The notes beneath the pieces are model-generated. The model was not told the origin of the DNA and did not search any database. It saw only the letters and a list, made by a program, of their open reading frames with translations. A DNA stretch of 64,000 bases, taken from contig JAJZJL010000005.1 of NCBI GenBank assembly GCA_021810145.1, positions 1-64,000 on the forward strand, in the 5' to 3' direction. Shown here one piece after another: positions 1-64,000 of this stretch. Source of the DNA: Planctomycetota bacterium. GTDB lineage: Bacteria; Planctomycetota; Phycisphaerae; WQYP01. Made by a program: the position numbers and the translations under genes. Numbering within the stretch: position 1 is the first letter of the stretch; each line of letters starts with the position of its first letter.

Positions 1-87
1 CGGTGCGAGAAAAAAACATAAACAAATACCACCCCAACCCCGGCCACCCTGTCGTTTCGGCAGGCGGGCCGGGCTATTGGATCGGCC

Positions 88-1164
88 CTAAGGTGCGAAG
101 AAAAAGTGATTCGTCACGGCTGATCTGTTTTTGACTATTGGTATTGGCAGAATCGCCAGATTATTGGTTACCGCCGCGCTCTGGAATGCCGAAAGAATCC
201 ACCAGCGTTCCGTCGTATCGAGCACATTGGAAATGGGAGCCATGGTGCCAAGCATCTGTAACTTATGCAAATATGCCAAATCCTGCCGGGTGGAGAGTTT
301 GCCGGAATTAGCCAAGGCTTCATCGGCCTGCGCAGGAAAGCTCGCTGCTGCACAAGCCGTCATGGAACTCATCAGCATATGTTCCTGCGAAAGCAGAATT
401 CCTGCGTGATTTGCAGACAGGAGATCATTTTCACAGGACTCAATATCGTTGCGGTGCAGTTCCAGCATGGCGCGAACAACCAGATATTCCGAGGCCGTTT
501 GTATTTCCCCGAATATACCCCATGCCGAGCCGATTGCGTTGGCCATCGGTTCTGATCGTAAATTTCGGAGCAGCGGATTAAAAAAACGGGGGCGATAAAA
601 GGCTGCCTGTGCTATATCCAATGCACCTTCATTGACTTGCAACCATGCAGTAACCCAGGGATGGTTGTGCGCCGACCAGGGATGTATATAGAGTTTTCCG
701 GGGATATAGCGCGGCGCTGGTGATAGATGTCCGGTGTCACCGGCGGCTTGTGACACGGCTGCTGGGTCGGCATGCTTCCGAAAAGTCTGAAAATCAATAA
801 AGCGCGGGCCGGTCAGATCATGGGCTGTGATTCCCAGTGCCTTGCGCCGCATGGCACCCCACCCTGGGATGCTGGTGGTGACCATTTTCCCTTTGAATAA
901 TTTCGATTGCCAGCCGCGGAATGACCCCGGTCGAAACAGAATCAGTAGCGGCACAGCGGCGTTATTCTCTGGAGTGACGCCTTTACCGAAATGCTGGTTG
1001 AACGCCGCGACATAATCCACCAGACCGTTTTTGGTTAATGGCCCGGTGATGCGCGTGGTGGCATAACTGATGGGGATCGGCGGCTTGACGGGCGCAGCCG
1101 CAATGATGGCCAGCGACGTTAGTATCGTAAAAATACGCAACCAGATGCCGGGCCGATCGTGCAT
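88..1164 (-). CDS. Hypothetical secreted/membrane-anchored protein
   Basis: ORF 88..1257; internal Met at 1164 gives MHDRPGIWLRIFTILTSLAIIAAAPVKPP, a signal/TM-like N-terminus. No family recognised. Confidence 0.6.
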   Translation of the reverse strand: MHDRPGIWLRIFTILTSLAIIAAAPVKPPIPISYATTRITGPLTKNGLVDYVAAFNQHFGKGVTPENNAAVPLLILFRPGSFRGWQSKLFKGKMVTTSIPGWGAMRRKALGITAHDLTGPRFIDFQTFRKHADPAAVSQAAGDTGHLSPAPRYIPGKLYIHPWSAHNHPWVTAWLQVNEGALDIAQAAFYRPRFFNPLLRNLRSEPMANAIGSAWGIFGEIQTASEYLVVRAMLELHRNDIESCENDLLSANHAGILLSQEHMLMSSMTACAAASFPAQADEALANSGKLSTRQDLAYLHKLQMLGTMAPISNVLDTTERWWILSAFQSAAVTNNLAILPIPIVKNRSAVTNHFFFAP

Positions 1165-1748
1165 ATAGTAGCCTCCCAGGAAATATAATAACCACCGCTG
1201 AGCAATAATAACATCAAGATTTATCCAGCCGGCTCCCAAGAAAGATACCGGGGGCAACGATAGAAGCGCCCGAGCGAATCAACTTTCATTTCAGGGGGGC
1301 ATCGGATGGATTCCGCCGTGCATGAACGGATCGGTACTGCATGGTGCCAACCCGGATCGGCAGGATTTTGCGGTTATGGAAATTTTTGCGTCATAGTGAG
1401 TAACGGGCAGTTCCCCGGCAATATCCTACAAAATCTCCGCGCATCACCCACTGGAAATGAATGGTTTTCACGGAAAGCGATGCGCAAAACATCGCTCACG
1501 ATCCCAAGCGTTTTGTTACGACTGGATTTATCCCCGGGGCCTCCCGCTCTCACAGGCAATTCTCAACGTGGGATTTACTTGCTCTCATTTTGCCGTTTGG
1601 ATCCCCTTAGTTGTTGACCTCCGAGTACGGCCATAAAATACCTGCTGGGCTGACGCGCTTATCCAGTCATGATCGCTTCGGCCCGAGATCATCGTGCTTT
1701 GGATTTGCAGAAACGCGCCAATTGCGACAGCAGCTTTGGGTATTGGCT

Positions 1749-3230
1749 ATGGATAAAGTTTCTAGATCGCGAGTGTTGATTCTATTCGGCTTGGTGATTC
1801 TCCCGGGACTATCATCGGCCATTGCGGGCACCGGCTTAAACCGTGATTCTGCCCAAGTCCGTCTTATCCAAACGGTACGTTTGCCCAAGGACAATTCGGG
1901 CAAGGAACTGCAGCCGTGCGCACCGGCAATATGGGTGCCCCACGCTGACGGTGTACTCTTCGGCGCAAATGATCCATTGTTGCCGTCGGGCGTTAGATAC
2001 TTGTTTTTCTGGAAGCCTGGCACGCATCGGGTCAAGAAAATTCTTAATCTGGCGGTACTTGAAAAGACCTTTGGACCTCACTTCAAGCATTCGATTCATC
2101 GTGCCTCTGCTCATGGTGTTACCCCCGGTAAATCCAGTGGCTGGAAGATTGGCGGTATGTTCGTTGACGATGGTAAACTGGCGACCATATTCCAGAATAC
2201 CATCCAGCCACCGACACGACCCGCAAGTGGCCCGCAGGGAACTGCTCCAAACCCTGGTATCGGTTTACCAGGTGTCGTGATGTTACGGCCTTACTGCATA
2301 ACAGATTTTCGCGTAATGTGCTGGCACATGGCGCGCCGGCCCTTCCGGTTGTCGGATCGGCCGACAACGAGCTACTTAATTCATGTAAGATCGAGCTTGG
2401 GTGGAGAGGGTTGCCGCGTTGTGGTGCCGCCGGAGGGATCGTGGTTTGGCGTGGTACGTCCGGGCGATGTGGATACCGCCGGCTTGGGTAAGGCCGATGG
2501 CTCGTATCCCACATTGTTATTTGATCTCGCCAGTGGGCGGAAAGTAGCGCAATCCGCTGCTCCGCGGTTTCCTCCATCGGGTCCCTTTGCTTCGCCGCGT
2601 GGTGTGGAACTGGGTTGGCTCGCAACTTTAACGTTGGCGGGGGATTTTCCCGGGCCGAAAGATCGTCGTATATCCGGAGATACCACCCTGCGACTTTTAC
2701 AGGTTCCATCGCATAAGATCGGCGGCGGAGGCCTTGTTGCCGCGGGTGGACATCCGGTTCATCCAAAAGTTATTCCCATTCTCCGGGTACACATTCATGC
2801 GCACGATCCCAAGGCAATTCTCCGATGGGGTGGTGCGTTTTCTCCCAATGGACGGCGTATATTTGTGCTTGCTCAGCGCCCTTTCTTCAGTTCTCTGCAT
2901 CAGGTACACACTCAGATTATTGAATTATCTTCCTCCACCGGTCGTGTCATGCGCAGCGCCGTTCTGTCGCGGTCAGGCGCCGCAATCTGTATGACGGTCT
3001 CTCCGAACGGTCGCCTCATTGCGATTCTGCTGCTGCATGCGACGGGCTGGTTCCACATGCGCCAGGTGTTTAGTCTGCTTCTACTTGACAGTCGAACATT
3101 GCGTATCCTTACCTCCTGTCGCACGCCATTCGACTTGGGGCCATTGCGTTTTTCCCCGGACAGTACAAAACTCGCAGAAATGGGAAGATCCGCATTGTAT
3201 TTATTTCGGATCCACCAGCCGCATCCATAG
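1749..3230 (+). CDS. Secreted beta-propeller-like (WD40/PD40-type) protein
   Basis: ORF 1611..3230; Met at 1749 gives signal peptide MDKVSRSRVLILFGLVILPGLSSAIAG; repeated FSPNGRRIFVLA / VSPNGRLIAILL / FSPDSTKLAEM blade-like motifs. Confidence 0.6.
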   Translation: MDKVSRSRVLILFGLVILPGLSSAIAGTGLNRDSAQVRLIQTVRLPKDNSGKELQPCAPAIWVPHADGVLFGANDPLLPSGVRYLFFWKPGTHRVKKILNLAVLEKTFGPHFKHSIHRASAHGVTPGKSSGWKIGGMFVDDGKLATIFQNTIQPPTRPASGPQGTAPNPGIGLPGVVMLRPYCITDFRVMCWHMARRPFRLSDRPTTSYLIHVRSSLGGEGCRVVVPPEGSWFGVVRPGDVDTAGLGKADGSYPTLLFDLASGRKVAQSAAPRFPPSGPFASPRGVELGWLATLTLAGDFPGPKDRRISGDTTLRLLQVPSHKIGGGGLVAAGGHPVHPKVIPILRVHIHAHDPKAILRWGGAFSPNGRRIFVLAQRPFFSSLHQVHTQIIELSSSTGRVMRSAVLSRSGAAICMTVSPNGRLIAILLLHATGWFHMRQVFSLLLLDSRTLRILTSCRTPFDLGPLRFSPDSTKLAEMGRSALYLFRIHQPHP

Positions 3231-3332
3231 GTGTATCACGTTATTTCTGCGCGACCGTAGATTCAATAACGCCTCTCCCGCCTGACCGGTGTACACTATT
3301 GACGATAAAGGCCAGTGGTTGTGTTTCTGAAT

Positions 3333-4190
3333 TTATTTGCGGGCCACTCGAAACATTTGGCTTACCCACAATGGTACCTCCGTATATTCCCCGCAATCAA
3401 GCACAAACTCCTGCCCCCGTGATACAACATCCAACTCAACACTGCCATTAACCCGCCGCCAGCGCGATGACGAATGATGGTAACTCAACGGTCGGCGGCC
3501 AGACCCCGGCATAAAAAATGGGGGCAGCCGCCACGTGCTGGGGCGTCGAGCATCCGGCGATGTTAGCTGTAGCGCCGGGTTGAAGTTCGCAAACACACCA
3601 GCTCCCGGCATTCCGTGGGGCGGGTTGGGCCATTCCAAAAAACGCCGGGAAACATACAGGAAATTGTTCTTCCCAAACGCTCGGCGAAAGTGTGGGTGGT
3701 ATTCAGCCCATGGGACCTTTTCTAACGCCGCCGAATCGACTTGCATAATGTCGCCGATTTGCAGCCATCCCCAAATCACATGGCGCGGCAACGCTTCAGG
3801 GTCCCATTGGTAACCGGTACCGCTGGGAATAACTCGACGGAACAATCCAAAAAATAAAAACATATCCCCGGCGGCAAGGCCCTGATTCCTCAGATGGCCC
3901 TGTGCTGCGCCGGCCTGTCCGAAAATGGGACGCCATCGCGGATCACGCGGCAAACTGTCACGTCGCAGGTCAGGATCAAGGTGGGCATAATACGACTCAG
4001 GCACACTCTTTTGCGTAAGCTCTTCGACCAGTCGGCCGACATTTACTGTGCCGTAGCTGATTTCGGAGTATTGGATATTCGAGTGCCTGTCGGGAATAGG
4101 CAGCGAGAGCATTCCTCCATCAGGAAAAATGGGGCTTGGTGCACCCCCTGAGGCTGAATCAAATCCCTTGCGGCTGAAGATAAGCTTCAT
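3333..4190 (-). CDS. Nucleotide modification associated domain 3 (Nmad3) family protein
   Basis: N-terminus MKLIFSRKGFDSASGGAPSPIFPDGGMLSLPIPD matches remembered Nmad3 signature; start overlaps stop of the upstream gene by 4 nt (ATGA). Confidence 0.8.
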   Translation of the reverse strand: MKLIFSRKGFDSASGGAPSPIFPDGGMLSLPIPDRHSNIQYSEISYGTVNVGRLVEELTQKSVPESYYAHLDPDLRRDSLPRDPRWRPIFGQAGAAQGHLRNQGLAAGDMFLFFGLFRRVIPSGTGYQWDPEALPRHVIWGWLQIGDIMQVDSAALEKVPWAEYHPHFRRAFGKNNFLYVSRRFLEWPNPPHGMPGAGVFANFNPALQLTSPDARRPSTWRLPPFFMPGSGRRPLSYHHSSSRWRRVNGSVELDVVSRGQEFVLDCGEYTEVPLWVSQMFRVARK

Positions 4191-4864
4191 GCGCAGTGAC
4201 CGCCAGAACGCTCTTTCTCATCAGGCCATTTCGTTGGATTGCCGCAGTACCCAGAGGGGGCTTTGCGTTGTAAAAAACTGATGAATTTTTTAATGTCGAT
4301 TTTATCGCGGGGGCTTTCCGTGTCTAACACTCTGTGGGCGCGCCTCACCTGCAGACGGGCCAGCAGGCCGTCGGGCAACTTTAATGCCTCAGCACCAAAA
4401 TAATAGAAGTGCCCTTTCCTGGAAATTAAGACGCCACGCTTATCCGGGTGGTCGCCCAGGTCTTTCTTTTTCGTTCTGGGATTCTCCTCCCTCCCAAACG
4501 GCTCGGGGCCCGAATGCCCGGATTGAAGCTGTTGGTACGCGCCGTTTCCCTGTGGCTTGTAGATGTTGTCTCCACACCGGCGCATGGCACGCCGCGATTT
4601 CGTTCCCGTCTTCCCATTGCAATCCGGCCTTTTCTTCGCAAATCGACGGTCATTGAAGTATGTATCAAAGGAAAGCGTTTCGGTCACCTCCATGGCATAG
4701 ATAAGTCTGTGTCCATGTTCTTTGGGGCTAAGGCCAACCACCCAATCCCCAATCTCCGCTTTCTTTCGAATCGTCGGCTTGCAGGTTGCCAGCGTGCAGT
4801 ACCCCCAGAACGGATTGGGCGCAAAGCCCGTGTCGTGCGTGACAACATAACTGTAAAGTTTCAT
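4187..4864 (-). CDS. Nucleotide modification associated domain 2 (Nmad2) family protein
   Basis: MKLYSYVVTHDTGFAPNPFWGYCTLATCKPTIRKKAEIGDWVVGLSPKEHGHRLIYAMEVTE plus FNDRRFAKKRPD and GDNIY motifs; start 4864 preceded by GGAG on the minus strand. Confidence 0.82.
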   Translation of the reverse strand: MKLYSYVVTHDTGFAPNPFWGYCTLATCKPTIRKKAEIGDWVVGLSPKEHGHRLIYAMEVTETLSFDTYFNDRRFAKKRPDCNGKTGTKSRRAMRRCGDNIYKPQGNGAYQQLQSGHSGPEPFGREENPRTKKKDLGDHPDKRGVLISRKGHFYYFGAEALKLPDGLLARLQVRRAHRVLDTESPRDKIDIKKFISFLQRKAPSGYCGNPTKWPDEKERSGGHCA

Positions 4865-5100
4865 AATGTACTCCAGAACTGCCAACTTCGGTTTATCCAA
4901 CAGGCACTGAATCCTACATATTGTATAATATGGGCCACCCACCAACTCCGCAACCGACGGAGCGACGAGTGCCGAGCCATGTCATCAATGGTGGGACGTG
5001 GCGAGTCGGATTGGCTTTTGGGTGGGAAGGGGTGGACCGCCCCGGCGCGCACGGGGTAAACTCTCTAAGCGGATAACGCGGATACGGGGGGGGCGCGTCA

Positions 5101-5396
5101 ACGGACAACGAGCAACGGACAACGATTCTCGGCGGATGGGACAGGTACTGAATCTACTGATTAATACTGACCAATACTGACCATTTCTGAATATACTGAC
5201 GAATACTGAATCTACTGACCAATACTGTTCTCGTGCCGTTGTGGTGAAACCCCTATTCCAAATGCCAAATGCTAAATGCCAAATGTTGAGGCATGGATGC
5301 CGAAATCCCCCGGCGAGCCGGGGCAGGCCTGGCGATAGGATCGGCAGATCGGGACTCAATCTGAATCTGGGTAATCTGCGTAATCGGTGGATAACC
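5101..5396. repeat. Mosaic of short tandem repeats (10-, 9/10-, 7- and 9-bp units)
   Basis: ACGGACAACG x2 (5101-5110, 5115-5124); about nine ACTGA-containing 9-10 bp units 5147-5227; CCAAATG x4 (5258-5285, one unit CTAAATG); AATCTGGGT/AATCTGCGT/AATCGGTGG (5364-5390). Confidence 0.85.
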
Positions 5397-5441
5397 GTGC
5401 GTTGCTGTGAGAATCAACGATTGCAGGCTTCCTGCAAGTGT

Positions 5442-6425
5442 CTAAATTGGCAGAGGCGGGGCGGCTGATTGGTCAAGGTTGCGGCATTCGGTTAAGTAAG
5501 TCTTGACGCGTTGCTGGAACTCCGCATCGGTTTGAAAGGGAATATCCGAGGCGAGAGGAATTCTCGCGGTGCTTGCGCGCAGGGAAAAAAGCTGGCCCGG
5601 GCCAGGAGGGCCGATGATCAGATCGGTTAATCCCGGCGCGGCGGAATGGCGGTATTCAACGGCCATCAAGGGACACCCTGTACCAATTAGTCCGCGCAGG
5701 GAGGCAATCCAGATTCGGGCTGAAAGCCACGGAGGATGTCCAAATATCGGGACCCGCACCGTTTCCGTACGACCATTGGCACCCTCGCGCCCGCAGCTTT
5801 GCACCGCCTTCTGCAAACTGTAGATCATGCGCGCCGTTATATCGGGGACCGTGTTTTCCGCGGCCAGAATTTGAAGCATCTGCGAACCGGTGACCAGTCG
5901 ATCCGCCTTTACGGCGCGGGGCTGCAATCTGCCGGTCAATTCGTCGAGGCTCTTTTGAGCCGTCTGCACTGCGGCCCGCACCTCCGCGGCCGATGAGGTT
6001 GCAATCACATTGTTCTGAAGCGTCAGAAGCAGCGGCCCGGTGTGTTCTGCAATATCGGGCAGCGAATACCCGCGGGCCTGAACGGCGGTAACCAGCGGAT
6101 AAAGGCTGCGGCCCTTGCCATCGCGGGATGCGGTGATGGACGCGAGAATGTAATAATCGTCCAAGCTGTAGATCAACAGATGATTAAATTCCGCCAGCCG
6201 CTCTGGCTCCGGCAGATGCGCCCAGGAACCGGAGTCAATATTTCCGCCGATGCCTTCGACATAAATCATGCGTTTGAATGTCAGCATTTCGGGAAATTGA
6301 TGCCCGGCATCATCCATGTGGTCATCCCATCCGGGGTGCTTGCCAAAAACACTGACCGCCAGGATCGGTTCCCGTGCAGGTCCAGATAGAATCCGGGCGG
6401 CGAACTTCTGAAAGAATTGACCCAA
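5442..6425 (-). CDS. tagF: Type VI secretion system-associated protein TagF/ImpM
   Basis: N-terminal VSVFGKHPGWDDHMDDAG typical of TagF; sits directly downstream of tssM. Confidence 0.85.
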   Translation of the reverse strand: MGQFFQKFAARILSGPAREPILAVSVFGKHPGWDDHMDDAGHQFPEMLTFKRMIYVEGIGGNIDSGSWAHLPEPERLAEFNHLLIYSLDDYYILASITASRDGKGRSLYPLVTAVQARGYSLPDIAEHTGPLLLTLQNNVIATSSAAEVRAAVQTAQKSLDELTGRLQPRAVKADRLVTGSQMLQILAAENTVPDITARMIYSLQKAVQSCGREGANGRTETVRVPIFGHPPWLSARIWIASLRGLIGTGCPLMAVEYRHSAAPGLTDLIIGPPGPGQLFSLRASTARIPLASDIPFQTDAEFQQRVKTYLTECRNLDQSAAPPLPI

Positions 6426-6464
6426 GCGGACACCTTCTCCTGAAAGCCCAAGGGGCGATGGTTG

Positions 6465-9400
6465 TTATTTTTTCGCCTTCGGCCACAACGACAGCGGCGG
6501 CAACGCACGGGAGAATACCATCTCCAGTGTCATGGTACGCAGTTTCTTAAACTGATCCAGCATGTGCAGATGCACAAGCCAGGTCTTGCCGTCCCTGGTT
6601 GTGCCGTTATACCGAACCAGAAGTTTCAGTGCTGCCCAGGGGCCGGTGAAGGCCAGACTCTGCGACGGCTTGGTTCCGGCGACGGCGGGATCGGTCTCAT
6701 AGAAATTAAGCTTGAGCACCTGTCCTGATTTTGCGGGTATTGTCAGTGTTCCCAGATTATCATCCGCCAGGGAACGAAAACTTGCGGTTCCCAAGCGCTG
6801 ACCGGCCTGGTTAATGGTTAAATACGGCCAGATGATCTGGACGGTGTTATCCGACTGATCCTGTTTGATGGCTCTGGTTATCAGGAGCTTGCAGCGCAGC
6901 GGATTCTGGCCGGTAACGCCCAGAATAGCGGCGAGAATCTGGCGAATCGCCGCTACGGTCTGCCGTGAATAGCCAAAATGCCAGTACGACACATTGCCTT
7001 GAAGAATTCGAAGCTGCCGGTTGACCTGCGAGTCCGGGGTGAGAATCTCATTGCTGGAAACAACGGACTTCGGCAACGCTTCGAAATGCCTGGATAGCGC
7101 ACGGATGTCCGCGGGCGACCACTGGTGCTGGAAACGCTGATCCGCGGTTGCGGAAATAAACAAAGGAAAGAACGGTTTGGCCTGAATGCCGGCGAGAATG
7201 GCGTTCGCCTGTTGCTGGCTTTTCTGAGCCAGCGTTCTCAAGCCGGTAAGTGTCAGGGACTTGACATATTGTGATGCGAAATTCGGATTTACCGAGTTGC
7301 TGAGAATATAACGATGGTAAAGGGTGTCCGGTGTTTCAGCCAGCAGTTGATTGCGGGCGGTATCGGGATTACCGCTTAATTGCGTCCACCGATTAAGCCG
7401 ATGGCGGGTGGAGCGAGCAAAGAGCGGCACATTCAATAAACTGATCCCAGTATGGATATTTGCCTGCGCAGAGGCAACCTCCGGTGTCTGTGCCGTGGAA
7501 GTGGGAACTGCGGCCAGAGCCTTCGAAACGCGATTGCCGTAGCTTTGCAGCGCCAGAAACAGTTGATCAACCTGAACGCCCTGCAATTGCTGCAGATAGG
7601 TTTTCCAACTGTTGTTCGGGACGGCTATGGTCAATCCATCGGTCAGGGCGGAAAGCCAATACTGAAAATAGGCTCGGCGATACAGATTCCATGCGGCGGC
7701 TGAGGACTGATATTGTGCCAGCAGGGTCGTGGCTCCAAGAATATGAACGGTGCTTTGCGATGTGCCCGTCGCCTGCCGGAGCAAATGTCCAATTTCATAC
7801 CAGCCGCCCAGCAAAGTTCCGGCTCCCTGCGGGTTAAAACGCGGATCAAACGGTTTGCCTGCTCCAGAAGTAAATAAGATCATCGGTTTGCCGACGGCCG
7901 CGGCCTGCCCGGTGCTGACCTGCTGCGCCACAGCCTGTTCAATGGCTGTGGCATTGGCAAAGGAATGGGAAACGCACAGATGAATCATCGCGTTGATTCG
8001 ATATGCCTCAATCGCCTGAACCGCTTTAACGGCGGCTTGAGTGGCGGCTTGATTGTATGCGGCGGCGGCATTTGGCTCCGCGGTTTTCAAGGTGCCGGCC
8101 GTATGGTTAATAACGGACAAGGTCCGTTGCAAGCGGTGATTAAAGGCAAGTAAAAAAGCTTTGGCATCGGTCACGGATGTTATCGATGTGGGATTCGAGA
8201 TCAGATTGTCAACCGCGGCGTACATGATTTGTCGCAGGCTCACCTGTCGGTGGGCACCGGCCCGGGCCAGAAATATCTGATCCATGGCGGCAACCTGGGA
8301 CTGATCGGTCGAACCGAAAGGCGACTTCTCATCGGCGATTTCATGCAGTAATTCAGCACGCGCCGAAGCCAGCAGAGCCATGCTCTTTTTCAAAACGCCT
8401 TTGGGAACGGACGCTTTACCCAGGAGAACCGATGAAATGAAATTCCCTGCCGCGCCGGATTTGGCATTCGAGGTGTTGCCGGCGGTAATCCATGCCGTCT
8501 GCTGTTTGAGGCGATTGTAAAGTTCCTGACGATGATGCAGCAACTGCTGGGCATCGGCTAAATAAGCCCCGGCGAAAGTGGCATGGGATCCCAGCGCGGA
8601 ATAATTGAGCCTTATTTTTTGCGCCGATGCGGATAGCGCTGTCAGCAATCCGCTGACTTTTTGATAAGCCGCATTTCCCGCCCGCACATTGTTACCGGCC
8701 TGATATTCCTTAGCCCAGCGCATGAGAGCGGTTTCCGAATTCTGATAATTCTGCAATGCTGTTTTCAGAGCCAGCAGACGCTGCAAAGCCTGGTTGCCCG
8801 TTCCTACCGCACGGTTCCATCCATTAAGCACACTGGCCATGCCATGGTGTATCGCCGCCGCAAAATCCACTGATTGAATCAATTGCAGTGATTTGGGCGG
8901 CCATCGGCGGCCGGAATTGTAAAGACTGCCGAGTATGGCATTGGTGGAATCTCCCTGATAGGTTTGATACGACTTAAATTCGGTGGCAGGGAGAATATAA
9001 GCCAGCAGCGCGTCGAAATGCTTCAGGCTGGCTTTACGGCCGAGTGCCGAATCCGGTCCAATTTGATAGCTGGCTTGCGCGATAGCGAGAAATTCCAAAA
9101 GGGCGTCGGTGCGTTTATTGAGTTCCGGCAATGTCAGGGATTGATCAGAAAGCGGGGCCACGGCAAGACGCGCTTCGGCCGCACGGATGACCGGCTCAAG
9201 GACCTGTTGATCGTATATTGTCAAAAACGCCCGACGCTGTTGTGCGTTAACGGTGCCGCTAAGGAATGAAACGGGTTTGAATATCCAGGGCACGGTCAAC
9301 GGTTTGCTGACGAGTTCAAAGCCCTGTTGATAGAAATTTGCCAGCGAATGGCCCAGAATTTTATTGGTATGTCCCTGATAGACATATTGTGGCACACCGA

Positions 9401-10916
9401 TGGAATTATCCTTCGGCACGATAATCGCCATGAACTGCGGACTTGATGAGGTAAATACTTTGGCGGCGGCCTGCCAATACTGGCGTGGGGTTCCGACACT
9501 GTTCTTCAATTCAAAAAAGGCGTAAAACGTGCTGGCGAGAAGAAGAATAACTGCGGCAAATCCGGCGGCCAGAACGGCCACCTTGCGGCGCCGTTGCTGC
9601 TGCATGGCATTGCCGGCCCGGGTAACCAGACCGCGTTCTTTAAAGACCTTCTGCAAAAACAGATCACGGAGGAAGTACGCCCGATCTCGCCGCCACACAC
9701 CGCTTGCCGGCAAGGCATCGATGGACACACCCAGGGCCTGCGCGAGGTCCGCATCCAGAGCCTTGCCTTCGGACATGGAACTCGTGAAGTAAATGCCGCG
9801 CAGAAAAAGGGGCTTGGCCGACCATTCTCCCGCGACAAAAATCGTTTCCAGATATTGCCGCAGGCGCGGGGCAATTTTCAGCAGTGTTTCGGGAAAGGCG
9901 AAAAGCGCATCAACCTGATCCATGCGATTATGCGATGGATCTTCGGTGTTGACCGGATCGGCCAGCAGTCGCGCGCGGCGGTGCACAAGCCGGTCGTGAA
10001 CCTGCCGAAGATGGCTTTCCACCGCATCCATATTAAAAGGTTCATCCAGGGCGGCGGGATTGGACCATCCCATAATCTGATGCTGCAATTGCGGATCGGT
10101 CAGATCGTCAAAAAACTGACTGAATCCGGTGAGATAATCGGATTTTGTAATCAGCACAAATACCGGGAATCGCACGCCCAGCGTGCGTTGGATCATGTCC
10201 AGTTGCTGGGCGATTTTCCCGGCATTTCGGGCGATGATTTCGCTGGAATCCTTGAGCAGGCTGTCCGCCGGTATCACCAGCAACATGCCGTTGATGGGGC
10301 AATTGGGGCGATGCGTGCGCAGCAGTTTGAGAAATTCCTGCCACTCGCTGGTACTGCCGGGTGCGACTTCCTCAAACATCAGCCGCCCGGCGGTATCAAG
10401 AATAATGGCATGATTGGTAAACCACCAGTTCATATTGATCGTGCCGCCGGAGCCTTGCAGTTGGTCCTGCAGTCCGGGAGGAAAGCCGATGGCCGAGTGG
10501 CGAATCGCTTCGGTTTTGCCGGATCCCGGTTGACCCACCAGGGCGTACCAGGGCAGAGAGTACAAGTCTTTGCCGGCGGCGTGAAATTTTTCCACACCCG
10601 CGGCAAAAACCCGGCGCAATGAATCAAGGTCCGCCAGCTTTTTAGCTCCGCTGAGCTGTTGTGGTGCCGCTCCGGCGTTGCCCGCCAGGCTCTGTTCCAT
10701 GGGACGCGACTTGCGTTTTTGCCACCAGCCCACCAGCAGGCGAAAAATCACAAATGCAACAACCGCAATGATCACCAGCAACACAAGCAGCAGCAACAAC
10801 TGCCAATGCCCGCCAATGGCCAACGCACCCGCGCCAACCACACCGGCTGTACCGCCAGCGGTTGCGGCCAGTTTGCCGTTGGGGGACAGGTTGCCGAGAA
10901 AATTAAAAGGATTCAT
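6465..10916 (-). CDS. tssM: Type VI secretion membrane protein TssM/IcmF
   Basis: 1483 aa; N-terminal TM helices, Walker A (VGQPGSGKTEAIRHS), IcmF-type LDTAGRLMFEE, long periplasmic region. Confidence 0.92.
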   Translation of the reverse strand: MNPFNFLGNLSPNGKLAATAGGTAGVVGAGALAIGGHWQLLLLLVLLVIIAVVAFVIFRLLVGWWQKRKSRPMEQSLAGNAGAAPQQLSGAKKLADLDSLRRVFAAGVEKFHAAGKDLYSLPWYALVGQPGSGKTEAIRHSAIGFPPGLQDQLQGSGGTINMNWWFTNHAIILDTAGRLMFEEVAPGSTSEWQEFLKLLRTHRPNCPINGMLLVIPADSLLKDSSEIIARNAGKIAQQLDMIQRTLGVRFPVFVLITKSDYLTGFSQFFDDLTDPQLQHQIMGWSNPAALDEPFNMDAVESHLRQVHDRLVHRRARLLADPVNTEDPSHNRMDQVDALFAFPETLLKIAPRLRQYLETIFVAGEWSAKPLFLRGIYFTSSMSEGKALDADLAQALGVSIDALPASGVWRRDRAYFLRDLFLQKVFKERGLVTRAGNAMQQQRRRKVAVLAAGFAAVILLLASTFYAFFELKNSVGTPRQYWQAAAKVFTSSSPQFMAIIVPKDNSIGVPQYVYQGHTNKILGHSLANFYQQGFELVSKPLTVPWIFKPVSFLSGTVNAQQRRAFLTIYDQQVLEPVIRAAEARLAVAPLSDQSLTLPELNKRTDALLEFLAIAQASYQIGPDSALGRKASLKHFDALLAYILPATEFKSYQTYQGDSTNAILGSLYNSGRRWPPKSLQLIQSVDFAAAIHHGMASVLNGWNRAVGTGNQALQRLLALKTALQNYQNSETALMRWAKEYQAGNNVRAGNAAYQKVSGLLTALSASAQKIRLNYSALGSHATFAGAYLADAQQLLHHRQELYNRLKQQTAWITAGNTSNAKSGAAGNFISSVLLGKASVPKGVLKKSMALLASARAELLHEIADEKSPFGSTDQSQVAAMDQIFLARAGAHRQVSLRQIMYAAVDNLISNPTSITSVTDAKAFLLAFNHRLQRTLSVINHTAGTLKTAEPNAAAAYNQAATQAAVKAVQAIEAYRINAMIHLCVSHSFANATAIEQAVAQQVSTGQAAAVGKPMILFTSGAGKPFDPRFNPQGAGTLLGGWYEIGHLLRQATGTSQSTVHILGATTLLAQYQSSAAAWNLYRRAYFQYWLSALTDGLTIAVPNNSWKTYLQQLQGVQVDQLFLALQSYGNRVSKALAAVPTSTAQTPEVASAQANIHTGISLLNVPLFARSTRHRLNRWTQLSGNPDTARNQLLAETPDTLYHRYILSNSVNPNFASQYVKSLTLTGLRTLAQKSQQQANAILAGIQAKPFFPLFISATADQRFQHQWSPADIRALSRHFEALPKSVVSSNEILTPDSQVNRQLRILQGNVSYWHFGYSRQTVAAIRQILAAILGVTGQNPLRCKLLITRAIKQDQSDNTVQIIWPYLTINQAGQRLGTASFRSLADDNLGTLTIPAKSGQVLKLNFYETDPAVAGTKPSQSLAFTGPWAALKLLVRYNGTTRDGKTWLVHLHMLDQFKKLRTMTLEMVFSRALPPLSLWPKAKK

Positions 10917-10978
10917 ATCTTATACCCGCAGCTTTACCTTCAGTTTCAAACGTCCTGTATGCAATGACCGGGAGCCGG

Positions 10979-11650
10979 CTATTTGTGCAGGATCATCGTC
11001 AGAGCCTGATTCAATTGTGACACACTTCGATGGAACAGATAGAAATTGGCTATCAGAAGCGTGATAACGCATACCACCAGCACCACCGCAATTCCAACGA
11101 GTTTTACCCCGGGCGGTTCAATCAAATCCGCGGTGTTGACGTGCTCATAACTGTCCGGACAAATTTTGCGTGAATCGGAGTCTTGCGCGCCTGAATCGAT
11201 CCGCAACCGAATTTCACGCGATTTTTTCCGCAAAAATTCCGGTTGTCCGGAATACCAGCCGGTAAATCCCAGTCCCAGACAGGTATAGAATATCCCCAGG
11301 CGTTCCGTGGCGGCCGGGCTGGAATCTTTGAGTGTTTCTTCCAGCAGATCAAAAAACTTTTCATCGCCGCCCAGTTCGTTGCGGTCAAAAGCCAGCTCTT
11401 TCCATTTTTTGGAAATGTTGTATCCGCCCTCTTTGACCATGAAATCAGCGAAGAAAATCAGTGACAGTTCCATTTTCTCATACTGGCCGGCCAGGCCCGC
11501 CGCGGCTGTCGCTTTGGCCTTCATATCCGCCAGTAATCCCTTTATTTCCGCCCGCACGATTTCGGCATCCAGCAGACCTCCGCCGTGCGCCCACCGATTA
11601 AGCCGACAGATATATTGAAAAAAAGGTTCCGTAAGTTCTGTAAGCGTCAT
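10979..11650 (-). CDS. tssL: Type VI secretion protein TssL/DotU
   Basis: MTLTELTEPFFQYICRLNR..., DotU-like cytoplasmic domain and C-terminal TM; between tssM and tssK. Confidence 0.85.
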   Translation of the reverse strand: MTLTELTEPFFQYICRLNRWAHGGGLLDAEIVRAEIKGLLADMKAKATAAAGLAGQYEKMELSLIFFADFMVKEGGYNISKKWKELAFDRNELGGDEKFFDLLEETLKDSSPAATERLGIFYTCLGLGFTGWYSGQPEFLRKKSREIRLRIDSGAQDSDSRKICPDSYEHVNTADLIEPPGVKLVGIAVVLVVCVITLLIANFYLFHRSVSQLNQALTMILHK

Positions 11651-11699
11651 GATACGGGTTCCTGCCAAAAACTCCTGACCAACCGGGGAAATTGTACCA

Positions 11700-13061
11700 T
11701 CACCCCGGAACGGTCATAAACAAAGTCAGAGCAAAATCGCTGTTTTCCATACCCAGCCAGCGGATGGCCATGGACTTTTCTTCTTTAATCCGATCCCACA
11801 TGCGCTGACTGTCTTGACGGTTTATACGGAAATAATGCTGTCCCGACTGGGCCGGTAACTCCACGGGCGGATAGCGCTCTTCCTGGAGTTTTAAGCCAAA
11901 AATGCGTTTCCCCACCATGGTTGGGGCCGCCACTTGAAATTGATCCTGATTTTCCACGAGTTTGGCCAGGGCAATGGGGTCTTCCCGTGAACGCACGGCG
12001 ATAAAATATTCGTTGGGTTGTGTGAATTGTTCCTCTGTAAGCGCGGCGACAAACATATTCTGTTCCGATTTGAAATCGACTTTCATAAACCGCGCCGTAA
12101 CCGCGCCGCGCAACAGTCCCCGGATTTTATCCGTCAGATCCTGGAAGCAGACCGCGGGTTTATCATGATCGTAAGCGGGGGCGGCCAACTGCTGATCTTT
12201 ATCGGGGTACATGGAACCGAGTTCGGCCAGCAGCTCGCGCAATTCCAGATACATATCAAAGGGTGTGAGGTTGTTGACTTTCAACAGGCTGGAAATTCGG
12301 GCGCTGGAGCGGCTGATTGTGCGTAACCGCAGGCACTGTTCAAATTGCGCCCCGCGCATGGTATCAACACTGAAGCCGCCGCGCGTTACCTGCAGCGCTA
12401 ATTCGGTCCGGCTGGCTTCCAACTGATTGGCAAATTCGCGGAGCATGTCCCGCAGGACGGGAGAGCCTTTTACCAGCATGGATGGGGGAATGAAATTGGG
12501 ATCCTGTCGCACGGCACCAACCTCTTCGCCCACGCCCCGTACCACGCGCAGGACGGGAAGAACTTCCATATCCGTGGTGTCATCGCCCTCAACCAGAAAT
12601 CGCGCGTTAATGCGCCGCACGGCAATGGGGCGCGGATTTTGCCCGGTATTTTCGTCAGCTTGCTCTATTTCCGTGACCCGGTACATGCTTTTTACCATCC
12701 ACTGGTCTTTTGCATCACCGGTTACGATGTTGGCTCGTTCCGGACTCCACAGCGGAACCGCCAGAAATACAGTCATGGATCCGGTACGTGATTCCAGGGC
12801 CTGTTTAATGCTTAACGTCGGAATATCCGCGTTTTCAGGAAAGCGCACCTCCGTACCGCTTGGCATAATGGCATGAAGATGATCAAAGCGCACCATCTGA
12901 TTTTTCAACGACTCCGCGGAAACCTGCGATTCAATCAGGCCGTAGGGATGGCTGAATGCCAGGGACCGCACCGCCCCGAGGCGCGACAGAATATTCCGCT
13001 GCATGATCTGTAAGTGGTGCTGTTGTAGAAACAAGCCTTCATTGAAGTGAACTGCATCCAT
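11700..13061 (-). CDS. tssK: Type VI secretion baseplate protein TssK
   Basis: N-terminus VHFNEGLFLQQHHLQIMQR and full-length TssK-like organisation. Confidence 0.88.
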   Translation of the reverse strand: MDAVHFNEGLFLQQHHLQIMQRNILSRLGAVRSLAFSHPYGLIESQVSAESLKNQMVRFDHLHAIMPSGTEVRFPENADIPTLSIKQALESRTGSMTVFLAVPLWSPERANIVTGDAKDQWMVKSMYRVTEIEQADENTGQNPRPIAVRRINARFLVEGDDTTDMEVLPVLRVVRGVGEEVGAVRQDPNFIPPSMLVKGSPVLRDMLREFANQLEASRTELALQVTRGGFSVDTMRGAQFEQCLRLRTISRSSARISSLLKVNNLTPFDMYLELRELLAELGSMYPDKDQQLAAPAYDHDKPAVCFQDLTDKIRGLLRGAVTARFMKVDFKSEQNMFVAALTEEQFTQPNEYFIAVRSREDPIALAKLVENQDQFQVAAPTMVGKRIFGLKLQEERYPPVELPAQSGQHYFRINRQDSQRMWDRIKEEKSMAIRWLGMENSDFALTLFMTVPG

Positions 13062-13106
13062 GATATTTCCTGTTTATGTAAGCACGTGCGAATACAGGCC
13101 GAAGCT

Positions 13107-14039
13107 TCAGATGACGCTTTCGACAAATTCTCTGACAATCTCCCTGATTTCATGATCAATTGCCGCTTCATCAAGCTGCTCGGCCGCCAGTTCGGTATAT
13201 TTTTTCCAGCAGGAAACTTCGATGGCGGCAAACATTTTTTTTGGCGTGGCGCGAACCGCGGCCTCAATTTCAGCCGGCGCAAGTCGCGAGGCATATTTAT
13301 GCGCGAATTGCCGCCCGGTCTGCCCAACGGAAGAAAGCAAAGCGGCATTGATTTTGCGAAGGCGCTCCAGTTCCTGCGACACCTGACCGCGCGGCACATC
13401 CGGGTCATCGGCTAAAAACCGGCTCATCAGACGTTGCAGGGGCGTGGAGCGCCTTAAACTGGAATTGGGCACAATGGCTTTCCACATGTTCCATGCGATT
13501 TGTTCAATGCTCATTGCCAGTTCGGAGAGCATCTGAAGAAGTTCAAGCGTATGTCCCGCATGGGGCTGCGCGCCGTCGTCAAGCTGCAATCGTGCGGCCA
13601 GCTTGGTCAGCGGCTCGGCTGGCCAGGCGGGGCCGGAAGCCGGTGCCAGGCCCGCGTCCGTGAGCCGGGCGATAAGTGCCTCTTTTTGAGCTTGGGGAAG
13701 TTTGGGAGCCAATTCGCATAAACGCTGCACGAGAAACGCGGGATCCTGCAATTCCGCGGCGTCGGTTGCGGAACCAACGACCGTTTGCGTCTGCCCGGCC
13801 GGACCGATCCGCTGCCGGGCCATGACGTTGTCATCCCAGGACGGGAAATGTTCCGCCAGTGTGGCAAGAAACTCCGGGCGTTGCGTGGGAGCAATATCCG
13901 CGAGATTCCGCTTGATTTCATCGGATATATATTCCTGCCGCGTCTGGCTGTTGTCGTCGGCAAGATCAACCTGAATAGCGCGCAGGCGGTTGGCCAGTTG
14001 TGCGGCCTGCCGCGAAATATCCAATTCCGTTGAGGTCAT
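13107..14039 (-). CDS. T6SS FHA_C-like (TagH/ImpI C-terminal domain) protein without an obvious FHA domain
   Basis: C-terminus KKMFAAIEVSCWKKYTELAAEQ...REIVREFVESVI resembles the T6SS FHA C-terminal domain; N-terminus is helical and not FHA-like; in the tss operon. Confidence 0.5.
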   Translation of the reverse strand: MTSTELDISRQAAQLANRLRAIQVDLADDNSQTRQEYISDEIKRNLADIAPTQRPEFLATLAEHFPSWDDNVMARQRIGPAGQTQTVVGSATDAAELQDPAFLVQRLCELAPKLPQAQKEALIARLTDAGLAPASGPAWPAEPLTKLAARLQLDDGAQPHAGHTLELLQMLSELAMSIEQIAWNMWKAIVPNSSLRRSTPLQRLMSRFLADDPDVPRGQVSQELERLRKINAALLSSVGQTGRQFAHKYASRLAPAEIEAAVRATPKKMFAAIEVSCWKKYTELAAEQLDEAAIDHEIREIVREFVESVI

Positions 14040-14294
14040 GGCATCCCCTGCTAACACGCGATTCCAGGCAATATCGGCTGAAAAAACGATCGGTGCTCGA
14101 TCACCGCAGCCAACTTTCATGCGTAAAATATAGGCTGCCTGTGGCGGGAATACAAGCGCCGGAGCCGGCTGAATTTCCGGATGTCAAAGCCGTTTTGCCC
14201 CACAATTTCCGCCGGGCTGTGCAATGCTTGCGAAGCGGTTATACTCATACTTAGAATGTGAAAATTAAAATGGACTCCAGAGGCTTGATGAATA

Positions 14295-16247
14295 TTGACT
14301 AACCAGCTCGCTCCATCCATGCCACAGGGGTTTCAAGCCTGTTCGCTGATCGCTCCAGCGGATGCGGCGGTGCGGCTTTGTCTGGTCGGCCGTGCCAAGC
14401 CTGATCCGGTTACGGGGTGGTTTGTGCTGATCCGCGAAACCTTCGAGGCTCGCGTTTTTCTGGGCTGCCTGACAGATCAGCGGGGGCATGTGCTGCAATG
14501 GGTTCAAATTGCAATTCAAAGTCCTGATTTTGCCACCGACGGCCCGGAGGCGCTGCGGCAACACTGGAACAATCATCTCTTGGATATGCGATGGAAAGCC
14601 ACGTGCCGGGCCGCCAGCGCCACGGCGGAAGAATCGGTGATTTCCGGATCGTGGGAAATCGATCCTCCGGTGCCAATGTTTTTTGATATCGCGGCCGGGC
14701 AATTACGCGCGTTTGTTGACCCCGATTCCGGGCAAACATGGACCCTTTGCCGGGATGATGCATTGCTGGCGGCCAATGGGTTGCCAGCTTATTCCACGAG
14801 CTTATTTCGTTACCTTCACATTCGATCCGCCGATGGGCAGGATCTGTTTCTGGCGGTGCAGGACGATGCACCGCAGAATCAGAACGTGCAAGCTCTGCGC
14901 GATGCGGTATCAGCCCACGGATTAATACCATGGAATGCCGGCGGCTATCTGTTGCATGTTCGTCGGTTCAGCAGTTTTCCCGTGGAACATTTTCTTGACG
15001 TTCTCGGTGGCGCGACCTATGAAGGCTTGCCGGTCGGGAAGATGCCGGCTGATTTTGATCGCATCGGTGAGGTGCTGCGAGAAACGGGTGAAAAGGCGGG
15101 TTCCGGCACGGTTTTTCTGGGCCGACATGGAAAGCGCGGACGGATCATTGAAAGCTTGCATCTGAAGCTTAAGTTTCTGGCGGATGCCGTGCGGCAGACG
15201 CAGATTGCGGTCAGACATCTGCAGCGCCCGATATTGAATCTGCGGTGTTCAAGTTTTCAGGTAGAAATGGCGGATCCTGCAGTTGCCCTGCCATTCCTTT
15301 GGACTGCGCAGGCGCGGTTGATTGATTGCGGTGACGCAACCAAACTTGAATTTGCCGATGCACATGCGGTGGTGTTCATGCGCGGCAGCAAAACCGCGCC
15401 CGGGGTTTATCAGCCGATTGTTGAAGGCCGGGATATGTCCACCGATCAGGCCGTCCTGCGCTTGCGAGGCGTAACCGCGGAGGCGGACGGTGGTTGCTTT
15501 GTTGACGGCACATTAAGCAATCTGCAATCCGTGGTTCCGCGATTGGATGATCTGGTCTGTTTGCGTGTGGGTGTTGATAATCAACGCATTCTTCTGGCTG
15601 GGGCGGTGGAATCCGATTCCGCCCTGGCAAGCGGTGAGTACCGTTTCCGGTCCATGCGGCAACCGGTAAGTCCGGCAGTCGCCGAGGCGTTGAAGACCGC
15701 GGCGGGATCTACTCTTCAGCCGGTGTGGCTGCAATGCGTTGCACGCATGGATACCGCTTATGATCTATATTCCATTGCGGTATTGGCGTTACGGGTGCTG
15801 GTGGTTCATGCGGAGAATCCATTGCCGGTGGTGGTCGATGAGCTGCACAGCCTGGCCCGGCAGATTGCCATTGAACATGCATCGGATCGCCCTTTAGGAG
15901 CCAGAATTCTTGATGTTATTACCCGTGATTCGCGATGGAATCAATCTCTGGGATCGCACCATGTTTTTCGTTCCACTGATACAGCCGAACAGAACGGCGA
16001 CCTGATTCCGTTGCAGCTCTGGGCTGAAATACTGGCGCTGGTTGTTGAGATGATTCCAGCGGCCGGACCGGATAGTCTGTGCCGGGCATACGGTACAATC
16101 CCGCCCGCCGCGCTGGCTAATGTATTTGATCCGGTAACGGACAAACTGGATCGGCTCTTGATTCAAACACGGAGTTTGATTGTAATTGACTGGCAGGTAA
16201 ACCGGGAGGTTCACGCCGTGATCCGGCGTTTTCAGATGGGGATGTGA
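14295..16247 (+). CDS. T6SS-locus protein of unknown function, possible degenerate kinase-like C-terminal segment
   Basis: 650-aa ORF (TTG 14295 or ATG 14319), divergent from the tss operon; YDLYSIAVLALRVLV resembles a kinase C-lobe D-x-YSLG segment. Confidence 0.55.
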   Translation: MTNQLAPSMPQGFQACSLIAPADAAVRLCLVGRAKPDPVTGWFVLIRETFEARVFLGCLTDQRGHVLQWVQIAIQSPDFATDGPEALRQHWNNHLLDMRWKATCRAASATAEESVISGSWEIDPPVPMFFDIAAGQLRAFVDPDSGQTWTLCRDDALLAANGLPAYSTSLFRYLHIRSADGQDLFLAVQDDAPQNQNVQALRDAVSAHGLIPWNAGGYLLHVRRFSSFPVEHFLDVLGGATYEGLPVGKMPADFDRIGEVLRETGEKAGSGTVFLGRHGKRGRIIESLHLKLKFLADAVRQTQIAVRHLQRPILNLRCSSFQVEMADPAVALPFLWTAQARLIDCGDATKLEFADAHAVVFMRGSKTAPGVYQPIVEGRDMSTDQAVLRLRGVTAEADGGCFVDGTLSNLQSVVPRLDDLVCLRVGVDNQRILLAGAVESDSALASGEYRFRSMRQPVSPAVAEALKTAAGSTLQPVWLQCVARMDTAYDLYSIAVLALRVLVVHAENPLPVVVDELHSLARQIAIEHASDRPLGARILDVITRDSRWNQSLGSHHVFRSTDTAEQNGDLIPLQLWAEILALVVEMIPAAGPDSLCRAYGTIPPAALANVFDPVTDKLDRLLIQTRSLIVIDWQVNREVHAVIRRFQMGM

Positions 16248-16290
16248 ACGAGTCTTCCCGGTATAAACGGCTTATACAAAAGGACGATCT

Positions 16291-16827
16291 ATGGCAAATA
16301 TCTTACGAAACAGATTTGCGGCCGGTGTCATGATGATGTTGATGCTGCTGGGGTTAACGGCCTGTTCAAGCGGCCCCATTGACCGCAACACGCAATTCAC
16401 CCTTGGCAAGAGCCTGCAGGTGAACAATCAATCCACCAGCACCATTGCCGTTGATCTTGTGGGCGTCAATGCCACCGATTATAAGCGCTGGTATAACTAT
16501 TCGATGACCCAGTATTTCTCGGCCGGCGATCTGATGCGGTCCGGTGCCACCAAGGCAACGATAAACTTTACCCCCGGATCATCCGCGACGCTTGTATTTT
16601 CCAGACATAATCCGATATGGAAACAATGGAAAAAAGATGGGGATACCTATCTGTTTGTACTGGCGCAGCTTCCCGGAATTCGCCAGGATATGCCCGGACC
16701 GGAAGATCCGCGCCGTCTGATTCTGCCATTGAAGAAATCGCGTTGGCCGGGATCTGCCAATCCCATAAAAATACTGATCAAAAACAGCGGTGTAGTATGT
16801 GAAACGCCGCCAAAATCAAAGAGCTGA
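16291..16827 (+). CDS. Lipoprotein in T6SS locus, positional TssJ-like candidate
   Basis: Lipobox LLGLTACSS; beta-rich protein; follows the 14295 gene and overlaps the 16799 gene. Confidence 0.5.
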   Translation: MANILRNRFAAGVMMMLMLLGLTACSSGPIDRNTQFTLGKSLQVNNQSTSTIAVDLVGVNATDYKRWYNYSMTQYFSAGDLMRSGATKATINFTPGSSATLVFSRHNPIWKQWKKDGDTYLFVLAQLPGIRQDMPGPEDPRRLILPLKKSRWPGSANPIKILIKNSGVVCETPPKSKS

Positions 16828-19800
16828 TTGTGTCATCATATTGTCGTCCAGGTATCGGGACGAGTTATGGAATTGCCGGGTGCCCATTTTCGGTCAATAT
16901 CAAACCGATCACATCATAGGCCGGCAGGCCCTGGAGATACTCTACGCGCCGGTAGATGCGGAATCACCGGCGAGAGTGGTTCTGGCTTTTAATCAACCCG
17001 AAGATATCTGGAACGCCGCGCGCCGGCGCGCAGCGCAATCGTCATTTATTGCGCGTTACGATTTTCAGAAATTAATGGCCGGGCAGTCAACGTGCTGGGC
17101 CCGGGTTTATGAGCTTCAGACCGGTGATAATCACAGTGCGTATTGTGTGCTGGAGCGTCTGGATTGGCCCGTCAGCCGGCTGATCCGTCTGCGTGTGACT
17201 CCCACCGCGGAAGATCTTTATCATCTGGTTACGAGTGTATTGTCCGCATTGCTTGAGACGCAAAAGCTTGCCTCGCGAACCCATGGTAACCTGCGGGCCG
17301 AACATGTTCAGGCCTCCGGCGGTGCACTGGCTATGGCTCGTGTGGTTCTGACCAATCCCGCGAGCAGTGTATTTAATGCGCCGATGGCGGCTTCGGATGA
17401 TCTGGCGCAATTGGGCCGGATTGTCTGCGAACTTGTGGCCGGTCGTCGCTGGACACCCACAACTCCGTTGGATCCGGGAATGGCGGAATTTAAATCTCTG
17501 GGATCGCAGGGAAAAGCATGGAGTGATTTTTGCGGTTTTCTGATTAATAAAGACTTGCCGGAGCAACAGCGGAATATTGCCGCGGCTCTGGAGCGTACAG
17601 CCCGGTTAAAGCCCCGGAAAAGCCGCCGACCTGTTTATATTGGTTTATCCGCAGCGGCGTTGCTGGTTATCGTGGCGGCGCTGGGCTATGTGCGTCATGT
17701 TCGAACCATTGCGGAGATGTCCCGATTTAACGGTGCTTATGCGCCTTACGCCGCTGCCTATACCCGGTGGTTCAAGGCCTTTACCGCCGACCGGCAGGTC
17801 TTGGCCAAAGTCCCCGATTTTGCGCCCATCAATGCTGCGCTTGCACATGGTATTGTTTTAAATCCCGATGATATTCTCCATGAATTTACCGGACTTTTGT
17901 CGAATCAGCAGATTCAAAAGGATCTGGCCAAACATCCCCGCGAGTCGCAGAAGCTGGGGCATGCCATTGAATTATTGATGCGCACGGAGCACATTTTCGC
18001 AACCCTGTATCCAAAATTGCGGCAGCAGAAAAGCCAGTGGCAAAAGCGCGGATGGGATTTTGCGGCCCGGAGTCTGGATCAACATGTGCTGGCGGCTATT
18101 CCGGAGGATAAATCGCTGGTGCCTTTTCTCAAGCTCTATAAAGCTTCCTGGGCAAAGCACGCAACGTTGCGGCGCTTTGCGCCCGGTACCGCTGGATTAA
18201 CTCCCGCTCAGTGGCTGCAGCAGGTTGCCGGAGCACAGGGCGTCGGGCATATCTGGCCGCAACTGCAAGCTTTGCTGACGGAATTTTCTAAAACTTCCAA
18301 ACCGCTGATAGCAACTTTTCCCGCTTATGCCGGAAGATACCTTGTTTCCAGTACGGATGCATCAAGCCTGCACAACCGCGCTGCCGCCCTGCTGGCTGCG
18401 GCCCGGCGGGAATCCAAAGCCTTGGCGATGTATGGAACGCAGATACGCTGGGATCTCGTTGCGCACCTGCCGCCGCGCAGGCAGGCGCTTCCGCCGGAGA
18501 AATATTTTCCCGACCTCGCGGGGTATCGTAAACTTGCCGGGCCGAAAAATGCCTACCTGTTGTCCCATGTTCAATTTACGCTTGAAGCCGGAAAGGTTCA
18601 TCGGCGCATTCTCCACGCGTTGAAGCTTCCTAAGCCGCCTGTGGTTGATTATCAGTCGCAGTTGGAAAAAATCGTTAACTTGTTTGCCGGGATGGGTAAT
18701 CATGATCTGTGGATATGGAAAAATCGCATCCATATCGAACATACCGTTATGACCGCTGAACAAAAGCTTACAACATTGAATCGAGCGGTTACGGCGTTTA
18801 TTGACTCGCAAATTAATATCAAAAAATGGGTGGCGGAATTGCTTGGGTTCGAGCCGGCGGGGCAACACTATCGGATCAATCCGCGGGTTTTACAGATTTC
18901 CCGGAATCCCGCGGTTAATGCCGCCTATCGAAGAAAAATAGCCGCCCTTATTTTCGCACCGGCAACGCCGCCCGGTTCCGCCCTGCGGGCCAATCAGGCG
19001 AGTTACCATTTGCTCACTTCCGTCCTGCGAAAGAGGCGCTGGCAGGTTCCGGATATCAGTAAAAATATTCAAACCGTACGAACCAATTTGCAAATGCTGC
19101 TTGCCCGGGATTTCCCGGTCACGGTGTCGCAGGCTTCAAGTCACTTTGGCAGGCCATGGAATAAACTGGCGATTTCCAGCGCATTTATACCTGCCCGTAC
19201 GGCAATGATTCAAAAGGCTTTTGCGGCATTATCCTGGTCCGAACTCACGCCGGTGGTTTCCCGGAAGGACGCGGCCGATTGGATGCGGCAGCGGAAAAAT
19301 TTTCAACACTTTTTGACTGATTTTAACGCCATTGATGATGCATTGAACCAATGTCACCTTCCGATGGACCGTCTTGCATCGGGGGTGACAATAACGGCAT
19401 TGTATCAAGCCGTACAGAAGAATCCCTGGTGGAACAACGCGGCGATTCAGTCGGCGTTAAAATCAAAACTGGCCCTGCTGCAGCAGCTTGCCGCGATTGA
19501 TTCGGCGTCAGCGGTTGTGCTTCCCGCGGATTACTCGCTGGCGCTATCGGCGGGGGCGCACAAGGCGCTATTTGTGCGGGCGATCTGGCATCGGCTTGCT
19601 TCGATTCCGGTTTCGGCGGCAGATTTTCCACTGATAACGGAGCGGCGGATTCCCGGAGAACTTGATGGTTTGCTGCGGGCCGACTCTGCGCTTGCCGCAA
19701 GCCGGAAACGGGCGTTGCTTGAAAAATTAGGTGAACAATATCCTCTTCGCTGGCAGCAGCGCATGAATCAGGCTATTGCGCCGGCAACGGTAAGCGCCAT

Positions 19801-21217
19801 GATAGCCGTCTCCCGTGATTATCGTGTGAAGCTGTCGCGATCACCGCAGCTTGATGATCTGCTGCCCTTAAAGGCTCTTCATGCCCGCGGTGCCTTTAAT
19901 ATTTTATTTCATCAATTTTACGTGCAATCCAAAGGAGTTAAAACGCCGCAGGTGGCGCAGAATCTGTCGGCCGGAATGGAGCATCTGCTGGCGGAAGCTT
20001 TAACCGAACCAGGTATGCAGTCCCTGCGAAGCAATGCGGAGGTGGCGGAATTTATTCATGGTTTGCAAGGGGTTGTTAAAGCCAATCCGGCGCAGTCGCA
20101 ACGGCGATCCGGGCCGGCACTTGCGGGTTGGAAAGAAGCCAAGGCTCCGGGGCATGTGAGAATTTTCACCAGCCCCACCGGCAATCAAACGCTGACATTC
20201 AGGCTTATGAACCCCAATGGTCTTAAGCGATTTTACCTGTGTACGACCGACTTGAGTGTTGGCGTATTTCTTAATGCGGTGAATTCCAGTGATAATCTGA
20301 TCCGAAAACCGTCCAATTCCTTCTACAATTTGATTAAGCCAAACAGCAATTATTTTGGCCCGCATACCTGGGTCTATCATCAAACGGTCGGGCAGGCCGC
20401 GCTGGCCCCGCACTGGTTTACCAATACGAATCAAATTTACAACGCGCCGCGCTATCCGGCGGACCTGCTGGCAAAAGCGGGGGGGCACCTGAGCAAAAAG
20501 GCCGGCGGTCCGCCAAATGTGAATGACCCGGTTCAGTATCTGCCTCCCGGTGCGGCTGTATATGTCGCGGCATTGTTAGGCTGCCGCCTGCCCACCGTCG
20601 GTGAATGGCAATACGTGTTTCAATTCAACGGTCGTAAGAATCTAGCAACCGCCCACCTGGCCGGCAGGACCCTGGCGGCTTATGTGGCGTATCTGAAACG
20701 TGTCAATTCCAGCCGCGATGCCCGGCTGCCGACGCCGCGCTATTGGGATATCTACAATTATGCTGTGCCGGCGCTGGCGCCTTTTTTGCATCAGTACAGC
20801 CATAACAGCAATCCTGTGCTCTGGTTTGAACCGGTCAATTCCGGTGCCGTTAAGAATTCCTTTGCCCATCTGGCTGGAAATGTTGCGGTGTACGTTTTTG
20901 ATGGCACACCTGCCTATCGCCAGGCGTTGAAAGGCTGGATCAAAAAGCCGCAGACGCTTAACAGTGCCGCTATCACCGCATTGATAACACCGGCGGCTCT
21001 CAGGAAAATGTACGTGATCGGCGGTTCTGCGCTGGCTCCGCTGGGCACCGTATCGCCCGCTGCGCCCGAAGCAATCAATTGGCATCTGCGGCGAACGGCT
21101 CGAGGCTTTGCGGATGTCGGCATTCGACTGGCGTATGATCCAAGAGTTCTAACCCCGCAAGAGCGTCTGGCGCTTCTGATGCGAAGCAATTGGTATCTGC
21201 CGGCCAAAGGGCCGTAG
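16799..21217 (+). CDS. Pseudokinase - TM - long helical region - C-terminal SUMF1/FGE-like (TagR-like) fusion protein
   Basis: Kinase-like N-terminus with degenerate catalytic loop THGNLRAEHV and no DFG; TM PVYIGLSAAALLVIVAALGYV; C-terminus GCRLPTVGEWQYVFQFNG ... AHLAGNVAVYVFDG ... FADVGIRLAYD as in formylglycine-generating-enzyme-like domains. Confidence 0.7.
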   Translation: MKRRQNQRADCVIILSSRYRDELWNCRVPIFGQYQTDHIIGRQALEILYAPVDAESPARVVLAFNQPEDIWNAARRRAAQSSFIARYDFQKLMAGQSTCWARVYELQTGDNHSAYCVLERLDWPVSRLIRLRVTPTAEDLYHLVTSVLSALLETQKLASRTHGNLRAEHVQASGGALAMARVVLTNPASSVFNAPMAASDDLAQLGRIVCELVAGRRWTPTTPLDPGMAEFKSLGSQGKAWSDFCGFLINKDLPEQQRNIAAALERTARLKPRKSRRPVYIGLSAAALLVIVAALGYVRHVRTIAEMSRFNGAYAPYAAAYTRWFKAFTADRQVLAKVPDFAPINAALAHGIVLNPDDILHEFTGLLSNQQIQKDLAKHPRESQKLGHAIELLMRTEHIFATLYPKLRQQKSQWQKRGWDFAARSLDQHVLAAIPEDKSLVPFLKLYKASWAKHATLRRFAPGTAGLTPAQWLQQVAGAQGVGHIWPQLQALLTEFSKTSKPLIATFPAYAGRYLVSSTDASSLHNRAAALLAAARRESKALAMYGTQIRWDLVAHLPPRRQALPPEKYFPDLAGYRKLAGPKNAYLLSHVQFTLEAGKVHRRILHALKLPKPPVVDYQSQLEKIVNLFAGMGNHDLWIWKNRIHIEHTVMTAEQKLTTLNRAVTAFIDSQINIKKWVAELLGFEPAGQHYRINPRVLQISRNPAVNAAYRRKIAALIFAPATPPGSALRANQASYHLLTSVLRKRRWQVPDISKNIQTVRTNLQMLLARDFPVTVSQASSHFGRPWNKLAISSAFIPARTAMIQKAFAALSWSELTPVVSRKDAADWMRQRKNFQHFLTDFNAIDDALNQCHLPMDRLASGVTITALYQAVQKNPWWNNAAIQSALKSKLALLQQLAAIDSASAVVLPADYSLALSAGAHKALFVRAIWHRLASIPVSAADFPLITERRIPGELDGLLRADSALAASRKRALLEKLGEQYPLRWQQRMNQAIAPATVSAMIAVSRDYRVKLSRSPQLDDLLPLKALHARGAFNILFHQFYVQSKGVKTPQVAQNLSAGMEHLLAEALTEPGMQSLRSNAEVAEFIHGLQGVVKANPAQSQRRSGPALAGWKEAKAPGHVRIFTSPTGNQTLTFRLMNPNGLKRFYLCTTDLSVGVFLNAVNSSDNLIRKPSNSFYNLIKPNSNYFGPHTWVYHQTVGQAALAPHWFTNTNQIYNAPRYPADLLAKAGGHLSKKAGGPPNVNDPVQYLPPGAAVYVAALLGCRLPTVGEWQYVFQFNGRKNLATAHLAGRTLAAYVAYLKRVNSSRDARLPTPRYWDIYNYAVPALAPFLHQYSHNSNPVLWFEPVNSGAVKNSFAHLAGNVAVYVFDGTPAYRQALKGWIKKPQTLNSAAITALITPAALRKMYVIGGSALAPLGTVSPAAPEAINWHLRRTARGFADVGIRLAYDPRVLTPQERLALLMRSNWYLPAKGP

Positions 21218-21487
21218 CATCGGATGGAACCTGCCGGTGATTGAGGCAAAAGATAATGGAAAATCAGATTTCCACCAGAGAAATCCCCTGCGGAGAGCGT
21301 CAATGCCACGGGTGAACGACGGTTATGCTGATGGCTCGATTTAGTGGCGATTGTCCTGCGGCGACATTGTCGTGCCGCAGGCTGGCGCGGCTGTGAAAGA
21401 AATGGCACAGGACCGGGGCTTAACCGTGCCGCTTTTCCGCGGGTTATATTCCGGGCAATGGTTGCCTGACAAAAATCACCGGGCGCA

Positions 21488-22045
21488 TTGGAGCATGGAA
21501 AATATTTTGACTTGTCTTGCCCGGCGGCTGGCCGAAAACCTCTACGTACGGTTACAATTCACGCCATGATGCTGGAAAAGAATCATTGTGTTCGGCGTGT
21601 TGGCGGTTGGCTGTTCGGCGCTTTACTTTGTGCTTTCGTGCTTCCTCTCGGAGGATGTGTGGAGCGGTCGGTTACGCTGGTCAGCGACCCGCCGGGAAGT
21701 CTGGTATATCTCAATGATGTTGAGCAGGGAACTACGCCGTGCACGGTGCCGTTCAAATGGTACGGGGATTACAGCATTCGGCTGCGGAAAAAGCAGGACG
21801 TCGGAACGGCCCTGAAGCCTAAATATGTTTATTACTATCTGCACACGCATAAAAACATGCCACGGCCCTGGTTCCAGTGGTACGGTGTGGACCTGTTTGC
21901 AAGTATTCTGCCGATAGAATTTAAGGATCATCAGATTTGGGCGTTTATCGTGCCCAAGGTGCCTCAATTATCAACACAGGAACTGATAAACAAAGCCAAT
22001 GCACTTAAAGCCAAACTTCCACCGCCAAAGCCGGCGAGTCCGTAA
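21488..22045 (+). CDS. PEGA-domain-like lipoprotein
   Basis: Lipobox-like LPLGGCVERS followed by VTLVSDPPGSLVYLNDVEQGTTPCTVPFKWYGDYSIRLRKK. Start uncertain. Confidence 0.65.
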   Translation: MEHGKYFDLSCPAAGRKPLRTVTIHAMMLEKNHCVRRVGGWLFGALLCAFVLPLGGCVERSVTLVSDPPGSLVYLNDVEQGTTPCTVPFKWYGDYSIRLRKKQDVGTALKPKYVYYYLHTHKNMPRPWFQWYGVDLFASILPIEFKDHQIWAFIVPKVPQLSTQELINKANALKAKLPPPKPASP

Positions 22046-22073
22046 ATGTTAACGTGCCAATGGGAGGACGATC

Positions 22074-23843
22074 ATGCGGCGCTGTTTATATATTGTGTCT
22101 TCATTATTCGTGATGACCGGTGCCGTGGCATTTTCTGCGTCTCCGTTGTGCGCCGCTGCCCGACCTTCATTCCCCGCACCGTTGGCCGACCGCGTCCCGG
22201 CCACCGCGCAACTCTATTTTGGCTGGGCGGGGCCGGTGGCCCAATGGCCCGGCTATAAGACATCCCATCTTCGTACTGTTTTGTCGCATACCCGTATTGC
22301 GGCGTTCGTACAAGGCAACCTGCCGATTCTGCTGCATCGTTTCGATGAATTACCCGCTGCCCGCAATACGCAACTGCACGTTGCGGAATTCAAAAAAGTG
22401 TTCGCCATCGCATCGTTATTCATAACGCATCCTTTCGCACTTTATTTTCGCCCGATCAGCACTGGAATTCGACATGTTCCACCGCTGCCGCAAGTGGTGC
22501 TGATGATGAATGCCGGAAAATATCCGGATGCGGTGCTGGAGATTTTTAAAAAAATGCCGCATCGGCTCTATGCTTCCGGGCCGCAAATTCGGGTGGGGGC
22601 CGTTGGCTCGATGGTTTATGCGGGAATTCATATTACATCCGGCGTGCAACGGGCGCTGGCGAAAAAAGGCGCAACGCTCTCCATGAACACCGGTTTTTGC
22701 CGTACCATGCGGTTCATGCCGGCCAATCCGGTGTCCGCGGAATTTGCGGATATAACGGCTCTGCGCCATTATGCCAATATGCTTTTGAATCAGGCACTGG
22801 GCCATATCGCGGAGGATCAAACGCCCGTCGGCAAACAGCACCGGATTATTCTCAACAGTGCCAAGTTAATTCTTAATGGACAATCGCTCGGCAACGCTAC
22901 CGCTTTTGCATCCGCCAATGGCTTTTCCGGTAAGCAATGGCTCGATGCCTCTTTTCTGGCGATGCGCCATGCCGCGGTAAAATCCAGGCCGGGGGCCTCG
23001 GATATGCTGGCCATGGCTCCCGAAGACTCACCGAATGTTACGGTTTCGCATTTGAATCTCGGAGCATTCGTCAGTACGGTAAAAACGTATATGGAGGCCG
23101 CCAGTCCGCAGATTCGCCGCAGAATTAAGCAGACGTTGGTGATGGTCAATGGCATTACCGGCGTGGATGTGGAAAAGGATCTGATCAATACATTTGGCCC
23201 GTACTGGCTGACTTATCAAAGCACGGCCATGCCGATCAGCAGTTCTTTTGGTCAGATTGTAATTAACAAGTTGTTGCATCCAAAGCGATTGTCGCGGGCT
23301 TTGCAAACTTTAACGCCCATGGCTCTGCTGGCGGTCAATGCCGCCATGCGGCAGCGCGGCTATACCGGTAAGCCGGCGCAATTGCGCATTCTGCATTCCC
23401 ATGGCGCGGTTATTTATTACATCAACGCGCATGGTATCATGCCGGCGTGGACGATTTACCACGGCTGCTTTTATTTTTCGGCCTATCCACGCCCGATTCA
23501 AGTGGCGCTTGCGCGTAAGGCCGGTGCGCGGTCCATTCTGGATAATAAAAAATTCATCGCATTGCAAAAGCAGCTTGGCTGTACGCGTGATTACACCAAC
23601 GCCGCGTATGTGGATGCGCCTCGACTCCTGCCATCCGCATACACGGCCATTACCACACAAGCCGCAACCTATTCACTGCTTCTGGGGTTGCAGTTGCATC
23701 CGCCGATCGGGTCGCTTATTCCGCGGCTGTCTGATTTACGAAATGCCACCACTGTATCCGGATCGGTAACCTGGACGGACAAGGCTGGCTGGCACAGCCG
23801 CCGCATTTCCGGCTATCCCGGCAGCAGTATGTTCGCGCCGTAA
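22074..23843 (+). CDS. Secreted protein of unknown function
   Basis: 589-aa ORF, signal peptide MRRCLYIVSSLFVMTGAVAFSASPLCAA, upstream GGAGG-like RBS. Confidence 0.65.
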   Translation: MRRCLYIVSSLFVMTGAVAFSASPLCAAARPSFPAPLADRVPATAQLYFGWAGPVAQWPGYKTSHLRTVLSHTRIAAFVQGNLPILLHRFDELPAARNTQLHVAEFKKVFAIASLFITHPFALYFRPISTGIRHVPPLPQVVLMMNAGKYPDAVLEIFKKMPHRLYASGPQIRVGAVGSMVYAGIHITSGVQRALAKKGATLSMNTGFCRTMRFMPANPVSAEFADITALRHYANMLLNQALGHIAEDQTPVGKQHRIILNSAKLILNGQSLGNATAFASANGFSGKQWLDASFLAMRHAAVKSRPGASDMLAMAPEDSPNVTVSHLNLGAFVSTVKTYMEAASPQIRRRIKQTLVMVNGITGVDVEKDLINTFGPYWLTYQSTAMPISSSFGQIVINKLLHPKRLSRALQTLTPMALLAVNAAMRQRGYTGKPAQLRILHSHGAVIYYINAHGIMPAWTIYHGCFYFSAYPRPIQVALARKAGARSILDNKKFIALQKQLGCTRDYTNAAYVDAPRLLPSAYTAITTQAATYSLLLGLQLHPPIGSLIPRLSDLRNATTVSGSVTWTDKAGWHSRRISGYPGSSMFAP

Positions 23844-23865
23844 TGATGTCACGCCGTGGCGCGGA

Positions 23866-24642
23866 TTATTTTTGATTTTTCCGTTTGGCGCTGCGGGTTG
23901 CTCGCCGCTGCTTGCCTGACATGCTTTTGAGGTGCGTATACATATCGTGAACCGCCAAGATGGTCTCAAAGCGGGCAATGGTGGGATGATCCGGAGCAAC
24001 TTGCTTAAATAAAGTCAGGGCAGTTCGTGCTTCATCTATTTTTTCGCGGACAAGATGATACCGCACAATCATGTCGTAGAATGCGATAAATTCTGAAATA
24101 TGAAATATCTTGCGATCCGGATACATCAGTGATAATTCAATGCGGCCATTGAGGATGGCCTCAGCTTTTGCCACTTCCTTGCGGCTGAGATAAATGCGGA
24201 TGATTGCAGCGATTGCGAAGAGATAATCGGGGTGCCGCCGGTACAGGTCCTCGCAAATTCGATCCATGTCTTCGATTTTTTCGAGCAAACCGTATACTCC
24301 GGCGAGATAATTGGCAATCTTGGCATCATCCGGAAAGGTATTGTGCAGTGCCTCAAGCTCGGAAAGCAGGGCCGGCAATGCCTCGGGTTCGTGCTGACTG
24401 GGGTGCAGTTCCTCATAGCGACTGGCGATTTCGGGCGTTTCGGGTGGGTTGCCTTCCGAAAGCGGTTCGTGGGTAATCTCATAGGAAACCATACGCAGGT
24501 GAGTTATCCGGTCGTCATGACGGGAGGGTGGCCGGCGGCCAGCCTTAATCATGGCAGCGGCCTGTTTAATGGCGCGGTCTGCAAGCGCATCACAAGCGTT
24601 TTCGTAATGATCAGGTGGTTGAACTGTGTGATTGTTTTCCAT
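23866..24642 (-). CDS. TPR-like helical repeat protein
   Basis: Met at 24642; repeats such as NYLAGVYGLLEKIEDMDRICEDLYRRHPDY and basic C-terminus. Confidence 0.55.
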   Translation of the reverse strand: MENNHTVQPPDHYENACDALADRAIKQAAAMIKAGRRPPSRHDDRITHLRMVSYEITHEPLSEGNPPETPEIASRYEELHPSQHEPEALPALLSELEALHNTFPDDAKIANYLAGVYGLLEKIEDMDRICEDLYRRHPDYLFAIAAIIRIYLSRKEVAKAEAILNGRIELSLMYPDRKIFHISEFIAFYDMIVRYHLVREKIDEARTALTLFKQVAPDHPTIARFETILAVHDMYTHLKSMSGKQRRATRSAKRKNQK

Positions 24643-24735
24643 GGGGATTAACATTACCGGTATTGCAAAAAATATACAACGGTGGTGAACACACGCAAAA
24701 TGGGCCACCGCACGATATGTCCGAGAAACAGGGGA

Positions 24736-26085
24736 TTATTCATTTTGAGCTGCCGCATTTGCGGATTCAGACAGCGGCATCGTCGGGCCACCGCCAGATT
24801 TGGGATGTCCCGCATACTCGGCGTTGTCCCTGAAACGGGCGGTTAAAATAACGGCAGCCAACGTCAGCGATGACCAAAGTACCACATCCACTGTATCGAC
24901 ATAATGCCGGCCATTGGGGCCTAGTACCTTGGCCAGTTCCGATGTCCAGAGCATGAGGAAAGCGGTTAAGCTTAACGCAAACCATGCAAATTTGCGGCTG
25001 CCGACACTGGCAAATGTGTCTTCCGCGATCATTCCCACCGCCATTAACGCAAAAATCAGCGTGACATAATGCGGCACCCAGGTGCGTTCAGACGCCCAGA
25101 GCATGAACATGCCCACACAGGCAATTTCCATGGCGTAACGCCGGGTTCGCAAGCTCGGCAGTTTCTTGCGAGCCCACCAGATGCCACCGGCGGCAATGAT
25201 CAGTACGATGATGCGACCGATTAAATGCGCGGTTTTCTGCGGCAGGCGGACCACGGTTAAGTAATGATTATGTACCACGCCGCCATGGATGGTTTTCCAC
25301 GCCGGCACATGGGCAAACAGTCGCAGGATAAATTCCGGAATCGACTCGCCATTGCCGAACTTGATTTTATCATGCAGGATGTAGGGCGCAATCATGATAT
25401 GCCCCCATTGACCCAGCCAGGTAATATTCTGATTCCATCCAAAAAATATCGCCGGGACAAGAAAGATCCATATTCCAATTCCCGCCACGATGGCTGAACC
25501 AATCAACCAGCGGCGGCGAAACAGAAAATAGGCCAGAAATGCCAGCGGCGTTACCTTGATACAGATCGCCATGGCCACCAGCAGTCCGGCCATGACATCG
25601 CCCGCAGGCGTTTCTTCCTGTGCCATCCATAACCCGGCGGCCAGAGGCAGCAGCATCAGCAGGTTCATCTGCCCTTCCTGAATATCTCCGATAACCGGAA
25701 AGAACCAGCCCGCGCCGATCAGCAATAGCGCGCCAGGCAGCACGTTGCCGCCGCCACGGCGAATAATGGATAATGCCAGAAGGAAAATGGGCACAAAGAA
25801 AAAAGGCTTGCACATGACCCATGCCGCCTGCGCATCGGGACGCGACAGCAGTGTAAATGGGGCCACAAACAGCATCGCAAACGGAGGCAACGGAAAGCGA
25901 TCACTGCGATAGGGCTTGTGATCATGGATAAACAGCGGCACGGTCTTCATGTAGGAATCGAAGGCGTCAATATGTTTTTGCCGCGTCATTTCATGGACTA
26001 TTTTATGATGAGCCTGCACCGCCAGAACAACCGTGGCGATTGCGACAATAATAAGGGTAATAGTGAGAATCAATCGGCGGGACAT
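24736..26085 (-). CDS. Multi-pass GT87-type (DUF2029) mannosyltransferase-like membrane protein
   Basis: Start MSRRLILTITLIIVAIATVVLAV at 26085; many TM helices; YRSDRFPLPPFAMLFVAPFTLL characteristic of GT87. Confidence 0.7.
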   Translation of the reverse strand: MSRRLILTITLIIVAIATVVLAVQAHHKIVHEMTRQKHIDAFDSYMKTVPLFIHDHKPYRSDRFPLPPFAMLFVAPFTLLSRPDAQAAWVMCKPFFFVPIFLLALSIIRRGGGNVLPGALLLIGAGWFFPVIGDIQEGQMNLLMLLPLAAGLWMAQEETPAGDVMAGLLVAMAICIKVTPLAFLAYFLFRRRWLIGSAIVAGIGIWIFLVPAIFFGWNQNITWLGQWGHIMIAPYILHDKIKFGNGESIPEFILRLFAHVPAWKTIHGGVVHNHYLTVVRLPQKTAHLIGRIIVLIIAAGGIWWARKKLPSLRTRRYAMEIACVGMFMLWASERTWVPHYVTLIFALMAVGMIAEDTFASVGSRKFAWFALSLTAFLMLWTSELAKVLGPNGRHYVDTVDVVLWSSLTLAAVILTARFRDNAEYAGHPKSGGGPTMPLSESANAAAQNE

Positions 26086-26295
26086 GGAACTCCTGCATTT
26101 GTCATAAAGCTGATCGGCATGGGCCGCGGCAATGTTTGCGGGCGTACAAACCGCACCCGACAGATGGCTGTCTCCGGCCTTACCGGAAACCCAAACGCCC
26201 TTCTGCCGGCCCCGTAAACCAGTTGCCGTAAGCTGCGGGGCACGGGCGCAAATGGTAATCGTTCCGGTCCCCGCCGGTAGCGACATCGCGCAATG

Positions 26296-27180
26296 CTACA
26301 TCAGTTTCTTTCCCATCAGCTTTTCCAGCACGCGTAACGGAGATTTCTCCGGATTTTTCATCGCTTCCACCGGCAGCAGATAGGTCTGCTCCAGTAAATA
26401 CTGCCCGGCATCCACCGCGTGCAGTACTTCATCGGTAAAGCACGTCCACGTGCAGTGAGGAGGAAACACAAACGGTATCTGAGGCGCGGAGTGCTGATAG
26501 CGATCATCCATTTTTCCCTGATCATGCAATTGCAGCATGTAATGATCGTACATCGTGCGCGGCGTACGGGTGATGCGCAGCATGTACATAAGGTCCCGGC
26601 TGCCCGGGAATGGTGCCTTAAGCCGCGGGACAAACTTTCCGGCAAAGTCGGCAAAGGGTTCGCCGATGCGCCAATCGCGGCCTTTACCTTCGGGGTTGAC
26701 GTTGCAGAAAATTCGGATGATTCGCTTGCCGCCTACGGGCCGAGCCGGGAATTGATCCGGGTGCAGCCGTGTATCATCTTTTGTCACTTTGCTGACCCGG
26801 CCCTTGATTTCGACGGGGCGGTAGCTGGTTCGCATGCGCAGCAGGGCGGCTTTGTATTGTGGAAAAAGTCCCTGCATGAGCGTCAGCGTGCTTTCGGAAT
26901 AGCGCTTTAATAATGCGGCCAATTCGTGTTGGGCGGTCTGGTCGCCTTCCATTCCCTGAATGCGGCCATTGCGATGGTCATAGCTGATATTTTTGGCGGC
27001 ACCATTGCTCCAGACCGGGGTAAGAAATTTCTGTTCTTCCGGGTTAAATTGGAAATCGAGCTTGGGCAGATAGACCACATTGCCCGATTCCATGGCCGCG
27101 GTGGCTCCATCTTGCTGTGCCGGGGTAAAAGGACCGTTCCATTGAGTTAAATCCACTGTATAAAGCCGATCGGTCATAGT
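26296..27180 (-). CDS. Kdo hydroxylase-like (2OG-Fe(II) dioxygenase) protein
   Basis: MRTSYRPVEIKGRVSKVTKDDTRLHPDQFPARPVGGKRIIRIFCNVNPEGKGRDWRIGEPF matches the remembered Kdo 3-hydroxylase family pattern. Confidence 0.7.
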   Translation of the reverse strand, partial: TMTDRLYTVDLTQWNGPFTPAQQDGATAAMESGNVVYLPKLDFQFNPEEQKFLTPVWSNGAAKNISYDHRNGRIQGMEGDQTAQHELAALLKRYSESTLTLMQGLFPQYKAALLRMRTSYRPVEIKGRVSKVTKDDTRLHPDQFPARPVGGKRIIRIFCNVNPEGKGRDWRIGEPFADFAGKFVPRLKAPFPGSRDLMYMLRITRTPRTMYDHYMLQLHDQGKMDDRYQHSAPQIPFVFPPHCTWTCFTDEVLHAVDAGQYLLEQTYLLPVEAMKNPEKSPLRVLEKLMGKKLM

Positions 27181-27493
27181 CTGCTCCGCATAACCGGCAA
27201 TCCTGCCGCGATTACCAATGGCCGATAGCATAACGTAGAAGTGGGCAAATATTCCACCAGCAACAGCGGCGAAGCCAGGGTGCTTGCCCATTGTTAGCGA
27301 GAATCGCCGGAGATTGTGGCTATTGACGTGCGATTTCGTGGTCATGGTGGCAAATGCGCGACTTCATCGGCCAGAGTTGGAATTGGGTTATACCATTGGG
27401 AAATCCCGCTCCCCTGACCGCTTATTTCCGAAGAGCAATGGCGTTGTGCTTGGCGGTACGAGCGGAACTTGGGGTTGGGATGCGGGGTAAATG

Positions 27494-27524
27494 GTTTTGC
27501 GCTAATGGCAAAAAGTTTTGCGCT
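27494..27524. promoter_or_regulatory. Direct repeat GTTTTGCGCT-N11-GTTTTGCGCT, putative operator
   Basis: GTTTTGCGCT at 27494-27503 and 27515-27524, 21 bp start to start; same core as at 29924-29933. Confidence 0.5.
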
Positions 27525-28031
27525 GTTGATAGTGGCGATGGGGAAAATCGGCAAATTATAATTCCCGTTTGAATTCACGCGCCCGCGATTCCGTTATGTG
27601 GCTGTGGCGGCCGGAGGGATGTCGCGATCTACTAGAGCGCAGATTGCGGCGGAAGCTGGGATTGGTTCTCGCTCCCGCGGACCGCGTGAGTTTTTTTTCA
27701 AAAATTGCTTCCCATGTGTACGCTCGTGCCACCCCTGCAGACCAGTTCCTCGCCAAGCTGCGGAACGGTGCCGGTAAATGCATGCGATTGGTTGGATTTG
27801 CCGGCTTAAGCCGCGGCAGATGATTTCAGCACCGAACGGTATGTGCACGCAGGAATTCTCCGTGTTCCACTCGCTTAATTGCCGCTTCCGCGTGGTATCG
27901 CCCATGACCCGCCGGGCCCGTTGAGAACGGAACTCCGGCAGGTCGCTACTTGAACTTCTGAGCCAGCCGATTGTTTTCGAATCACGCGGGTTATCGCCAC
28001 TGGCTTGCGTCTTTCGGGTTGTGCGCAACCG

Positions 28032-28577
28032 TCAGGGCTGGCACGGCTTGGCGAAAGTCGTCGATGAGCAATGCGGAGCAGTGGCTATCTGGGAGCCAAC
28101 CGGTCCCGTGAGCGGATACCATTGCGAACCTTTGGCCGGCAGGCGTACCAGCGTGCCGTTGGCAACAAGCATCCGATATTTCGACAAGTCAGCGTTGTAC
28201 CGCATTGCTTGCTGCGGCGTCATCGATTCTGCTGGCGGATTTGCGAGATATTTCTTCGCCGCCTTTGCCTGCGGGGAGTATTTCATCAGGTAGCCCACTT
28301 TTTTGTCACCGCATGTGCTGCAGGTGAACATGAACGCTCGCACCAGCGTGTCTTTGCCGCCGGCTCCCTTTAACGGAGGAATAGCCGTTGCCGGTTCAGT
28401 TGTAATTCTGCCGTTGGCAAGGTCGTAGAAATAATAACTGCTCGGTGCCGATGGGGCGCTGACCGGTTTTAATTCCCAGGCCACCAAGCCCAGCGCCACG
28501 CACATCATCACAATGCCGCCGATGATAAATGGCTTTTGATCCTGGTTCATTTTGTCACGAATGCCTTGAAATGCCAT
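28032..28577 (-). CDS. Membrane-anchored hypothetical protein with CxxC motif
   Basis: MAFQGIRDKMNQDQKPFIIGGIVMMCVALGLVAWE then FTCSTCGDKKVGYLMKY; start at 28577. Confidence 0.65.
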   Translation of the reverse strand: MAFQGIRDKMNQDQKPFIIGGIVMMCVALGLVAWELKPVSAPSAPSSYYFYDLANGRITTEPATAIPPLKGAGGKDTLVRAFMFTCSTCGDKKVGYLMKYSPQAKAAKKYLANPPAESMTPQQAMRYNADLSKYRMLVANGTLVRLPAKGSQWYPLTGPVGSQIATAPHCSSTTFAKPCQP

Positions 28578-28620
28578 GGAGCAATTCCTTTCAAAAAAGA
28601 ATATCTGTTGACGCAACGCT

Positions 28621-29865
28621 TTAGAATGACATCATCTGTCCGCTGTTGTTCCGCCGATACGCCGATGGTGTCATTCCTATCATCCGCTTGAACATCACGT
28701 TAAATACCGTTTCACTGCGGAATCCCGATTCTTCGGCAATTTTCCACATGGGCTTATCCGATTCAATAATCAGTTGCCTCGCCCGATCCACATGCGCACG
28801 CCATATTTCATCCTGCAGTGTGGAGCGGGTTAAAGCTTTGAATCGCATTTCCAGGCTGCGCCGCGATACCAGCACCCGGGATAGCACATCATTAATGTGT
28901 ATTGGCTCATGGGCGTGGGCGCGAATAAACTTGTATGCCTCGGCCACATCGGGATCCTGATACGCTGTAACATCGGTGGATTCCCGTTGTACCACCGGCA
29001 GCGGCGCAATGAAAATTGGCTCCCGCGGCGCGGCCTTTCCCAGCATCAGATCATTAAGTGTTTGTGCCGCCTGTCTGGCCACGAGTCTACCATTGAGGGG
29101 AATACTGCTGAGCCGTGGCGTACTCATCATGCAGACCCATTGCGCGTTATCCACGCCGCACACGGCGATATCGTTTGGCACACCAAAGCCTTCTTCTTTG
29201 GCCATACGGATGGCTTCGTACGCAAAGCGATCCATACAGGTAAATAGCGCGATGGGCTTGGGAAGATTTTTCAGCCATTTTCGCAATTCAAGCTGCTGTT
29301 CCTCATTCTGGAACCGCCACCAGTCCGGCACGGTGTTATCATATAAATGTACGGAAAATCCGAGCTTTTTCAGCGTGGCAAAATAGCCCGCCCGGCGCAG
29401 GCGTTCCCAGGGAAATGTTGTCGCCTCACACATGCCGTAGTATGCAAACGTGCGAAACCCTTTGGACGCCAGATGCTCCGCAGCCTGCACGCCCACGACA
29501 TAATCATCGGGGATTACCTGGGCAAAAGGTGTATGGTCCTGAAAGTGAGGGGTGGCAACCACAGGTATTTTTGATTGTTCCAATGCGGTGAGTGTTTCCT
29601 GATCATCCCAATGGCCAATAATGGCTCCATCAATTCGCCCGGCGGCGATATCCTGCGGGCCGACCTCCCCCAATGTCGCAATCAGTGTGCGCCAGTTGCC
29701 AATTTCCGTGGCGAACCGGGCGATTTCCATGGCCACCTGTTCGCTGTATGTGCCGATTTCGCGGGATAAATATGCCACGCGCAGCTTGCCGCGGTTCGAG
29801 CGGCGTTTCTGGCCGCGGCCCGGCGGTTTGCCGGCGCGGCTTGTTTCTCGGTTATTTGTCTTCAT
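28621..29865 (-). CDS. XylR-like AraC-family transcriptional regulator (periplasmic-binding-like sensor + AraC HTH)
   Basis: N-terminal LacI/PBP-like domain and C-terminal AraC HTH (MWKIAEESGFRSETVFNVMFKRMIGMTPSAYRR). Confidence 0.88.
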   Translation of the reverse strand: MKTNNRETSRAGKPPGRGQKRRSNRGKLRVAYLSREIGTYSEQVAMEIARFATEIGNWRTLIATLGEVGPQDIAAGRIDGAIIGHWDDQETLTALEQSKIPVVATPHFQDHTPFAQVIPDDYVVGVQAAEHLASKGFRTFAYYGMCEATTFPWERLRRAGYFATLKKLGFSVHLYDNTVPDWWRFQNEEQQLELRKWLKNLPKPIALFTCMDRFAYEAIRMAKEEGFGVPNDIAVCGVDNAQWVCMMSTPRLSSIPLNGRLVARQAAQTLNDLMLGKAAPREPIFIAPLPVVQRESTDVTAYQDPDVAEAYKFIRAHAHEPIHINDVLSRVLVSRRSLEMRFKALTRSTLQDEIWRAHVDRARQLIIESDKPMWKIAEESGFRSETVFNVMFKRMIGMTPSAYRRNNSGQMMSF

Positions 29866-29907
29866 GTGCGGCATTGTACCGGCGGATTAGATTCGCGGCA
29901 CGGAATT

Positions 29908-29932
29908 GCGCAAACGATAAATATTTTTGCGC
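29908..29932. promoter_or_regulatory. Inverted repeat GCGCAAA-N11-TTTGCGC, putative operator upstream of the XylR-like regulator
   Basis: GCGCAAA 29908-29914 and TTTGCGC 29926-29932, about 43 bp upstream of the regulator start. Confidence 0.55.
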
Positions 29933-30104
29933 TAACCATTCTTGTGGCGGATGTTTAGATGGTTATAGTTGAAACAATGAAGGGACGGCCTGGCTGGTAG
30001 CCTGAAGACAAGTTGGCTGTCCTGAGCTGGAGTTTAATTTACAGGTTCAATAGTACGTACCAATGTGCGTTCACAGTCTCTTTTTTTTAGAAAGGGAAGA
30101 CGTT

Positions 30105-31148
30105 ATGCCAGGTTCAACAAAGTATTGCCGTACCGGGCGTGGCTTCACGCTTATTGAGTTGCTCGTGGTAATATCCATCATCGCTCTGCTGATTGCGCTG
30201 TTGTTGCCCGCGCTGGCCAGGGCCAAAGCGTCCGCATTGACTGTCTCTTGCGGATCAAATCTGCGTCAACTTGGGCTGGTGGCTCAGATGTACGCCAACG
30301 ACAATCTGGGGATGCTGCCCTTTGCCGAGGGGCCTCCAGGCGGCCAGATTGGCGCACCGAGTAACGGCAATCTTACTGGTCCAACGCAGGCGGCGCTGGC
30401 CGGTGATGTATCGACATGGATGCTGCAGTTTCAGCCGTATCTGCAGTCGCAACCGCTCTCGCCACTTGCACAATACAATATGTGGCAGTGGCCGATTCCG
30501 TACCCGGGTTCCCCGGAAGGCTGGAGTGGGTTCTCCAAGGTGTTCATGTGCCCCGCAGCGTCAGTGTTGACCGGCGGTAATGCCTGGCCCGTACAGGGGC
30601 AAAACTCGTACCAGGCCAATGAGGAACTCTTTCCGTTGGCCCCGTATGTGCTTCCCAATTGGCCGGGTGAATCCGTTTACAAGCTGGCCAATCTGGGGGG
30701 ACGTGGCTCGCAAGTGGTAATGTTCACAGATGGCCTGCGCTCAAGAAATTCCAGTGGTTTGACCATCGGCCTCACCCAGCCAAGTGATTTCTGGGGAACC
30801 TTGCACGGGAACGGCATTACCGGTTTCTGGAACGGAACGACCAATGTCATTAACTACTTTGGTGATCCGATCAGCGCAACGGCAGCTAACCCCAGTGCCA
30901 ACCCACAGCAGGGAATTACTCCCGGTCCTGATCAATCGGGTCCGGCCGACACGTGGCAGACAACCTACTGGCTCCGCTGGCGGCACGGGTACGGTAATAC
31001 GCACTCTGTGAACTGTGTGTTCGGCGATGACCACGTCGAGACTTTCTCGTACACCGCCAGCGTGCCTGGTGGAAGCAATCCCAGTAAACCTCCAATCAGC
31101 AATCTGCCAACCGAAGATTTCATGGCGACGGCACCGGGTGGCCAATAA
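30105..31148 (+). CDS. DUF1559 prepilin-type N-terminal cleavage/methylation protein
   Basis: [32 protein letters not shown] and C-terminal H...[13 protein letters not shown]; start 30105 with upstream AAAGGGAAGA. Confidence 0.92.
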
Positions 31149-31377
31149 GATAATTTTCTGAATTCCCCACGGGTCGAGGCGGCCCGTGGGCTTGCGGTGA
31201 TTCGGCGGCTGCGAGAGGGGACGCGAACGGCATTCTTTTGTCGCCGCATCTGCGAATATTTCTGGTAATGATCGTGGTGCCCTTGGCACGGAAGGATTCA
31301 ATGTCGTGTCCTTTTGCCACAGGGTGGAGCGCATGGGCCGGCTCGTAACAGGCTCGCACATTAGAAGGAGAGTTTCA

Positions 31378-32301
31378 ATGAAAACTCAACTGCACAGTAC
31401 GGGACGATTTCTGGGAATCGGAATGGCGGCGGCATCGGCAACACTGCTGGTATCTGCCGGGAACCATGCTCAGGCTGCACCATACAGCGGAACAAACGCC
31501 ATCAATTTTGCGCTTTATTGGGGTAACCCATCCGGAGCTCAAGCGTATACCGGCTACTCCGGGACCGGCGCGGATACAACTGATAGCGGAACGACTTGGA
31601 ACAACCTTAATATCTACAGCACGCAGGGGGCAAATAATTATGGATACGTCAGCGGGGGTATTAGTGCCGGACCTTCCCCGGCAGTCACGTCTGGTACCAG
31701 CGTGGCGTCCACCATTTATGACTCAGGGGGCACGGCAACAGACGTATCGGTCAATGTTGCACCCAGCTCGACCAACTCTGGGGGAGCCTCATCGGGCTAC
31801 GCAAATTTCCCTGGGCCGACCGCGGTTGTAAAGGCCATGTTTTACTCAAAGTCCGGTTCGAGCGGAGCTTACCCGGTGGATATTTCTGGCCTCGCCTCAG
31901 ATGGACAATACGACCTTTACCTCTTTGGTGTCGACGACTTCTCGGGAACTGGTTCCGGATTTTCGTTAGCGGCCGCGAACCAGATCGCAGGTGATTCAGC
32001 TTACGCATCAACTTCGGGGATCGCGAGCAGTTGGGCCACCGCCGGTGATATTTTTAATCCGGCAGACCCTGCCGCCACCAAGGGCACGGTTTGGACGGTA
32101 CTGCACGCTCAGGCGGACGCAAATGGGAATCTCACATTCTATTTCCAGCCCCTTACCGGCGGCGGGGCCGGTTACCTGAATGCCTTCCAGTTGCAACCCG
32201 TTGCGGCGACTCCTGAGCCTGCCACTGTGGCTCTGCTTGGTGTTGCGGCCGGTGCGGGCTTATTGCTGACCTCGCGGCGAAAGCGGGCTGTAAATTCCTG
32301 A
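31378..32301 (+). CDS. PEP-CTERM sorting-domain protein
   Basis: Signal peptide and C-terminus TPEPATVALLGVAAGAGLLLTSRRKRAVNS. Confidence 0.92.
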   Translation: MKTQLHSTGRFLGIGMAAASATLLVSAGNHAQAAPYSGTNAINFALYWGNPSGAQAYTGYSGTGADTTDSGTTWNNLNIYSTQGANNYGYVSGGISAGPSPAVTSGTSVASTIYDSGGTATDVSVNVAPSSTNSGGASSGYANFPGPTAVVKAMFYSKSGSSGAYPVDISGLASDGQYDLYLFGVDDFSGTGSGFSLAAANQIAGDSAYASTSGIASSWATAGDIFNPADPAATKGTVWTVLHAQADANGNLTFYFQPLTGGGAGYLNAFQLQPVAATPEPATVALLGVAAGAGLLLTSRRKRAVNS

Positions 32302-32582
32302 CGTGTGTCTCAATCCACCTTCCTGAAGCCGGCCGCCTGATTTAATAGAAAGGGCGGCCGGCTTTGTCCAAAGAAACTTTGCTCTTGGGGGTTTACTTGC
32401 GGTTAAGCGGATCGATTTGGGACTTGCTGACGCAGCGGGGACCGGCTTGGGGAATTCGTGATATTACAAACGGCCAATCCCATGATGGCGCTTTTCCGGC
32501 AGCACCGCAGCCGTGCTGCGCGCAAATGTACCGGACCTCCGGCATTGTCAGGCACGTTATCCGTGATGGTATCAGGAAAATA

Positions 32583-33728
32583 ATGCAAAAGTTGTCTCAT
32601 CGGCGTTGCGGCAAGTTGCCGGCCACACGGTATGCGCGCATGGCCCAACGGGCTTTTATGGCATTGATCTGGTCATTACCGGGATTAGTACCGTTTGCCA
32701 CCACGCTGCCCGCCAGTGCGCAGATACGGGTCGTAGGTTCGCGGCGCGTCCTGCCCGCACCGGTTGATTCAGGTGCCATGTCCCTGCACACTTCGGGCAG
32801 ACAACTGCTTTACGCCAATGGTAAACTCGCCGTTCTCCACGGTGTTTCCATGGCCGCAAAACCCGGTACACCGAACTGGACGCATATTCGGCAATCTGTT
32901 GCGGTAGCCGTTAAAACATGGCACAGCCAACTCATTGTTCTGCCACTTTCACAGGATGCGTGGTTTGGAAAATGGCCGCAATCACACCACGGCGGAGCGG
33001 AATATCGTCATACGGTTGATGCGCTCGTGCAATATTGTGCCGCGCATCATGCATATATAAACTTGACCCTGCAATGGACGGATATGGGGCGTTGGGGAAA
33101 ATATCCCGGCCGACATCGCATGCCGGATGGCAACTCGGTGCGATTCTGGCGCTCTGTGGCGGGGCGCTATAAGCATTATTCCAATGTGCTGCTGGGATTG
33201 TTTTCATCGCCCAATGGGGTGGATTGGCATACCTGGCTTTATGGCGGCGTATGCACGGAAGAATCCGCCAGCCGCGTTATCGCCTATCGTGCGGCCGGCA
33301 TGCAGGAACTGTACAACACGGTCCGGGCGGCGGGCGCGGATAATGTTGTGGTAGTGCCCGGATGCCGTAATGGTTATGACCTTTTTGGCGTGCTCCATGG
33401 CTTTGCCATTCGCGGGCATAATGTGGCATACGCCACCAGGGTGTATCCATGGATGAAGAACTGGAATGTTAACTTTATACTGCCCGCCAGGCGTGTACCG
33501 GTGCTGGTGGCACAATGGGGTGAATCATCAAAACAATTGACGTATGACCGCCGGCTTGGTCACGTAATGATGGTAAATAGACTCAGTTGGGCAGCGGCCA
33601 ATTTTGGTATCGGTCCGCCCTGGCCGGCATTGCTTCAAGGTTGGAATTATAAGCCGACAAAACTTGGCGCAATCGTGAAAGCCGCCATGGCGTCAGCGGA
33701 TCGCGGGCATCAGGGGGACCGTCAATGA
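32583..33728 (+). CDS. GH5-fold protein with substituted catalytic residues (pseudo-glycosidase)
   Basis: Homologous along its length to the downstream GH5 but NEP is FSSPNG, DEFG is AQWG, and active-site His positions are Q/R; overlaps the next gene by ATGA. Confidence 0.75.
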   Translation: MQKLSHRRCGKLPATRYARMAQRAFMALIWSLPGLVPFATTLPASAQIRVVGSRRVLPAPVDSGAMSLHTSGRQLLYANGKLAVLHGVSMAAKPGTPNWTHIRQSVAVAVKTWHSQLIVLPLSQDAWFGKWPQSHHGGAEYRHTVDALVQYCAAHHAYINLTLQWTDMGRWGKYPGRHRMPDGNSVRFWRSVAGRYKHYSNVLLGLFSSPNGVDWHTWLYGGVCTEESASRVIAYRAAGMQELYNTVRAAGADNVVVVPGCRNGYDLFGVLHGFAIRGHNVAYATRVYPWMKNWNVNFILPARRVPVLVAQWGESSKQLTYDRRLGHVMMVNRLSWAAANFGIGPPWPALLQGWNYKPTKLGAIVKAAMASADRGHQGDRQ

Positions 33729-35035
33729 GAAGTTTTCGTGGCAAGCAGATAAACTCCGGCAGGCTCCGCCATGGCAGGTATGGCGTTGCCGTAATGGCCC
33801 CGATGCCAGCCGGCGCATTCATGTGCCGGTCCGGTCGCCGCCATGAACATCGTTGTGCTTCCCTGTTTGGCGTGCTCGGCCAGGGCTGTAGCCGTATCAG
33901 CGGCGAAGTATGTGCGGGTTGGCTGTCCCGGTTCGCCGGGGCGCCGGACGCATGTGGTATGTGCGTGGCCCTGGTATTGTTTGTTATGGGTGGCATTGCT
34001 GCGGCACCGGTGGGTGCGGCAACGGAAGCGTCTATTGTGACGTTGCCCTGTCCGTACGCCATTGCCGATATGCAATTGCATACGCTGGGCAATAAATTGC
34101 TGAATCAGCAGAATAAAATCGTGGTGCTCCATGGGGTGGACTTGCCGAGTCTGGAATGGATGAATCGAGGCGATCATATTCGACGATCGATGCGGGTGGC
34201 CATCATGCAATGGCACTGTCAGATCATCCGCATTCCCACATCGGTCAATCGTTGGTTCGGTCAGGCCCCGGGACAGAGTCATGGCGGGCGGATATATCGG
34301 CATATTGTGGATCAACTGGTCCGGATCGCGGCGCGGCATCATGTGTATGTGGTGCTGGATTTGCATTGGAATGATATGAACCGCACCGTGGCGGATATCG
34401 GGCAGCATCGTATGCCGGATCATACCTGTGCGCGCTATTGGCGGTCCGCAGCGCGACGATATATGGATTATCCAAATGTGTTTTATGACCTGTACAACGA
34501 GCCGCACGGAATAAGCTGGATCACCTGGCGCGACGGAGGCATTTGTACAGGTGAAACCAAAGCCACGGTGGTGACGTATCGGGCCGTTGGCATGCAGCGA
34601 CTCTATGATGTCGTCCGACACACCGGTGCCGACAATATTGTCATCATCGGCGGAATCAGTTGGGCCTATGACGAATTCGGCGTAACGCATGGTTATGCTA
34701 TCGCCGGGAAAAATATTGTGTATGATTGTCATGTATATCCATGGAAGTCGCACTGGAAGCATAACTTTGAAAGTGCGGCAAAACGCGTTCCGCTGATTTT
34801 TGACGAATTCGGCGGTACCGGGAAACAATTGACGTTTGGTAGAAAGGTTATCGCGTTTGCGGCGGCACATCATATCAGTTGGTGCAGTTGGTCGTTTCAT
34901 ACGCAGGCCGGGCCGGTACTTATAAAGAATTGGCACTATCAGCCGTCAAAATTTGGTGCGCTTATAAAGTCCGCGTTGCAATCAAGTGATGCGACGGGTC
35001 ATAAGGCTGCGACCGCGGATGGCACCGGAAAGTAG
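33725..35035 (+). CDS. GH5-family glycoside hydrolase (endo-mannanase/cellulase-like)
   Basis: VVLDLHWND, VFYDLYNEPHGISW (acid/base E), YDCHVYPW, PLIFDEFGG (nucleophile E). Confidence 0.85.
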   Translation: MRSFRGKQINSGRLRHGRYGVAVMAPMPAGAFMCRSGRRHEHRCASLFGVLGQGCSRISGEVCAGWLSRFAGAPDACGMCVALVLFVMGGIAAAPVGAATEASIVTLPCPYAIADMQLHTLGNKLLNQQNKIVVLHGVDLPSLEWMNRGDHIRRSMRVAIMQWHCQIIRIPTSVNRWFGQAPGQSHGGRIYRHIVDQLVRIAARHHVYVVLDLHWNDMNRTVADIGQHRMPDHTCARYWRSAARRYMDYPNVFYDLYNEPHGISWITWRDGGICTGETKATVVTYRAVGMQRLYDVVRHTGADNIVIIGGISWAYDEFGVTHGYAIAGKNIVYDCHVYPWKSHWKHNFESAAKRVPLIFDEFGGTGKQLTFGRKVIAFAAAHHISWCSWSFHTQAGPVLIKNWHYQPSKFGALIKSALQSSDATGHKAATADGTGK

Positions 35036-35127
35036 TCGGACGGGTGATTTGGTTGATTCAAATGTCCGCAGCAACTTTGCTTATTGATCGTAGATCATTG
35101 TAAATCGTGAATGTACGGAGTCTCAAA

Positions 35128-37728
35128 ATGGGAAATAGCACCACGGATTCACAACCAGTAACCCGACGTCAGGTGTTGCAGGCGGCGGCGGGGGCCTCAG
35201 TGGCATTGGCTTTGACCGGGTGCAGCACGCCGGAGGGGCGGCCGGCCGCCACCGCGCCGGCTGAAGTTCCCGCGCCAGCCATGGCGGTGGATTTAACCGG
35301 CGATACGTGGACCATGCACGAAGATGGACAGGCCGACAAAATTGCCGCAATCGTTCCCGGTGCCACCTACACGGATCTGATGCGGGCCGGGAAAATTCCC
35401 AACCCCTATTATCGCGATGACAATGGCAAGGTGCAGTGGGTGGCGGAAAAAAACTGGATATATGAGCGCACTTTTGACGTTCCCGCGGAGATGCTCTCCA
35501 AACCCCACGTGGAACTCAAATGCCACGGGCTTGATACACTGGCTGCCATCTGGATCAATGACCGGGAAGTCGGCCGGACGGACAACATGTTCCGCGACTG
35601 GAGCTTTGATGTCCGCTCATATCTCAAGCCAGGCGGCAATACCATACGCATTAAATTTGATACGCTGACTCCCTATGTGGAAAGCAACCGGCAGGCATAC
35701 AAAGAAGCATACGGCATTGATCTAAGCGACGCCCGCAGTTGGGTGCGCAAGGCTCCGTATATGTGGGGATGGGATTGGTGCCGGGCGGTGCTCACACAGG
35801 GCATCTGGAAGCCCATTGAGATTCTTGCTTATGACGCGCGGATTACCGACCTGGGTATTCTGCAGCATCATGATGCGTCCGGTTCGGTGCATTTGAATAT
35901 CCAGACCACCGTTGCCGGGGCCAATTCCGGCGCGCAGGTGACCACGCGTGTGCTTTTCGGAGATCAGCTCATAGCCACCGCATCAGCGCCGGTGAAAAAT
36001 GGATTGGCGACATGTCACGTTGACGTTGCCAACCCAAAGCTGTGGTGGCCCAATGGAATGGGCGATCATCCGCTTTATGTGGTGGAATCGCGGTTGTATG
36101 AATCCGCCGGCAGCGTCGTGGAAGTGCTCGCGGCCGGGACACCCTCAACCGCCAAAGTCATTGACACCGTCCGGCGCCGCATCGGCCTGCGAAAAATTGA
36201 GGTTGTATCTCCCACCGGTGCGGTTGCCATGCATGTAAAAGTCAATGGCGTGCCGGTGTTTGTCAAAGGTGCGGACTGGATCCCCGCGGACAATATTCCC
36301 ACGCGCGTGACGCCGGAAACCCTTCGCTGGTATATGAAAAAGGCCATTGAATGTCATTTTAATTTTATCCGTCTGTGGGGTGGCGGCTATTACGAACAGG
36401 ATGAACTGTTTGATCTTTGCGACGAACTGGGCATCATGCTGCAGTTCGAGTTCAAATTCGCCAACGACACCTATCCGGTCAACGATCGCAAATGGATGGC
36501 CAACCTGCAGGCCGAATTGGATCAGCAGGTGCTGCGGTGCCGCAATCATCCATCGATTGTAATCTGGAGCGGCAACAATGAAATTCAGGATTTCAAGGGA
36601 TATTACCATCTGTTCCGCGATGTCATCGGCGGCACCGTGCACCGGTTGCTGCCGGGGGCCTTTTATGAAGTCGGCAGCGGTGCCGCCGGCAGCGGTGATA
36701 TTCACACCTGGGAGGTCTGGCATGCCATGGCACCATTTGAACAATTCCGAACGGTGGAAGGTTTTGTGACCGAATTTGGCATGCAGAGCTTTCCAGTACC
36801 CATGACGGTTGATGCCTATACCGATGCCGCCGATCGCCAGAGTGTCCATTCCCCGGTGATGCGCTATCATGAGCTTGACGGCAGCGGCCATGGCGTCGGC
36901 ATAATCATGCACTACACCAATATGTATTTTGGCAGATCACCGGAGAATTTCGACGATACGCTCTGGCTGACGCAAATTAATCAAGCGTATGGAATTCGTT
37001 ATGGTGTGGAGCACTGGCGACGCGATATGCCCCGCTCCATGGCGGCAACGATCTGGCAATACAACGACTGCTGGCCCGGTCCAACCTGGTCTATGACCGA
37101 TTACTATCGGCGGTTCAAAGCCATTCAATATCAAAGCAAACACTTCTTTGCGCCGATTCTCGTCAGCGGTATTCCTGATCCGACAACCGGTAAAGCGGAG
37201 TTGTATATCACCAGTGATCGGCAGAAAGATGTTTCAGGTGAATTGCGGTGGGTGGTAACCGATATGGCCGGTGCGGTGTTAAAGCAGGGTGAAATGCCGG
37301 TTCATATTCCCGCCCGTACCAGCCGCCTGGCCCACACGCTGAATCTGGCGGATCTTATCAGCAGCCACGGTGCGGGAAATCTGCTGATCTGGCCGGAAGT
37401 GCGCGTGGGCAGCCGGACGGTGGCGGAGAATGCTCTGTTTTTCGGGCGACCGGTGGAGCTTAAATTCCACAAGCCGCAGTTGGCGCTGCACGTCAGCGGC
37501 AGCGGACAACATTATGATCTGCGTATTGACGCCAATGCCCCGGCGTTGTGGGCGTTCGCCGATGTGAAAGATACCCCGGCGACTTATTCAGATAACTTTG
37601 TTGCCATCCGGCCCGGTCGCACCGCGGTTATTCATATTACGCTTGATGAGCCAATGTCGCCGGCAGATTTCCATCGCAAGCTGACGGTGCGCAGTATTTA
37701 TGATCTGGCACCGGATATGCGGGCCTGA
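35128..37728 (+). CDS. GH2 beta-mannosidase, Tat/lipoprotein-type signal
   Basis: TRRQVLQAAAGASVALALTGCS signal; RLWGGGYYEQDELFDLCDELGI; IWSGNNEIQ acid/base; FVTEFGMQSF nucleophile. Confidence 0.9.
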   Translation: MGNSTTDSQPVTRRQVLQAAAGASVALALTGCSTPEGRPAATAPAEVPAPAMAVDLTGDTWTMHEDGQADKIAAIVPGATYTDLMRAGKIPNPYYRDDNGKVQWVAEKNWIYERTFDVPAEMLSKPHVELKCHGLDTLAAIWINDREVGRTDNMFRDWSFDVRSYLKPGGNTIRIKFDTLTPYVESNRQAYKEAYGIDLSDARSWVRKAPYMWGWDWCRAVLTQGIWKPIEILAYDARITDLGILQHHDASGSVHLNIQTTVAGANSGAQVTTRVLFGDQLIATASAPVKNGLATCHVDVANPKLWWPNGMGDHPLYVVESRLYESAGSVVEVLAAGTPSTAKVIDTVRRRIGLRKIEVVSPTGAVAMHVKVNGVPVFVKGADWIPADNIPTRVTPETLRWYMKKAIECHFNFIRLWGGGYYEQDELFDLCDELGIMLQFEFKFANDTYPVNDRKWMANLQAELDQQVLRCRNHPSIVIWSGNNEIQDFKGYYHLFRDVIGGTVHRLLPGAFYEVGSGAAGSGDIHTWEVWHAMAPFEQFRTVEGFVTEFGMQSFPVPMTVDAYTDAADRQSVHSPVMRYHELDGSGHGVGIIMHYTNMYFGRSPENFDDTLWLTQINQAYGIRYGVEHWRRDMPRSMAATIWQYNDCWPGPTWSMTDYYRRFKAIQYQSKHFFAPILVSGIPDPTTGKAELYITSDRQKDVSGELRWVVTDMAGAVLKQGEMPVHIPARTSRLAHTLNLADLISSHGAGNLLIWPEVRVGSRTVAENALFFGRPVELKFHKPQLALHVSGSGQHYDLRIDANAPALWAFADVKDTPATYSDNFVAIRPGRTAVIHITLDEPMSPADFHRKLTVRSIYDLAPDMRA

Positions 37729-37923
37729 TCGCGATATTGCCCTCAACGCAGTGATCTGCGGTTCAGCCTTTGGCGCTGCGAATGACCATAAGCAGTCTGC
37801 CATAGGCCGATCTTGGCCCGTTGCGCTGGGTTGCATTGCATGTGGTGAAATCGTGCGATTTATCGCAACGATGTGAAAGAGAAAATCACCCGGTGTGACA
37901 ATTGATGTAAGCAAAAAAATAAT

Positions 37924-40416
37924 TCAGGCATCGCTGCTCAACGCATATTTCCGGGCCAGCAGCATGGCAGTCAGTGCGGTCAGAACTGCCAGGAGCCAGG
38001 ATGTCTCGGCCAGGGGAAGCACTGTGCGGCGGCCGGGATGCCAACGCAGTGCGGACGGGGCATTACCGGCAATAGCCGTTACACCGGGCCATGGGCATTG
38101 CTGAACGTGTCCGGTGGCCGGGAAATAGCAATTGGGCAGCCGCGGCGGACTGATGCGCCCGACGACGGCCGGTTGTCTTTGCTTTCCTCGACCAGGACGT
38201 TGCCATACTGTTGCGGCAAAAGTGTCAACACGGTCAGGCAAGATGGTGCGATATTCGCCCGGTGCTATTTGTGGCAGAGGAAATGTCAGGATTTTCCCAT
38301 GCTGTGTTACCACCGTAAGGCCTAATTGACGCTGATTCAGAAATTGCCCATTACGAGTCGCCTGCACGTCAAGCTGCCATCGACTGTTTCGACGAATGGC
38401 GGAAATATAAAAATGGTCTTCGCCCGCCGGGGCTTTGACCCTGTTGAGAAGCGTGCCGCGAAGGACCGCGGCAGCGGCAGAGTTGTCCGAAAAGGAGATT
38501 GCCGCAACCCTGCCCAGACCGCGCCGCCAAATGGCCGCCAGACTGTGTTGACCACTGCGCGCCAGGAGCGTGATTCCGGCTTTGGGATATACGCGATCCC
38601 ACCGCTTGGTCTGCCCCTGAAAATTCAGCGAACGGGCAGTCCAATGCATATTCCCCTCTTGCGTCTTTCCCTGAATGTCTCGTGCGACTGCGAATCGCAA
38701 AAAATGGCCCCATTGGCTGAAATGCTGCATCGGCAATTCGATGGAGCCGGTCTGCGCAAGCAGTTGTCTGGTTGCACGACTCAAGTGACCCGGTGCAATA
38801 ACCGCCAGATGCACAGCTTGACGCAGCAGGATTTTTTTCCAGGCTGGTACGTTCAGGTGCGGAATTCGACCGTCCGTGACCAGAATAAGCGATGACCTTT
38901 TTGTCAGCAGGCGTTGCAGAGCAGGTAATGCCGAATCCGGACGCGTGGGGCCATTGGGAACAATTTTCGCCAGTAATTGCGGCAGCAGGGGACGTACGGT
39001 TTGTGCCTTACCGTCCACTAATTTCCGGGTGCTGCCGGAGAATAATAAAATGGTGATTTGATCATTGGGTTGAAGCAGTTGTGTCGCAGCGCAAAGAGCA
39101 TGAGCGGCCAGTGCGAATCGCGTAACGCCCGAAGTTGTCGAATTGCCAAGTGATCCGCTGACATCCAACAGAAATATGAAGTGCCGCGGCTTGGGGTGTG
39201 GAGGCAGACTGGATAATGGCGAAAGTTGTTCCAGTAAGGATGCGGCACCGTGGGCTCCCCGGGGCAAGCCGTATCCGCCGGGGCCAAATGCGTTTTGTGT
39301 TCCGGTAATCAGCAGGCCGCCGCCCAGGTGTCGTACATAGTCGGATATTTTTTTCTCAGCGCCGATCGGTAGATCACGAACCGCAATATCGTCCAGAACC
39401 AAAGCTTGAAAACGCCCAAGGGTACGCAGTGAACCGGGGAATTCCGCCGGTGATCTGTATTGCGCAATCCAGTCTGGTATCTTGTGATCAGGCGTAGAGT
39501 GATGGTTTGTGATAATCAGTACGCGGGGCAAGCCCCACGCGGGAATTACGACACTGGCGTTGTTATCGCCGGGCCAGAGATCATGGCTGCCAAGCGTAAC
39601 GGTAATGGTGGAATTCCTGGAGATCATGCGGCGGGGCAGCGGCGGCAGCAGTACCATTTTTGTTCCGGAATGAACGAAACGCAGCGGCGTTTGGAACAGA
39701 TTCTGCGCACCGGCATGTTCCACGAGCATGGTTGCGGCGGGACCCGTGGAACGCACGGTAAGCCGCAGTTGTGGCAGAGGGGGCGGCACCGTTCCAGACA
39801 ACTGCTTCGGTGCCGCGACCGGGGCATACCCCAAGTGTAAATGCGTAATGCCGATATCGGTTTTGTCAGGCGGAATAACCGTTACGGCAATCGGCGCAGC
39901 GGGTGAATCGGTATGATCGGGTAACTTCCAGTTCAAAAGACCGGCAGTGAATATCCAGCAGGGGGTTGATCCGGTAAACGCCAGAAGATGTTTTATGTCA
40001 GCCGGTGCATGCGCTGCGGCGGCCAATGGGACATTCTGCGCGGTTAATTGCTCCAGGCTGGCGTTTGATGCAATAATATGCGGATGTGACGCGAAAGATA
40101 CCAGTGTAATGGGAATATCACGCCCCAGATGCTTTTTCAGAAATCTCTGCAGCCAAAGCGGCTCATGCCACGGCGCGGTAACAGTTGCGGGAGAATTATC
40201 CAATGCCACGATGATTCGTCTGGCTGATGTGGAGTAATGCATGACCGGTTCGCTGGCGGCCAAAAGAGCCAGCACCGCGGCAAGCGAGGGCAGAGCGATG
40301 GAATACATTTTCCAGGCAGCCGTGCGCGAGCCGGCGAGAAAAAGCGAAGCCGCCGCTACCGGTAGAACAATAAGCAGTAACACAAGCAAGTCAGGATTGT
40401 GGAATTCCAGCATCAA
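37924..40416 (-). CDS. BatA-like N-terminal / VWA-domain membrane protein
   Basis: N-terminal LEFHNPDLLVLLLIVLPV, internal FIFLLDVSGSLGNS (MIDAS-like DxSxS), C-terminal TM. Confidence 0.75.
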   Translation of the reverse strand: MMLEFHNPDLLVLLLIVLPVAAASLFLAGSRTAAWKMYSIALPSLAAVLALLAASEPVMHYSTSARRIIVALDNSPATVTAPWHEPLWLQRFLKKHLGRDIPITLVSFASHPHIIASNASLEQLTAQNVPLAAAAHAPADIKHLLAFTGSTPCWIFTAGLLNWKLPDHTDSPAAPIAVTVIPPDKTDIGITHLHLGYAPVAAPKQLSGTVPPPLPQLRLTVRSTGPAATMLVEHAGAQNLFQTPLRFVHSGTKMVLLPPLPRRMISRNSTITVTLGSHDLWPGDNNASVVIPAWGLPRVLIITNHHSTPDHKIPDWIAQYRSPAEFPGSLRTLGRFQALVLDDIAVRDLPIGAEKKISDYVRHLGGGLLITGTQNAFGPGGYGLPRGAHGAASLLEQLSPLSSLPPHPKPRHFIFLLDVSGSLGNSTTSGVTRFALAAHALCAATQLLQPNDQITILLFSGSTRKLVDGKAQTVRPLLPQLLAKIVPNGPTRPDSALPALQRLLTKRSSLILVTDGRIPHLNVPAWKKILLRQAVHLAVIAPGHLSRATRQLLAQTGSIELPMQHFSQWGHFLRFAVARDIQGKTQEGNMHWTARSLNFQGQTKRWDRVYPKAGITLLARSGQHSLAAIWRRGLGRVAAISFSDNSAAAAVLRGTLLNRVKAPAGEDHFYISAIRRNSRWQLDVQATRNGQFLNQRQLGLTVVTQHGKILTFPLPQIAPGEYRTILPDRVDTFAATVWQRPGRGKQRQPAVVGRISPPRLPNCYFPATGHVQQCPWPGVTAIAGNAPSALRWHPGRRTVLPLAETSWLLAVLTALTAMLLARKYALSSDA

Positions 40417-40498
40417 TACATATTACCACCAATAGCCCCGCCGGGCAGGCGGAGGATCGGAACACCTGAGACAGTTGCAACCAACTGACGTGTCCTGG

Positions 40499-41029
40499 TT
40501 ATAGCACTTTCCATGGCACACCGGCGGCAGGCGTGTTAGTGATGTTCAAAACCAGCGGGGCGCGATCTGTTGCACTAACGAGCTGCTTGAGCTTTTGGTG
40601 CACGTTGGTGGAAAAATTATAGGGGAATAATTTGGTATGTTGGCCAGTGTGGGGCTCAAGATGCAAGACGATGCGTTTGGTTGATGCTGTCATCGCCGCG
40701 AAAGCATGTTGTTTCTCAAGCGGAGCGGTGGCATTTGTGCTTGCATGGCGTAGTCCAGTAAGTGTATCGGCCACCTTGTCGGCGATGGTTTGCGCCAAGC
40801 CGCCGAGATTGCAGGGTTTCGGCGGGCGGGTGATCACGCGAAAGTCCTTTGCCTCGATCAGCCACGTTGTACGGGTAGCCGTAAGATGGTCCACTGCAAC
40901 CACGTCCATGGCTTTTTTAGTCCCGCGTGCGTTGTAGATAAGACGGTAGTGATTCCATTGGTCATATCGCTGCGCTTTGACATTTGGCGCGAATATGAAC
41001 GTTAACGAATCTACCTGAAGCTGTGACAT
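40499..41029 (-). CDS. Putative PD-(D/E)XK nuclease-like small protein
   Basis: AMDVVAVDHLTATRTTWLIEAKDFRV fits D-Xn-ExK; starts about 9 bp downstream of an AAA ATPase gene. Confidence 0.5.
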   Translation of the reverse strand: MSQLQVDSLTFIFAPNVKAQRYDQWNHYRLIYNARGTKKAMDVVAVDHLTATRTTWLIEAKDFRVITRPPKPCNLGGLAQTIADKVADTLTGLRHASTNATAPLEKQHAFAAMTASTKRIVLHLEPHTGQHTKLFPYNFSTNVHQKLKQLVSATDRAPLVLNITNTPAAGVPWKVL

Positions 41030-41038
41030 CGTTCCTCA

Positions 41039-42112
41039 TTACCCATGGGTTTCGGGTGCTACGCCCATTTCAGTATCAATGTATCGCTCCGACTGTTGCA
41101 AGTCTTCGTCAAGGGCGGTGATATCACCAATTTCATCCATGGTTGAGCCTTGGCGAACTTCCACCGCACCACCCTGACCGACATGCAATCCGAAGCAGCG
41201 GGAATTAAGGGACTTAAATTCCCGCTGCTGGAGAATATGTAACTCCCGCATAAGGAACAGGCTATGAGTGGCAATAAATGCCTGGATGCCCCTTTCCACG
41301 AGTCGCAGAATGGTACGGGCGACAGTCCGGATTATTTTCGGATTGAGATTGGATTCGGGTTCGTCCCAAAATAGATAGCCTTTGTCAAGCAAGGAGCCGG
41401 TCGCTATGAGCCTCGCGATTGTCGCCAACTTGCGCAGGCCCTCCGCCACAAGGTGCATTTCCATCCGGCCGGAGGCTTGTTTGAGATAAAACCTTCCGGC
41501 GTCGTCTAGTTCAACAGTTCCCCGCATCGCATCTTCCAGTGGAGCGAGTAGCTCCTTAATTGCACCGGTGCGGGGGCCTTTTGCCAGCGGCGCTCCGAGA
41601 AGTATACATGTGTCGCGCCAGGTTTCCTCGAACGAAAGGTGCGTGGTTTCATAAAGCGACACAAAGCCCGGCGATATTGTTAATAGTTCCCGCGTGGGAA
41701 TAAATACCGGCATTTTCTCATCCGGTCCGGCAGGGAAGCGTTCTAGCGTCACCTGGGTTTTTGCCGCGGTTGAGAACTTAAATCTTAGCAGTTGCGCCGG
41801 AGTACCAAGCCTGCACTCAACTGAGCACTTATTGCGCCCACGTTGCCTGCGGACCAGTCTGCCCAGGCCGTCCGGGCGCAAGACGCCTTGCAATTTATTG
41901 GCAATCTCACGTTCAATCTGTGGCTCTCCCGCGGGGGGGCCACCATTGCGTCTTGCTTGGGCTGCAACGACTGCCAATGCGGAGTAGGCGGCTTTGAGAA
42001 GGTGTGATTTTCCCGATCCATTTTCGCCAATGATGACATTCAGATTCGTTCCGAAATTTAGCTTCGCATCGGGGAAAACCGTGAAATTCTTAAGATTTAA
42101 AGACTTTAACAT
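41039..42112 (-). CDS. AAA family ATPase (RecF/OLD/PtuA-like ABC-type ATPase, no TOPRIM)
   Basis: NVIIGENGSGKSHLLKAAYS Walker A, KGYLFWDEPESNLNPK Walker B, AFIATHSLFLMREL H-loop. Confidence 0.88.
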   Translation of the reverse strand: MLKSLNLKNFTVFPDAKLNFGTNLNVIIGENGSGKSHLLKAAYSALAVVAAQARRNGGPPAGEPQIEREIANKLQGVLRPDGLGRLVRRQRGRNKCSVECRLGTPAQLLRFKFSTAAKTQVTLERFPAGPDEKMPVFIPTRELLTISPGFVSLYETTHLSFEETWRDTCILLGAPLAKGPRTGAIKELLAPLEDAMRGTVELDDAGRFYLKQASGRMEMHLVAEGLRKLATIARLIATGSLLDKGYLFWDEPESNLNPKIIRTVARTILRLVERGIQAFIATHSLFLMRELHILQQREFKSLNSRCFGLHVGQGGAVEVRQGSTMDEIGDITALDEDLQQSERYIDTEMGVAPETHG

Positions 42113-42322
42113 TGTTCAGGAGTCTAATCCCTGTAATGGGGAAATGTCAAACATCCGGTGATCAGCTTTGGCAGTGTAGCTCTGCGGGAATAATTGACAC
42201 ATCATGCTCCAAAGACCACTGTGCGGGGCATGAATCCTGTTTATGCCAGGGTTGGCCGAAAGGCGGCTCAATGTGTTGGTGCCACAACACGCCGATTGAA
42301 TGACGCGAATTGCCGGGATATT

Positions 42323-43867
42323 TCAGTTGCTGGCTGTGGATGCGGGAATGGACCTCATATCCTTATCCAGTGCGTCCGCGGCGATCCAGCCGGACATCAG
42401 GGCCATGGGCATGCCTGGGCCGGGATGAGCCGAGCCGCCGGCAAAATATAAGCCTTTGACATCGCGGCTGCGGTTGGCCGGCTTGAATGCTCCATTGAAG
42501 CGGCCATGGCTGGCCAGGCCGTAAATGGCCCCGTTCCATACATGGTAGCGATCACGAATATCTTCCGGGGTTAATGCGCGCTGTGACACAATTCGGGATT
42601 CCAAATCGGTTAATCCGGCGGTGCGGGCAAGCTTTTCAAAAATAACGCGGCGATAATCCGGAAGCATCTTTTTCCAGTCCTGACCGGGGCGCAGATACGG
42701 CGTATGCACAAGAATATACAGCGCCTCGCCGCCAGGGGGCGCTACCGTCGGATCGCTGACGGCCGGTGCGCACAGATAACACGTCGGATCGGCGGCGGGA
42801 ACGCCGCGCTGATAAATATCGTGAAATTCCTCTTCCGGATTACGGGAAAATACAAAATCATGGTGCGCCAGTTGATCGTAGCGTTTATTTAATCCCAGAT
42901 ATAAAACCACGCCCGAACATGCCGGCACATAATTGCGGCGTTTGTGAAATTTTCGCGAGGGTTCTTCCGGCAGCAATTCTTTGTGCGTTAAAACCACATC
43001 CGAATTGCTTATCACGGAAGATACCGGAAATTCACGGCCTTCGGCGCTTACCACGGCGGTAACCCGGCTTCCGTCGGTGGCGATTTGTTTTACGGGACAG
43101 CCGGTGTGAAATTCAACATTCAATCTCCGAGCCAGCTTTTCCAGAGCTTCAGGCACCGCCCGGGTGCCGCCGCGGGGATACCATATCCCCTCACTGATCT
43201 GCATATCCGCAATGCCCATAAGCACCGCAGGGGAAAGCGCCGGAGCCGATCCGACATACTGCGTGAAGTGATCCACCATTTGCGCAATGCGCGGCTCATG
43301 AATGATGGATCGCACGGTATCGCCCAGCATGCGGCCAAGCTTCATATTCATCAGATCACGCAATACAGAAAGTTGCAGGCTGCCCTTGAAATCAAATGTA
43401 TCACCGATCGAACCGATGGATTTCCAGAAAAAATATTTATCCGAGGCGTCGCGCATGAGTTTGGATTGCCGCAGCATTTGCGCATATTGCATATCGGCGG
43501 ATTTGCCCGGAGCGAATGTATTGATATTCTCCGCCATTTTCTGCGGATCTTCGACCAGATCCAGAATACCGCCGCCATCAAAAAAGCATCGCCACTGCGG
43601 ATCCAGTCGCACGAGATGCAATGCCTCTTCGAGCTGCACCCCGGCTTCGGAAAAAATGCGGCGCAGAACAAAGGGCATCAGAAGAATGGTTGGACCCATG
43701 TCAAAGCGGAATCCCGCATCTTTGTGTACCGCCGCCTTTCCTCCCAGATAGTCATTTTTTTCAAATAGAGCCACGCGGTATCCGCGACCCGCCAGTGTGC
43801 ATGCCGCAGCCAGTCCGCCCAGTCCGCCGCCGATAATTCCAACAGGGTGCTTATTGGTGTTTCCCAT
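42323..43867 (-). CDS. Phytoene/diapophytoene desaturase family (CrtI/CrtN-like)
   Basis: VGIIGGGLGGLAAACTLAGRGYRVALFEKNDYLGGKAAVHKDAGFRFDMGPT and FAGGSAHPGPGMPMALMSG. Confidence 0.9.
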   Translation of the reverse strand: MGNTNKHPVGIIGGGLGGLAAACTLAGRGYRVALFEKNDYLGGKAAVHKDAGFRFDMGPTILLMPFVLRRIFSEAGVQLEEALHLVRLDPQWRCFFDGGGILDLVEDPQKMAENINTFAPGKSADMQYAQMLRQSKLMRDASDKYFFWKSIGSIGDTFDFKGSLQLSVLRDLMNMKLGRMLGDTVRSIIHEPRIAQMVDHFTQYVGSAPALSPAVLMGIADMQISEGIWYPRGGTRAVPEALEKLARRLNVEFHTGCPVKQIATDGSRVTAVVSAEGREFPVSSVISNSDVVLTHKELLPEEPSRKFHKRRNYVPACSGVVLYLGLNKRYDQLAHHDFVFSRNPEEEFHDIYQRGVPAADPTCYLCAPAVSDPTVAPPGGEALYILVHTPYLRPGQDWKKMLPDYRRVIFEKLARTAGLTDLESRIVSQRALTPEDIRDRYHVWNGAIYGLASHGRFNGAFKPANRSRDVKGLYFAGGSAHPGPGMPMALMSGWIAADALDKDMRSIPASTASN

Positions 43868-43943
43868 TAACATTGTTTGTATCTATACCTCAAGAAATGA
43901 ACATATTTGTTTGAACATTCTGTCCATACATCACACGATGGCC

Positions 43944-45467
43944 TCAAAGTGATTGCCGCTTTTTATCTCCTGCTTCCGTATATCCGTTGCGATTCGGGTT
44001 TCGGGTGCCGCCAAACCCCATGAAGATGCGTGTCAGCGTTAATAATGCCCGCAGGCGGACCGTCAGATCAGCCCCATGGAGAATCTGCAGTAACAACAGC
44101 AGTATCTGCTGGTCGTGGTGTTCCGGTTTGCGCAGATGATGCAATGTTCGACCGGTGCGCTCGACGATCACATTCGCCCAGGTCATGGCCAGCAATCCTT
44201 CCGCTGACCGGGTAGTGCCATAGCCGCTTTCTCCACGCGCGGTGAAAGGAACTTCCGGATGCGCGGTTGGCGCAATGAGATCATTGATGACGATACACCC
44301 CGCATCCAGCCGGCGCGCCAGAGAATTGGCGGGCACGGAATCACCGAAAATAGTGGCGCTTAACCGGAACGGGCAGGCGTTGTACGCACTGAGAGCTTCA
44401 AGCAAATCCGCTACCACATGTACACACAGTACCGGCGCCATGACATCCGCCGACATAATGGGCATATCCGGAGTCGTATGCATGAGAATCAGGGGACCAA
44501 GCAGTTTATTTTCCGATATGCTTCCCACCGCCAGACGCGCTCCGCGCGTCAATGCATCGCGCACCAGCGGCATGAGTTGAACGGTTGCGGATTCGGATAA
44601 TGTGGAGAGCTTGTAATCTTCAAAGCGGCTCATCAGCAGGTGTTCAAATTTTTCCAGCATGGACCGGATGATCAGCACCCGGCGGGGAGCGATACACGTG
44701 GCACTGCCATTAAATTCCAGGCCAAACTGCAGCAAAGCCACCGCCCGGTACAAATCCGCACTGGATAAAATAAATACCGCATCTGAACCGGAAAGTTCCA
44801 TAATCGCCGGTCGCGGTGGCTTTTCCGCCATCGATTGTGCGATCGCTTTTCCGGCAGTAGCCGAACCGGTCAAAACCACCTGATCCACGCCCAGCGCAAT
44901 GGCCTCATGAACCGCGTCATTATCTTCCGGCAGCAGATGAATGAGCGTTGGATCAATCCCGCTGGTGCGCAGCAGGCTGATCAGCGCCATTGCCGCAGGT
45001 GTGCCGTCCTTACCCGGTTTTAACAGCACCGCGTTGCCCGCAACCAGAGCCTGAAGTACCTGAACTCCCGGTAGAAACAGCGGGTAGTTGGATGGTCCGA
45101 CAATTAACACCAACCCATGCGGACGATGGTCCACCGTGATACGGAGGCCTGAAAACAGGGGAGATCGGACGCGCGGCCGCAAAATCCGCTCAGCACGGCG
45201 CAGTAAAAATCGTGCCGCATCGGCCAGGGGAATGATTTCAGCCGCAATCGACTCAATACTCGTGCGCCCGGGCAGGTGGGACAACGCATGAATAAATCGG
45301 GACGGACTGGCCGCCAGGCTGTGGCGAAATTTTGTAATGGCATAGAGACGATGCTCAACGGTTTGCCGACTCCATTGAATCTGCGATGCGCGAGCTTGCG
45401 CCACACTGAGTTCCAGTGGTTGCGTGGCGTTGAATCGCTCGGAAAATGGCTGTTCAACAGGTTCCAT
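43944..45467 (-). CDS. Aldehyde dehydrogenase (carotenoid-aldehyde dehydrogenase candidate)
   Basis: PSNYPLFLPGVQVLQALVAGNAVLLKPG, MELSGSDAVF, FNGSATCIAPRRVLI; between two carotenoid desaturase genes. Confidence 0.85.
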   Translation of the reverse strand: MEPVEQPFSERFNATQPLELSVAQARASQIQWSRQTVEHRLYAITKFRHSLAASPSRFIHALSHLPGRTSIESIAAEIIPLADAARFLLRRAERILRPRVRSPLFSGLRITVDHRPHGLVLIVGPSNYPLFLPGVQVLQALVAGNAVLLKPGKDGTPAAMALISLLRTSGIDPTLIHLLPEDNDAVHEAIALGVDQVVLTGSATAGKAIAQSMAEKPPRPAIMELSGSDAVFILSSADLYRAVALLQFGLEFNGSATCIAPRRVLIIRSMLEKFEHLLMSRFEDYKLSTLSESATVQLMPLVRDALTRGARLAVGSISENKLLGPLILMHTTPDMPIMSADVMAPVLCVHVVADLLEALSAYNACPFRLSATIFGDSVPANSLARRLDAGCIVINDLIAPTAHPEVPFTARGESGYGTTRSAEGLLAMTWANVIVERTGRTLHHLRKPEHHDQQILLLLLQILHGADLTVRLRALLTLTRIFMGFGGTRNPNRNGYTEAGDKKRQSL

Positions 45468-45482
45468 ACAGCACGCGTATCC

Positions 45483-47069
45483 TCACGTTTTCACCGAATC
45501 GGCGTCCAGCTCCGCCGCGGTTGCCGAGCCTATTTTACCCTGCTTGACGCTCATTGCCGAAGCGAGTTGGTCCCACTGCGCTTTTAAGCCCAAGTCTTCC
45601 AGCAGCAGTCGTGAACTTATCCGGGACGACTCATAAATGACCGGCAGTCCGCTGCCGGGGTGGGTTCCTCCGCCAACGAGATAAATTCCGCCGGTTTCTT
45701 CCAGCCGGTTATGCGGACGAAAATGCAGCATTTGCCGGAAATCATGGGCCAGATTAAACGTGGCACCGCGGAATATGGCCATGCGATTCTGCCAATCCTC
45801 AGGCGTGACAACACGTTCAAAGCGAATGCGGGATTCGATATCTTTCAGGCCGAAACGCTCAAGTTGTCGCAACATGCGCTGCCGAAATGACGCCTTGGCG
45901 GATTTCCAATCTATGTTGGCATGTTGATGCGAAACCGGAACCAGTACATATAACGTACTGCATCCTGCCGGTGCCAGAGCCGGGTCGGTTACACATGCGT
46001 TCTGAACATAAAATGACGGATTATCTGAAAGCTGATGTTCCTGTTCTATGTCCGAGAGATTCTGCCGGTAGTTCTCAGCCAGGTAAATGTTGTGATGCAG
46101 CAGGTCGGGGTAGTGGCCTTCAATACCCAGATACATCATGAATGTTGAGCAGGAGTACCGGGCATTTTCAATGCGCTGATTGGTCCAGCGGCGTCGCAGG
46201 CCATCGGGTATCAGGCGGGGAACGGCATGTGCGAAATCGGCATTAATAACCACCGCGTCGGCGGGGTAGGTTGCCTGGTGTGTGCGCACAGCGGTAACCA
46301 CCGATCCGCTGAATACCAATTCTTCCACCGGTTCACCAAGTTTTATCCGCACACCCGATGCTTCCAGCAGTTCACCCATGCGTTCGCTTACGCGGGCGCA
46401 GCCGCCCAGCGGATGAAATACCCCGTGTTCGTATTCCAGGAATGACAAAATGGAAAATAATCCCGGGCAGCGAAAGGGTGACATGCCCAGATACTTGGCC
46501 TGAAAGCTGAAGGCCAGGCGAATGCGCGGGTCGGCGAAATAGCGTTGCAATTCCCGGTCCAGCGAATTCCATGGCCGCAGCATGGGCAGTAATTTCATCA
46601 TTCGCCTGGTAATGATGTCGCGCCAGCTCGAAAAAGGCGTCTGCAGACAGGGTGTAAACGCCTCCAGTTTGGCACGATTTTCACTTAAAAACCGGGGCAG
46701 ATTTTCCGCATCTTTGGGAGCCAGTTGCGCAATTGCTGCCTGCATTTTGCCTACATCGCCCGTGGCCACAATTTCCCCATTGCCTTCAAAGGTCAGACGA
46801 TATTGCGGGTCCAGCCGTCGCATGGGCACTTCGTTAAAAAGATCATATCCGGCAGCGGCAAAGATATTTTTGAGGACTTCAGGATACAGAAAGAAGGTGG
46901 GGCCAACGTCAAACCGGAATCCGTCGCTTTCAATAGCGCTGGTTCTTCCGCCCACGTGATCCAGACGTTCCAGAATCGTCACATCCAGACCGGCTTTGGC
47001 CAGTAACATCGCTGCAGCCAGCCCGCCCGGGCCGGCACCGACAATAACCACACGCTTCTTTTTGCTCAT
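45483..47069 (-). CDS. Phytoene/diapophytoene desaturase or oxidase family (CrtN/CrtP-like)
   Basis: KKKRVVIVGAGPGGLAAAMLLAKAGLDVTILERLDHVGGRT; YLVGGGTHPGSGLPVIYES. Confidence 0.88.
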   Translation of the reverse strand: MSKKKRVVIVGAGPGGLAAAMLLAKAGLDVTILERLDHVGGRTSAIESDGFRFDVGPTFFLYPEVLKNIFAAAGYDLFNEVPMRRLDPQYRLTFEGNGEIVATGDVGKMQAAIAQLAPKDAENLPRFLSENRAKLEAFTPCLQTPFSSWRDIITRRMMKLLPMLRPWNSLDRELQRYFADPRIRLAFSFQAKYLGMSPFRCPGLFSILSFLEYEHGVFHPLGGCARVSERMGELLEASGVRIKLGEPVEELVFSGSVVTAVRTHQATYPADAVVINADFAHAVPRLIPDGLRRRWTNQRIENARYSCSTFMMYLGIEGHYPDLLHHNIYLAENYRQNLSDIEQEHQLSDNPSFYVQNACVTDPALAPAGCSTLYVLVPVSHQHANIDWKSAKASFRQRMLRQLERFGLKDIESRIRFERVVTPEDWQNRMAIFRGATFNLAHDFRQMLHFRPHNRLEETGGIYLVGGGTHPGSGLPVIYESSRISSRLLLEDLGLKAQWDQLASAMSVKQGKIGSATAAELDADSVKT

Positions 47070-47408
47070 AGAGCGACTGAACCTCCACGAATTCGGGATA
47101 TTGTAGGCAGGCAATGACGCCTTGTCTGAATTCGCATTCATTTCTTCCATTATGCCAGTACGCAGGTAAATCCGCAGCCGATGAGTGGTCGGTGGGCTGC
47201 CCTGGGCGGAACCGACCATTTTATAGATCTGATATTGAACTGTGTGTGATAAATCGGGCGATTTGTCAAAAATACGATCGATGCAGGGGCCAGGTAATGG
47301 CTATGGGCTATCGTCGCGGAGCCAAAGTATGTTGCCGCTTGGGCCGCTGGTCAGATCACTGCCGTGGGGGTGTCATGCGCGTGTTTTCAGAACCGCTGTT
47401 GGCAAGCA

Positions 47409-47436
47409 TTTACACCCGTGACGATTTTGTTATAAT
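47409..47436 (+). promoter_or_regulatory. Sigma70-like promoter for tRNA-Gly
   Basis: TTTACA (47409-47414) - 16 bp - TATAAT (47431-47436), just upstream of the tRNA. Confidence 0.7.
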
Positions 47437-47450
47437 TCTCAATTCGTTAC

Positions 47451-47522
47451 GCGGGCGTAGCTCAGTGGTAGAGCGTCACGTTGCCAACGTGAATGTCGAG
47501 GGTTCAAATCCCTTCGCCCGCT
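47451..47522 (+). tRNA. tRNA-Gly (anticodon GCC)
   Basis: GCGGGCG...CGCCCGC acceptor stem, TCACG-TTGCCAA-CGTGA anticodon arm, GAGGG-TTCAAAT-CCCTT T-arm; no encoded CCA. Confidence 0.97.
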
Positions 47523-47523
47523 T

Positions 47524-48684
47524 TCAGATGCCAAGTTGTCGTGCGGCGGCTAGGAACTGCTCATAATTTGTGTGCATTTCACGCATGGAGTCGCCCCCAA
47601 ATTTTTCCACCATGGACCGGGCAATCTCAAATGCTATAACATTTTCCACAACGACCGCGGCGGCGGGAACCGCGCAGACATCACTGCGCTCATAATCCGC
47701 TTTGCCGGCCTGTTTATTCGTCAGATCCACACTCGGCATGGTCTTTTTCAGCAGCGTGCTGATGGGCTTCATTGCCGCCCGCACCACCACCGGTTGCCCG
47801 TTGGTCATGCCGCCTTCCAACCCGCCGGCGTTATTGGTGGGGCGGTTGAACCCGAGTTTGGGCGTATCACGCAGGGCCGGGTCATATTCAATCGGGTCAT
47901 GTACTTCCGAGCCGGGCAGTTCCGCGGTTCTAAACCCCATGCCAATTTCCACGCCTTTTATGGCTTGGATGCCCATGACTTCCGCGGCAATGCGGCTGTC
48001 GAGTTTCCAATCCCATTGTGCGCAACTGCCTAATCCGATGGGGCAGCCGATTACCCGTGTTTCAACGATTCCGCCTAGCGTATCGCCCTGAATTTTTGCC
48101 GCCTTGATTTGCTCAATCATTGCTTCGGCCGCAATCGAATCCGGGCAATATACCTCGCTGGTTGCAATCAGCCGGCGCAGCTCAGGTAACGGCGTGTCCG
48201 CGGCGACATGGGCCTTGGCCGATCCGATCTGCACCACAAAACCAACAACTTCAATGCCAAATTGCCGCAGAAGGCACCGCGCAATAGCCCCCACGGCCAC
48301 GCGATTCGCGGTTTCCCGGGCGCTGGCGCGTTCCAGCGTCTCACGGCAATCCGTGCTCAGCCATTTGGTGGCCCCGGCCAAATCCGCATGACCGGGCCGC
48401 GGCTTTATCAAGGCCGGAGTATCATCCAATCGGCTGTCTTTATTGGGTATTTCCACCACCAGCGGGGAGCCAATGGTTTTCCCCCGCCTGAAACCCGTAC
48501 GGAAATTCACCGCATCGGTTTCAATGCGCTGCCGGCCACCGCGGCCGTAGCCGCCCTGTCGTCGGCGTAATTCGCTATTGATGAAATCGACGTCCAAATC
48601 CAGTCCGGCGGGCAGCCCCTCAATAATGCTCACCAGAGCCGGACCGTGTGATTCACCTGCAGTACGATAAGTCAATGTTGCCAT
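47524..48684 (-). CDS. aroC: Chorismate synthase
   Basis: MATLTYRTAGESHGPALVSIIEGLPAGLDLD; RPGHADLAGATKW; GMTNGQPVVVRAAMKPI; start 48684. Confidence 0.95.
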   Translation of the reverse strand: MATLTYRTAGESHGPALVSIIEGLPAGLDLDVDFINSELRRRQGGYGRGGRQRIETDAVNFRTGFRRGKTIGSPLVVEIPNKDSRLDDTPALIKPRPGHADLAGATKWLSTDCRETLERASARETANRVAVGAIARCLLRQFGIEVVGFVVQIGSAKAHVAADTPLPELRRLIATSEVYCPDSIAAEAMIEQIKAAKIQGDTLGGIVETRVIGCPIGLGSCAQWDWKLDSRIAAEVMGIQAIKGVEIGMGFRTAELPGSEVHDPIEYDPALRDTPKLGFNRPTNNAGGLEGGMTNGQPVVVRAAMKPISTLLKKTMPSVDLTNKQAGKADYERSDVCAVPAAAVVVENVIAFEIARSMVEKFGGDSMREMHTNYEQFLAAARQLGI

Positions 48685-48864
48685 AGCTGGGGAATTGTAA
48701 CGTCTGTCCGCCCGGGCGGCTAATGAATCTGATGATTGTCGGCCCAGGAATCGTAGGCAATGAAGGCAAGAATAATCAGAAATCAATGATTTCCTGCAAA
48801 ACAGAGCTGCATAAAATCGACAATCCCATTGATGGGCTCGATTGGCCTTTGCGGATGGAGAATG

Positions 48865-48884
48865 TGGGGGAAAGTGGAGAAAAA
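48865..48884 (+). promoter_or_regulatory. Putative MraZ-box-like direct repeats upstream of mraZ
   Basis: GTGGGGGAAA (48865-48874) GTGGAGAAAA (48875-48884), 10-bp phased; further GTGGAGCAAA 49011-49020 and inverted TTTCCCAC 49031-49038. Confidence 0.5.
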
Positions 48885-49025
48885 GTAAAAAATATTTTTT
48901 TTACATCGATGCACCCAAAATTCTACTAATAGTGGTTCTCAGTGTTTTGAAGCTACTGGTTGATGTTATTATGGGGCGTGTGAATGTTGAATCCCATGAT
49001 TGCCCCTAATGTGGAGCAAAAAGTA

Positions 49026-49053
49026 TTGACTTTCCCACAAGTTTTTATATGCT
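49026..49053 (+). promoter_or_regulatory. Sigma70-like promoter of mraZ
   Basis: TTGACT (49026-49031) - 16 bp - TATGCT (49048-49053), 57 bp upstream of the mraZ ATG. Confidence 0.6.
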
Positions 49054-49109
49054 CTAAGCCGATGAAGACAGGAGCAAGTTTTCTGTGTGCTTGAAGGTTG
49101 GAAGCTTGG

Positions 49110-49592
49110 ATGTATCTGGTTGGTTCATACGAGCACGTAATCGACGCCAAGAATCGCCTGGCGATTCCATCGGCGCATCGGCAGGAAGTGCCCGAATCAC
49201 CATCCGGAAAGAAGCGATTCTATGCCCGGCCAGTTGAAATTCGTGAGCCCAGCGGTGGCAAGCGGCGTTTTGTGGAACTGATCCCCGAGCCGGTTTTTTT
49301 AGCTCTTGCGGAGAAGGAAAAAAAAGAAGACAGCCTGGAAATGCCGGTTGAAGAACAGGATCGTCAATTAAGCCTGTTCGCAGGCGTCAAGATTCTGGAA
49401 ATCGACGAGCAGGGCAGGGTTGTCATGCCCGATGATTTTCTGGATCGTCCGGATAAAAAGCCCAGCCGCTTTGCCATCAATATCCTGGGCCGTGATGTGG
49501 TACTTGCGGGCGTTGGTTCCCGCATACAGGTATGGAACGCGGAAGAATATCATCGCCGCTTTGATGGAGCCGGAAGGGTTCGGGCGGCGTAA
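49110..49592 (+). CDS. mraZ: Transcriptional regulator MraZ
   Basis: MYLVGSYEHVIDAKNRLAIPSAHRQEV...ILEIDEQGRVVMPDDFL; precedes rsmH. Confidence 0.92.
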   Translation: MYLVGSYEHVIDAKNRLAIPSAHRQEVPESPSGKKRFYARPVEIREPSGGKRRFVELIPEPVFLALAEKEKKEDSLEMPVEEQDRQLSLFAGVKILEIDEQGRVVMPDDFLDRPDKKPSRFAINILGRDVVLAGVGSRIQVWNAEEYHRRFDGAGRVRAA

Positions 49593-49599
49593 CAATACT

Positions 49600-49932
49600 C
49601 TCTGGAGCGCTTCTCGCGGTCAAGGATGACCGCTGAGACCAGGCTCCCCACGCAGGGATGCGTGTGTATGAAAGGCTTCTGCTGTCGCATGGATGCGACA
49701 TAATAAGAAGCCGACACAGGGCGAATTGCGGTACGGACAGTTCATGGAAGAACTGTCCGTACCGCCGCCCCGAAACAATGGCCAGGTGGCTGAACAGGAT
49801 GTTCGGTTCCCGCACGCCACCAACTCAAAGGACTGAGGCTTTGGCGCCGCTGGTCTTCAAGGATGAACATGCTCGGGCCATGGAAGGCATGGCAGGGACA
49901 CGTACCGGCCAGTCGTGTCCCTGTCTTTTTTT
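49600..49932 (+). ncRNA. Putative CsrB/RsmZ-like CsrA-binding sRNA (array of GGA-loop hairpins with intrinsic terminator)
   Basis: Hairpin loops AAGGAT (49622-49627), AGGGAT (49654-49659), ATGGAT (49689-49694), ATGGAA (49744-49749), AGGAT (49796-49800), AAGGAC (49828-49833), AAGGAT (49859-49864), ATGGAA (49880-49885), then a terminator. 5' end is approximate. Confidence 0.75.
49893..49932 (+). terminator. Rho-independent terminator of the putative sRNA
   Basis: CAGGGACACG (49893-49902) - 11 nt - CGTGTCCCTG (49914-49923), then TCTTTTTTT. Confidence 0.9.
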
Positions 49933-50017
49933 CGATTTTTCGGTCGGGCAATGGTCGTTCCACGCCCCGACTTGTGAGTTATCGGATTCAGGTCTTCGGC
50001 GTGAGCCGTTGCTGCAG

Positions 50018-50935
50018 ATGGATACGGCACAACATGGTCACGAACCTGTCCTGCTCAATGAAGCAATGGAATTGCTGTCTCCGCAATCCGGCGACATCGT
50101 CCTTGATTGTACAACCGGCCGCGCGGGACACGCTCTGGCACTGGCTGGGAAAATTGGCGCAAATGGCACCCTGCTGTGTCTGGATGTTGATCCGGTTAAT
50201 CTCACGTTTGCAAAGCAGCGACTGGATAACGCCGGACCAACCTGCCGCTTTTTTCAGGCTAATTTTGCGCAGCTCCCGGACGTACTGGATGCCGCTGAGA
50301 TTCCGGCCGTCGATGTAATTTTGGCAGATCTCGGTGTTTCCACCAACCAGATGTTGTCAGAGCAATATGGGCTGAGTTTTACGCACGATGGTCCGCTGGA
50401 TATGCGGTTGGATCCGCAGTTGGATCGCACGGCGGCTGATCTAGTCAATGACCTGCCGGAAAAAGATCTGGCTGATCTGATTTTTCAGAACGCGGAAGAA
50501 CGGTATTCGCGGCGAATTGCGCGAAACATTGTACAAGCTCGCAAACTGAAAAGAATTGCCACGACCGCCGAATTGGCAAGGCTTGTCCGTGCGTGCTTGC
50601 CACCGGCGCGATTCGGTCAAATTGATCCGGCCACTCGTACTTTCCAGGCGATACGCATGGAAGTGAATCATGAACTCGACAACCTTGCAGAGTTGTTAAA
50701 AGTGGCACCCGGACGGCTTAAACCCGGAGGGCGAATCGGGATCATCAGTTTTCATTCCGGTGAAGACCGACTGGTCAAACAGGAATTCAGACAATGGGCT
50801 GCTGATGGAAAATGTGACGTATTAACGTCCAAGCCCGTTGTGCCGACAGAATTTGAAATGACTTCCAATCCGAGGAGCCGAAGCGCTAAATTGCGGGTTG
50901 CTCGTTTGCGGATGGAAGAAAAACAGGCTTGGTGA
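50018..50935 (+). CDS. rsmH: 16S rRNA (cytosine(1402)-N(4))-methyltransferase RsmH (MraW)
   Basis: HGHEPVLLNEAMELLSPQSGDIVLDCTTGRAGHALAL; DVILADLGVSTNQM; GRIGIISFHSGEDRLVK. Start set at 50018 because the upstream ORF extension lies in the structured RNA and past a terminator. Confidence 0.92.
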   Translation: MDTAQHGHEPVLLNEAMELLSPQSGDIVLDCTTGRAGHALALAGKIGANGTLLCLDVDPVNLTFAKQRLDNAGPTCRFFQANFAQLPDVLDAAEIPAVDVILADLGVSTNQMLSEQYGLSFTHDGPLDMRLDPQLDRTAADLVNDLPEKDLADLIFQNAEERYSRRIARNIVQARKLKRIATTAELARLVRACLPPARFGQIDPATRTFQAIRMEVNHELDNLAELLKVAPGRLKPGGRIGIISFHSGEDRLVKQEFRQWAADGKCDVLTSKPVVPTEFEMTSNPRSRSAKLRVARLRMEEKQAW

Positions 50936-50989
50936 TGCGGTAACAACCAGTGTTCCGCCGCGCATAGAATGACCGGGAGGTAAGGCATT

Positions 50990-51880
50990 ATGAACAGAGA
51001 AACAAAAATCGGGCTGGTAACAGGCGTAACGCTCATAGTTCTTATTGGAGCTATGCTATCAAGCTATCTGAGTGCTCCGCACGACAAAATCGGTGATTTG
51101 TCTATAAGTGGACTTGGTCGCACGCTGCGCAACCAGATCAGCAATCCGGTGGGTATTGCGCAAGTACCGGTTCCACAAAAAGCGTCGATTCGCCCGCCGC
51201 AGCCGGCGGTTGTCGCGGCCGTTCCCTCTGCTGTTGTGCCGCCGGCCGTGACCGCTTCCACACAATACAATCAAGTTACGCAATTGCCTTATGGTGCATC
51301 ACCCAATACACCCCGCACCGCCCTGGTACAAACTGCCGCAACCGCTACTGCCGCCGTTATGCCGGTTGTCGTTGCCCGGCAACCATCCGTCGCGGTTGCC
51401 GCCGGTACCGCCAGCGCTGCCGCTTCATCCCAGGCTGCCACCTATACGGTGCGACCCGGCGATACATTGGGAAAAATTGCGTGGCATTTTTATCATGATG
51501 CCGGTCCGGTGGCTTTGCAACGAATCGTCAATGCTAATCGCTCGGAGCTAAGCAGTGTCAAGGCTATGATTCGTGTGGGTGAAACACTCCAAATTCCCGC
51601 CGTGAACCAGGGGAGCACATCACACCTGCGCCTCATGACCATGGCCGCTCAAACAGCCGGGAATCTCTACAGTGCCAAGACCGGATCGCAGCGCCGCACG
51701 GCCGGAGAGCCGGCACGGGTTCGCACATACCGTGTCCAAAGCGGTGATACACTATGGGGCATTGCTCAAAAAACCATGGGAGCGGGTACCGACGCCAATG
51801 TTCATCGCATCATGGTACTTAATCATATTCGTAACGCACGCACCATAGCGGTCGGCGAGACGCTGAAAATCCCATCCTGA
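50990..51880 (+). CDS. LysM-domain protein (two LysM repeats, N-terminal TM)
   Basis: TYTVRPGDTLGKIAWHFYHDAGPVALQRIVNANR and TYRVQSGDTLWGIAQKTMGAGTDANVHRIMVLNH. Confidence 0.9.
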   Translation: MNRETKIGLVTGVTLIVLIGAMLSSYLSAPHDKIGDLSISGLGRTLRNQISNPVGIAQVPVPQKASIRPPQPAVVAAVPSAVVPPAVTASTQYNQVTQLPYGASPNTPRTALVQTAATATAAVMPVVVARQPSVAVAAGTASAAASSQAATYTVRPGDTLGKIAWHFYHDAGPVALQRIVNANRSELSSVKAMIRVGETLQIPAVNQGSTSHLRLMTMAAQTAGNLYSAKTGSQRRTAGEPARVRTYRVQSGDTLWGIAQKTMGAGTDANVHRIMVLNHIRNARTIAVGETLKIPS

Positions 51881-52171
51881 GACATCCAACCGCAGTGCGA
51901 TGCAAACTATCAAATGGCATTAATCGGCACGGGTGAAGTTGCAGAGCGGTGTACCTTTGTGCCGTTGCACGCTGGAAGCCGGTCCGGACAGTACTGCGGG
52001 TAAGATACCCGTTTGCGCCAGATTTTACGCATCAGTACAGCGAACCGCCAGATTGTAAAATCGTTACAACGCGTGCAGTTGCAAACCAGCTCGGGCGTTG
52101 CTTTCCCGTTGGCATCGGCGAAGATTGTGCCGCCAGAATCAGAAAGTTGGCCCGGCGCAGATGTCAGGAAT

Positions 52172-52224
52172 TAGGGAAAGAAAACAAACGGGGCCGATCC
52201 ATAGCGCCCCGGACCGGCCCCGTT
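52172..52224 (-). terminator. Putative intrinsic terminator for the minus-strand PepSY-like gene
   Basis: AACGGGGCCG (52187-52196) / CGGCCCCGTT (52215-52224); on the minus strand followed by TTTGTTTTCTTT. Confidence 0.65.
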
Positions 52225-52259
52225 GCGGGAGAAGGATGTCATTTGTCACTAGCCGATAA

Positions 52260-52883
52260 TTAATTGTTTCCTCTCTGGCCATTCTGATCCCCGCCATCCC
52301 CATGATCGGCATGATTACCATGGCCACCATGGCCACCATGATCACCATGATCACCATCTTGATGATCGGCACCATCTTGTTCCTTGAGCTTCATCTTCAG
52401 TAACGTGCCATTTGGAAGTACCTTGAGCTTGTAGGTATGTTCGCCGATCTTTACGGTGGCTTTGTAATATGAATCGCCATTCTCGAAAAAGTGCTCGCCG
52501 ATGTCCGATGCCCGGCCACCGCCCATCTCCTGCTTGATAGTGGCCTGGACCTCAGGAGGTAGTTTTGCCATGCTTAAATCAGCATCACTGAGGTGCTTTC
52601 TCAGCAACGTGCCATCCATGGCAATTTTTATTTCATAAGGCTGTTTGGCAATCACGACATCCGCTTCATATGTGGCCTGATGGTCGCCGATGTTCATATC
52701 AATTTCCCCGACTTGTCCACCTTGGGCTTCACGGGTAAGTGTCTTGGCCACAGCGGCTGGCAATTGTGCCATGGTGACTTTGCTTTCCCCGCGATCCGGC
52801 GCATCAGCACGCACGGGCATCAAGCCGCCCGCGGCGAAACCCAGACCCACAACCCCGACGATAAGAAATGTTTTGCGATTCAT
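52260..52883 (-). CDS. Secreted PepSY-like repeat protein with His/Asp/Gly-rich C-terminal tail
   Basis: Met at 52883 (MNRKTFLIVGVVGLGFAAGG signal); two related PepSY-like units; tail DHQDGDHGDHGGHGGHGNHADHGDGG. Confidence 0.7.
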   Translation of the reverse strand: MNRKTFLIVGVVGLGFAAGGLMPVRADAPDRGESKVTMAQLPAAVAKTLTREAQGGQVGEIDMNIGDHQATYEADVVIAKQPYEIKIAMDGTLLRKHLSDADLSMAKLPPEVQATIKQEMGGGRASDIGEHFFENGDSYYKATVKIGEHTYKLKVLPNGTLLKMKLKEQDGADHQDGDHGDHGGHGGHGNHADHGDGGDQNGQRGNN

Positions 52884-52941
52884 AATCGCGCTCCTGAAAA
52901 AAGACGCACGAACTGAACCATTCAGTCCGAATATCCACAAC

Positions 52942-52972
52942 TTAGCATCCTTCCATGAAAAGAATATGAAAT
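52942..52972 (-). promoter_or_regulatory. Copy A of a shared upstream motif (11-bp-periodic TTTCAT repeats)
   Basis: TTAGCATCCTTCCATGAAAAGAATATGAAAT; related to copies at 53791-53822 and 56413-56444. Confidence 0.5.
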
Positions 52973-53003
52973 CCACCGCGTGTTAATTGTCCTTACGGTT
53001 GGG

Positions 53004-53681
53004 CTACTGTGTTTTACGGAGAAACGTCGTCAATCCGTGCACCAGTCCGGCGGCCAGTCGATGTTGACCGGATCGAGAAGTGAGGTATCGCACATCATGC
53101 GGGTCGGACATGAATCCCAATTCCACCAGTACGGCCGGGCAGTTGCTTTTATCCAGTACTTCCAGGCCGCGCGTATCCATCCTGACATCGTGACAGTTAA
53201 AGCCCTTGTGAATCAGACCCTCTGCGATCAGGTGCGCGGCAATGCGTGAATCGTGCGAGGCTCCCTGGGCGTACAGCACGGTGAAGCCTTCCATGCCGCG
53301 CTGTTTGAAATAATCGCAATGTATGCTCAACAGGAGGCAATCCCCGCGCCGATTCGCGATTTGTACGCGGCGGTTGAGACTCACATATTTATCCCGGTTG
53401 CGCGTCAGGATAAACCTAATATTATCGCGCTTTAAAAGCGGAATCATGTCCTTGGCAACGGCCAGAACAATGGTCTTTTCATCGATGCCGTTGCTGCCGC
53501 GCGTGCCCGGATCAATCCCGCCGTGCCCCGGATCAATGACGACAAACCCGGTAATCTCATTTTTACCCAGTGCCCTTTGCAGCCACAGGGGAAATGCCAT
53601 CAGGCACACGGCGGTAAGCACCATAAGGGCCTTCCACCGGCTGTCGATGGGCGTCCGACCTTTCTCAGGCTGAGTTTCCAT
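53004..53681 (-). CDS. N-acetylmuramoyl-L-alanine amidase (Amidase_3 type)
   Basis: VVIDPGHGGIDPGTRG, LLSIHCDYF, AVLVELGFMSDPHD; start METQPEKG at 53681. Confidence 0.92.
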   Translation of the reverse strand: METQPEKGRTPIDSRWKALMVLTAVCLMAFPLWLQRALGKNEITGFVVIDPGHGGIDPGTRGSNGIDEKTIVLAVAKDMIPLLKRDNIRFILTRNRDKYVSLNRRVQIANRRGDCLLLSIHCDYFKQRGMEGFTVLYAQGASHDSRIAAHLIAEGLIHKGFNCHDVRMDTRGLEVLDKSNCPAVLVELGFMSDPHDVRYLTSRSGQHRLAAGLVHGLTTFLRKTQ

Positions 53682-53790
53682 GTTGTTCCTTTCATACCAT
53701 AAATTGTCAACAGGCACAGCTTTGTGATGATTTTGCGCTGGTCCATCGCGCTGCGGGAGTTCTAACGCAATTCATCCAACCCTTAAGACT

Positions 53791-53822
53791 GTAGCATGGA
53801 TACATGAAAGGAACGTGAAAAA
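53791..53822 (-). promoter_or_regulatory. Copy B of a shared upstream motif
   Basis: TGTAGCATGGATACATGAAAGGAACGTGAAAA, about 110 bp upstream of the amidase start. Confidence 0.5.
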
Positions 53823-54048
53823 CAGCAAAAAGGGGGCTTTATTTTTCGTGCGCGCATCGTGGGGGGCGGCTCGCGCCGCCAGCACATGATTTGTGGAAGG
53901 TTTTGACAGAGGATGGCAATGTGAAAAAGGCGAAAAAAACGTATGCTGCCCATTTTCCCATAAGAAAATGTGGCGGTCATACACACCACCACCGGTTTAT
54001 AGAGGCGTTAGATGCTCTTCTTTTTTTATTCCTGATTCCGAAGTGGCG

Positions 54049-54741
54049 TTAGCCACGGTTCACGCGAGGTTCCCCGCCCGGTGGGGCGACGGGACCTTGA
54101 TCTCGCCGTCGCCAGGAATGTAACGCATCGATTAACATCGGCACGACTGAGACCAACGCGATACCTAATACGACCAAAGCAAAATTATGGGTAACAAACG
54201 GAAGACGGCCGAAGAAAAATCCAATGCACACAACAAGAACCGTCCACGCCAGGCTGCCGAAGATGTTGTAAAACATGAACCTCATATAGGGCATCGTCCC
54301 AATGCCCGCGACAAAGGGTGCAACGGTGCGCACTACCGGTACAAACCTCGCCAGAACGATGGTCTTGCCACCGAATTTTTGGAAATATTGATGGGTTCGA
54401 TCCAGATGCTTTTTTCTCAGGAACTTGAAACGGCCGGTAAATGCCCGCGGCCCGATGGTCCGTCCCAACTGATAATTCACCATGTTTCCCAATACCGCAG
54501 CGACGGACATAAGCCCCCATGCTAAAGATAAGCTCACATGTGAATTCGCTCCTGCGGCAATCGCTCCGACGGCGAACAGCAGTGTGTCTCCGGGTAGAAA
54601 TGGCGTAACGACCAGCCCCGTCTCGCAGAAGATAATCAGAAACATTATTGTGTACGCCCAGACTCCATGAAACTGAAGCATCGTGTTAAGATGCCGATTC
54701 AGGTGTAGAATGAGGCCTAGCGCTTCATGAATCAACGCCAT
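54049..54741 (-). CDS. DedA family membrane protein
   Basis: FCETGLVVTPFLPGDTLLFAVGAIAA; FGGKTIVLARFVPVVRTVAPFVAGIGTM. Confidence 0.92.
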   Translation of the reverse strand: MALIHEALGLILHLNRHLNTMLQFHGVWAYTIMFLIIFCETGLVVTPFLPGDTLLFAVGAIAAGANSHVSLSLAWGLMSVAAVLGNMVNYQLGRTIGPRAFTGRFKFLRKKHLDRTHQYFQKFGGKTIVLARFVPVVRTVAPFVAGIGTMPYMRFMFYNIFGSLAWTVLVVCIGFFFGRLPFVTHNFALVVLGIALVSVVPMLIDALHSWRRRDQGPVAPPGGEPRVNRG

Positions 54742-54791
54742 CGTAAATTGCTCCGTACCGAAGAATTATCTGAATGGACAGGAAACGGCGA

Positions 54792-55493
54792 TCAGGCCAT
54801 GATCCACCGCCTCCAAGGCGGCGGCAGCGCCGCGATCAAACGCCCCGGCCAGTTAAACCACAGGACGCTGCGTACGACCAGCACCGCCATAATTGCTCCG
54901 GCGGTCACATCCGCCGGGTAATGGGCGTGCCGAATCACACGTTGGAAAGCGGTATCGATGGCCAGAAAATAGAAAAGCGCTCTGCCGTTGGGATAGAACC
55001 ACGATAGCCCCGCCGCCAAGGCAAAGGCTCCGCTGGCATGGGCACTGGGGAACGATTGGTAGGTGGCACCTCGCAGAAACCCATAGGCGGGTCCAAAGAA
55101 TCCGTAAACGCCCTTTTGCAGCAGCCATGGACGGGCACGACCACAAAGCCCCTTGGTCAAATAGCAAATCGCAACGGCGCACAAACAGCCTGCCGCCAGA
55201 GCGATAGCCTTGCGTTTTCCGTGCCTGTCCAGTAGTGCCACGGCAATAATAACCAGCACCGAACACGTCCATTGGCCCCACTGCATCAGCATGGTCATTT
55301 CAAGATTGATGTCCGATTTGAATATGATCGGATGGCGGTAAGCCAAAAGCGCCACCGACTTATCAAAAACGAAGGCCAGTGCCAAGAGAACAATGCAAAC
55401 CAGCAACTTGCTCCATCGGGGCCATGCGGAATCGAAGTGGACGGGGGGCTGACACAAGGGGATGTTACGGTCTTTCGACTCGGAATCGAACAT
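54792..55493 (-). CDS. PAP2-family phosphatase
   Basis: CGRARPWLLQ, YQSFPSAHASGAFALA, RVIRHAHYPADVTAGA phosphatase motifs. Confidence 0.9.
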   Translation of the reverse strand: MFDSESKDRNIPLCQPPVHFDSAWPRWSKLLVCIVLLALAFVFDKSVALLAYRHPIIFKSDINLEMTMLMQWGQWTCSVLVIIAVALLDRHGKRKAIALAAGCLCAVAICYLTKGLCGRARPWLLQKGVYGFFGPAYGFLRGATYQSFPSAHASGAFALAAGLSWFYPNGRALFYFLAIDTAFQRVIRHAHYPADVTAGAIMAVLVVRSVLWFNWPGRLIAALPPPWRRWIMA

Positions 55494-55798
55494 TTATGCG
55501 TACCTCCAATTAATAGTAATTAATTCTGGTGAAAGAGGAAGTAAATCGACGAATCACAAAGTCGTATCTGCGCCGCCATAGCGTAACACTCCCTTCCAAA
55601 GCCGACCTCGATTGCGCCGCCGCGCCTCCACGGCCAGGGCCGCGAACATCGGGCCGTACCCGGTCGCATACGGGGTCCGCCTGTTCCGGTGTAACACTCG
55701 TTTTCACCAGAGCGAATTCAAAAATTGTGCGGTGTGATGGTTGGCAAAATGCAGCCGGATGGCAGACGCGATTCGGGAAATCGTTTGTGCCGGATGGT

Positions 55799-56353
55799 TT
55801 ACAGGCCTCGAATATGCGTAGTCGAACTTTCGGCGGCGTCCCCCTGCGCATTGGCGGACTTGGATGCTGCGCCACCGCACGCCATATACACAACGCATAT
55901 AAAAATCGACAAAGCAATCAGGCTCATCCACCGTACCACGGTATTGACTTCAAGAAATCGATTCCCAACAATTCCCGATGCTCTGCTGGCGTCCATCCCA
56001 TGCTGAATTGTGGCCCCAAAGCGTGCAGGAATCTGAGCTGCCATCATGTCTGTGGTTAGGCGCGGCGTTGCCAACGGCGCGGAATCGGCCGGCCCCTTAC
56101 CGCAGAATTTTTGCGTGCTGACAACCCTGTTGATTTTGTACGATACGTTCTGAGTGCCGGTGGAAAACGCCATCGGGCCAGGCTTCCCGCTTTCCGTTCC
56201 CCTGGCCGGTGCTTCGGGCGTAGCTGCCGGCATTTGTGCCGCGGCGACCCTGCTTTTGGCGTATAGCGTGGAATCAGCCCGTGCGGGTGCCGAACTGTTG
56301 ATGATCAGACCTGATCCAATAAACCCAATGACGAGAAATATTTTGTAACGCAT
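55799..56353 (-). CDS. Secreted protein, divergent/degenerating paralogue of the PepSY-like gene at 52260
   Basis: Start 56353 MRYKIFLVIGFIGSGLI; KSRVAAAQMPAA and ATIQHGMDASRASGIVGNRFLEVN parallel ESKVTMAQLPAA and ATIKQEMGGGRASDIGEHFFENG; 5'UTR also similar. Confidence 0.5.
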   Translation of the reverse strand: MRYKIFLVIGFIGSGLIINSSAPARADSTLYAKSRVAAAQMPAATPEAPARGTESGKPGPMAFSTGTQNVSYKINRVVSTQKFCGKGPADSAPLATPRLTTDMMAAQIPARFGATIQHGMDASRASGIVGNRFLEVNTVVRWMSLIALSIFICVVYMACGGAASKSANAQGDAAESSTTHIRGL

Positions 56354-56412
56354 GGCAGCGCTCCCGGAGAAAGACGCTCTCGGACTCAACAGATCGGTCC
56401 GTATGGATAAAA

Positions 56413-56444
56413 ATTAACATCCCTACATTAAAGGAAGATGAAAA
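56413..56444 (-). promoter_or_regulatory. Copy C of a shared upstream motif, in a divergent promoter region
   Basis: ATTAACATCCCTACATTAAAGGAAGATGAAAA between minus-strand gene 56353 and the plus-strand RND operon. Confidence 0.5.
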
Positions 56445-56542
56445 GTGCACGGGAATGATTTTTGATATAATGGAGTTTCTGCAACGACAGCCGTTGATCT
56501 GCGTTGTACATCTGGATTTTGCGCTATGTGGAGTAGCTGATA

Positions 56543-57709
56543 TTGTCTTCGAGATTGTATTCGCTGGTGGCCTTTGGCGTGATGTCCTTGGGGCTGATGG
56601 GAATTTCCGGCTGTTCGCGTCCCGCGGCGGGACAGGCCACAAGAGCCAAGACTCTTAATGCCCCAGTTCCGGTGCATATCGCATCGGCGGACGTGGCAAC
56701 GGTGCCGGTGGAAATTTCCAATATTGCCACGGTGCAGGCCTATCGCACGGTGACGGTGCAATCGCAAGTCAACGGGCAGATTATCGCCGCGGCGGTACAA
56801 CCGGGAGAAGAAGTTAAAACCGGGCAGGTTCTGTTCCGCATTGATCCGCGCCTGTATCAGGCGGCGTTGTTACAGGCTCGGGCGACCTTGGCCAAGGATC
56901 AGGCGACAGCGGAAAATGATCTGGTTTCAGAGCGGCAGGAAGCCAGATTGGTGAAAATGAAGGCCGCTTCACCCACCGAATATCTTCTGGCCAAATACAC
57001 CTATCAGGCCGCGGCCGCGCAGGTGGATGCGGACAAAGCCGCCGTGCAAACCGCGGAGGTGAATTTGAACTACTGCACCATTTGCTCACCCATGAACGGA
57101 CGTGTGGGCAATTTGCTGGCCTATCCTGGAACCAACGTCAGTGCCACAAGTACCAACTTAATTGTGATCAATGAACTCCGGCCCATTTACGTTGCCATCG
57201 CTTTGCCGCAACGGTATCTGGTGGAGGTGAAATCAGCGTGGAAATTGGATCCGAAACTGCCGATGACGGCCACAATATCCGATCCGAGCGGTACGGTTGT
57301 GGCAGGGCATCTAAGCTTTATTGATAATCAGGTCAGTGCCACCACCGGCACGGTAACGCTCATGGGCTCTTTTAACAACAGCAACGAGATTCTTTGGCCG
57401 GGAGAACTGGTGAATGCCACATTAAAAGTCGGAGAATTAAAAAACGCGGTGGTCGTGCCGGCCAATGCGGTTGAGGTCGGTCAGGATGGGCATTATGTGT
57501 ATGAAGTGCTTGCCGGAAATACCGTCAAGATGGTGCCGGTAACGGCGGGTATCAGTTGGCAGGGCAACACAGTCATTTCCAAAGGACTCAAAAAGGGGGA
57601 TGTGGTGGTGACGGATGGGCAGGTGCGGCTGGAGCCGGGAAGCCATATCGAGGTGGTACAACACGGATTAGTGGCACCGGCGGCAACTTCGGTGGCAACG
57701 AAGAACTGA
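56543..57709 (+). CDS. RND efflux periplasmic adaptor (MFP) subunit
   Basis: Lipobox GISGCS; GQIIAAAVQPGEEVKTGQVLFRIDPRLYQAALLQA; hairpin and barrel motifs. Start TTG 56543 or ATG 56582. Confidence 0.92.
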   Translation: MSSRLYSLVAFGVMSLGLMGISGCSRPAAGQATRAKTLNAPVPVHIASADVATVPVEISNIATVQAYRTVTVQSQVNGQIIAAAVQPGEEVKTGQVLFRIDPRLYQAALLQARATLAKDQATAENDLVSERQEARLVKMKAASPTEYLLAKYTYQAAAAQVDADKAAVQTAEVNLNYCTICSPMNGRVGNLLAYPGTNVSATSTNLIVINELRPIYVAIALPQRYLVEVKSAWKLDPKLPMTATISDPSGTVVAGHLSFIDNQVSATTGTVTLMGSFNNSNEILWPGELVNATLKVGELKNAVVVPANAVEVGQDGHYVYEVLAGNTVKMVPVTAGISWQGNTVISKGLKKGDVVVTDGQVRLEPGSHIEVVQHGLVAPAATSVATKN

Positions 57710-57775
57710 AACGGAAGCGGCCCGCAGTCGCGCTGATACACGCTGGCCGCGAGATAAACAATGGAATAAAAAGTC

Positions 57776-60700
57776 ATGAATATTTCGGAGCTTTTCATTC
57801 GCCGCCCCATCGCCACCGTGCTATTGACCGCGGCCGTGGTTATCTTCGGCGTCATGGCCTATTTCAAGCTTCCGGTAAGCGATTTGCCGGAGGTAGACTA
57901 CCCGACAATCTCCGTGGGGGCCTCATTGCCGGGTGCGAATCCATATACCATGGCGTCCGCGGTTGCCACGCCGCTGGAGGATCAGTTCACCGCCATAGAA
58001 GGCTTGAAATCCATGACATCCACCAGCTCGCAGGGTTCCACGAGCATTACTTTGCAGTTTGATTTGAGCCGCAATATCAATTCCGCCGCACAGGATGTGC
58101 AGGCCGCCATAACCGCCGCACAAGGCGCATTACCGCACAATATGCCCAGTCCCCCGACGTACCGAAAAGTGAATCCCGCGGCGCAACCGGTGTTGTATAT
58201 CGGGTTGAGTTCCAGCACCTTGCCGCTGTATCAGGTGGATAATTACGCGGAAAACCTGCTGGGGAATTCCATTTCTGAATTAAGTGGCGTGGCTCAGGTC
58301 AATATTTTTGGAGCACAGACCTATGCCGTGCGAATTCAGGTGAATCCCAAAAAACTTGCCGCGCGAAACATCGGCATTGATAATCTGGCGCAAAGCATTG
58401 CGCAGGCCAATGTGAACATGCCCACAGGTTCTCTGTGGGGCGATCATGCCTCTTATCAGATTTATTCCAATGGGCAACTTACGGATGCGGCCCAATACCG
58501 GCATTTAATTATTGCTTATCGCAACGGCTCGCCGATCCGTCTGAATGAAGTTGGCAACGCCATCAACAGTGTTGTCAATGACCGTGTGGCGGCGTGGGAA
58601 ATCGTGGATGGTGTATCAAGCCGGGCCATTGTGCTGGCCATTCAAAAACAGCCGGGCGCCAATACCATCAAAGTGGTGGACGAAATCCGCGCTTTGCTGC
58701 CCAAACTGCAGGCCAGTGTTCCGCCGGCGGTCCATGCGCGAATACTTTTTGACGCGTCACAGCAGATCCGCGCCGGCGTCAATGATGTGAAGCTCACACT
58801 TCTGGCGGCAATGGTGCTGGTGGTGCTGGTGATCTTTGCCTTTCTCCGCACATTACGCGCCACGCTGATTCCCAGTATCGCCATGCCGCTGGCGATCATC
58901 GGTACCTTCGCCGTGATGTATGAACTGAACTTTACAATCGACTATTTTTCCCTTCTGGCCTTGACGCTTGCGGTGGGTTTTATCGTCGATGATGCGGTTG
59001 TGATGCTGGAAAATTCATACCGGCATATCGAACTGGGCGAGCCCCCGATGCAGGCTACGCTCAACGCTTCCAGGGAAATCGGATTTACGATTATTTCCAT
59101 GACTATTTCTCTTGTGGCGGTATTTATTCCGATTCTGTTTCTTTCCGGCATTATTGGCCGGCTGCTCAATGAATTTGCCCTGACCATTGCGGCTGCCATT
59201 TTAATATCCGGCTTTATTTCCCTTACGCTTACGCCCGTGTTGTGCAGCCGCTTTTTGAAGCCGCCCCGGGAAAAGCATAATTTTCTGTATCGGTTTATGG
59301 AGCATATTTTTTCCGGGTCCCTTTGGTTTTATCAAAAGACGCTCCGGCTGGTGCTCAAGGCTCGCCTGATTGTTCTGCTGCTGTCGCTGGGAACGCTGGT
59401 TCTGACGATTTATCTGCTGATTCATATTCCGGAGGGTTTTATTCCCGCCGGCAATACCGGGCGTGTGCTGGTAAGTACCCAGGGAGCGCAAAGTATTTCA
59501 TTCAAGTCCATGGAACGGCATCAATTGGCGGCGGCAAAAATTGTGGCGGCTGATCCCAACGTGCATCTGGTGATGAATGTTGTGGGAGCCGGGCCGATTG
59601 CCGGCATCAATAATGGTCACATGTTTTTGCACCTCAAGCCACGCAATGAGCGTAAACTGACAACGGATCAGGTTATCCAGGAACTTGCGCCAAAACTTGC
59701 CCGAATTGTGGGCCTGCGCGTGTTTTTCTTTAATCCGCCGCCGATCAATGTCAGCGGCAATTTCACCAAGTCGGAGTACCAATTTTCACTGCAATGTCCC
59801 AGCACGGTGGATTTGTTTAAATATGCCCCCATGCTTGAAAGAAAAATGGAAACGCTGCCGGGGTTGCAGGGCGTTAACAGCGATTTACAGATTGCCAGCA
59901 ACCAACTCAACGTGGTGGTGGATCGCAGCAAGGCCCAGGCGCTGGGGGTCAGCGCCGCGGCGGTAGAACAGGCGCTGGGTTATGCGTACGGTTCAGAACA
60001 GATTTCCACCATTTACGATACCCAGGCCCAATATGAAGTCATACTCGAACTGCAGAGCAAATTTCAGAATTCGCCGCGGGATTTGCATTTGCTCTACGTG
60101 GCCTCAAGTAATGGGGGGCTGGTTCCATTAAGTGCCGTGGCACATCTGACGCAGAGCCTCGGGCCGTTATCCATTAATCAGACCGGGCAGCTTCCGTCGG
60201 TGACCATTTCATTTAATGTCGCGCCGGGATTTTCGCTGAGCAAAGCGGTGGCCGAAATTCAGGTGGCGGCCAGGCAGGTATTGCCCGCGAACATCATCAC
60301 GAATTTTCAGGGCGCTGCGCAGATATTTCAGTCAGCGGTAATCAATATGGGCGTGCTGCTGCTGGTGGCGGTGGTGGTGATCTATATTGTTCTGGGCGTA
60401 TTGTATGAAAGTTTTATTCATCCGATTACGATCCTCACGGCGTTGCCTTTTGCGGGATTGGGGGCGTTGCTCACGCTGATGCTTTTTGGTGATATTCTGG
60501 ACCTGTATGCATTTGTCGGCGTCATCATGCTGATTGGACTGGTCAAAAAGAACGGCATCATGATGGTGGATTTTGCCATTGATGCCCGCCGGACCAGGGG
60601 GCTGGACGCCATGGAATCCATTATTCAAGCATGCAGTATCCGATTTCGCCCGATTATGATGACCACCATGGCGGCGCTGCTGGGGACCTTGCCCATCGTG

Positions 60701-60937
60701 CTGGGGTCCGGAGCCGGTTCCGGAACACGTCGGCCCCTAGGCCTCGCGGTAGTGGGGGGGCTGTTGTTTTCGCAACTTCTGACATTGTATGTTACACCGG
60801 TTTTCTATGTTTATCTTGATAAAATCGAACAGATATTCAGTGGCGGCAAAGGGGGCAAGCAGGACGGAAAATCCAATGGCCAGCCCCATGCGACGGCTGC
60901 GGTGCCGGTTCTGACCAGCGCTTCGATGGACCTGTAA
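57776..60937 (+). CDS. RND efflux inner-membrane transporter (AcrB/MdtB-like)
   Basis: MNISELFIRRPIATVLLTAAVVIFGVMAYFKLPVSDLPEVDYPTI; 1053 aa with RND motifs. Confidence 0.95.
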   Translation: MNISELFIRRPIATVLLTAAVVIFGVMAYFKLPVSDLPEVDYPTISVGASLPGANPYTMASAVATPLEDQFTAIEGLKSMTSTSSQGSTSITLQFDLSRNINSAAQDVQAAITAAQGALPHNMPSPPTYRKVNPAAQPVLYIGLSSSTLPLYQVDNYAENLLGNSISELSGVAQVNIFGAQTYAVRIQVNPKKLAARNIGIDNLAQSIAQANVNMPTGSLWGDHASYQIYSNGQLTDAAQYRHLIIAYRNGSPIRLNEVGNAINSVVNDRVAAWEIVDGVSSRAIVLAIQKQPGANTIKVVDEIRALLPKLQASVPPAVHARILFDASQQIRAGVNDVKLTLLAAMVLVVLVIFAFLRTLRATLIPSIAMPLAIIGTFAVMYELNFTIDYFSLLALTLAVGFIVDDAVVMLENSYRHIELGEPPMQATLNASREIGFTIISMTISLVAVFIPILFLSGIIGRLLNEFALTIAAAILISGFISLTLTPVLCSRFLKPPREKHNFLYRFMEHIFSGSLWFYQKTLRLVLKARLIVLLLSLGTLVLTIYLLIHIPEGFIPAGNTGRVLVSTQGAQSISFKSMERHQLAAAKIVAADPNVHLVMNVVGAGPIAGINNGHMFLHLKPRNERKLTTDQVIQELAPKLARIVGLRVFFFNPPPINVSGNFTKSEYQFSLQCPSTVDLFKYAPMLERKMETLPGLQGVNSDLQIASNQLNVVVDRSKAQALGVSAAAVEQALGYAYGSEQISTIYDTQAQYEVILELQSKFQNSPRDLHLLYVASSNGGLVPLSAVAHLTQSLGPLSINQTGQLPSVTISFNVAPGFSLSKAVAEIQVAARQVLPANIITNFQGAAQIFQSAVINMGVLLLVAVVVIYIVLGVLYESFIHPITILTALPFAGLGALLTLMLFGDILDLYAFVGVIMLIGLVKKNGIMMVDFAIDARRTRGLDAMESIIQACSIRFRPIMMTTMAALLGTLPIVLGSGAGSGTRRPLGLAVVGGLLFSQLLTLYVTPVFYVYLDKIEQIFSGGKGGKQDGKSNGQPHATAAVPVLTSASMDL

Positions 60938-61204
60938 GCCCGGCAACGGCTGGGGCCCTGAAAAGATATTTTTTATGGGCATTTTTCCTCAAGCCCTATA
61001 AACGGTTTGCCGATAACGACAGAATTGCGGCGTTATGTTTGTATTAGCGTCACCGATTGTGGTTGATGCGCGCTGCTGTTGAGAAATTTTTAGTTTTTCG
61101 ATTTTTTTTGTAGAATTGTGAGAACTCGTCGGGTGATGTTGGCGTATAAAAGCTGCTCGACTTGGTGGAATGAAGTAAAATAAGTCGCATAATCGCGTCA
61201 CTGC

Positions 61205-62146
61205 ATGAGCGGCTCATTGGCTGGAAGTGGAACTTTCGGCGGTTCGAACGGAGCAGTACCCATGGAACGGAATAACATACCGGAAGTTTTATTTCCCGAA
61301 TTTTCATCCACAGGCGTGTCGCGCCGGCGCTGGCTTGGCGGACTGCTGGGCACCGCGGCCGCTGCCACCTTGGCCGGTTGTGCGGCGGCACCGCCACAGT
61401 CACAGAGCAGTATCAGTTATCTGCCCGATGGCGTGCTGCCACCGGATGCCGGCGTCAATCTGGGCCAAATGGATACCGGTTATGCTCCACCCGCGAATTT
61501 TAAGCCACGGGTTGTCTATCATCCGCCCGTGCCGACAAAAAAGATCGTCCCCGTCGGGGCCTTCGGTATTATCCCGCGCAGCGCATGGACCACCGCCGGT
61601 CCCAATATGCGAACAATTCAGCCAATGGCGGGCGTGCATCTGATTACGTTTCATCACACGGGCGATCCGCACCCGATTAATTTTGATTCACTGGAGGAGA
61701 CGGCCCGGTATTGGGAACTTATACGTGAATATGAACGTCGCGTTGGTTTTGAAGACATTGCTTACCATTTCGGCATTGACCGTTTGGGGCGTGTCTGGCA
61801 ATTGCGTGATCTGAAATATCGGGGTGAACATGTGCGAGATGGCTTTGCTCCGCCGCACTGGCTGATGGAATATGTCCAATATCGCAACTCGCCTACCCGG
61901 CCCGTGCATGGAAGGTATATCTGGAACGCTCATAACATCGGTGTGGCATCGATTGGCAATTTTATGCTGCAAGAACCAACGGTTCAGCAGCGCCAGACGA
62001 TTCTGCGTTTTGGTTCCCTGCTGCGTCGGCTCTATCGCATTCCCATTTATCATTGCTATACACATCGCGAACTGGTCGCCACCGAGTGTCCGGGGCACAA
62101 TTTGCAGCCTTACATGGTTTACATCCGAAGAAATAACATATTGTGA
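61205..62146 (+). CDS. N-acetylmuramoyl-L-alanine amidase (Amidase_2/PGRP-like), Tat-lipoprotein-type signal
   Basis: SRRRWLGGLLGTAAAATLAGCAA; RSAWTTAG, ITFHHTGDP, YHFGIDRLGRVWQLRD, HRELVATECPGHNL. Confidence 0.9.
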   Translation: MSGSLAGSGTFGGSNGAVPMERNNIPEVLFPEFSSTGVSRRRWLGGLLGTAAAATLAGCAAAPPQSQSSISYLPDGVLPPDAGVNLGQMDTGYAPPANFKPRVVYHPPVPTKKIVPVGAFGIIPRSAWTTAGPNMRTIQPMAGVHLITFHHTGDPHPINFDSLEETARYWELIREYERRVGFEDIAYHFGIDRLGRVWQLRDLKYRGEHVRDGFAPPHWLMEYVQYRNSPTRPVHGRYIWNAHNIGVASIGNFMLQEPTVQQRQTILRFGSLLRRLYRIPIYHCYTHRELVATECPGHNLQPYMVYIRRNNIL

Positions 62147-62319
62147 TCCTGACCGGGCGGAAGTTGAAACAAACTTCGCAACTGCAATGGCGGGGGGGGG
62201 CTTGAATCGATTGACTTTATATTGTAAAGTAGCAAGCAGGTCGTGCTGATCGGTATCGTTTTGCGCGTGGTCTGCTGATGTGCTGATTTGATTGGCCCGG
62301 CCAATGTGCAGCAAAAGAG

Positions 62320-62955
62320 ATGTTCATGGAACTGCGTGACGCATTAGCACAAATTTCTGAAATTCGTTCGCAGATGGCATTAAGCCAGATGTTTCGCGGA
62401 TATCGCAGTTTCAGCGCGGTGGTTACAGGCGTTATTGCGGTGGTGGCGGCAGTTGTGCAGCAGCGATGGGTAGAGCATCCGCAGGCACAACCAGGCGCCT
62501 ATCTGATGATCTGGGTGGGAGCCGCGGCGGTAAGTTTATTGATCATCGGCGTCGAAATGGTCTGGCGGTGCCGCCGGATGAACTCCGATATGCAGACGCG
62601 ATTGACGCTTCTGGCGGTGGAAAGTTTTATGCCCAGCCTGGTTGCCGGCGGATTGGTAACCGGTGTTATTTATACGCTGGTTCCGGAATTATTTCGTCTT
62701 CTGCCGGCATTCTGGATGCTGCTGTTTTCGATGGGGGTTTTTGCGATGAGTCGCATACTTCCCCGCGCCACGTTCTGGTGCGGCGCATATTATCTTATTG
62801 CCGGCATTCTTTTTCTGGCCTTGTCACAAAGTCATCACACGCTGGCTCCGTGGATCATGGGGGCGGTGTTTGCGATCGGACAGTTTATTACGGCGGGTAT
62901 TTTATATTGGACTCTGGAGCGCGGACATGGCGGAGCAGCAAGTGGCAACACGTAA
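62320..62955 (+). CDS. Multi-pass membrane protein of unknown function
   Basis: Several TM helices; overlaps the downstream regulator by 29 bp. Confidence 0.65.
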   Translation: MFMELRDALAQISEIRSQMALSQMFRGYRSFSAVVTGVIAVVAAVVQQRWVEHPQAQPGAYLMIWVGAAAVSLLIIGVEMVWRCRRMNSDMQTRLTLLAVESFMPSLVAGGLVTGVIYTLVPELFRLLPAFWMLLFSMGVFAMSRILPRATFWCGAYYLIAGILFLALSQSHHTLAPWIMGAVFAIGQFITAGILYWTLERGHGGAASGNT

Positions 62956-63319
62956 ACAACCGGGGCGCTATGCTTATGATGGACTGGATCGCGTCATACA
63001 TGAGAAAGCCCGCCTTAGCATCGTCTCCTCCCTGGCGGGTCATGCGGATGGACTGCTTTTTAACGAACTAAAAGAAGTCTGCGCCTTAACCGATGGCAAT
63101 TTGAGCCGGCATATTTCAATTTTGCAGGACGCCGCTCTGGTTGAAGTATGGAAGCGCTTGCGTAACAACAGGTCGCAGACGCTGGTTCGACTGACGGCCC
63201 AGGGGCGGCAGCGTTTTCTGGAATATCTCGAACAATTGGAGCAGGTTATTGCCGACGCCAACAAGGCAGGTGCGGCGGACTTTGAGTCGGGACGGCTTAA
63301 TGCCCGTCCGACATTATAA
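62927..63319 (+). CDS. Winged-helix (HTH_34-like) transcriptional regulator
   Basis: ARLSIVSSLAGHADGLLFNELKEVCALTDGNLSRHISILQDAALVEVWKR...; ATG 62927. Confidence 0.82.
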   Translation: MAEQQVATRKQPGRYAYDGLDRVIHEKARLSIVSSLAGHADGLLFNELKEVCALTDGNLSRHISILQDAALVEVWKRLRNNRSQTLVRLTAQGRQRFLEYLEQLEQVIADANKAGAADFESGRLNARPTL

Positions 63320-63365
63320 AATTTTTTGCACTTGTTACTTTGCAATGCAAAGTGAAAGCGAGGTT

Positions 63366-64000
63366 ATGATGCGGGTTATTCGAGCTTCAGCCATGGGCGT
63401 ATGCTTTGGAGTACGCGATGCGTTAAAAATCACCGAGGTTGTTGAGCAGCCGGTGCAGGTAACCGTTTATGGTGAACTGGTGCATAATCCACTGGTGCGG
63501 CAACATTTGCGCATGCGGGGATTCAAGCAGACCGCCGAGGGCCAACGGCGAAATGAAATTCCCGACACGCCTCAGGTGCTGATTACCGCACATGGCATCA
63601 GCCAGCGGAGAAAGGCTGAACTGGTTCGGGCTGGTAAACAACTTGTGGATACAACCTGCCCGCTGGTAAACAAAGCGCATGGGGCGGCCATTCGCCTGCG
63701 CGATCAGGGCTACCATGTGCTGCTGATCGGTCGCCCCGGCCACGTGGAAGTTCAGGGCATTACTGAAGATTTAGACAGCTTCGATGTGTTACCCGATGCG
63801 AACGCGGTGCAGACTTACGACAGCAAGCGCCTGGGCATTATCTGTCAAACGACAACGCCCGCATCGCTGGCACAGCAGATCAGGGCGGCGGTTGCACAAA
63901 AAAATCAGCACGCGGAAATTAAATATATTGACACAATCTGCCAACCTACCAAAGATCGGCAGGCGGCGGTCGAAGAATTGCTGGATCATGTTCAAACAGT
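63366..64000 (+). CDS. ispH: 4-hydroxy-3-methylbut-2-enyl diphosphate reductase, truncated by window end
   Basis: MRVIRASAMGVCFGVRDAL, VYGELVHNP, LITAHGIS, VDTTCPLVNKAH, GRPGHVEVQG, ICQTT; runs off the 3' edge. Confidence 0.93.
   Translation, partial: MMRVIRASAMGVCFGVRDALKITEVVEQPVQVTVYGELVHNPLVRQHLRMRGFKQTAEGQRRNEIPDTPQVLITAHGISQRRKAELVRAGKQLVDTTCPLVNKAHGAAIRLRDQGYHVLLIGRPGHVEVQGITEDLDSFDVLPDANAVQTYDSKRLGIICQTTTPASLAQQIRAAVAQKNQHAEIKYIDTICQPTKDRQAAVEELLDHVQT

Follow-up and report, generated by a model that had tools for sequence, protein, structure and literature searches.

What a glycosidase without catalytic residues might contribute, when it is encoded immediately in front of its own intact paralogue, is the question raised by two overlapping GH5 genes in a 64,000-nucleotide stretch of planctomycete DNA (the window). 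To our knowledge, glycosidase pseudoenzymes are mostly isolated cases or eukaryotic binding proteins. The analysis described here points to the first gene product, A, being a secreted non-catalytic GH5 partner of the active second product, B, probably for (gluco)mannan, an account to which we give about an even chance of being right.

The overlapping GH5 genes and their active sites

ORF A (positions 32583–33728, forward strand) encodes a secreted GH5-fold pseudo-glycosidase of 381 amino acids, composed of a signal peptide followed by one GH5 barrel, and neither the ORF translation nor a Pfam domain search revealed an extra binding, anchor or signalling domain in it. ORF B (33725–35035, forward strand) begins within an ATGA stop/start overlap (33725–33728, forward strand), and coordinates, frames and overlap were exactly those of the original prediction, which had been made from the sequence alone. 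The two proteins had also been described as GH5 paralogues, and this was borne out by a BLASTP alignment with 44% identity over 323 amino acids (E = 4e-99) and by matches to the Pfam Cellulase (GH5) family of 40.8 bits for A and 105.3 bits for B, against a gathering cutoff of 23.5. In alignments of B with solved GH5 endoglucanases, its NEP acid/base Glu and its strand-7 Glu are matched, and its closest solved relatives are GH5_26 β-glucanases. Under family-level annotation A is scored as 'Cellulase', and dead proteins are in this way counted among the enzymes.

The canonical GH5 active site consists of eight residues (Arg, His, Asn, Glu, His, Tyr, Glu and Trp). In a family alignment all eight were present in B, which thus has the residue complement of an active enzyme. 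In the window's A the same positions read V, Q, S, S, R, Y, Q and A, and seven of the eight are lost: R169, H214, N258, E259, H336, E361 and W389 of B correspond to V119, Q164, S208, S209, R286, Q311 and A339 of A, and Tyr338 of B, retained as Y288, is the sole canonical residue left. The replacement of one catalytic Glu by Ser and of the other by Gln, and the loss of both His, had been proposed at the outset and were recovered in this alignment, to which the lost Arg is an addition. The orthologue of A in genome G001 reads G/R/A/S/H/F/G/V, being the one in which the second canonical His is retained, and those in G007 and G002 each read G/Q/A/S/N/Y/Q/V. Both catalytic Glu are absent from all four A orthologues, which therefore lack the residues expected of an active enzyme, and A is predicted from its sequence to have no hydrolytic activity.

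Other acidic residues at the catalytic positions would have counted against the original prediction; among the four A orthologues, no conserved acidic residue was found at either Glu position (S/S/S/S and Q/G/Q/Q). The +3 Glu of the VAQWGE motif was considered as an alternative nucleophile and rejected, as the remaining three orthologues have Gly there. It could be that A is an altered enzyme that attacks a different bond with other residues, for example the invariant Asp125, Asp167, Asp182, Asp214 or Asp266. Asp214 (GVDW) does not vary among the A orthologues, corresponds to Ser in B, and recurs in the first gene of a GH5 tandem pair in genome G012, and A has invariant motifs of its own (AAKPG and GPPWP). 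However, the remaining four Asp residues also occur in canonical relatives, strands 4 and 7 do not end in a conserved acidic residue and the pocket positions vary between the orthologues, and an altered enzyme is therefore considered very improbable.

The homologue search covered about 880 genomes at the levels of family, class and phylum, together with an alignment-based scan of the whole genome collection; a protein-only scan of that collection with A alone gave no matches, whereas the alignment-based scan did. Outside the four A orthologues, both Glu are kept in every match from about 800 Planctomycetota genomes and 15 loci of the whole-collection scan that covers these columns, and their loss in A is therefore not noise. 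The Asn preceding the acid/base Glu is likewise kept in all of these homologues apart from the G012 pair. Among about 75 related matches the catalytic Glu pair was lost in none besides A, and only the G012 tandem pair was also non-canonical. Strong conservation among canonical outgroups was seen at 129 positions, of which 72 are retained by every A orthologue; the remaining 57 include the complete set of eight canonical positions (hypergeometric p = 0.001).

The G012 genes (genus g6; L047:6578–9044) form a separate GH5 tandem pair with an 8-nucleotide overlap, adjoining a GH92 gene and a LacI-type regulator. In both copies Asn is replaced by Ser and the first His by Arg or Gln, and both Glu are kept; AU tests of orthology gave p = 0.38 for A with the first G012 gene and p = 0.10 for B with the second. 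Two or three tandem copies of this GH5 with canonical catalytic residues were also observed in G149 (L143), G655 (L111/L126) and G648 (L113/L127). Tandem duplication of this GH5 is thus common in Planctomycetota, and loss of the catalytic Glu pair was seen in one genus only.

Conservation, age and loss of the pair

A search for the paired arrangement, which had been suggested as a check on the prediction, recovered the pair and its ATGA in four species. The pair is present in three other species of the genus, with A proteins 61–69% identical to that of the window. An A gene upstream of an intact B with the exact ATGA was found in G000, G001, G002 and G007, which are all the genomes of the genus in which that DNA is assembled (in G003, the contig ends at B), and A without B was not found in any genome searched. 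The overlap, from which co-translation had originally been proposed, is thus kept in identical form in all four species.

Genomes G004, G005 and G006, from three further species of the genus, are without A and without about 315 codons of B, and a C-terminal remnant of B precedes the GH2 gene. The breakpoint is shared by G005 (L037:1–8900), G004 (L036) and G006 (L038), corresponds to window positions 34661–34676 and leaves a 109-codon remnant of B before GH2. The replacement DNA in G005 and G006 carries glycosidase and esterase genes, typed in G005 as two GH31 genes and the BD-FAE and GDSL families. Positions 1–127 of a contig end, L039 (G005:C66), correspond to window positions 34663–34789 with 100% identity over exactly 127 bp. 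Beyond them lies a GH31 cluster of similar kind, a pattern expected if the assembly graph branched at this site and a strain closely related to that of the window had the same replacement at the same point. A usual k-mer length for assemblers is 127, and the L039 join itself may be an assembly effect.

In three related genomes from two other genera (G024, G026 and G011), B and GH2 occur without A in an otherwise similar operon, so that B does not require A for its basic function. These three relatives with the live gene only provide a natural with/without comparison for the contribution of the pseudo-glycosidase.

In phylogenetic analysis, the A sequences formed a clade with 100/100 support, located outside a B clade that spans three genera (100/98). 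A recent duplication within the genus was rejected (AU p = 0.002), and this was unchanged when 21 active-site columns were removed. About 15 ancestral residues are kept in A and lost in B (e.g. Q124, D125, W171, G172 and N184), which argues against a long-branch artefact. Judged from the tree, all A sequences share a single origin that predates the genus. Because the B clade comprises three genera with the A clade outside it, and recent duplication is rejected, A is old and was lost, or never fixed, in genera g4 and g5.

Constraint on ORF A and its predicted structure

The frame of A is intact in all four species, as had been claimed for the window. The dN/dS values (NG86), which are approximate as dS is high for most pairs, were 0.138 for the least diverged pair of A genes (G007–G002, dS 0.71) and 0.17–0.23 for the other pairs, against 0.08–0.12 for B in the same four species (0.08–0.15 with G003 added) and 0.06–0.11 for the downstream GH2 gene. 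ORF A is constrained, about two-fold less than B. Neither the relaxed selection nor the frameshifts in relatives for which this check had been proposed were seen, and with values of 0.14–0.23 A was rejected as a decaying gene and its description as a pseudo-glycosidase is supported, and with it one part of the original interpretation. In four species, therefore, A displays the combination that defines a non-catalytic GH5 protein, with the catalytic residues lost and the protein kept under selection.

Within the core of A, 178 of 319 positions are invariant among the orthologues, compared to one of the eight canonical positions (Fisher p = 0.015), which locates the constraint on A outside the −1 pocket. 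Long invariant blocks outside the pocket are LPLSQDAWFGK, GVDWHTWLYGGVCT and GMQELYNTVRA, and 33 aromatics are invariant among the orthologues; the distal aromatics and surface motifs of A are retained, and the −1 pocket is not. One reading of the faster evolution of A, which proceeds at about twice the rate of B, is that the gene is a relic, its frame maintained solely so that translation of A can start that of B; through the ATGA overlap the translation of B may indeed depend on A. Amino-acid selection (dN/dS 0.14–0.23), the long invariant blocks and a confident fold nevertheless make a relic most improbable.

Structure prediction, also suggested as a check, gave confident GH5 (β/α)8 barrels for both proteins, nearest to GH5_26 glucanases. 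The AlphaFold2 model of A, built on an alignment of 20 natural sequences, had a pLDDT of 88.5 and a pTM of 0.90, and the AlphaFold model of B had values of 89.8 and 0.90. The best PDB matches of both models were CjCel5C and SdGluc5_26A, with GH5 structures matched at E of about 1e-18 or better, and the nearest solved structures include named GH5_26 enzymes at about 20% identity. By numbering, the altered residues map in the two models to the same strands or to positions directly following them. The GH5_26 enzymes (SdGluc5_26A, 5A8M; CjCel5C, 8BN7; Cel5A, 4HTY) were the best sequence and fold matches of B and the best fold matches of A, at about 18–22% identity in fold alignments, but their catalytic residues are absent from A.

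Possible role of ORF A, substrate and neighbouring genes

A role for A as a partner or binding subunit of B is favoured by its retained aromatics, by the blocks fixed elsewhere than in the pocket, by the conservation of the overlap and by the co-loss. The two proteins would be translated in step from one message via ATGA coupling, exported, and directed at the same β-1,4-linked (gluco)mannan-type polymer, which the β-mannosidase encoded by the next gene would finish. As the −1 catalytic pocket is abandoned, A probably relies on its surface and the distal subsites; it may be a binding or positioning subunit, or may join B in a hetero-oligomer and shape the cleft of B. Translational coupling, glycan binding, contact between A and B, and the substrate are all features that we infer. 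The loss of the −1 Trp and of polar pocket residues in A would weaken classical cleft binding. A dead copy kept by selection in several species suggests help to the live enzyme with its polysaccharide, not junk.

It is unlikely, but conceivable, that A and B are obligate partners in a heteromer, the dead barrel having taken the place of one subunit in an ancestral homo-oligomer and reshaping the cleft of its live counterpart; if true, this would be a two-subunit glycosidase with its specificity set by the pseudo-subunit. A quaternary structure study of SdGluc5_26A is reportedly relevant to oligomer-shaped clefts, but plays no part in the present argument.

Another interpretation is that A is a free-standing, lectin-like glycan-binding protein or sensor that does not touch B, the coupling serving only for co-expression. 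The distal barrel aromatics retained in A are in keeping with this, and the single non-catalytic GH5 with a characterised function that Aspeborg et al. name acts as a binding sensor (PMC3526467). However, A carries no additional domain for binding, anchoring or signalling and its −1 pocket varies among the orthologues, and such a free-standing role appears somewhat unlikely.

Non-catalytic GH5 proteins are known from GH5_30, the Xanthomonas CelXoB branch of GH5_1, GH5_8-related lipoproteins and Rsi24C-GH5 of C. thermocellum, the last being a cellulose-binding sensor (Aspeborg et al. 2012, PMC3526467). Like A, these have a GH5 barrel, lost catalytic residues, a long branch and a presumed new function. 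They comprise a fungal subfamily, modular proteins or lipoproteins, or a single sequence, whereas A, in a comparison made without their partner genes, is a stand-alone barrel whose gene overlaps that of its active paralogue and has been kept in several species. Chitinase-like YKL-39 and Klotho (PMC7828330) resemble A in the reuse of a glycosidase fold for binding or as a receptor, but are of other GH families and are not coupled bacterial operon partners. In the GH12 pair PsXLP1/PsXEG1 of Phytophthora sojae (PMC8960721), a secreted active glycosidase is likewise accompanied by a secreted inactive paralogue, although this pair is of another family and kingdom, and involves a decoy for a plant inhibitor and a C-terminal deletion in place of point replacement. 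By analogy with this case, in which the active enzyme is shielded by its inactive sister (PMC8960721), A could be a decoy that absorbs an inhibitor of B, with which it has a common fold and much common sequence; yet neither an inhibitor nor an arms race with a host is known for this environmental bacterium, and A is strongly diverged (44% identity) with fixed motifs of its own, so that a decoy is very improbable. No description of a conserved, overlapping and ancient GH5 pseudo/active pair was found in the open literature searched.

Returning to A as a partner of B, (gluco)mannan is the favoured target, based on the downstream β-mannosidase match and on the glucomannan activity within GH5_26 (PMC9860051). 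The enzymes of GH5_26 are β-1,4-glucanases, one of which, from a β-mannan locus, cuts glucomannan (PMC9860051). In contrast, the GH5 barrel itself is closest to β-glucanases. The conserved downstream gene (35107–37728, forward strand) encodes a GH2 protein with a Tat-like N-terminus and a lipobox-like LTGC, and matches β-mannosidases at E 6e-126.

Upstream of the pair, the conserved neighbours encode a PEP-CTERM-sorted protein (31306–32301, forward strand; found also in G024 and G011) and a prepilin-type N-methylation/DUF1559-like protein (30063–31148, forward strand). A divergent XylR-like LacI/AraC regulator gene (28621–29874, reverse strand) is located also upstream of the single GH5–GH2 pair of G024 and G011, where the PEP-CTERM, pilin-like and regulator genes all likewise precede B. 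A very stable hairpin rich in G+C (32325–32365, forward strand; −29.5 kcal/mol, z = −5.1) separates the PEP-CTERM gene from A and is a possible terminator or attenuator; it was not picked up in a consensus terminator scan, and no promoter match in a consensus scan exceeded those in shuffled sequence. Elsewhere in the window, type VI secretion genes (IcmF/TssM-like, DotU/TssL and VasE/TssK) are located at 6465–13061. A Kdo hydroxylase-family protein (PF11004, E 9e-104) is encoded at 26296–27345 adjoining a GT87 gene, which suggests lipopolysaccharide-type Kdo modification in a planctomycete.

Follow-up and report, generated by a model that had tools for sequence, protein, structure and literature searches.

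The DNA analyzed here, a stretch of 64,000 nt (hereafter, the window), comes from a 4.47-Mb metagenome-assembled genome of an uncultured planctomycete in 200 contigs, whose closest relatives with a name are assemblies of Planctomycetota and Phycisphaerae. On its plus strand, the coding sequence of mraZ (49110–49592; Pfam MraZ, PF02381, 46 bits), whose place upstream of rsmH is conserved in the family, is followed after a gap of 425 nt by rsmH (mraW; 50018–50935; PF01795, 296 bits). The gap has a G+C content of 57% and carries, on the plus strand, an array of hairpins that present GGA in their loops, closed by an intrinsic terminator that stands some 85 nt short of rsmH. Another hairpin-forming stretch (49933–50017) occupies the remaining space before rsmH, for which no promoter was detected.

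A preliminary description of this interval had read it as a CsrB/RsmZ-like RNA that acts as a sponge for CsrA. CsrA/RsmE dimers bind ANGGA displayed in hexaloops, and sponge sRNAs consist of serial GGA hairpins followed by a Rho-independent terminator. All eight GGA-loop hairpins that it listed are present on the plus strand, within a base or two of where it placed them. Hairpin 1 (49604–49647) has an outer GGAGC/GCTCC helix and an inner stem with the loop AAGGAT; hairpin 2 (49649–49664) is CACGC-AGGGAT-GCGTG; in hairpin 3 (49674–49712), GGCTTCT/AGAAGCC encloses TGTCGC-ATGGAT-GCGACA; and hairpin 4 (49728–49765) is a perfect 16-bp stem with the loop ATGGAA. They are followed by hairpin 5 (49788–49808), a stem around CAGGATG, a site of the CsrB type (CAGGAUG); hairpin 6 (49824–49837), CTCA-AAGGAC-TGAG; the weak hairpin 7 (49856–49867), TTCA-AGGA-TGAA; and hairpin 8 (49877–49888), GCC-ATGGAA-GGC, which belongs to a family-wide 3′ module. 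The GGA loops stand as described, but not as strict hexaloops: several fold as 4-nt loops with a closing A-U pair, and the fifth hairpin folds as a 3-nt loop. The last two small hairpins (3–4 bp) do not both appear in the single-sequence minimum free energy fold; both appear in the consensus fold.

The region as a whole is unusually stable. The minimum free energy of 49590–49940 (351 nt) is −160.1 kcal/mol, compared with −120.6 ± 5.3 for shuffled sequences (z = −7.4), a value reached by 0 of 100 shuffles. Among 1,820 stretches of 350 nt taken from both strands of the window, GGA loops are most numerous in those over the array, at seven, and two thirds of the stretches have none. A second GGA-loop-rich stretch, at about 43491–44050 on the minus strand, proved to lie at the start of a coding sequence that has a glycine-rich motif; it lacks ANGGA loops. 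The window also contains a GC-rich region with a very stable fold (33671–34090; −162 kcal/mol per 350 nt) and no GGA loops.

The array region was recovered by DNA match in seven of the eight genomes of the genus; the eighth is 79% complete, and no full rsmH was obtained from it. In the alignment of these seven sequences, 97% of cells pair, and 15 of 96 pairs have changed on both sides, against a shuffled mean of 5.7 and with 0 of 500 shuffles reaching the observed number, a figure that is not a probability, given the relatedness of the sequences, from which the structure itself was inferred, but with which the slid structures, at 1–3 such pairs, agree. Six of the changed pairs fall in hairpin 1 (helices 1 and 2), one in hairpin 2, two in hairpin 3 (helices 4 and 5), four in the 16-bp stem of hairpin 4, where the loop GGA is unchanged in 7/7 sequences, and one in hairpin 5; the terminator stem has both-sides changes as well. 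The stem of hairpin 6 is nearly invariant within the genus. Hairpins 7 and 8 have no covariation support, their stems barely varying across the genus (that of hairpin 7 is invariant), and CCANGGANGGC, at hairpin 8, occurs in 13/13 aligned family sequences. Relatives thus show both conserved loops and compensatory stem changes, features on which the preliminary description had made its reading depend.

Across the family, 3–8 GGA hairpin loops occur in every one of the 24 readable mraZ–rsmH gaps (269–503 nt), for which shuffled means are 0.3–1.6 and 0 of 40 shuffles match the observed count in any genome. The reverse strand of the same gaps has no GGA loops, except for a single one in one genome. 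Both the length of the array and the number of its GGA loops vary across the family, and multivalency is kept. That the hairpins arise by chance in a GC-rich gap has nothing in its favor beyond the G+C content of 57%; with all 24 family members exceeding all of their shuffles, and with compensatory changes in the stems, the chance of this is negligible, and these two results already refute it.

The intrinsic terminator (49891–49932, plus strand) was claimed in the preliminary description and is borne out by eye: 12-base arms at 49891–49902 and 49914–49925 are followed by seven T, with a conserved GCCAG in the loop region. A simple terminator scanner missed it because the loop is 11 nt long. 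Of 18 family genomes searched with a covariance model of the last hairpin and the terminator (R1), 17 have exactly one copy, at the mraZ–rsmH locus; elsewhere in the class the model gives marginal matches only (E 8e-4 to 8e-3). The source genome, searched for a second array via this 3′-module model only, likewise has the one copy. A single copy per family genome and marginal matches beyond argue that the terminator module is a trait of the family; a GGA-hairpin array after mraZ is more widespread.

In 73 further mraZ–rsmH gaps of the class, we counted 213 GGA loops versus about 65 expected from shuffles, with 9 on the reverse strand, and 24 of these gaps exceed all 20 of their shuffles. Arrays, though weaker ones, are present in several other families of the class: f6, f10, f14 and f19 contribute most, and f9 and f24 each have one conspicuous genome; the mraZ–rsmH gaps of families f2, f5 and f22 have no GGA loops. 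Regions 5′ of rsmH without a detected mraZ, from other Planctomycetes and candidate-phylum bacteria, have 0–3 GGA loops and almost never exceed shuffles. Two of these regions are exceptions: L059, with 3 loops against a shuffle maximum of 2, and L050, with 6 loops, the latter too near a contig end to tell whether mraZ is present. Some class genomes also have a second, more distant rsmH-like gene, e.g., L036 (G013 C90). In the class's other families a terminator was seen behind the array just once or twice, so that the array may be an internal operon element there.

An alternative is that CsrA binds the array for local ends, by protecting or destabilizing the mraZ mRNA or by governing terminator read-through into rsmH, and not for cell-wide titration. 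The position of the array inside a conserved gene pair and beside a terminator, the lack of a detected promoter for rsmH and the arrays of other families, most of which have no clear terminator behind them in the gap, are all in keeping with such a role. However, one or two sites would suffice for a switch, as against eight here; no antiterminator pairing is clear by eye; and array length and loop number vary while multivalency is kept. We regard a purely local role as unlikely, if the most serious of the alternatives.

TTGACT-16-TATGCT (49026–49053, plus strand), upstream of mraZ, is the only promoter-like match within 48900–50100; its hexamers, with the second in the form TATnnT, are conserved in 7/7 genus members, and several other genera have comparable elements at roughly this position upstream of mraZ. 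This element is the likely start of a transcript comprising mraZ and the array. A crude consensus scan of the last 250 nt of mraZ finds no promoter-like site in 23 of 24 family loci and one weak match in the other, and within the genus none is found in the 3′ part of the gene. For most of the family, the distance from the mraZ stop codon to the first GGA loop is 4–49 nt; in a few members it is as much as 121 nt. The conserved unit is the mraZ 3′ region together with the promoter-like element upstream of mraZ.

Here we depart from the preliminary description, which had proposed an independent RNA: because the conserved promoter-like element lies upstream of mraZ, none was seen between, and in many cases no more than about 50 nt separate the mraZ stop from the first hairpins, the array is probably the 3′ untranslated region (3′UTR) of mraZ, or an RNA derived from it, rather than a free-standing gene. 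The mraZ transcript would run through the array, which is possibly released from it by processing. A free-standing CsrA-titrating sRNA, with the same function on a different transcript and, in the manner of CsrB or RsmZ, a promoter of its own that lies within the end of mraZ, would explain the discrete terminator and the compact 330-nt array. It is nonetheless distinctly improbable, somewhat more so than the local role, given that the consensus scan shows a promoter-like site, a weak one, in the last 250 nt of mraZ at one of 24 loci, and that the stop codon and the array are often less than 50 nt apart. On both sides of the mraZ start codon (window 49090–49115) there are GGA motifs (TTGGAAGC, TTGGATG), kept across most genus members, which make a possible candidate CsrA site on mraZ itself.

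What the loops would bind is indicated by their sequence. In 28 arrays (24 from the family and four outside-family loci), no loop trimer is as common as GGA, which occurs in 167 of 286 loops, and the pooled context reads C(.64) A(.72) N GGA U/C G(.74). The repeats of CsrB read CAGGAUG, with which this context agrees. It agrees also with the CsrA site from SELEX, quoted in the literature as RUACARGGAUGU. The context C-A-N-GGA-[U/C]-G is, at the level of sequence, a match to the high-affinity site of CsrA, and binding of the array by CsrA is the strongest reading. That the hairpins serve another GGA-loop binder, or are DNA sites for MraZ, draws on the neighboring gene, as MraZ is a DNA-binding regulator of its own operon. 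But known MraZ sites lie in the mraZ promoter and the array lies downstream of mraZ; moreover, compensating stem pairs mark an RNA, the reverse strand is without such loops, and the site consensus is that of CsrA. This explanation is very improbable.

The preliminary description would have taken a genome without csrA as counting against its reading; the source genome has two csrA genes. The gene is found in 27 of 28 family genomes, the lone exception being 76% complete. A further 21 Planctomycetes-related genomes were tested and every one has it too, so that the presence of csrA alone does not distinguish array-bearing genomes. CsrA-1 aligns with E. coli CsrA without gaps over 57 residues and keeps L4, R6 and R44, which we take to be residues of the RNA-binding surface. 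The second, divergent paralogue (L002 1501–1785) is retained in nearly all family genomes. The Shine-Dalgarno region of csrA-1 (GTCAAGGAGTTGAT; L001 1655–1675, minus strand) can fold into a small hairpin with GGA in its loop, which would fit repression by CsrA of its own translation. Adjacent paired CsrA-domain matches in one open frame (G046 C475, G048 C76, G051 C34, G044 C8) suggest tandem, two-domain CsrA proteins in some Planctomycetes.

By score, the array belongs to no existing Rfam family, a check that the preliminary description had proposed: nothing reaches a gathering score, and CsrB/RsmB (RF00018) has no match in the window. A scan of the window and 27 relative loci gave, besides tRNA and chance matches, only sub-threshold hits to CsrB, RsmW, RsmV and RsmY. 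The best match of the array is RsmW (RF02809; 30 bits, E 0.004, cut-off 52), which covers hairpins 3–4 only. In the relative G013, the CsrB model and the array align over their full length, with a score of 37 bits (E 4e-7) against a cut-off of 71 bits. A whole-genome scan of 160 genomes with the CsrB model returned none over the cut-off, a weak negative in that its strict filters also lost the G013 match; weak matches elsewhere in it (L218, L219) have folds without GGA loops and were set aside as noise.

The resemblance to CsrB/CsrC and RsmX/Y/Z (clan CL00106) lies in serial (A)NGGA hairpins, CAGGAUG-type sites, an intrinsic terminator and the presence of csrA. Those RNAs, however, belong to Gammaproteobacteria, whereas the array is from another phylum, sits after mraZ and shows no separate promoter; its mode of action appears to be that of CsrB/RsmZ, while by score it falls outside those families. 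RsmW of Pseudomonas aeruginosa is an RsmA-binding RNA derived from a 3′UTR (PA4570), as is proposed for the array, and is a direct precedent for a 3′UTR sponge (PMC4950607; PMC7821165), although its host gene differs and 3 of its 7 GGA are on outer loops. The mraW RNA motif of Actinomycetales (RF01746) is a structured RNA candidate named after the same gene but is of a different phylum and family, and no match to it reaches gathering score anywhere in the window, or E 10 within 49400–50100. Searches of open-licence PMC papers turned up no CsrA sponge reported from Planctomycetes or Phycisphaerae.

Taken together, the sponge reading is well supported: the array, the loops, csrA and the conserved locus all stand; the independence of the RNA is not supported. 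We put a probability of about 0.7 on the interval encoding a CsrA-binding RNA that is the 3′UTR of the mraZ mRNA and titrates CsrA. Transcription would begin upstream of mraZ, cross mraZ and some eight ANGGA-type hairpins, and end at the terminator, with roughly 85 nt left to rsmH. As a CsrA dimer occupies two loops at a time, every such transcript, or a stable piece processed from it, would remove several dimers from their mRNA targets whenever the promoter of the cell-division cluster is active. The net effect, we infer, is CsrA titration.

In the FliW–CsrA partner switch of Bacillus and Campylobacter, the antagonist is a protein tied to flagellin. The source genome is similar in that csrA-1 lies directly downstream of a fliW-like gene, and differs in that its FliW is weak and flagellin was not found. 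Strong FliW matches (119–124 bits) occur in exactly the four flagellin-bearing genomes of the family; in the remaining family genomes flagellin was not found, and FliW is weak (28–52 bits) or was not found, a pattern of which incompleteness of the assemblies may explain some absences but hardly the whole. Where FliW is weak or missing, csrA is kept, and so is the array wherever the gap is readable. Strong FliW, flagellin and the array occur together in G013 and G015 (arrays L032 and L034). One hypothesis is that RNA titration takes over from FliW. The gene fliW is absent from Gammaproteobacteria, the hosts of CsrB/RsmZ, whereas in the array-bearing family it is present or decayed. BarA–UvrY, which drives CsrA sponge RNAs, is strongly anti-correlated with FliW (PMC4682653), and according to a 2020 review the joint action of FliW and sRNAs in any species remains to be determined (PMC7652899).

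A broader proposal, to which we give slightly less than even odds, is that Phycisphaerae possess an old, class-level RNA antagonist of CsrA in the mraZ 3′UTR, through which the activity of the cell-division cluster promoter would set the level of free CsrA; it would act beside an intact FliW in flagellated genera and be the main CsrA antagonist where flagella and FliW have been lost. The CsrA RNA sponges established to date are those of Gammaproteobacteria, which lack FliW. The array suggests that CsrA is under RNA control beyond that class as well, with a tie to the cell-division gene cluster. Because G013 and G015 combine a strong FliW match, flagellin and the array, and many relatives keep csrA and the array without flagellin or an intact FliW, the question of whether FliW and sRNAs act together becomes directly testable.
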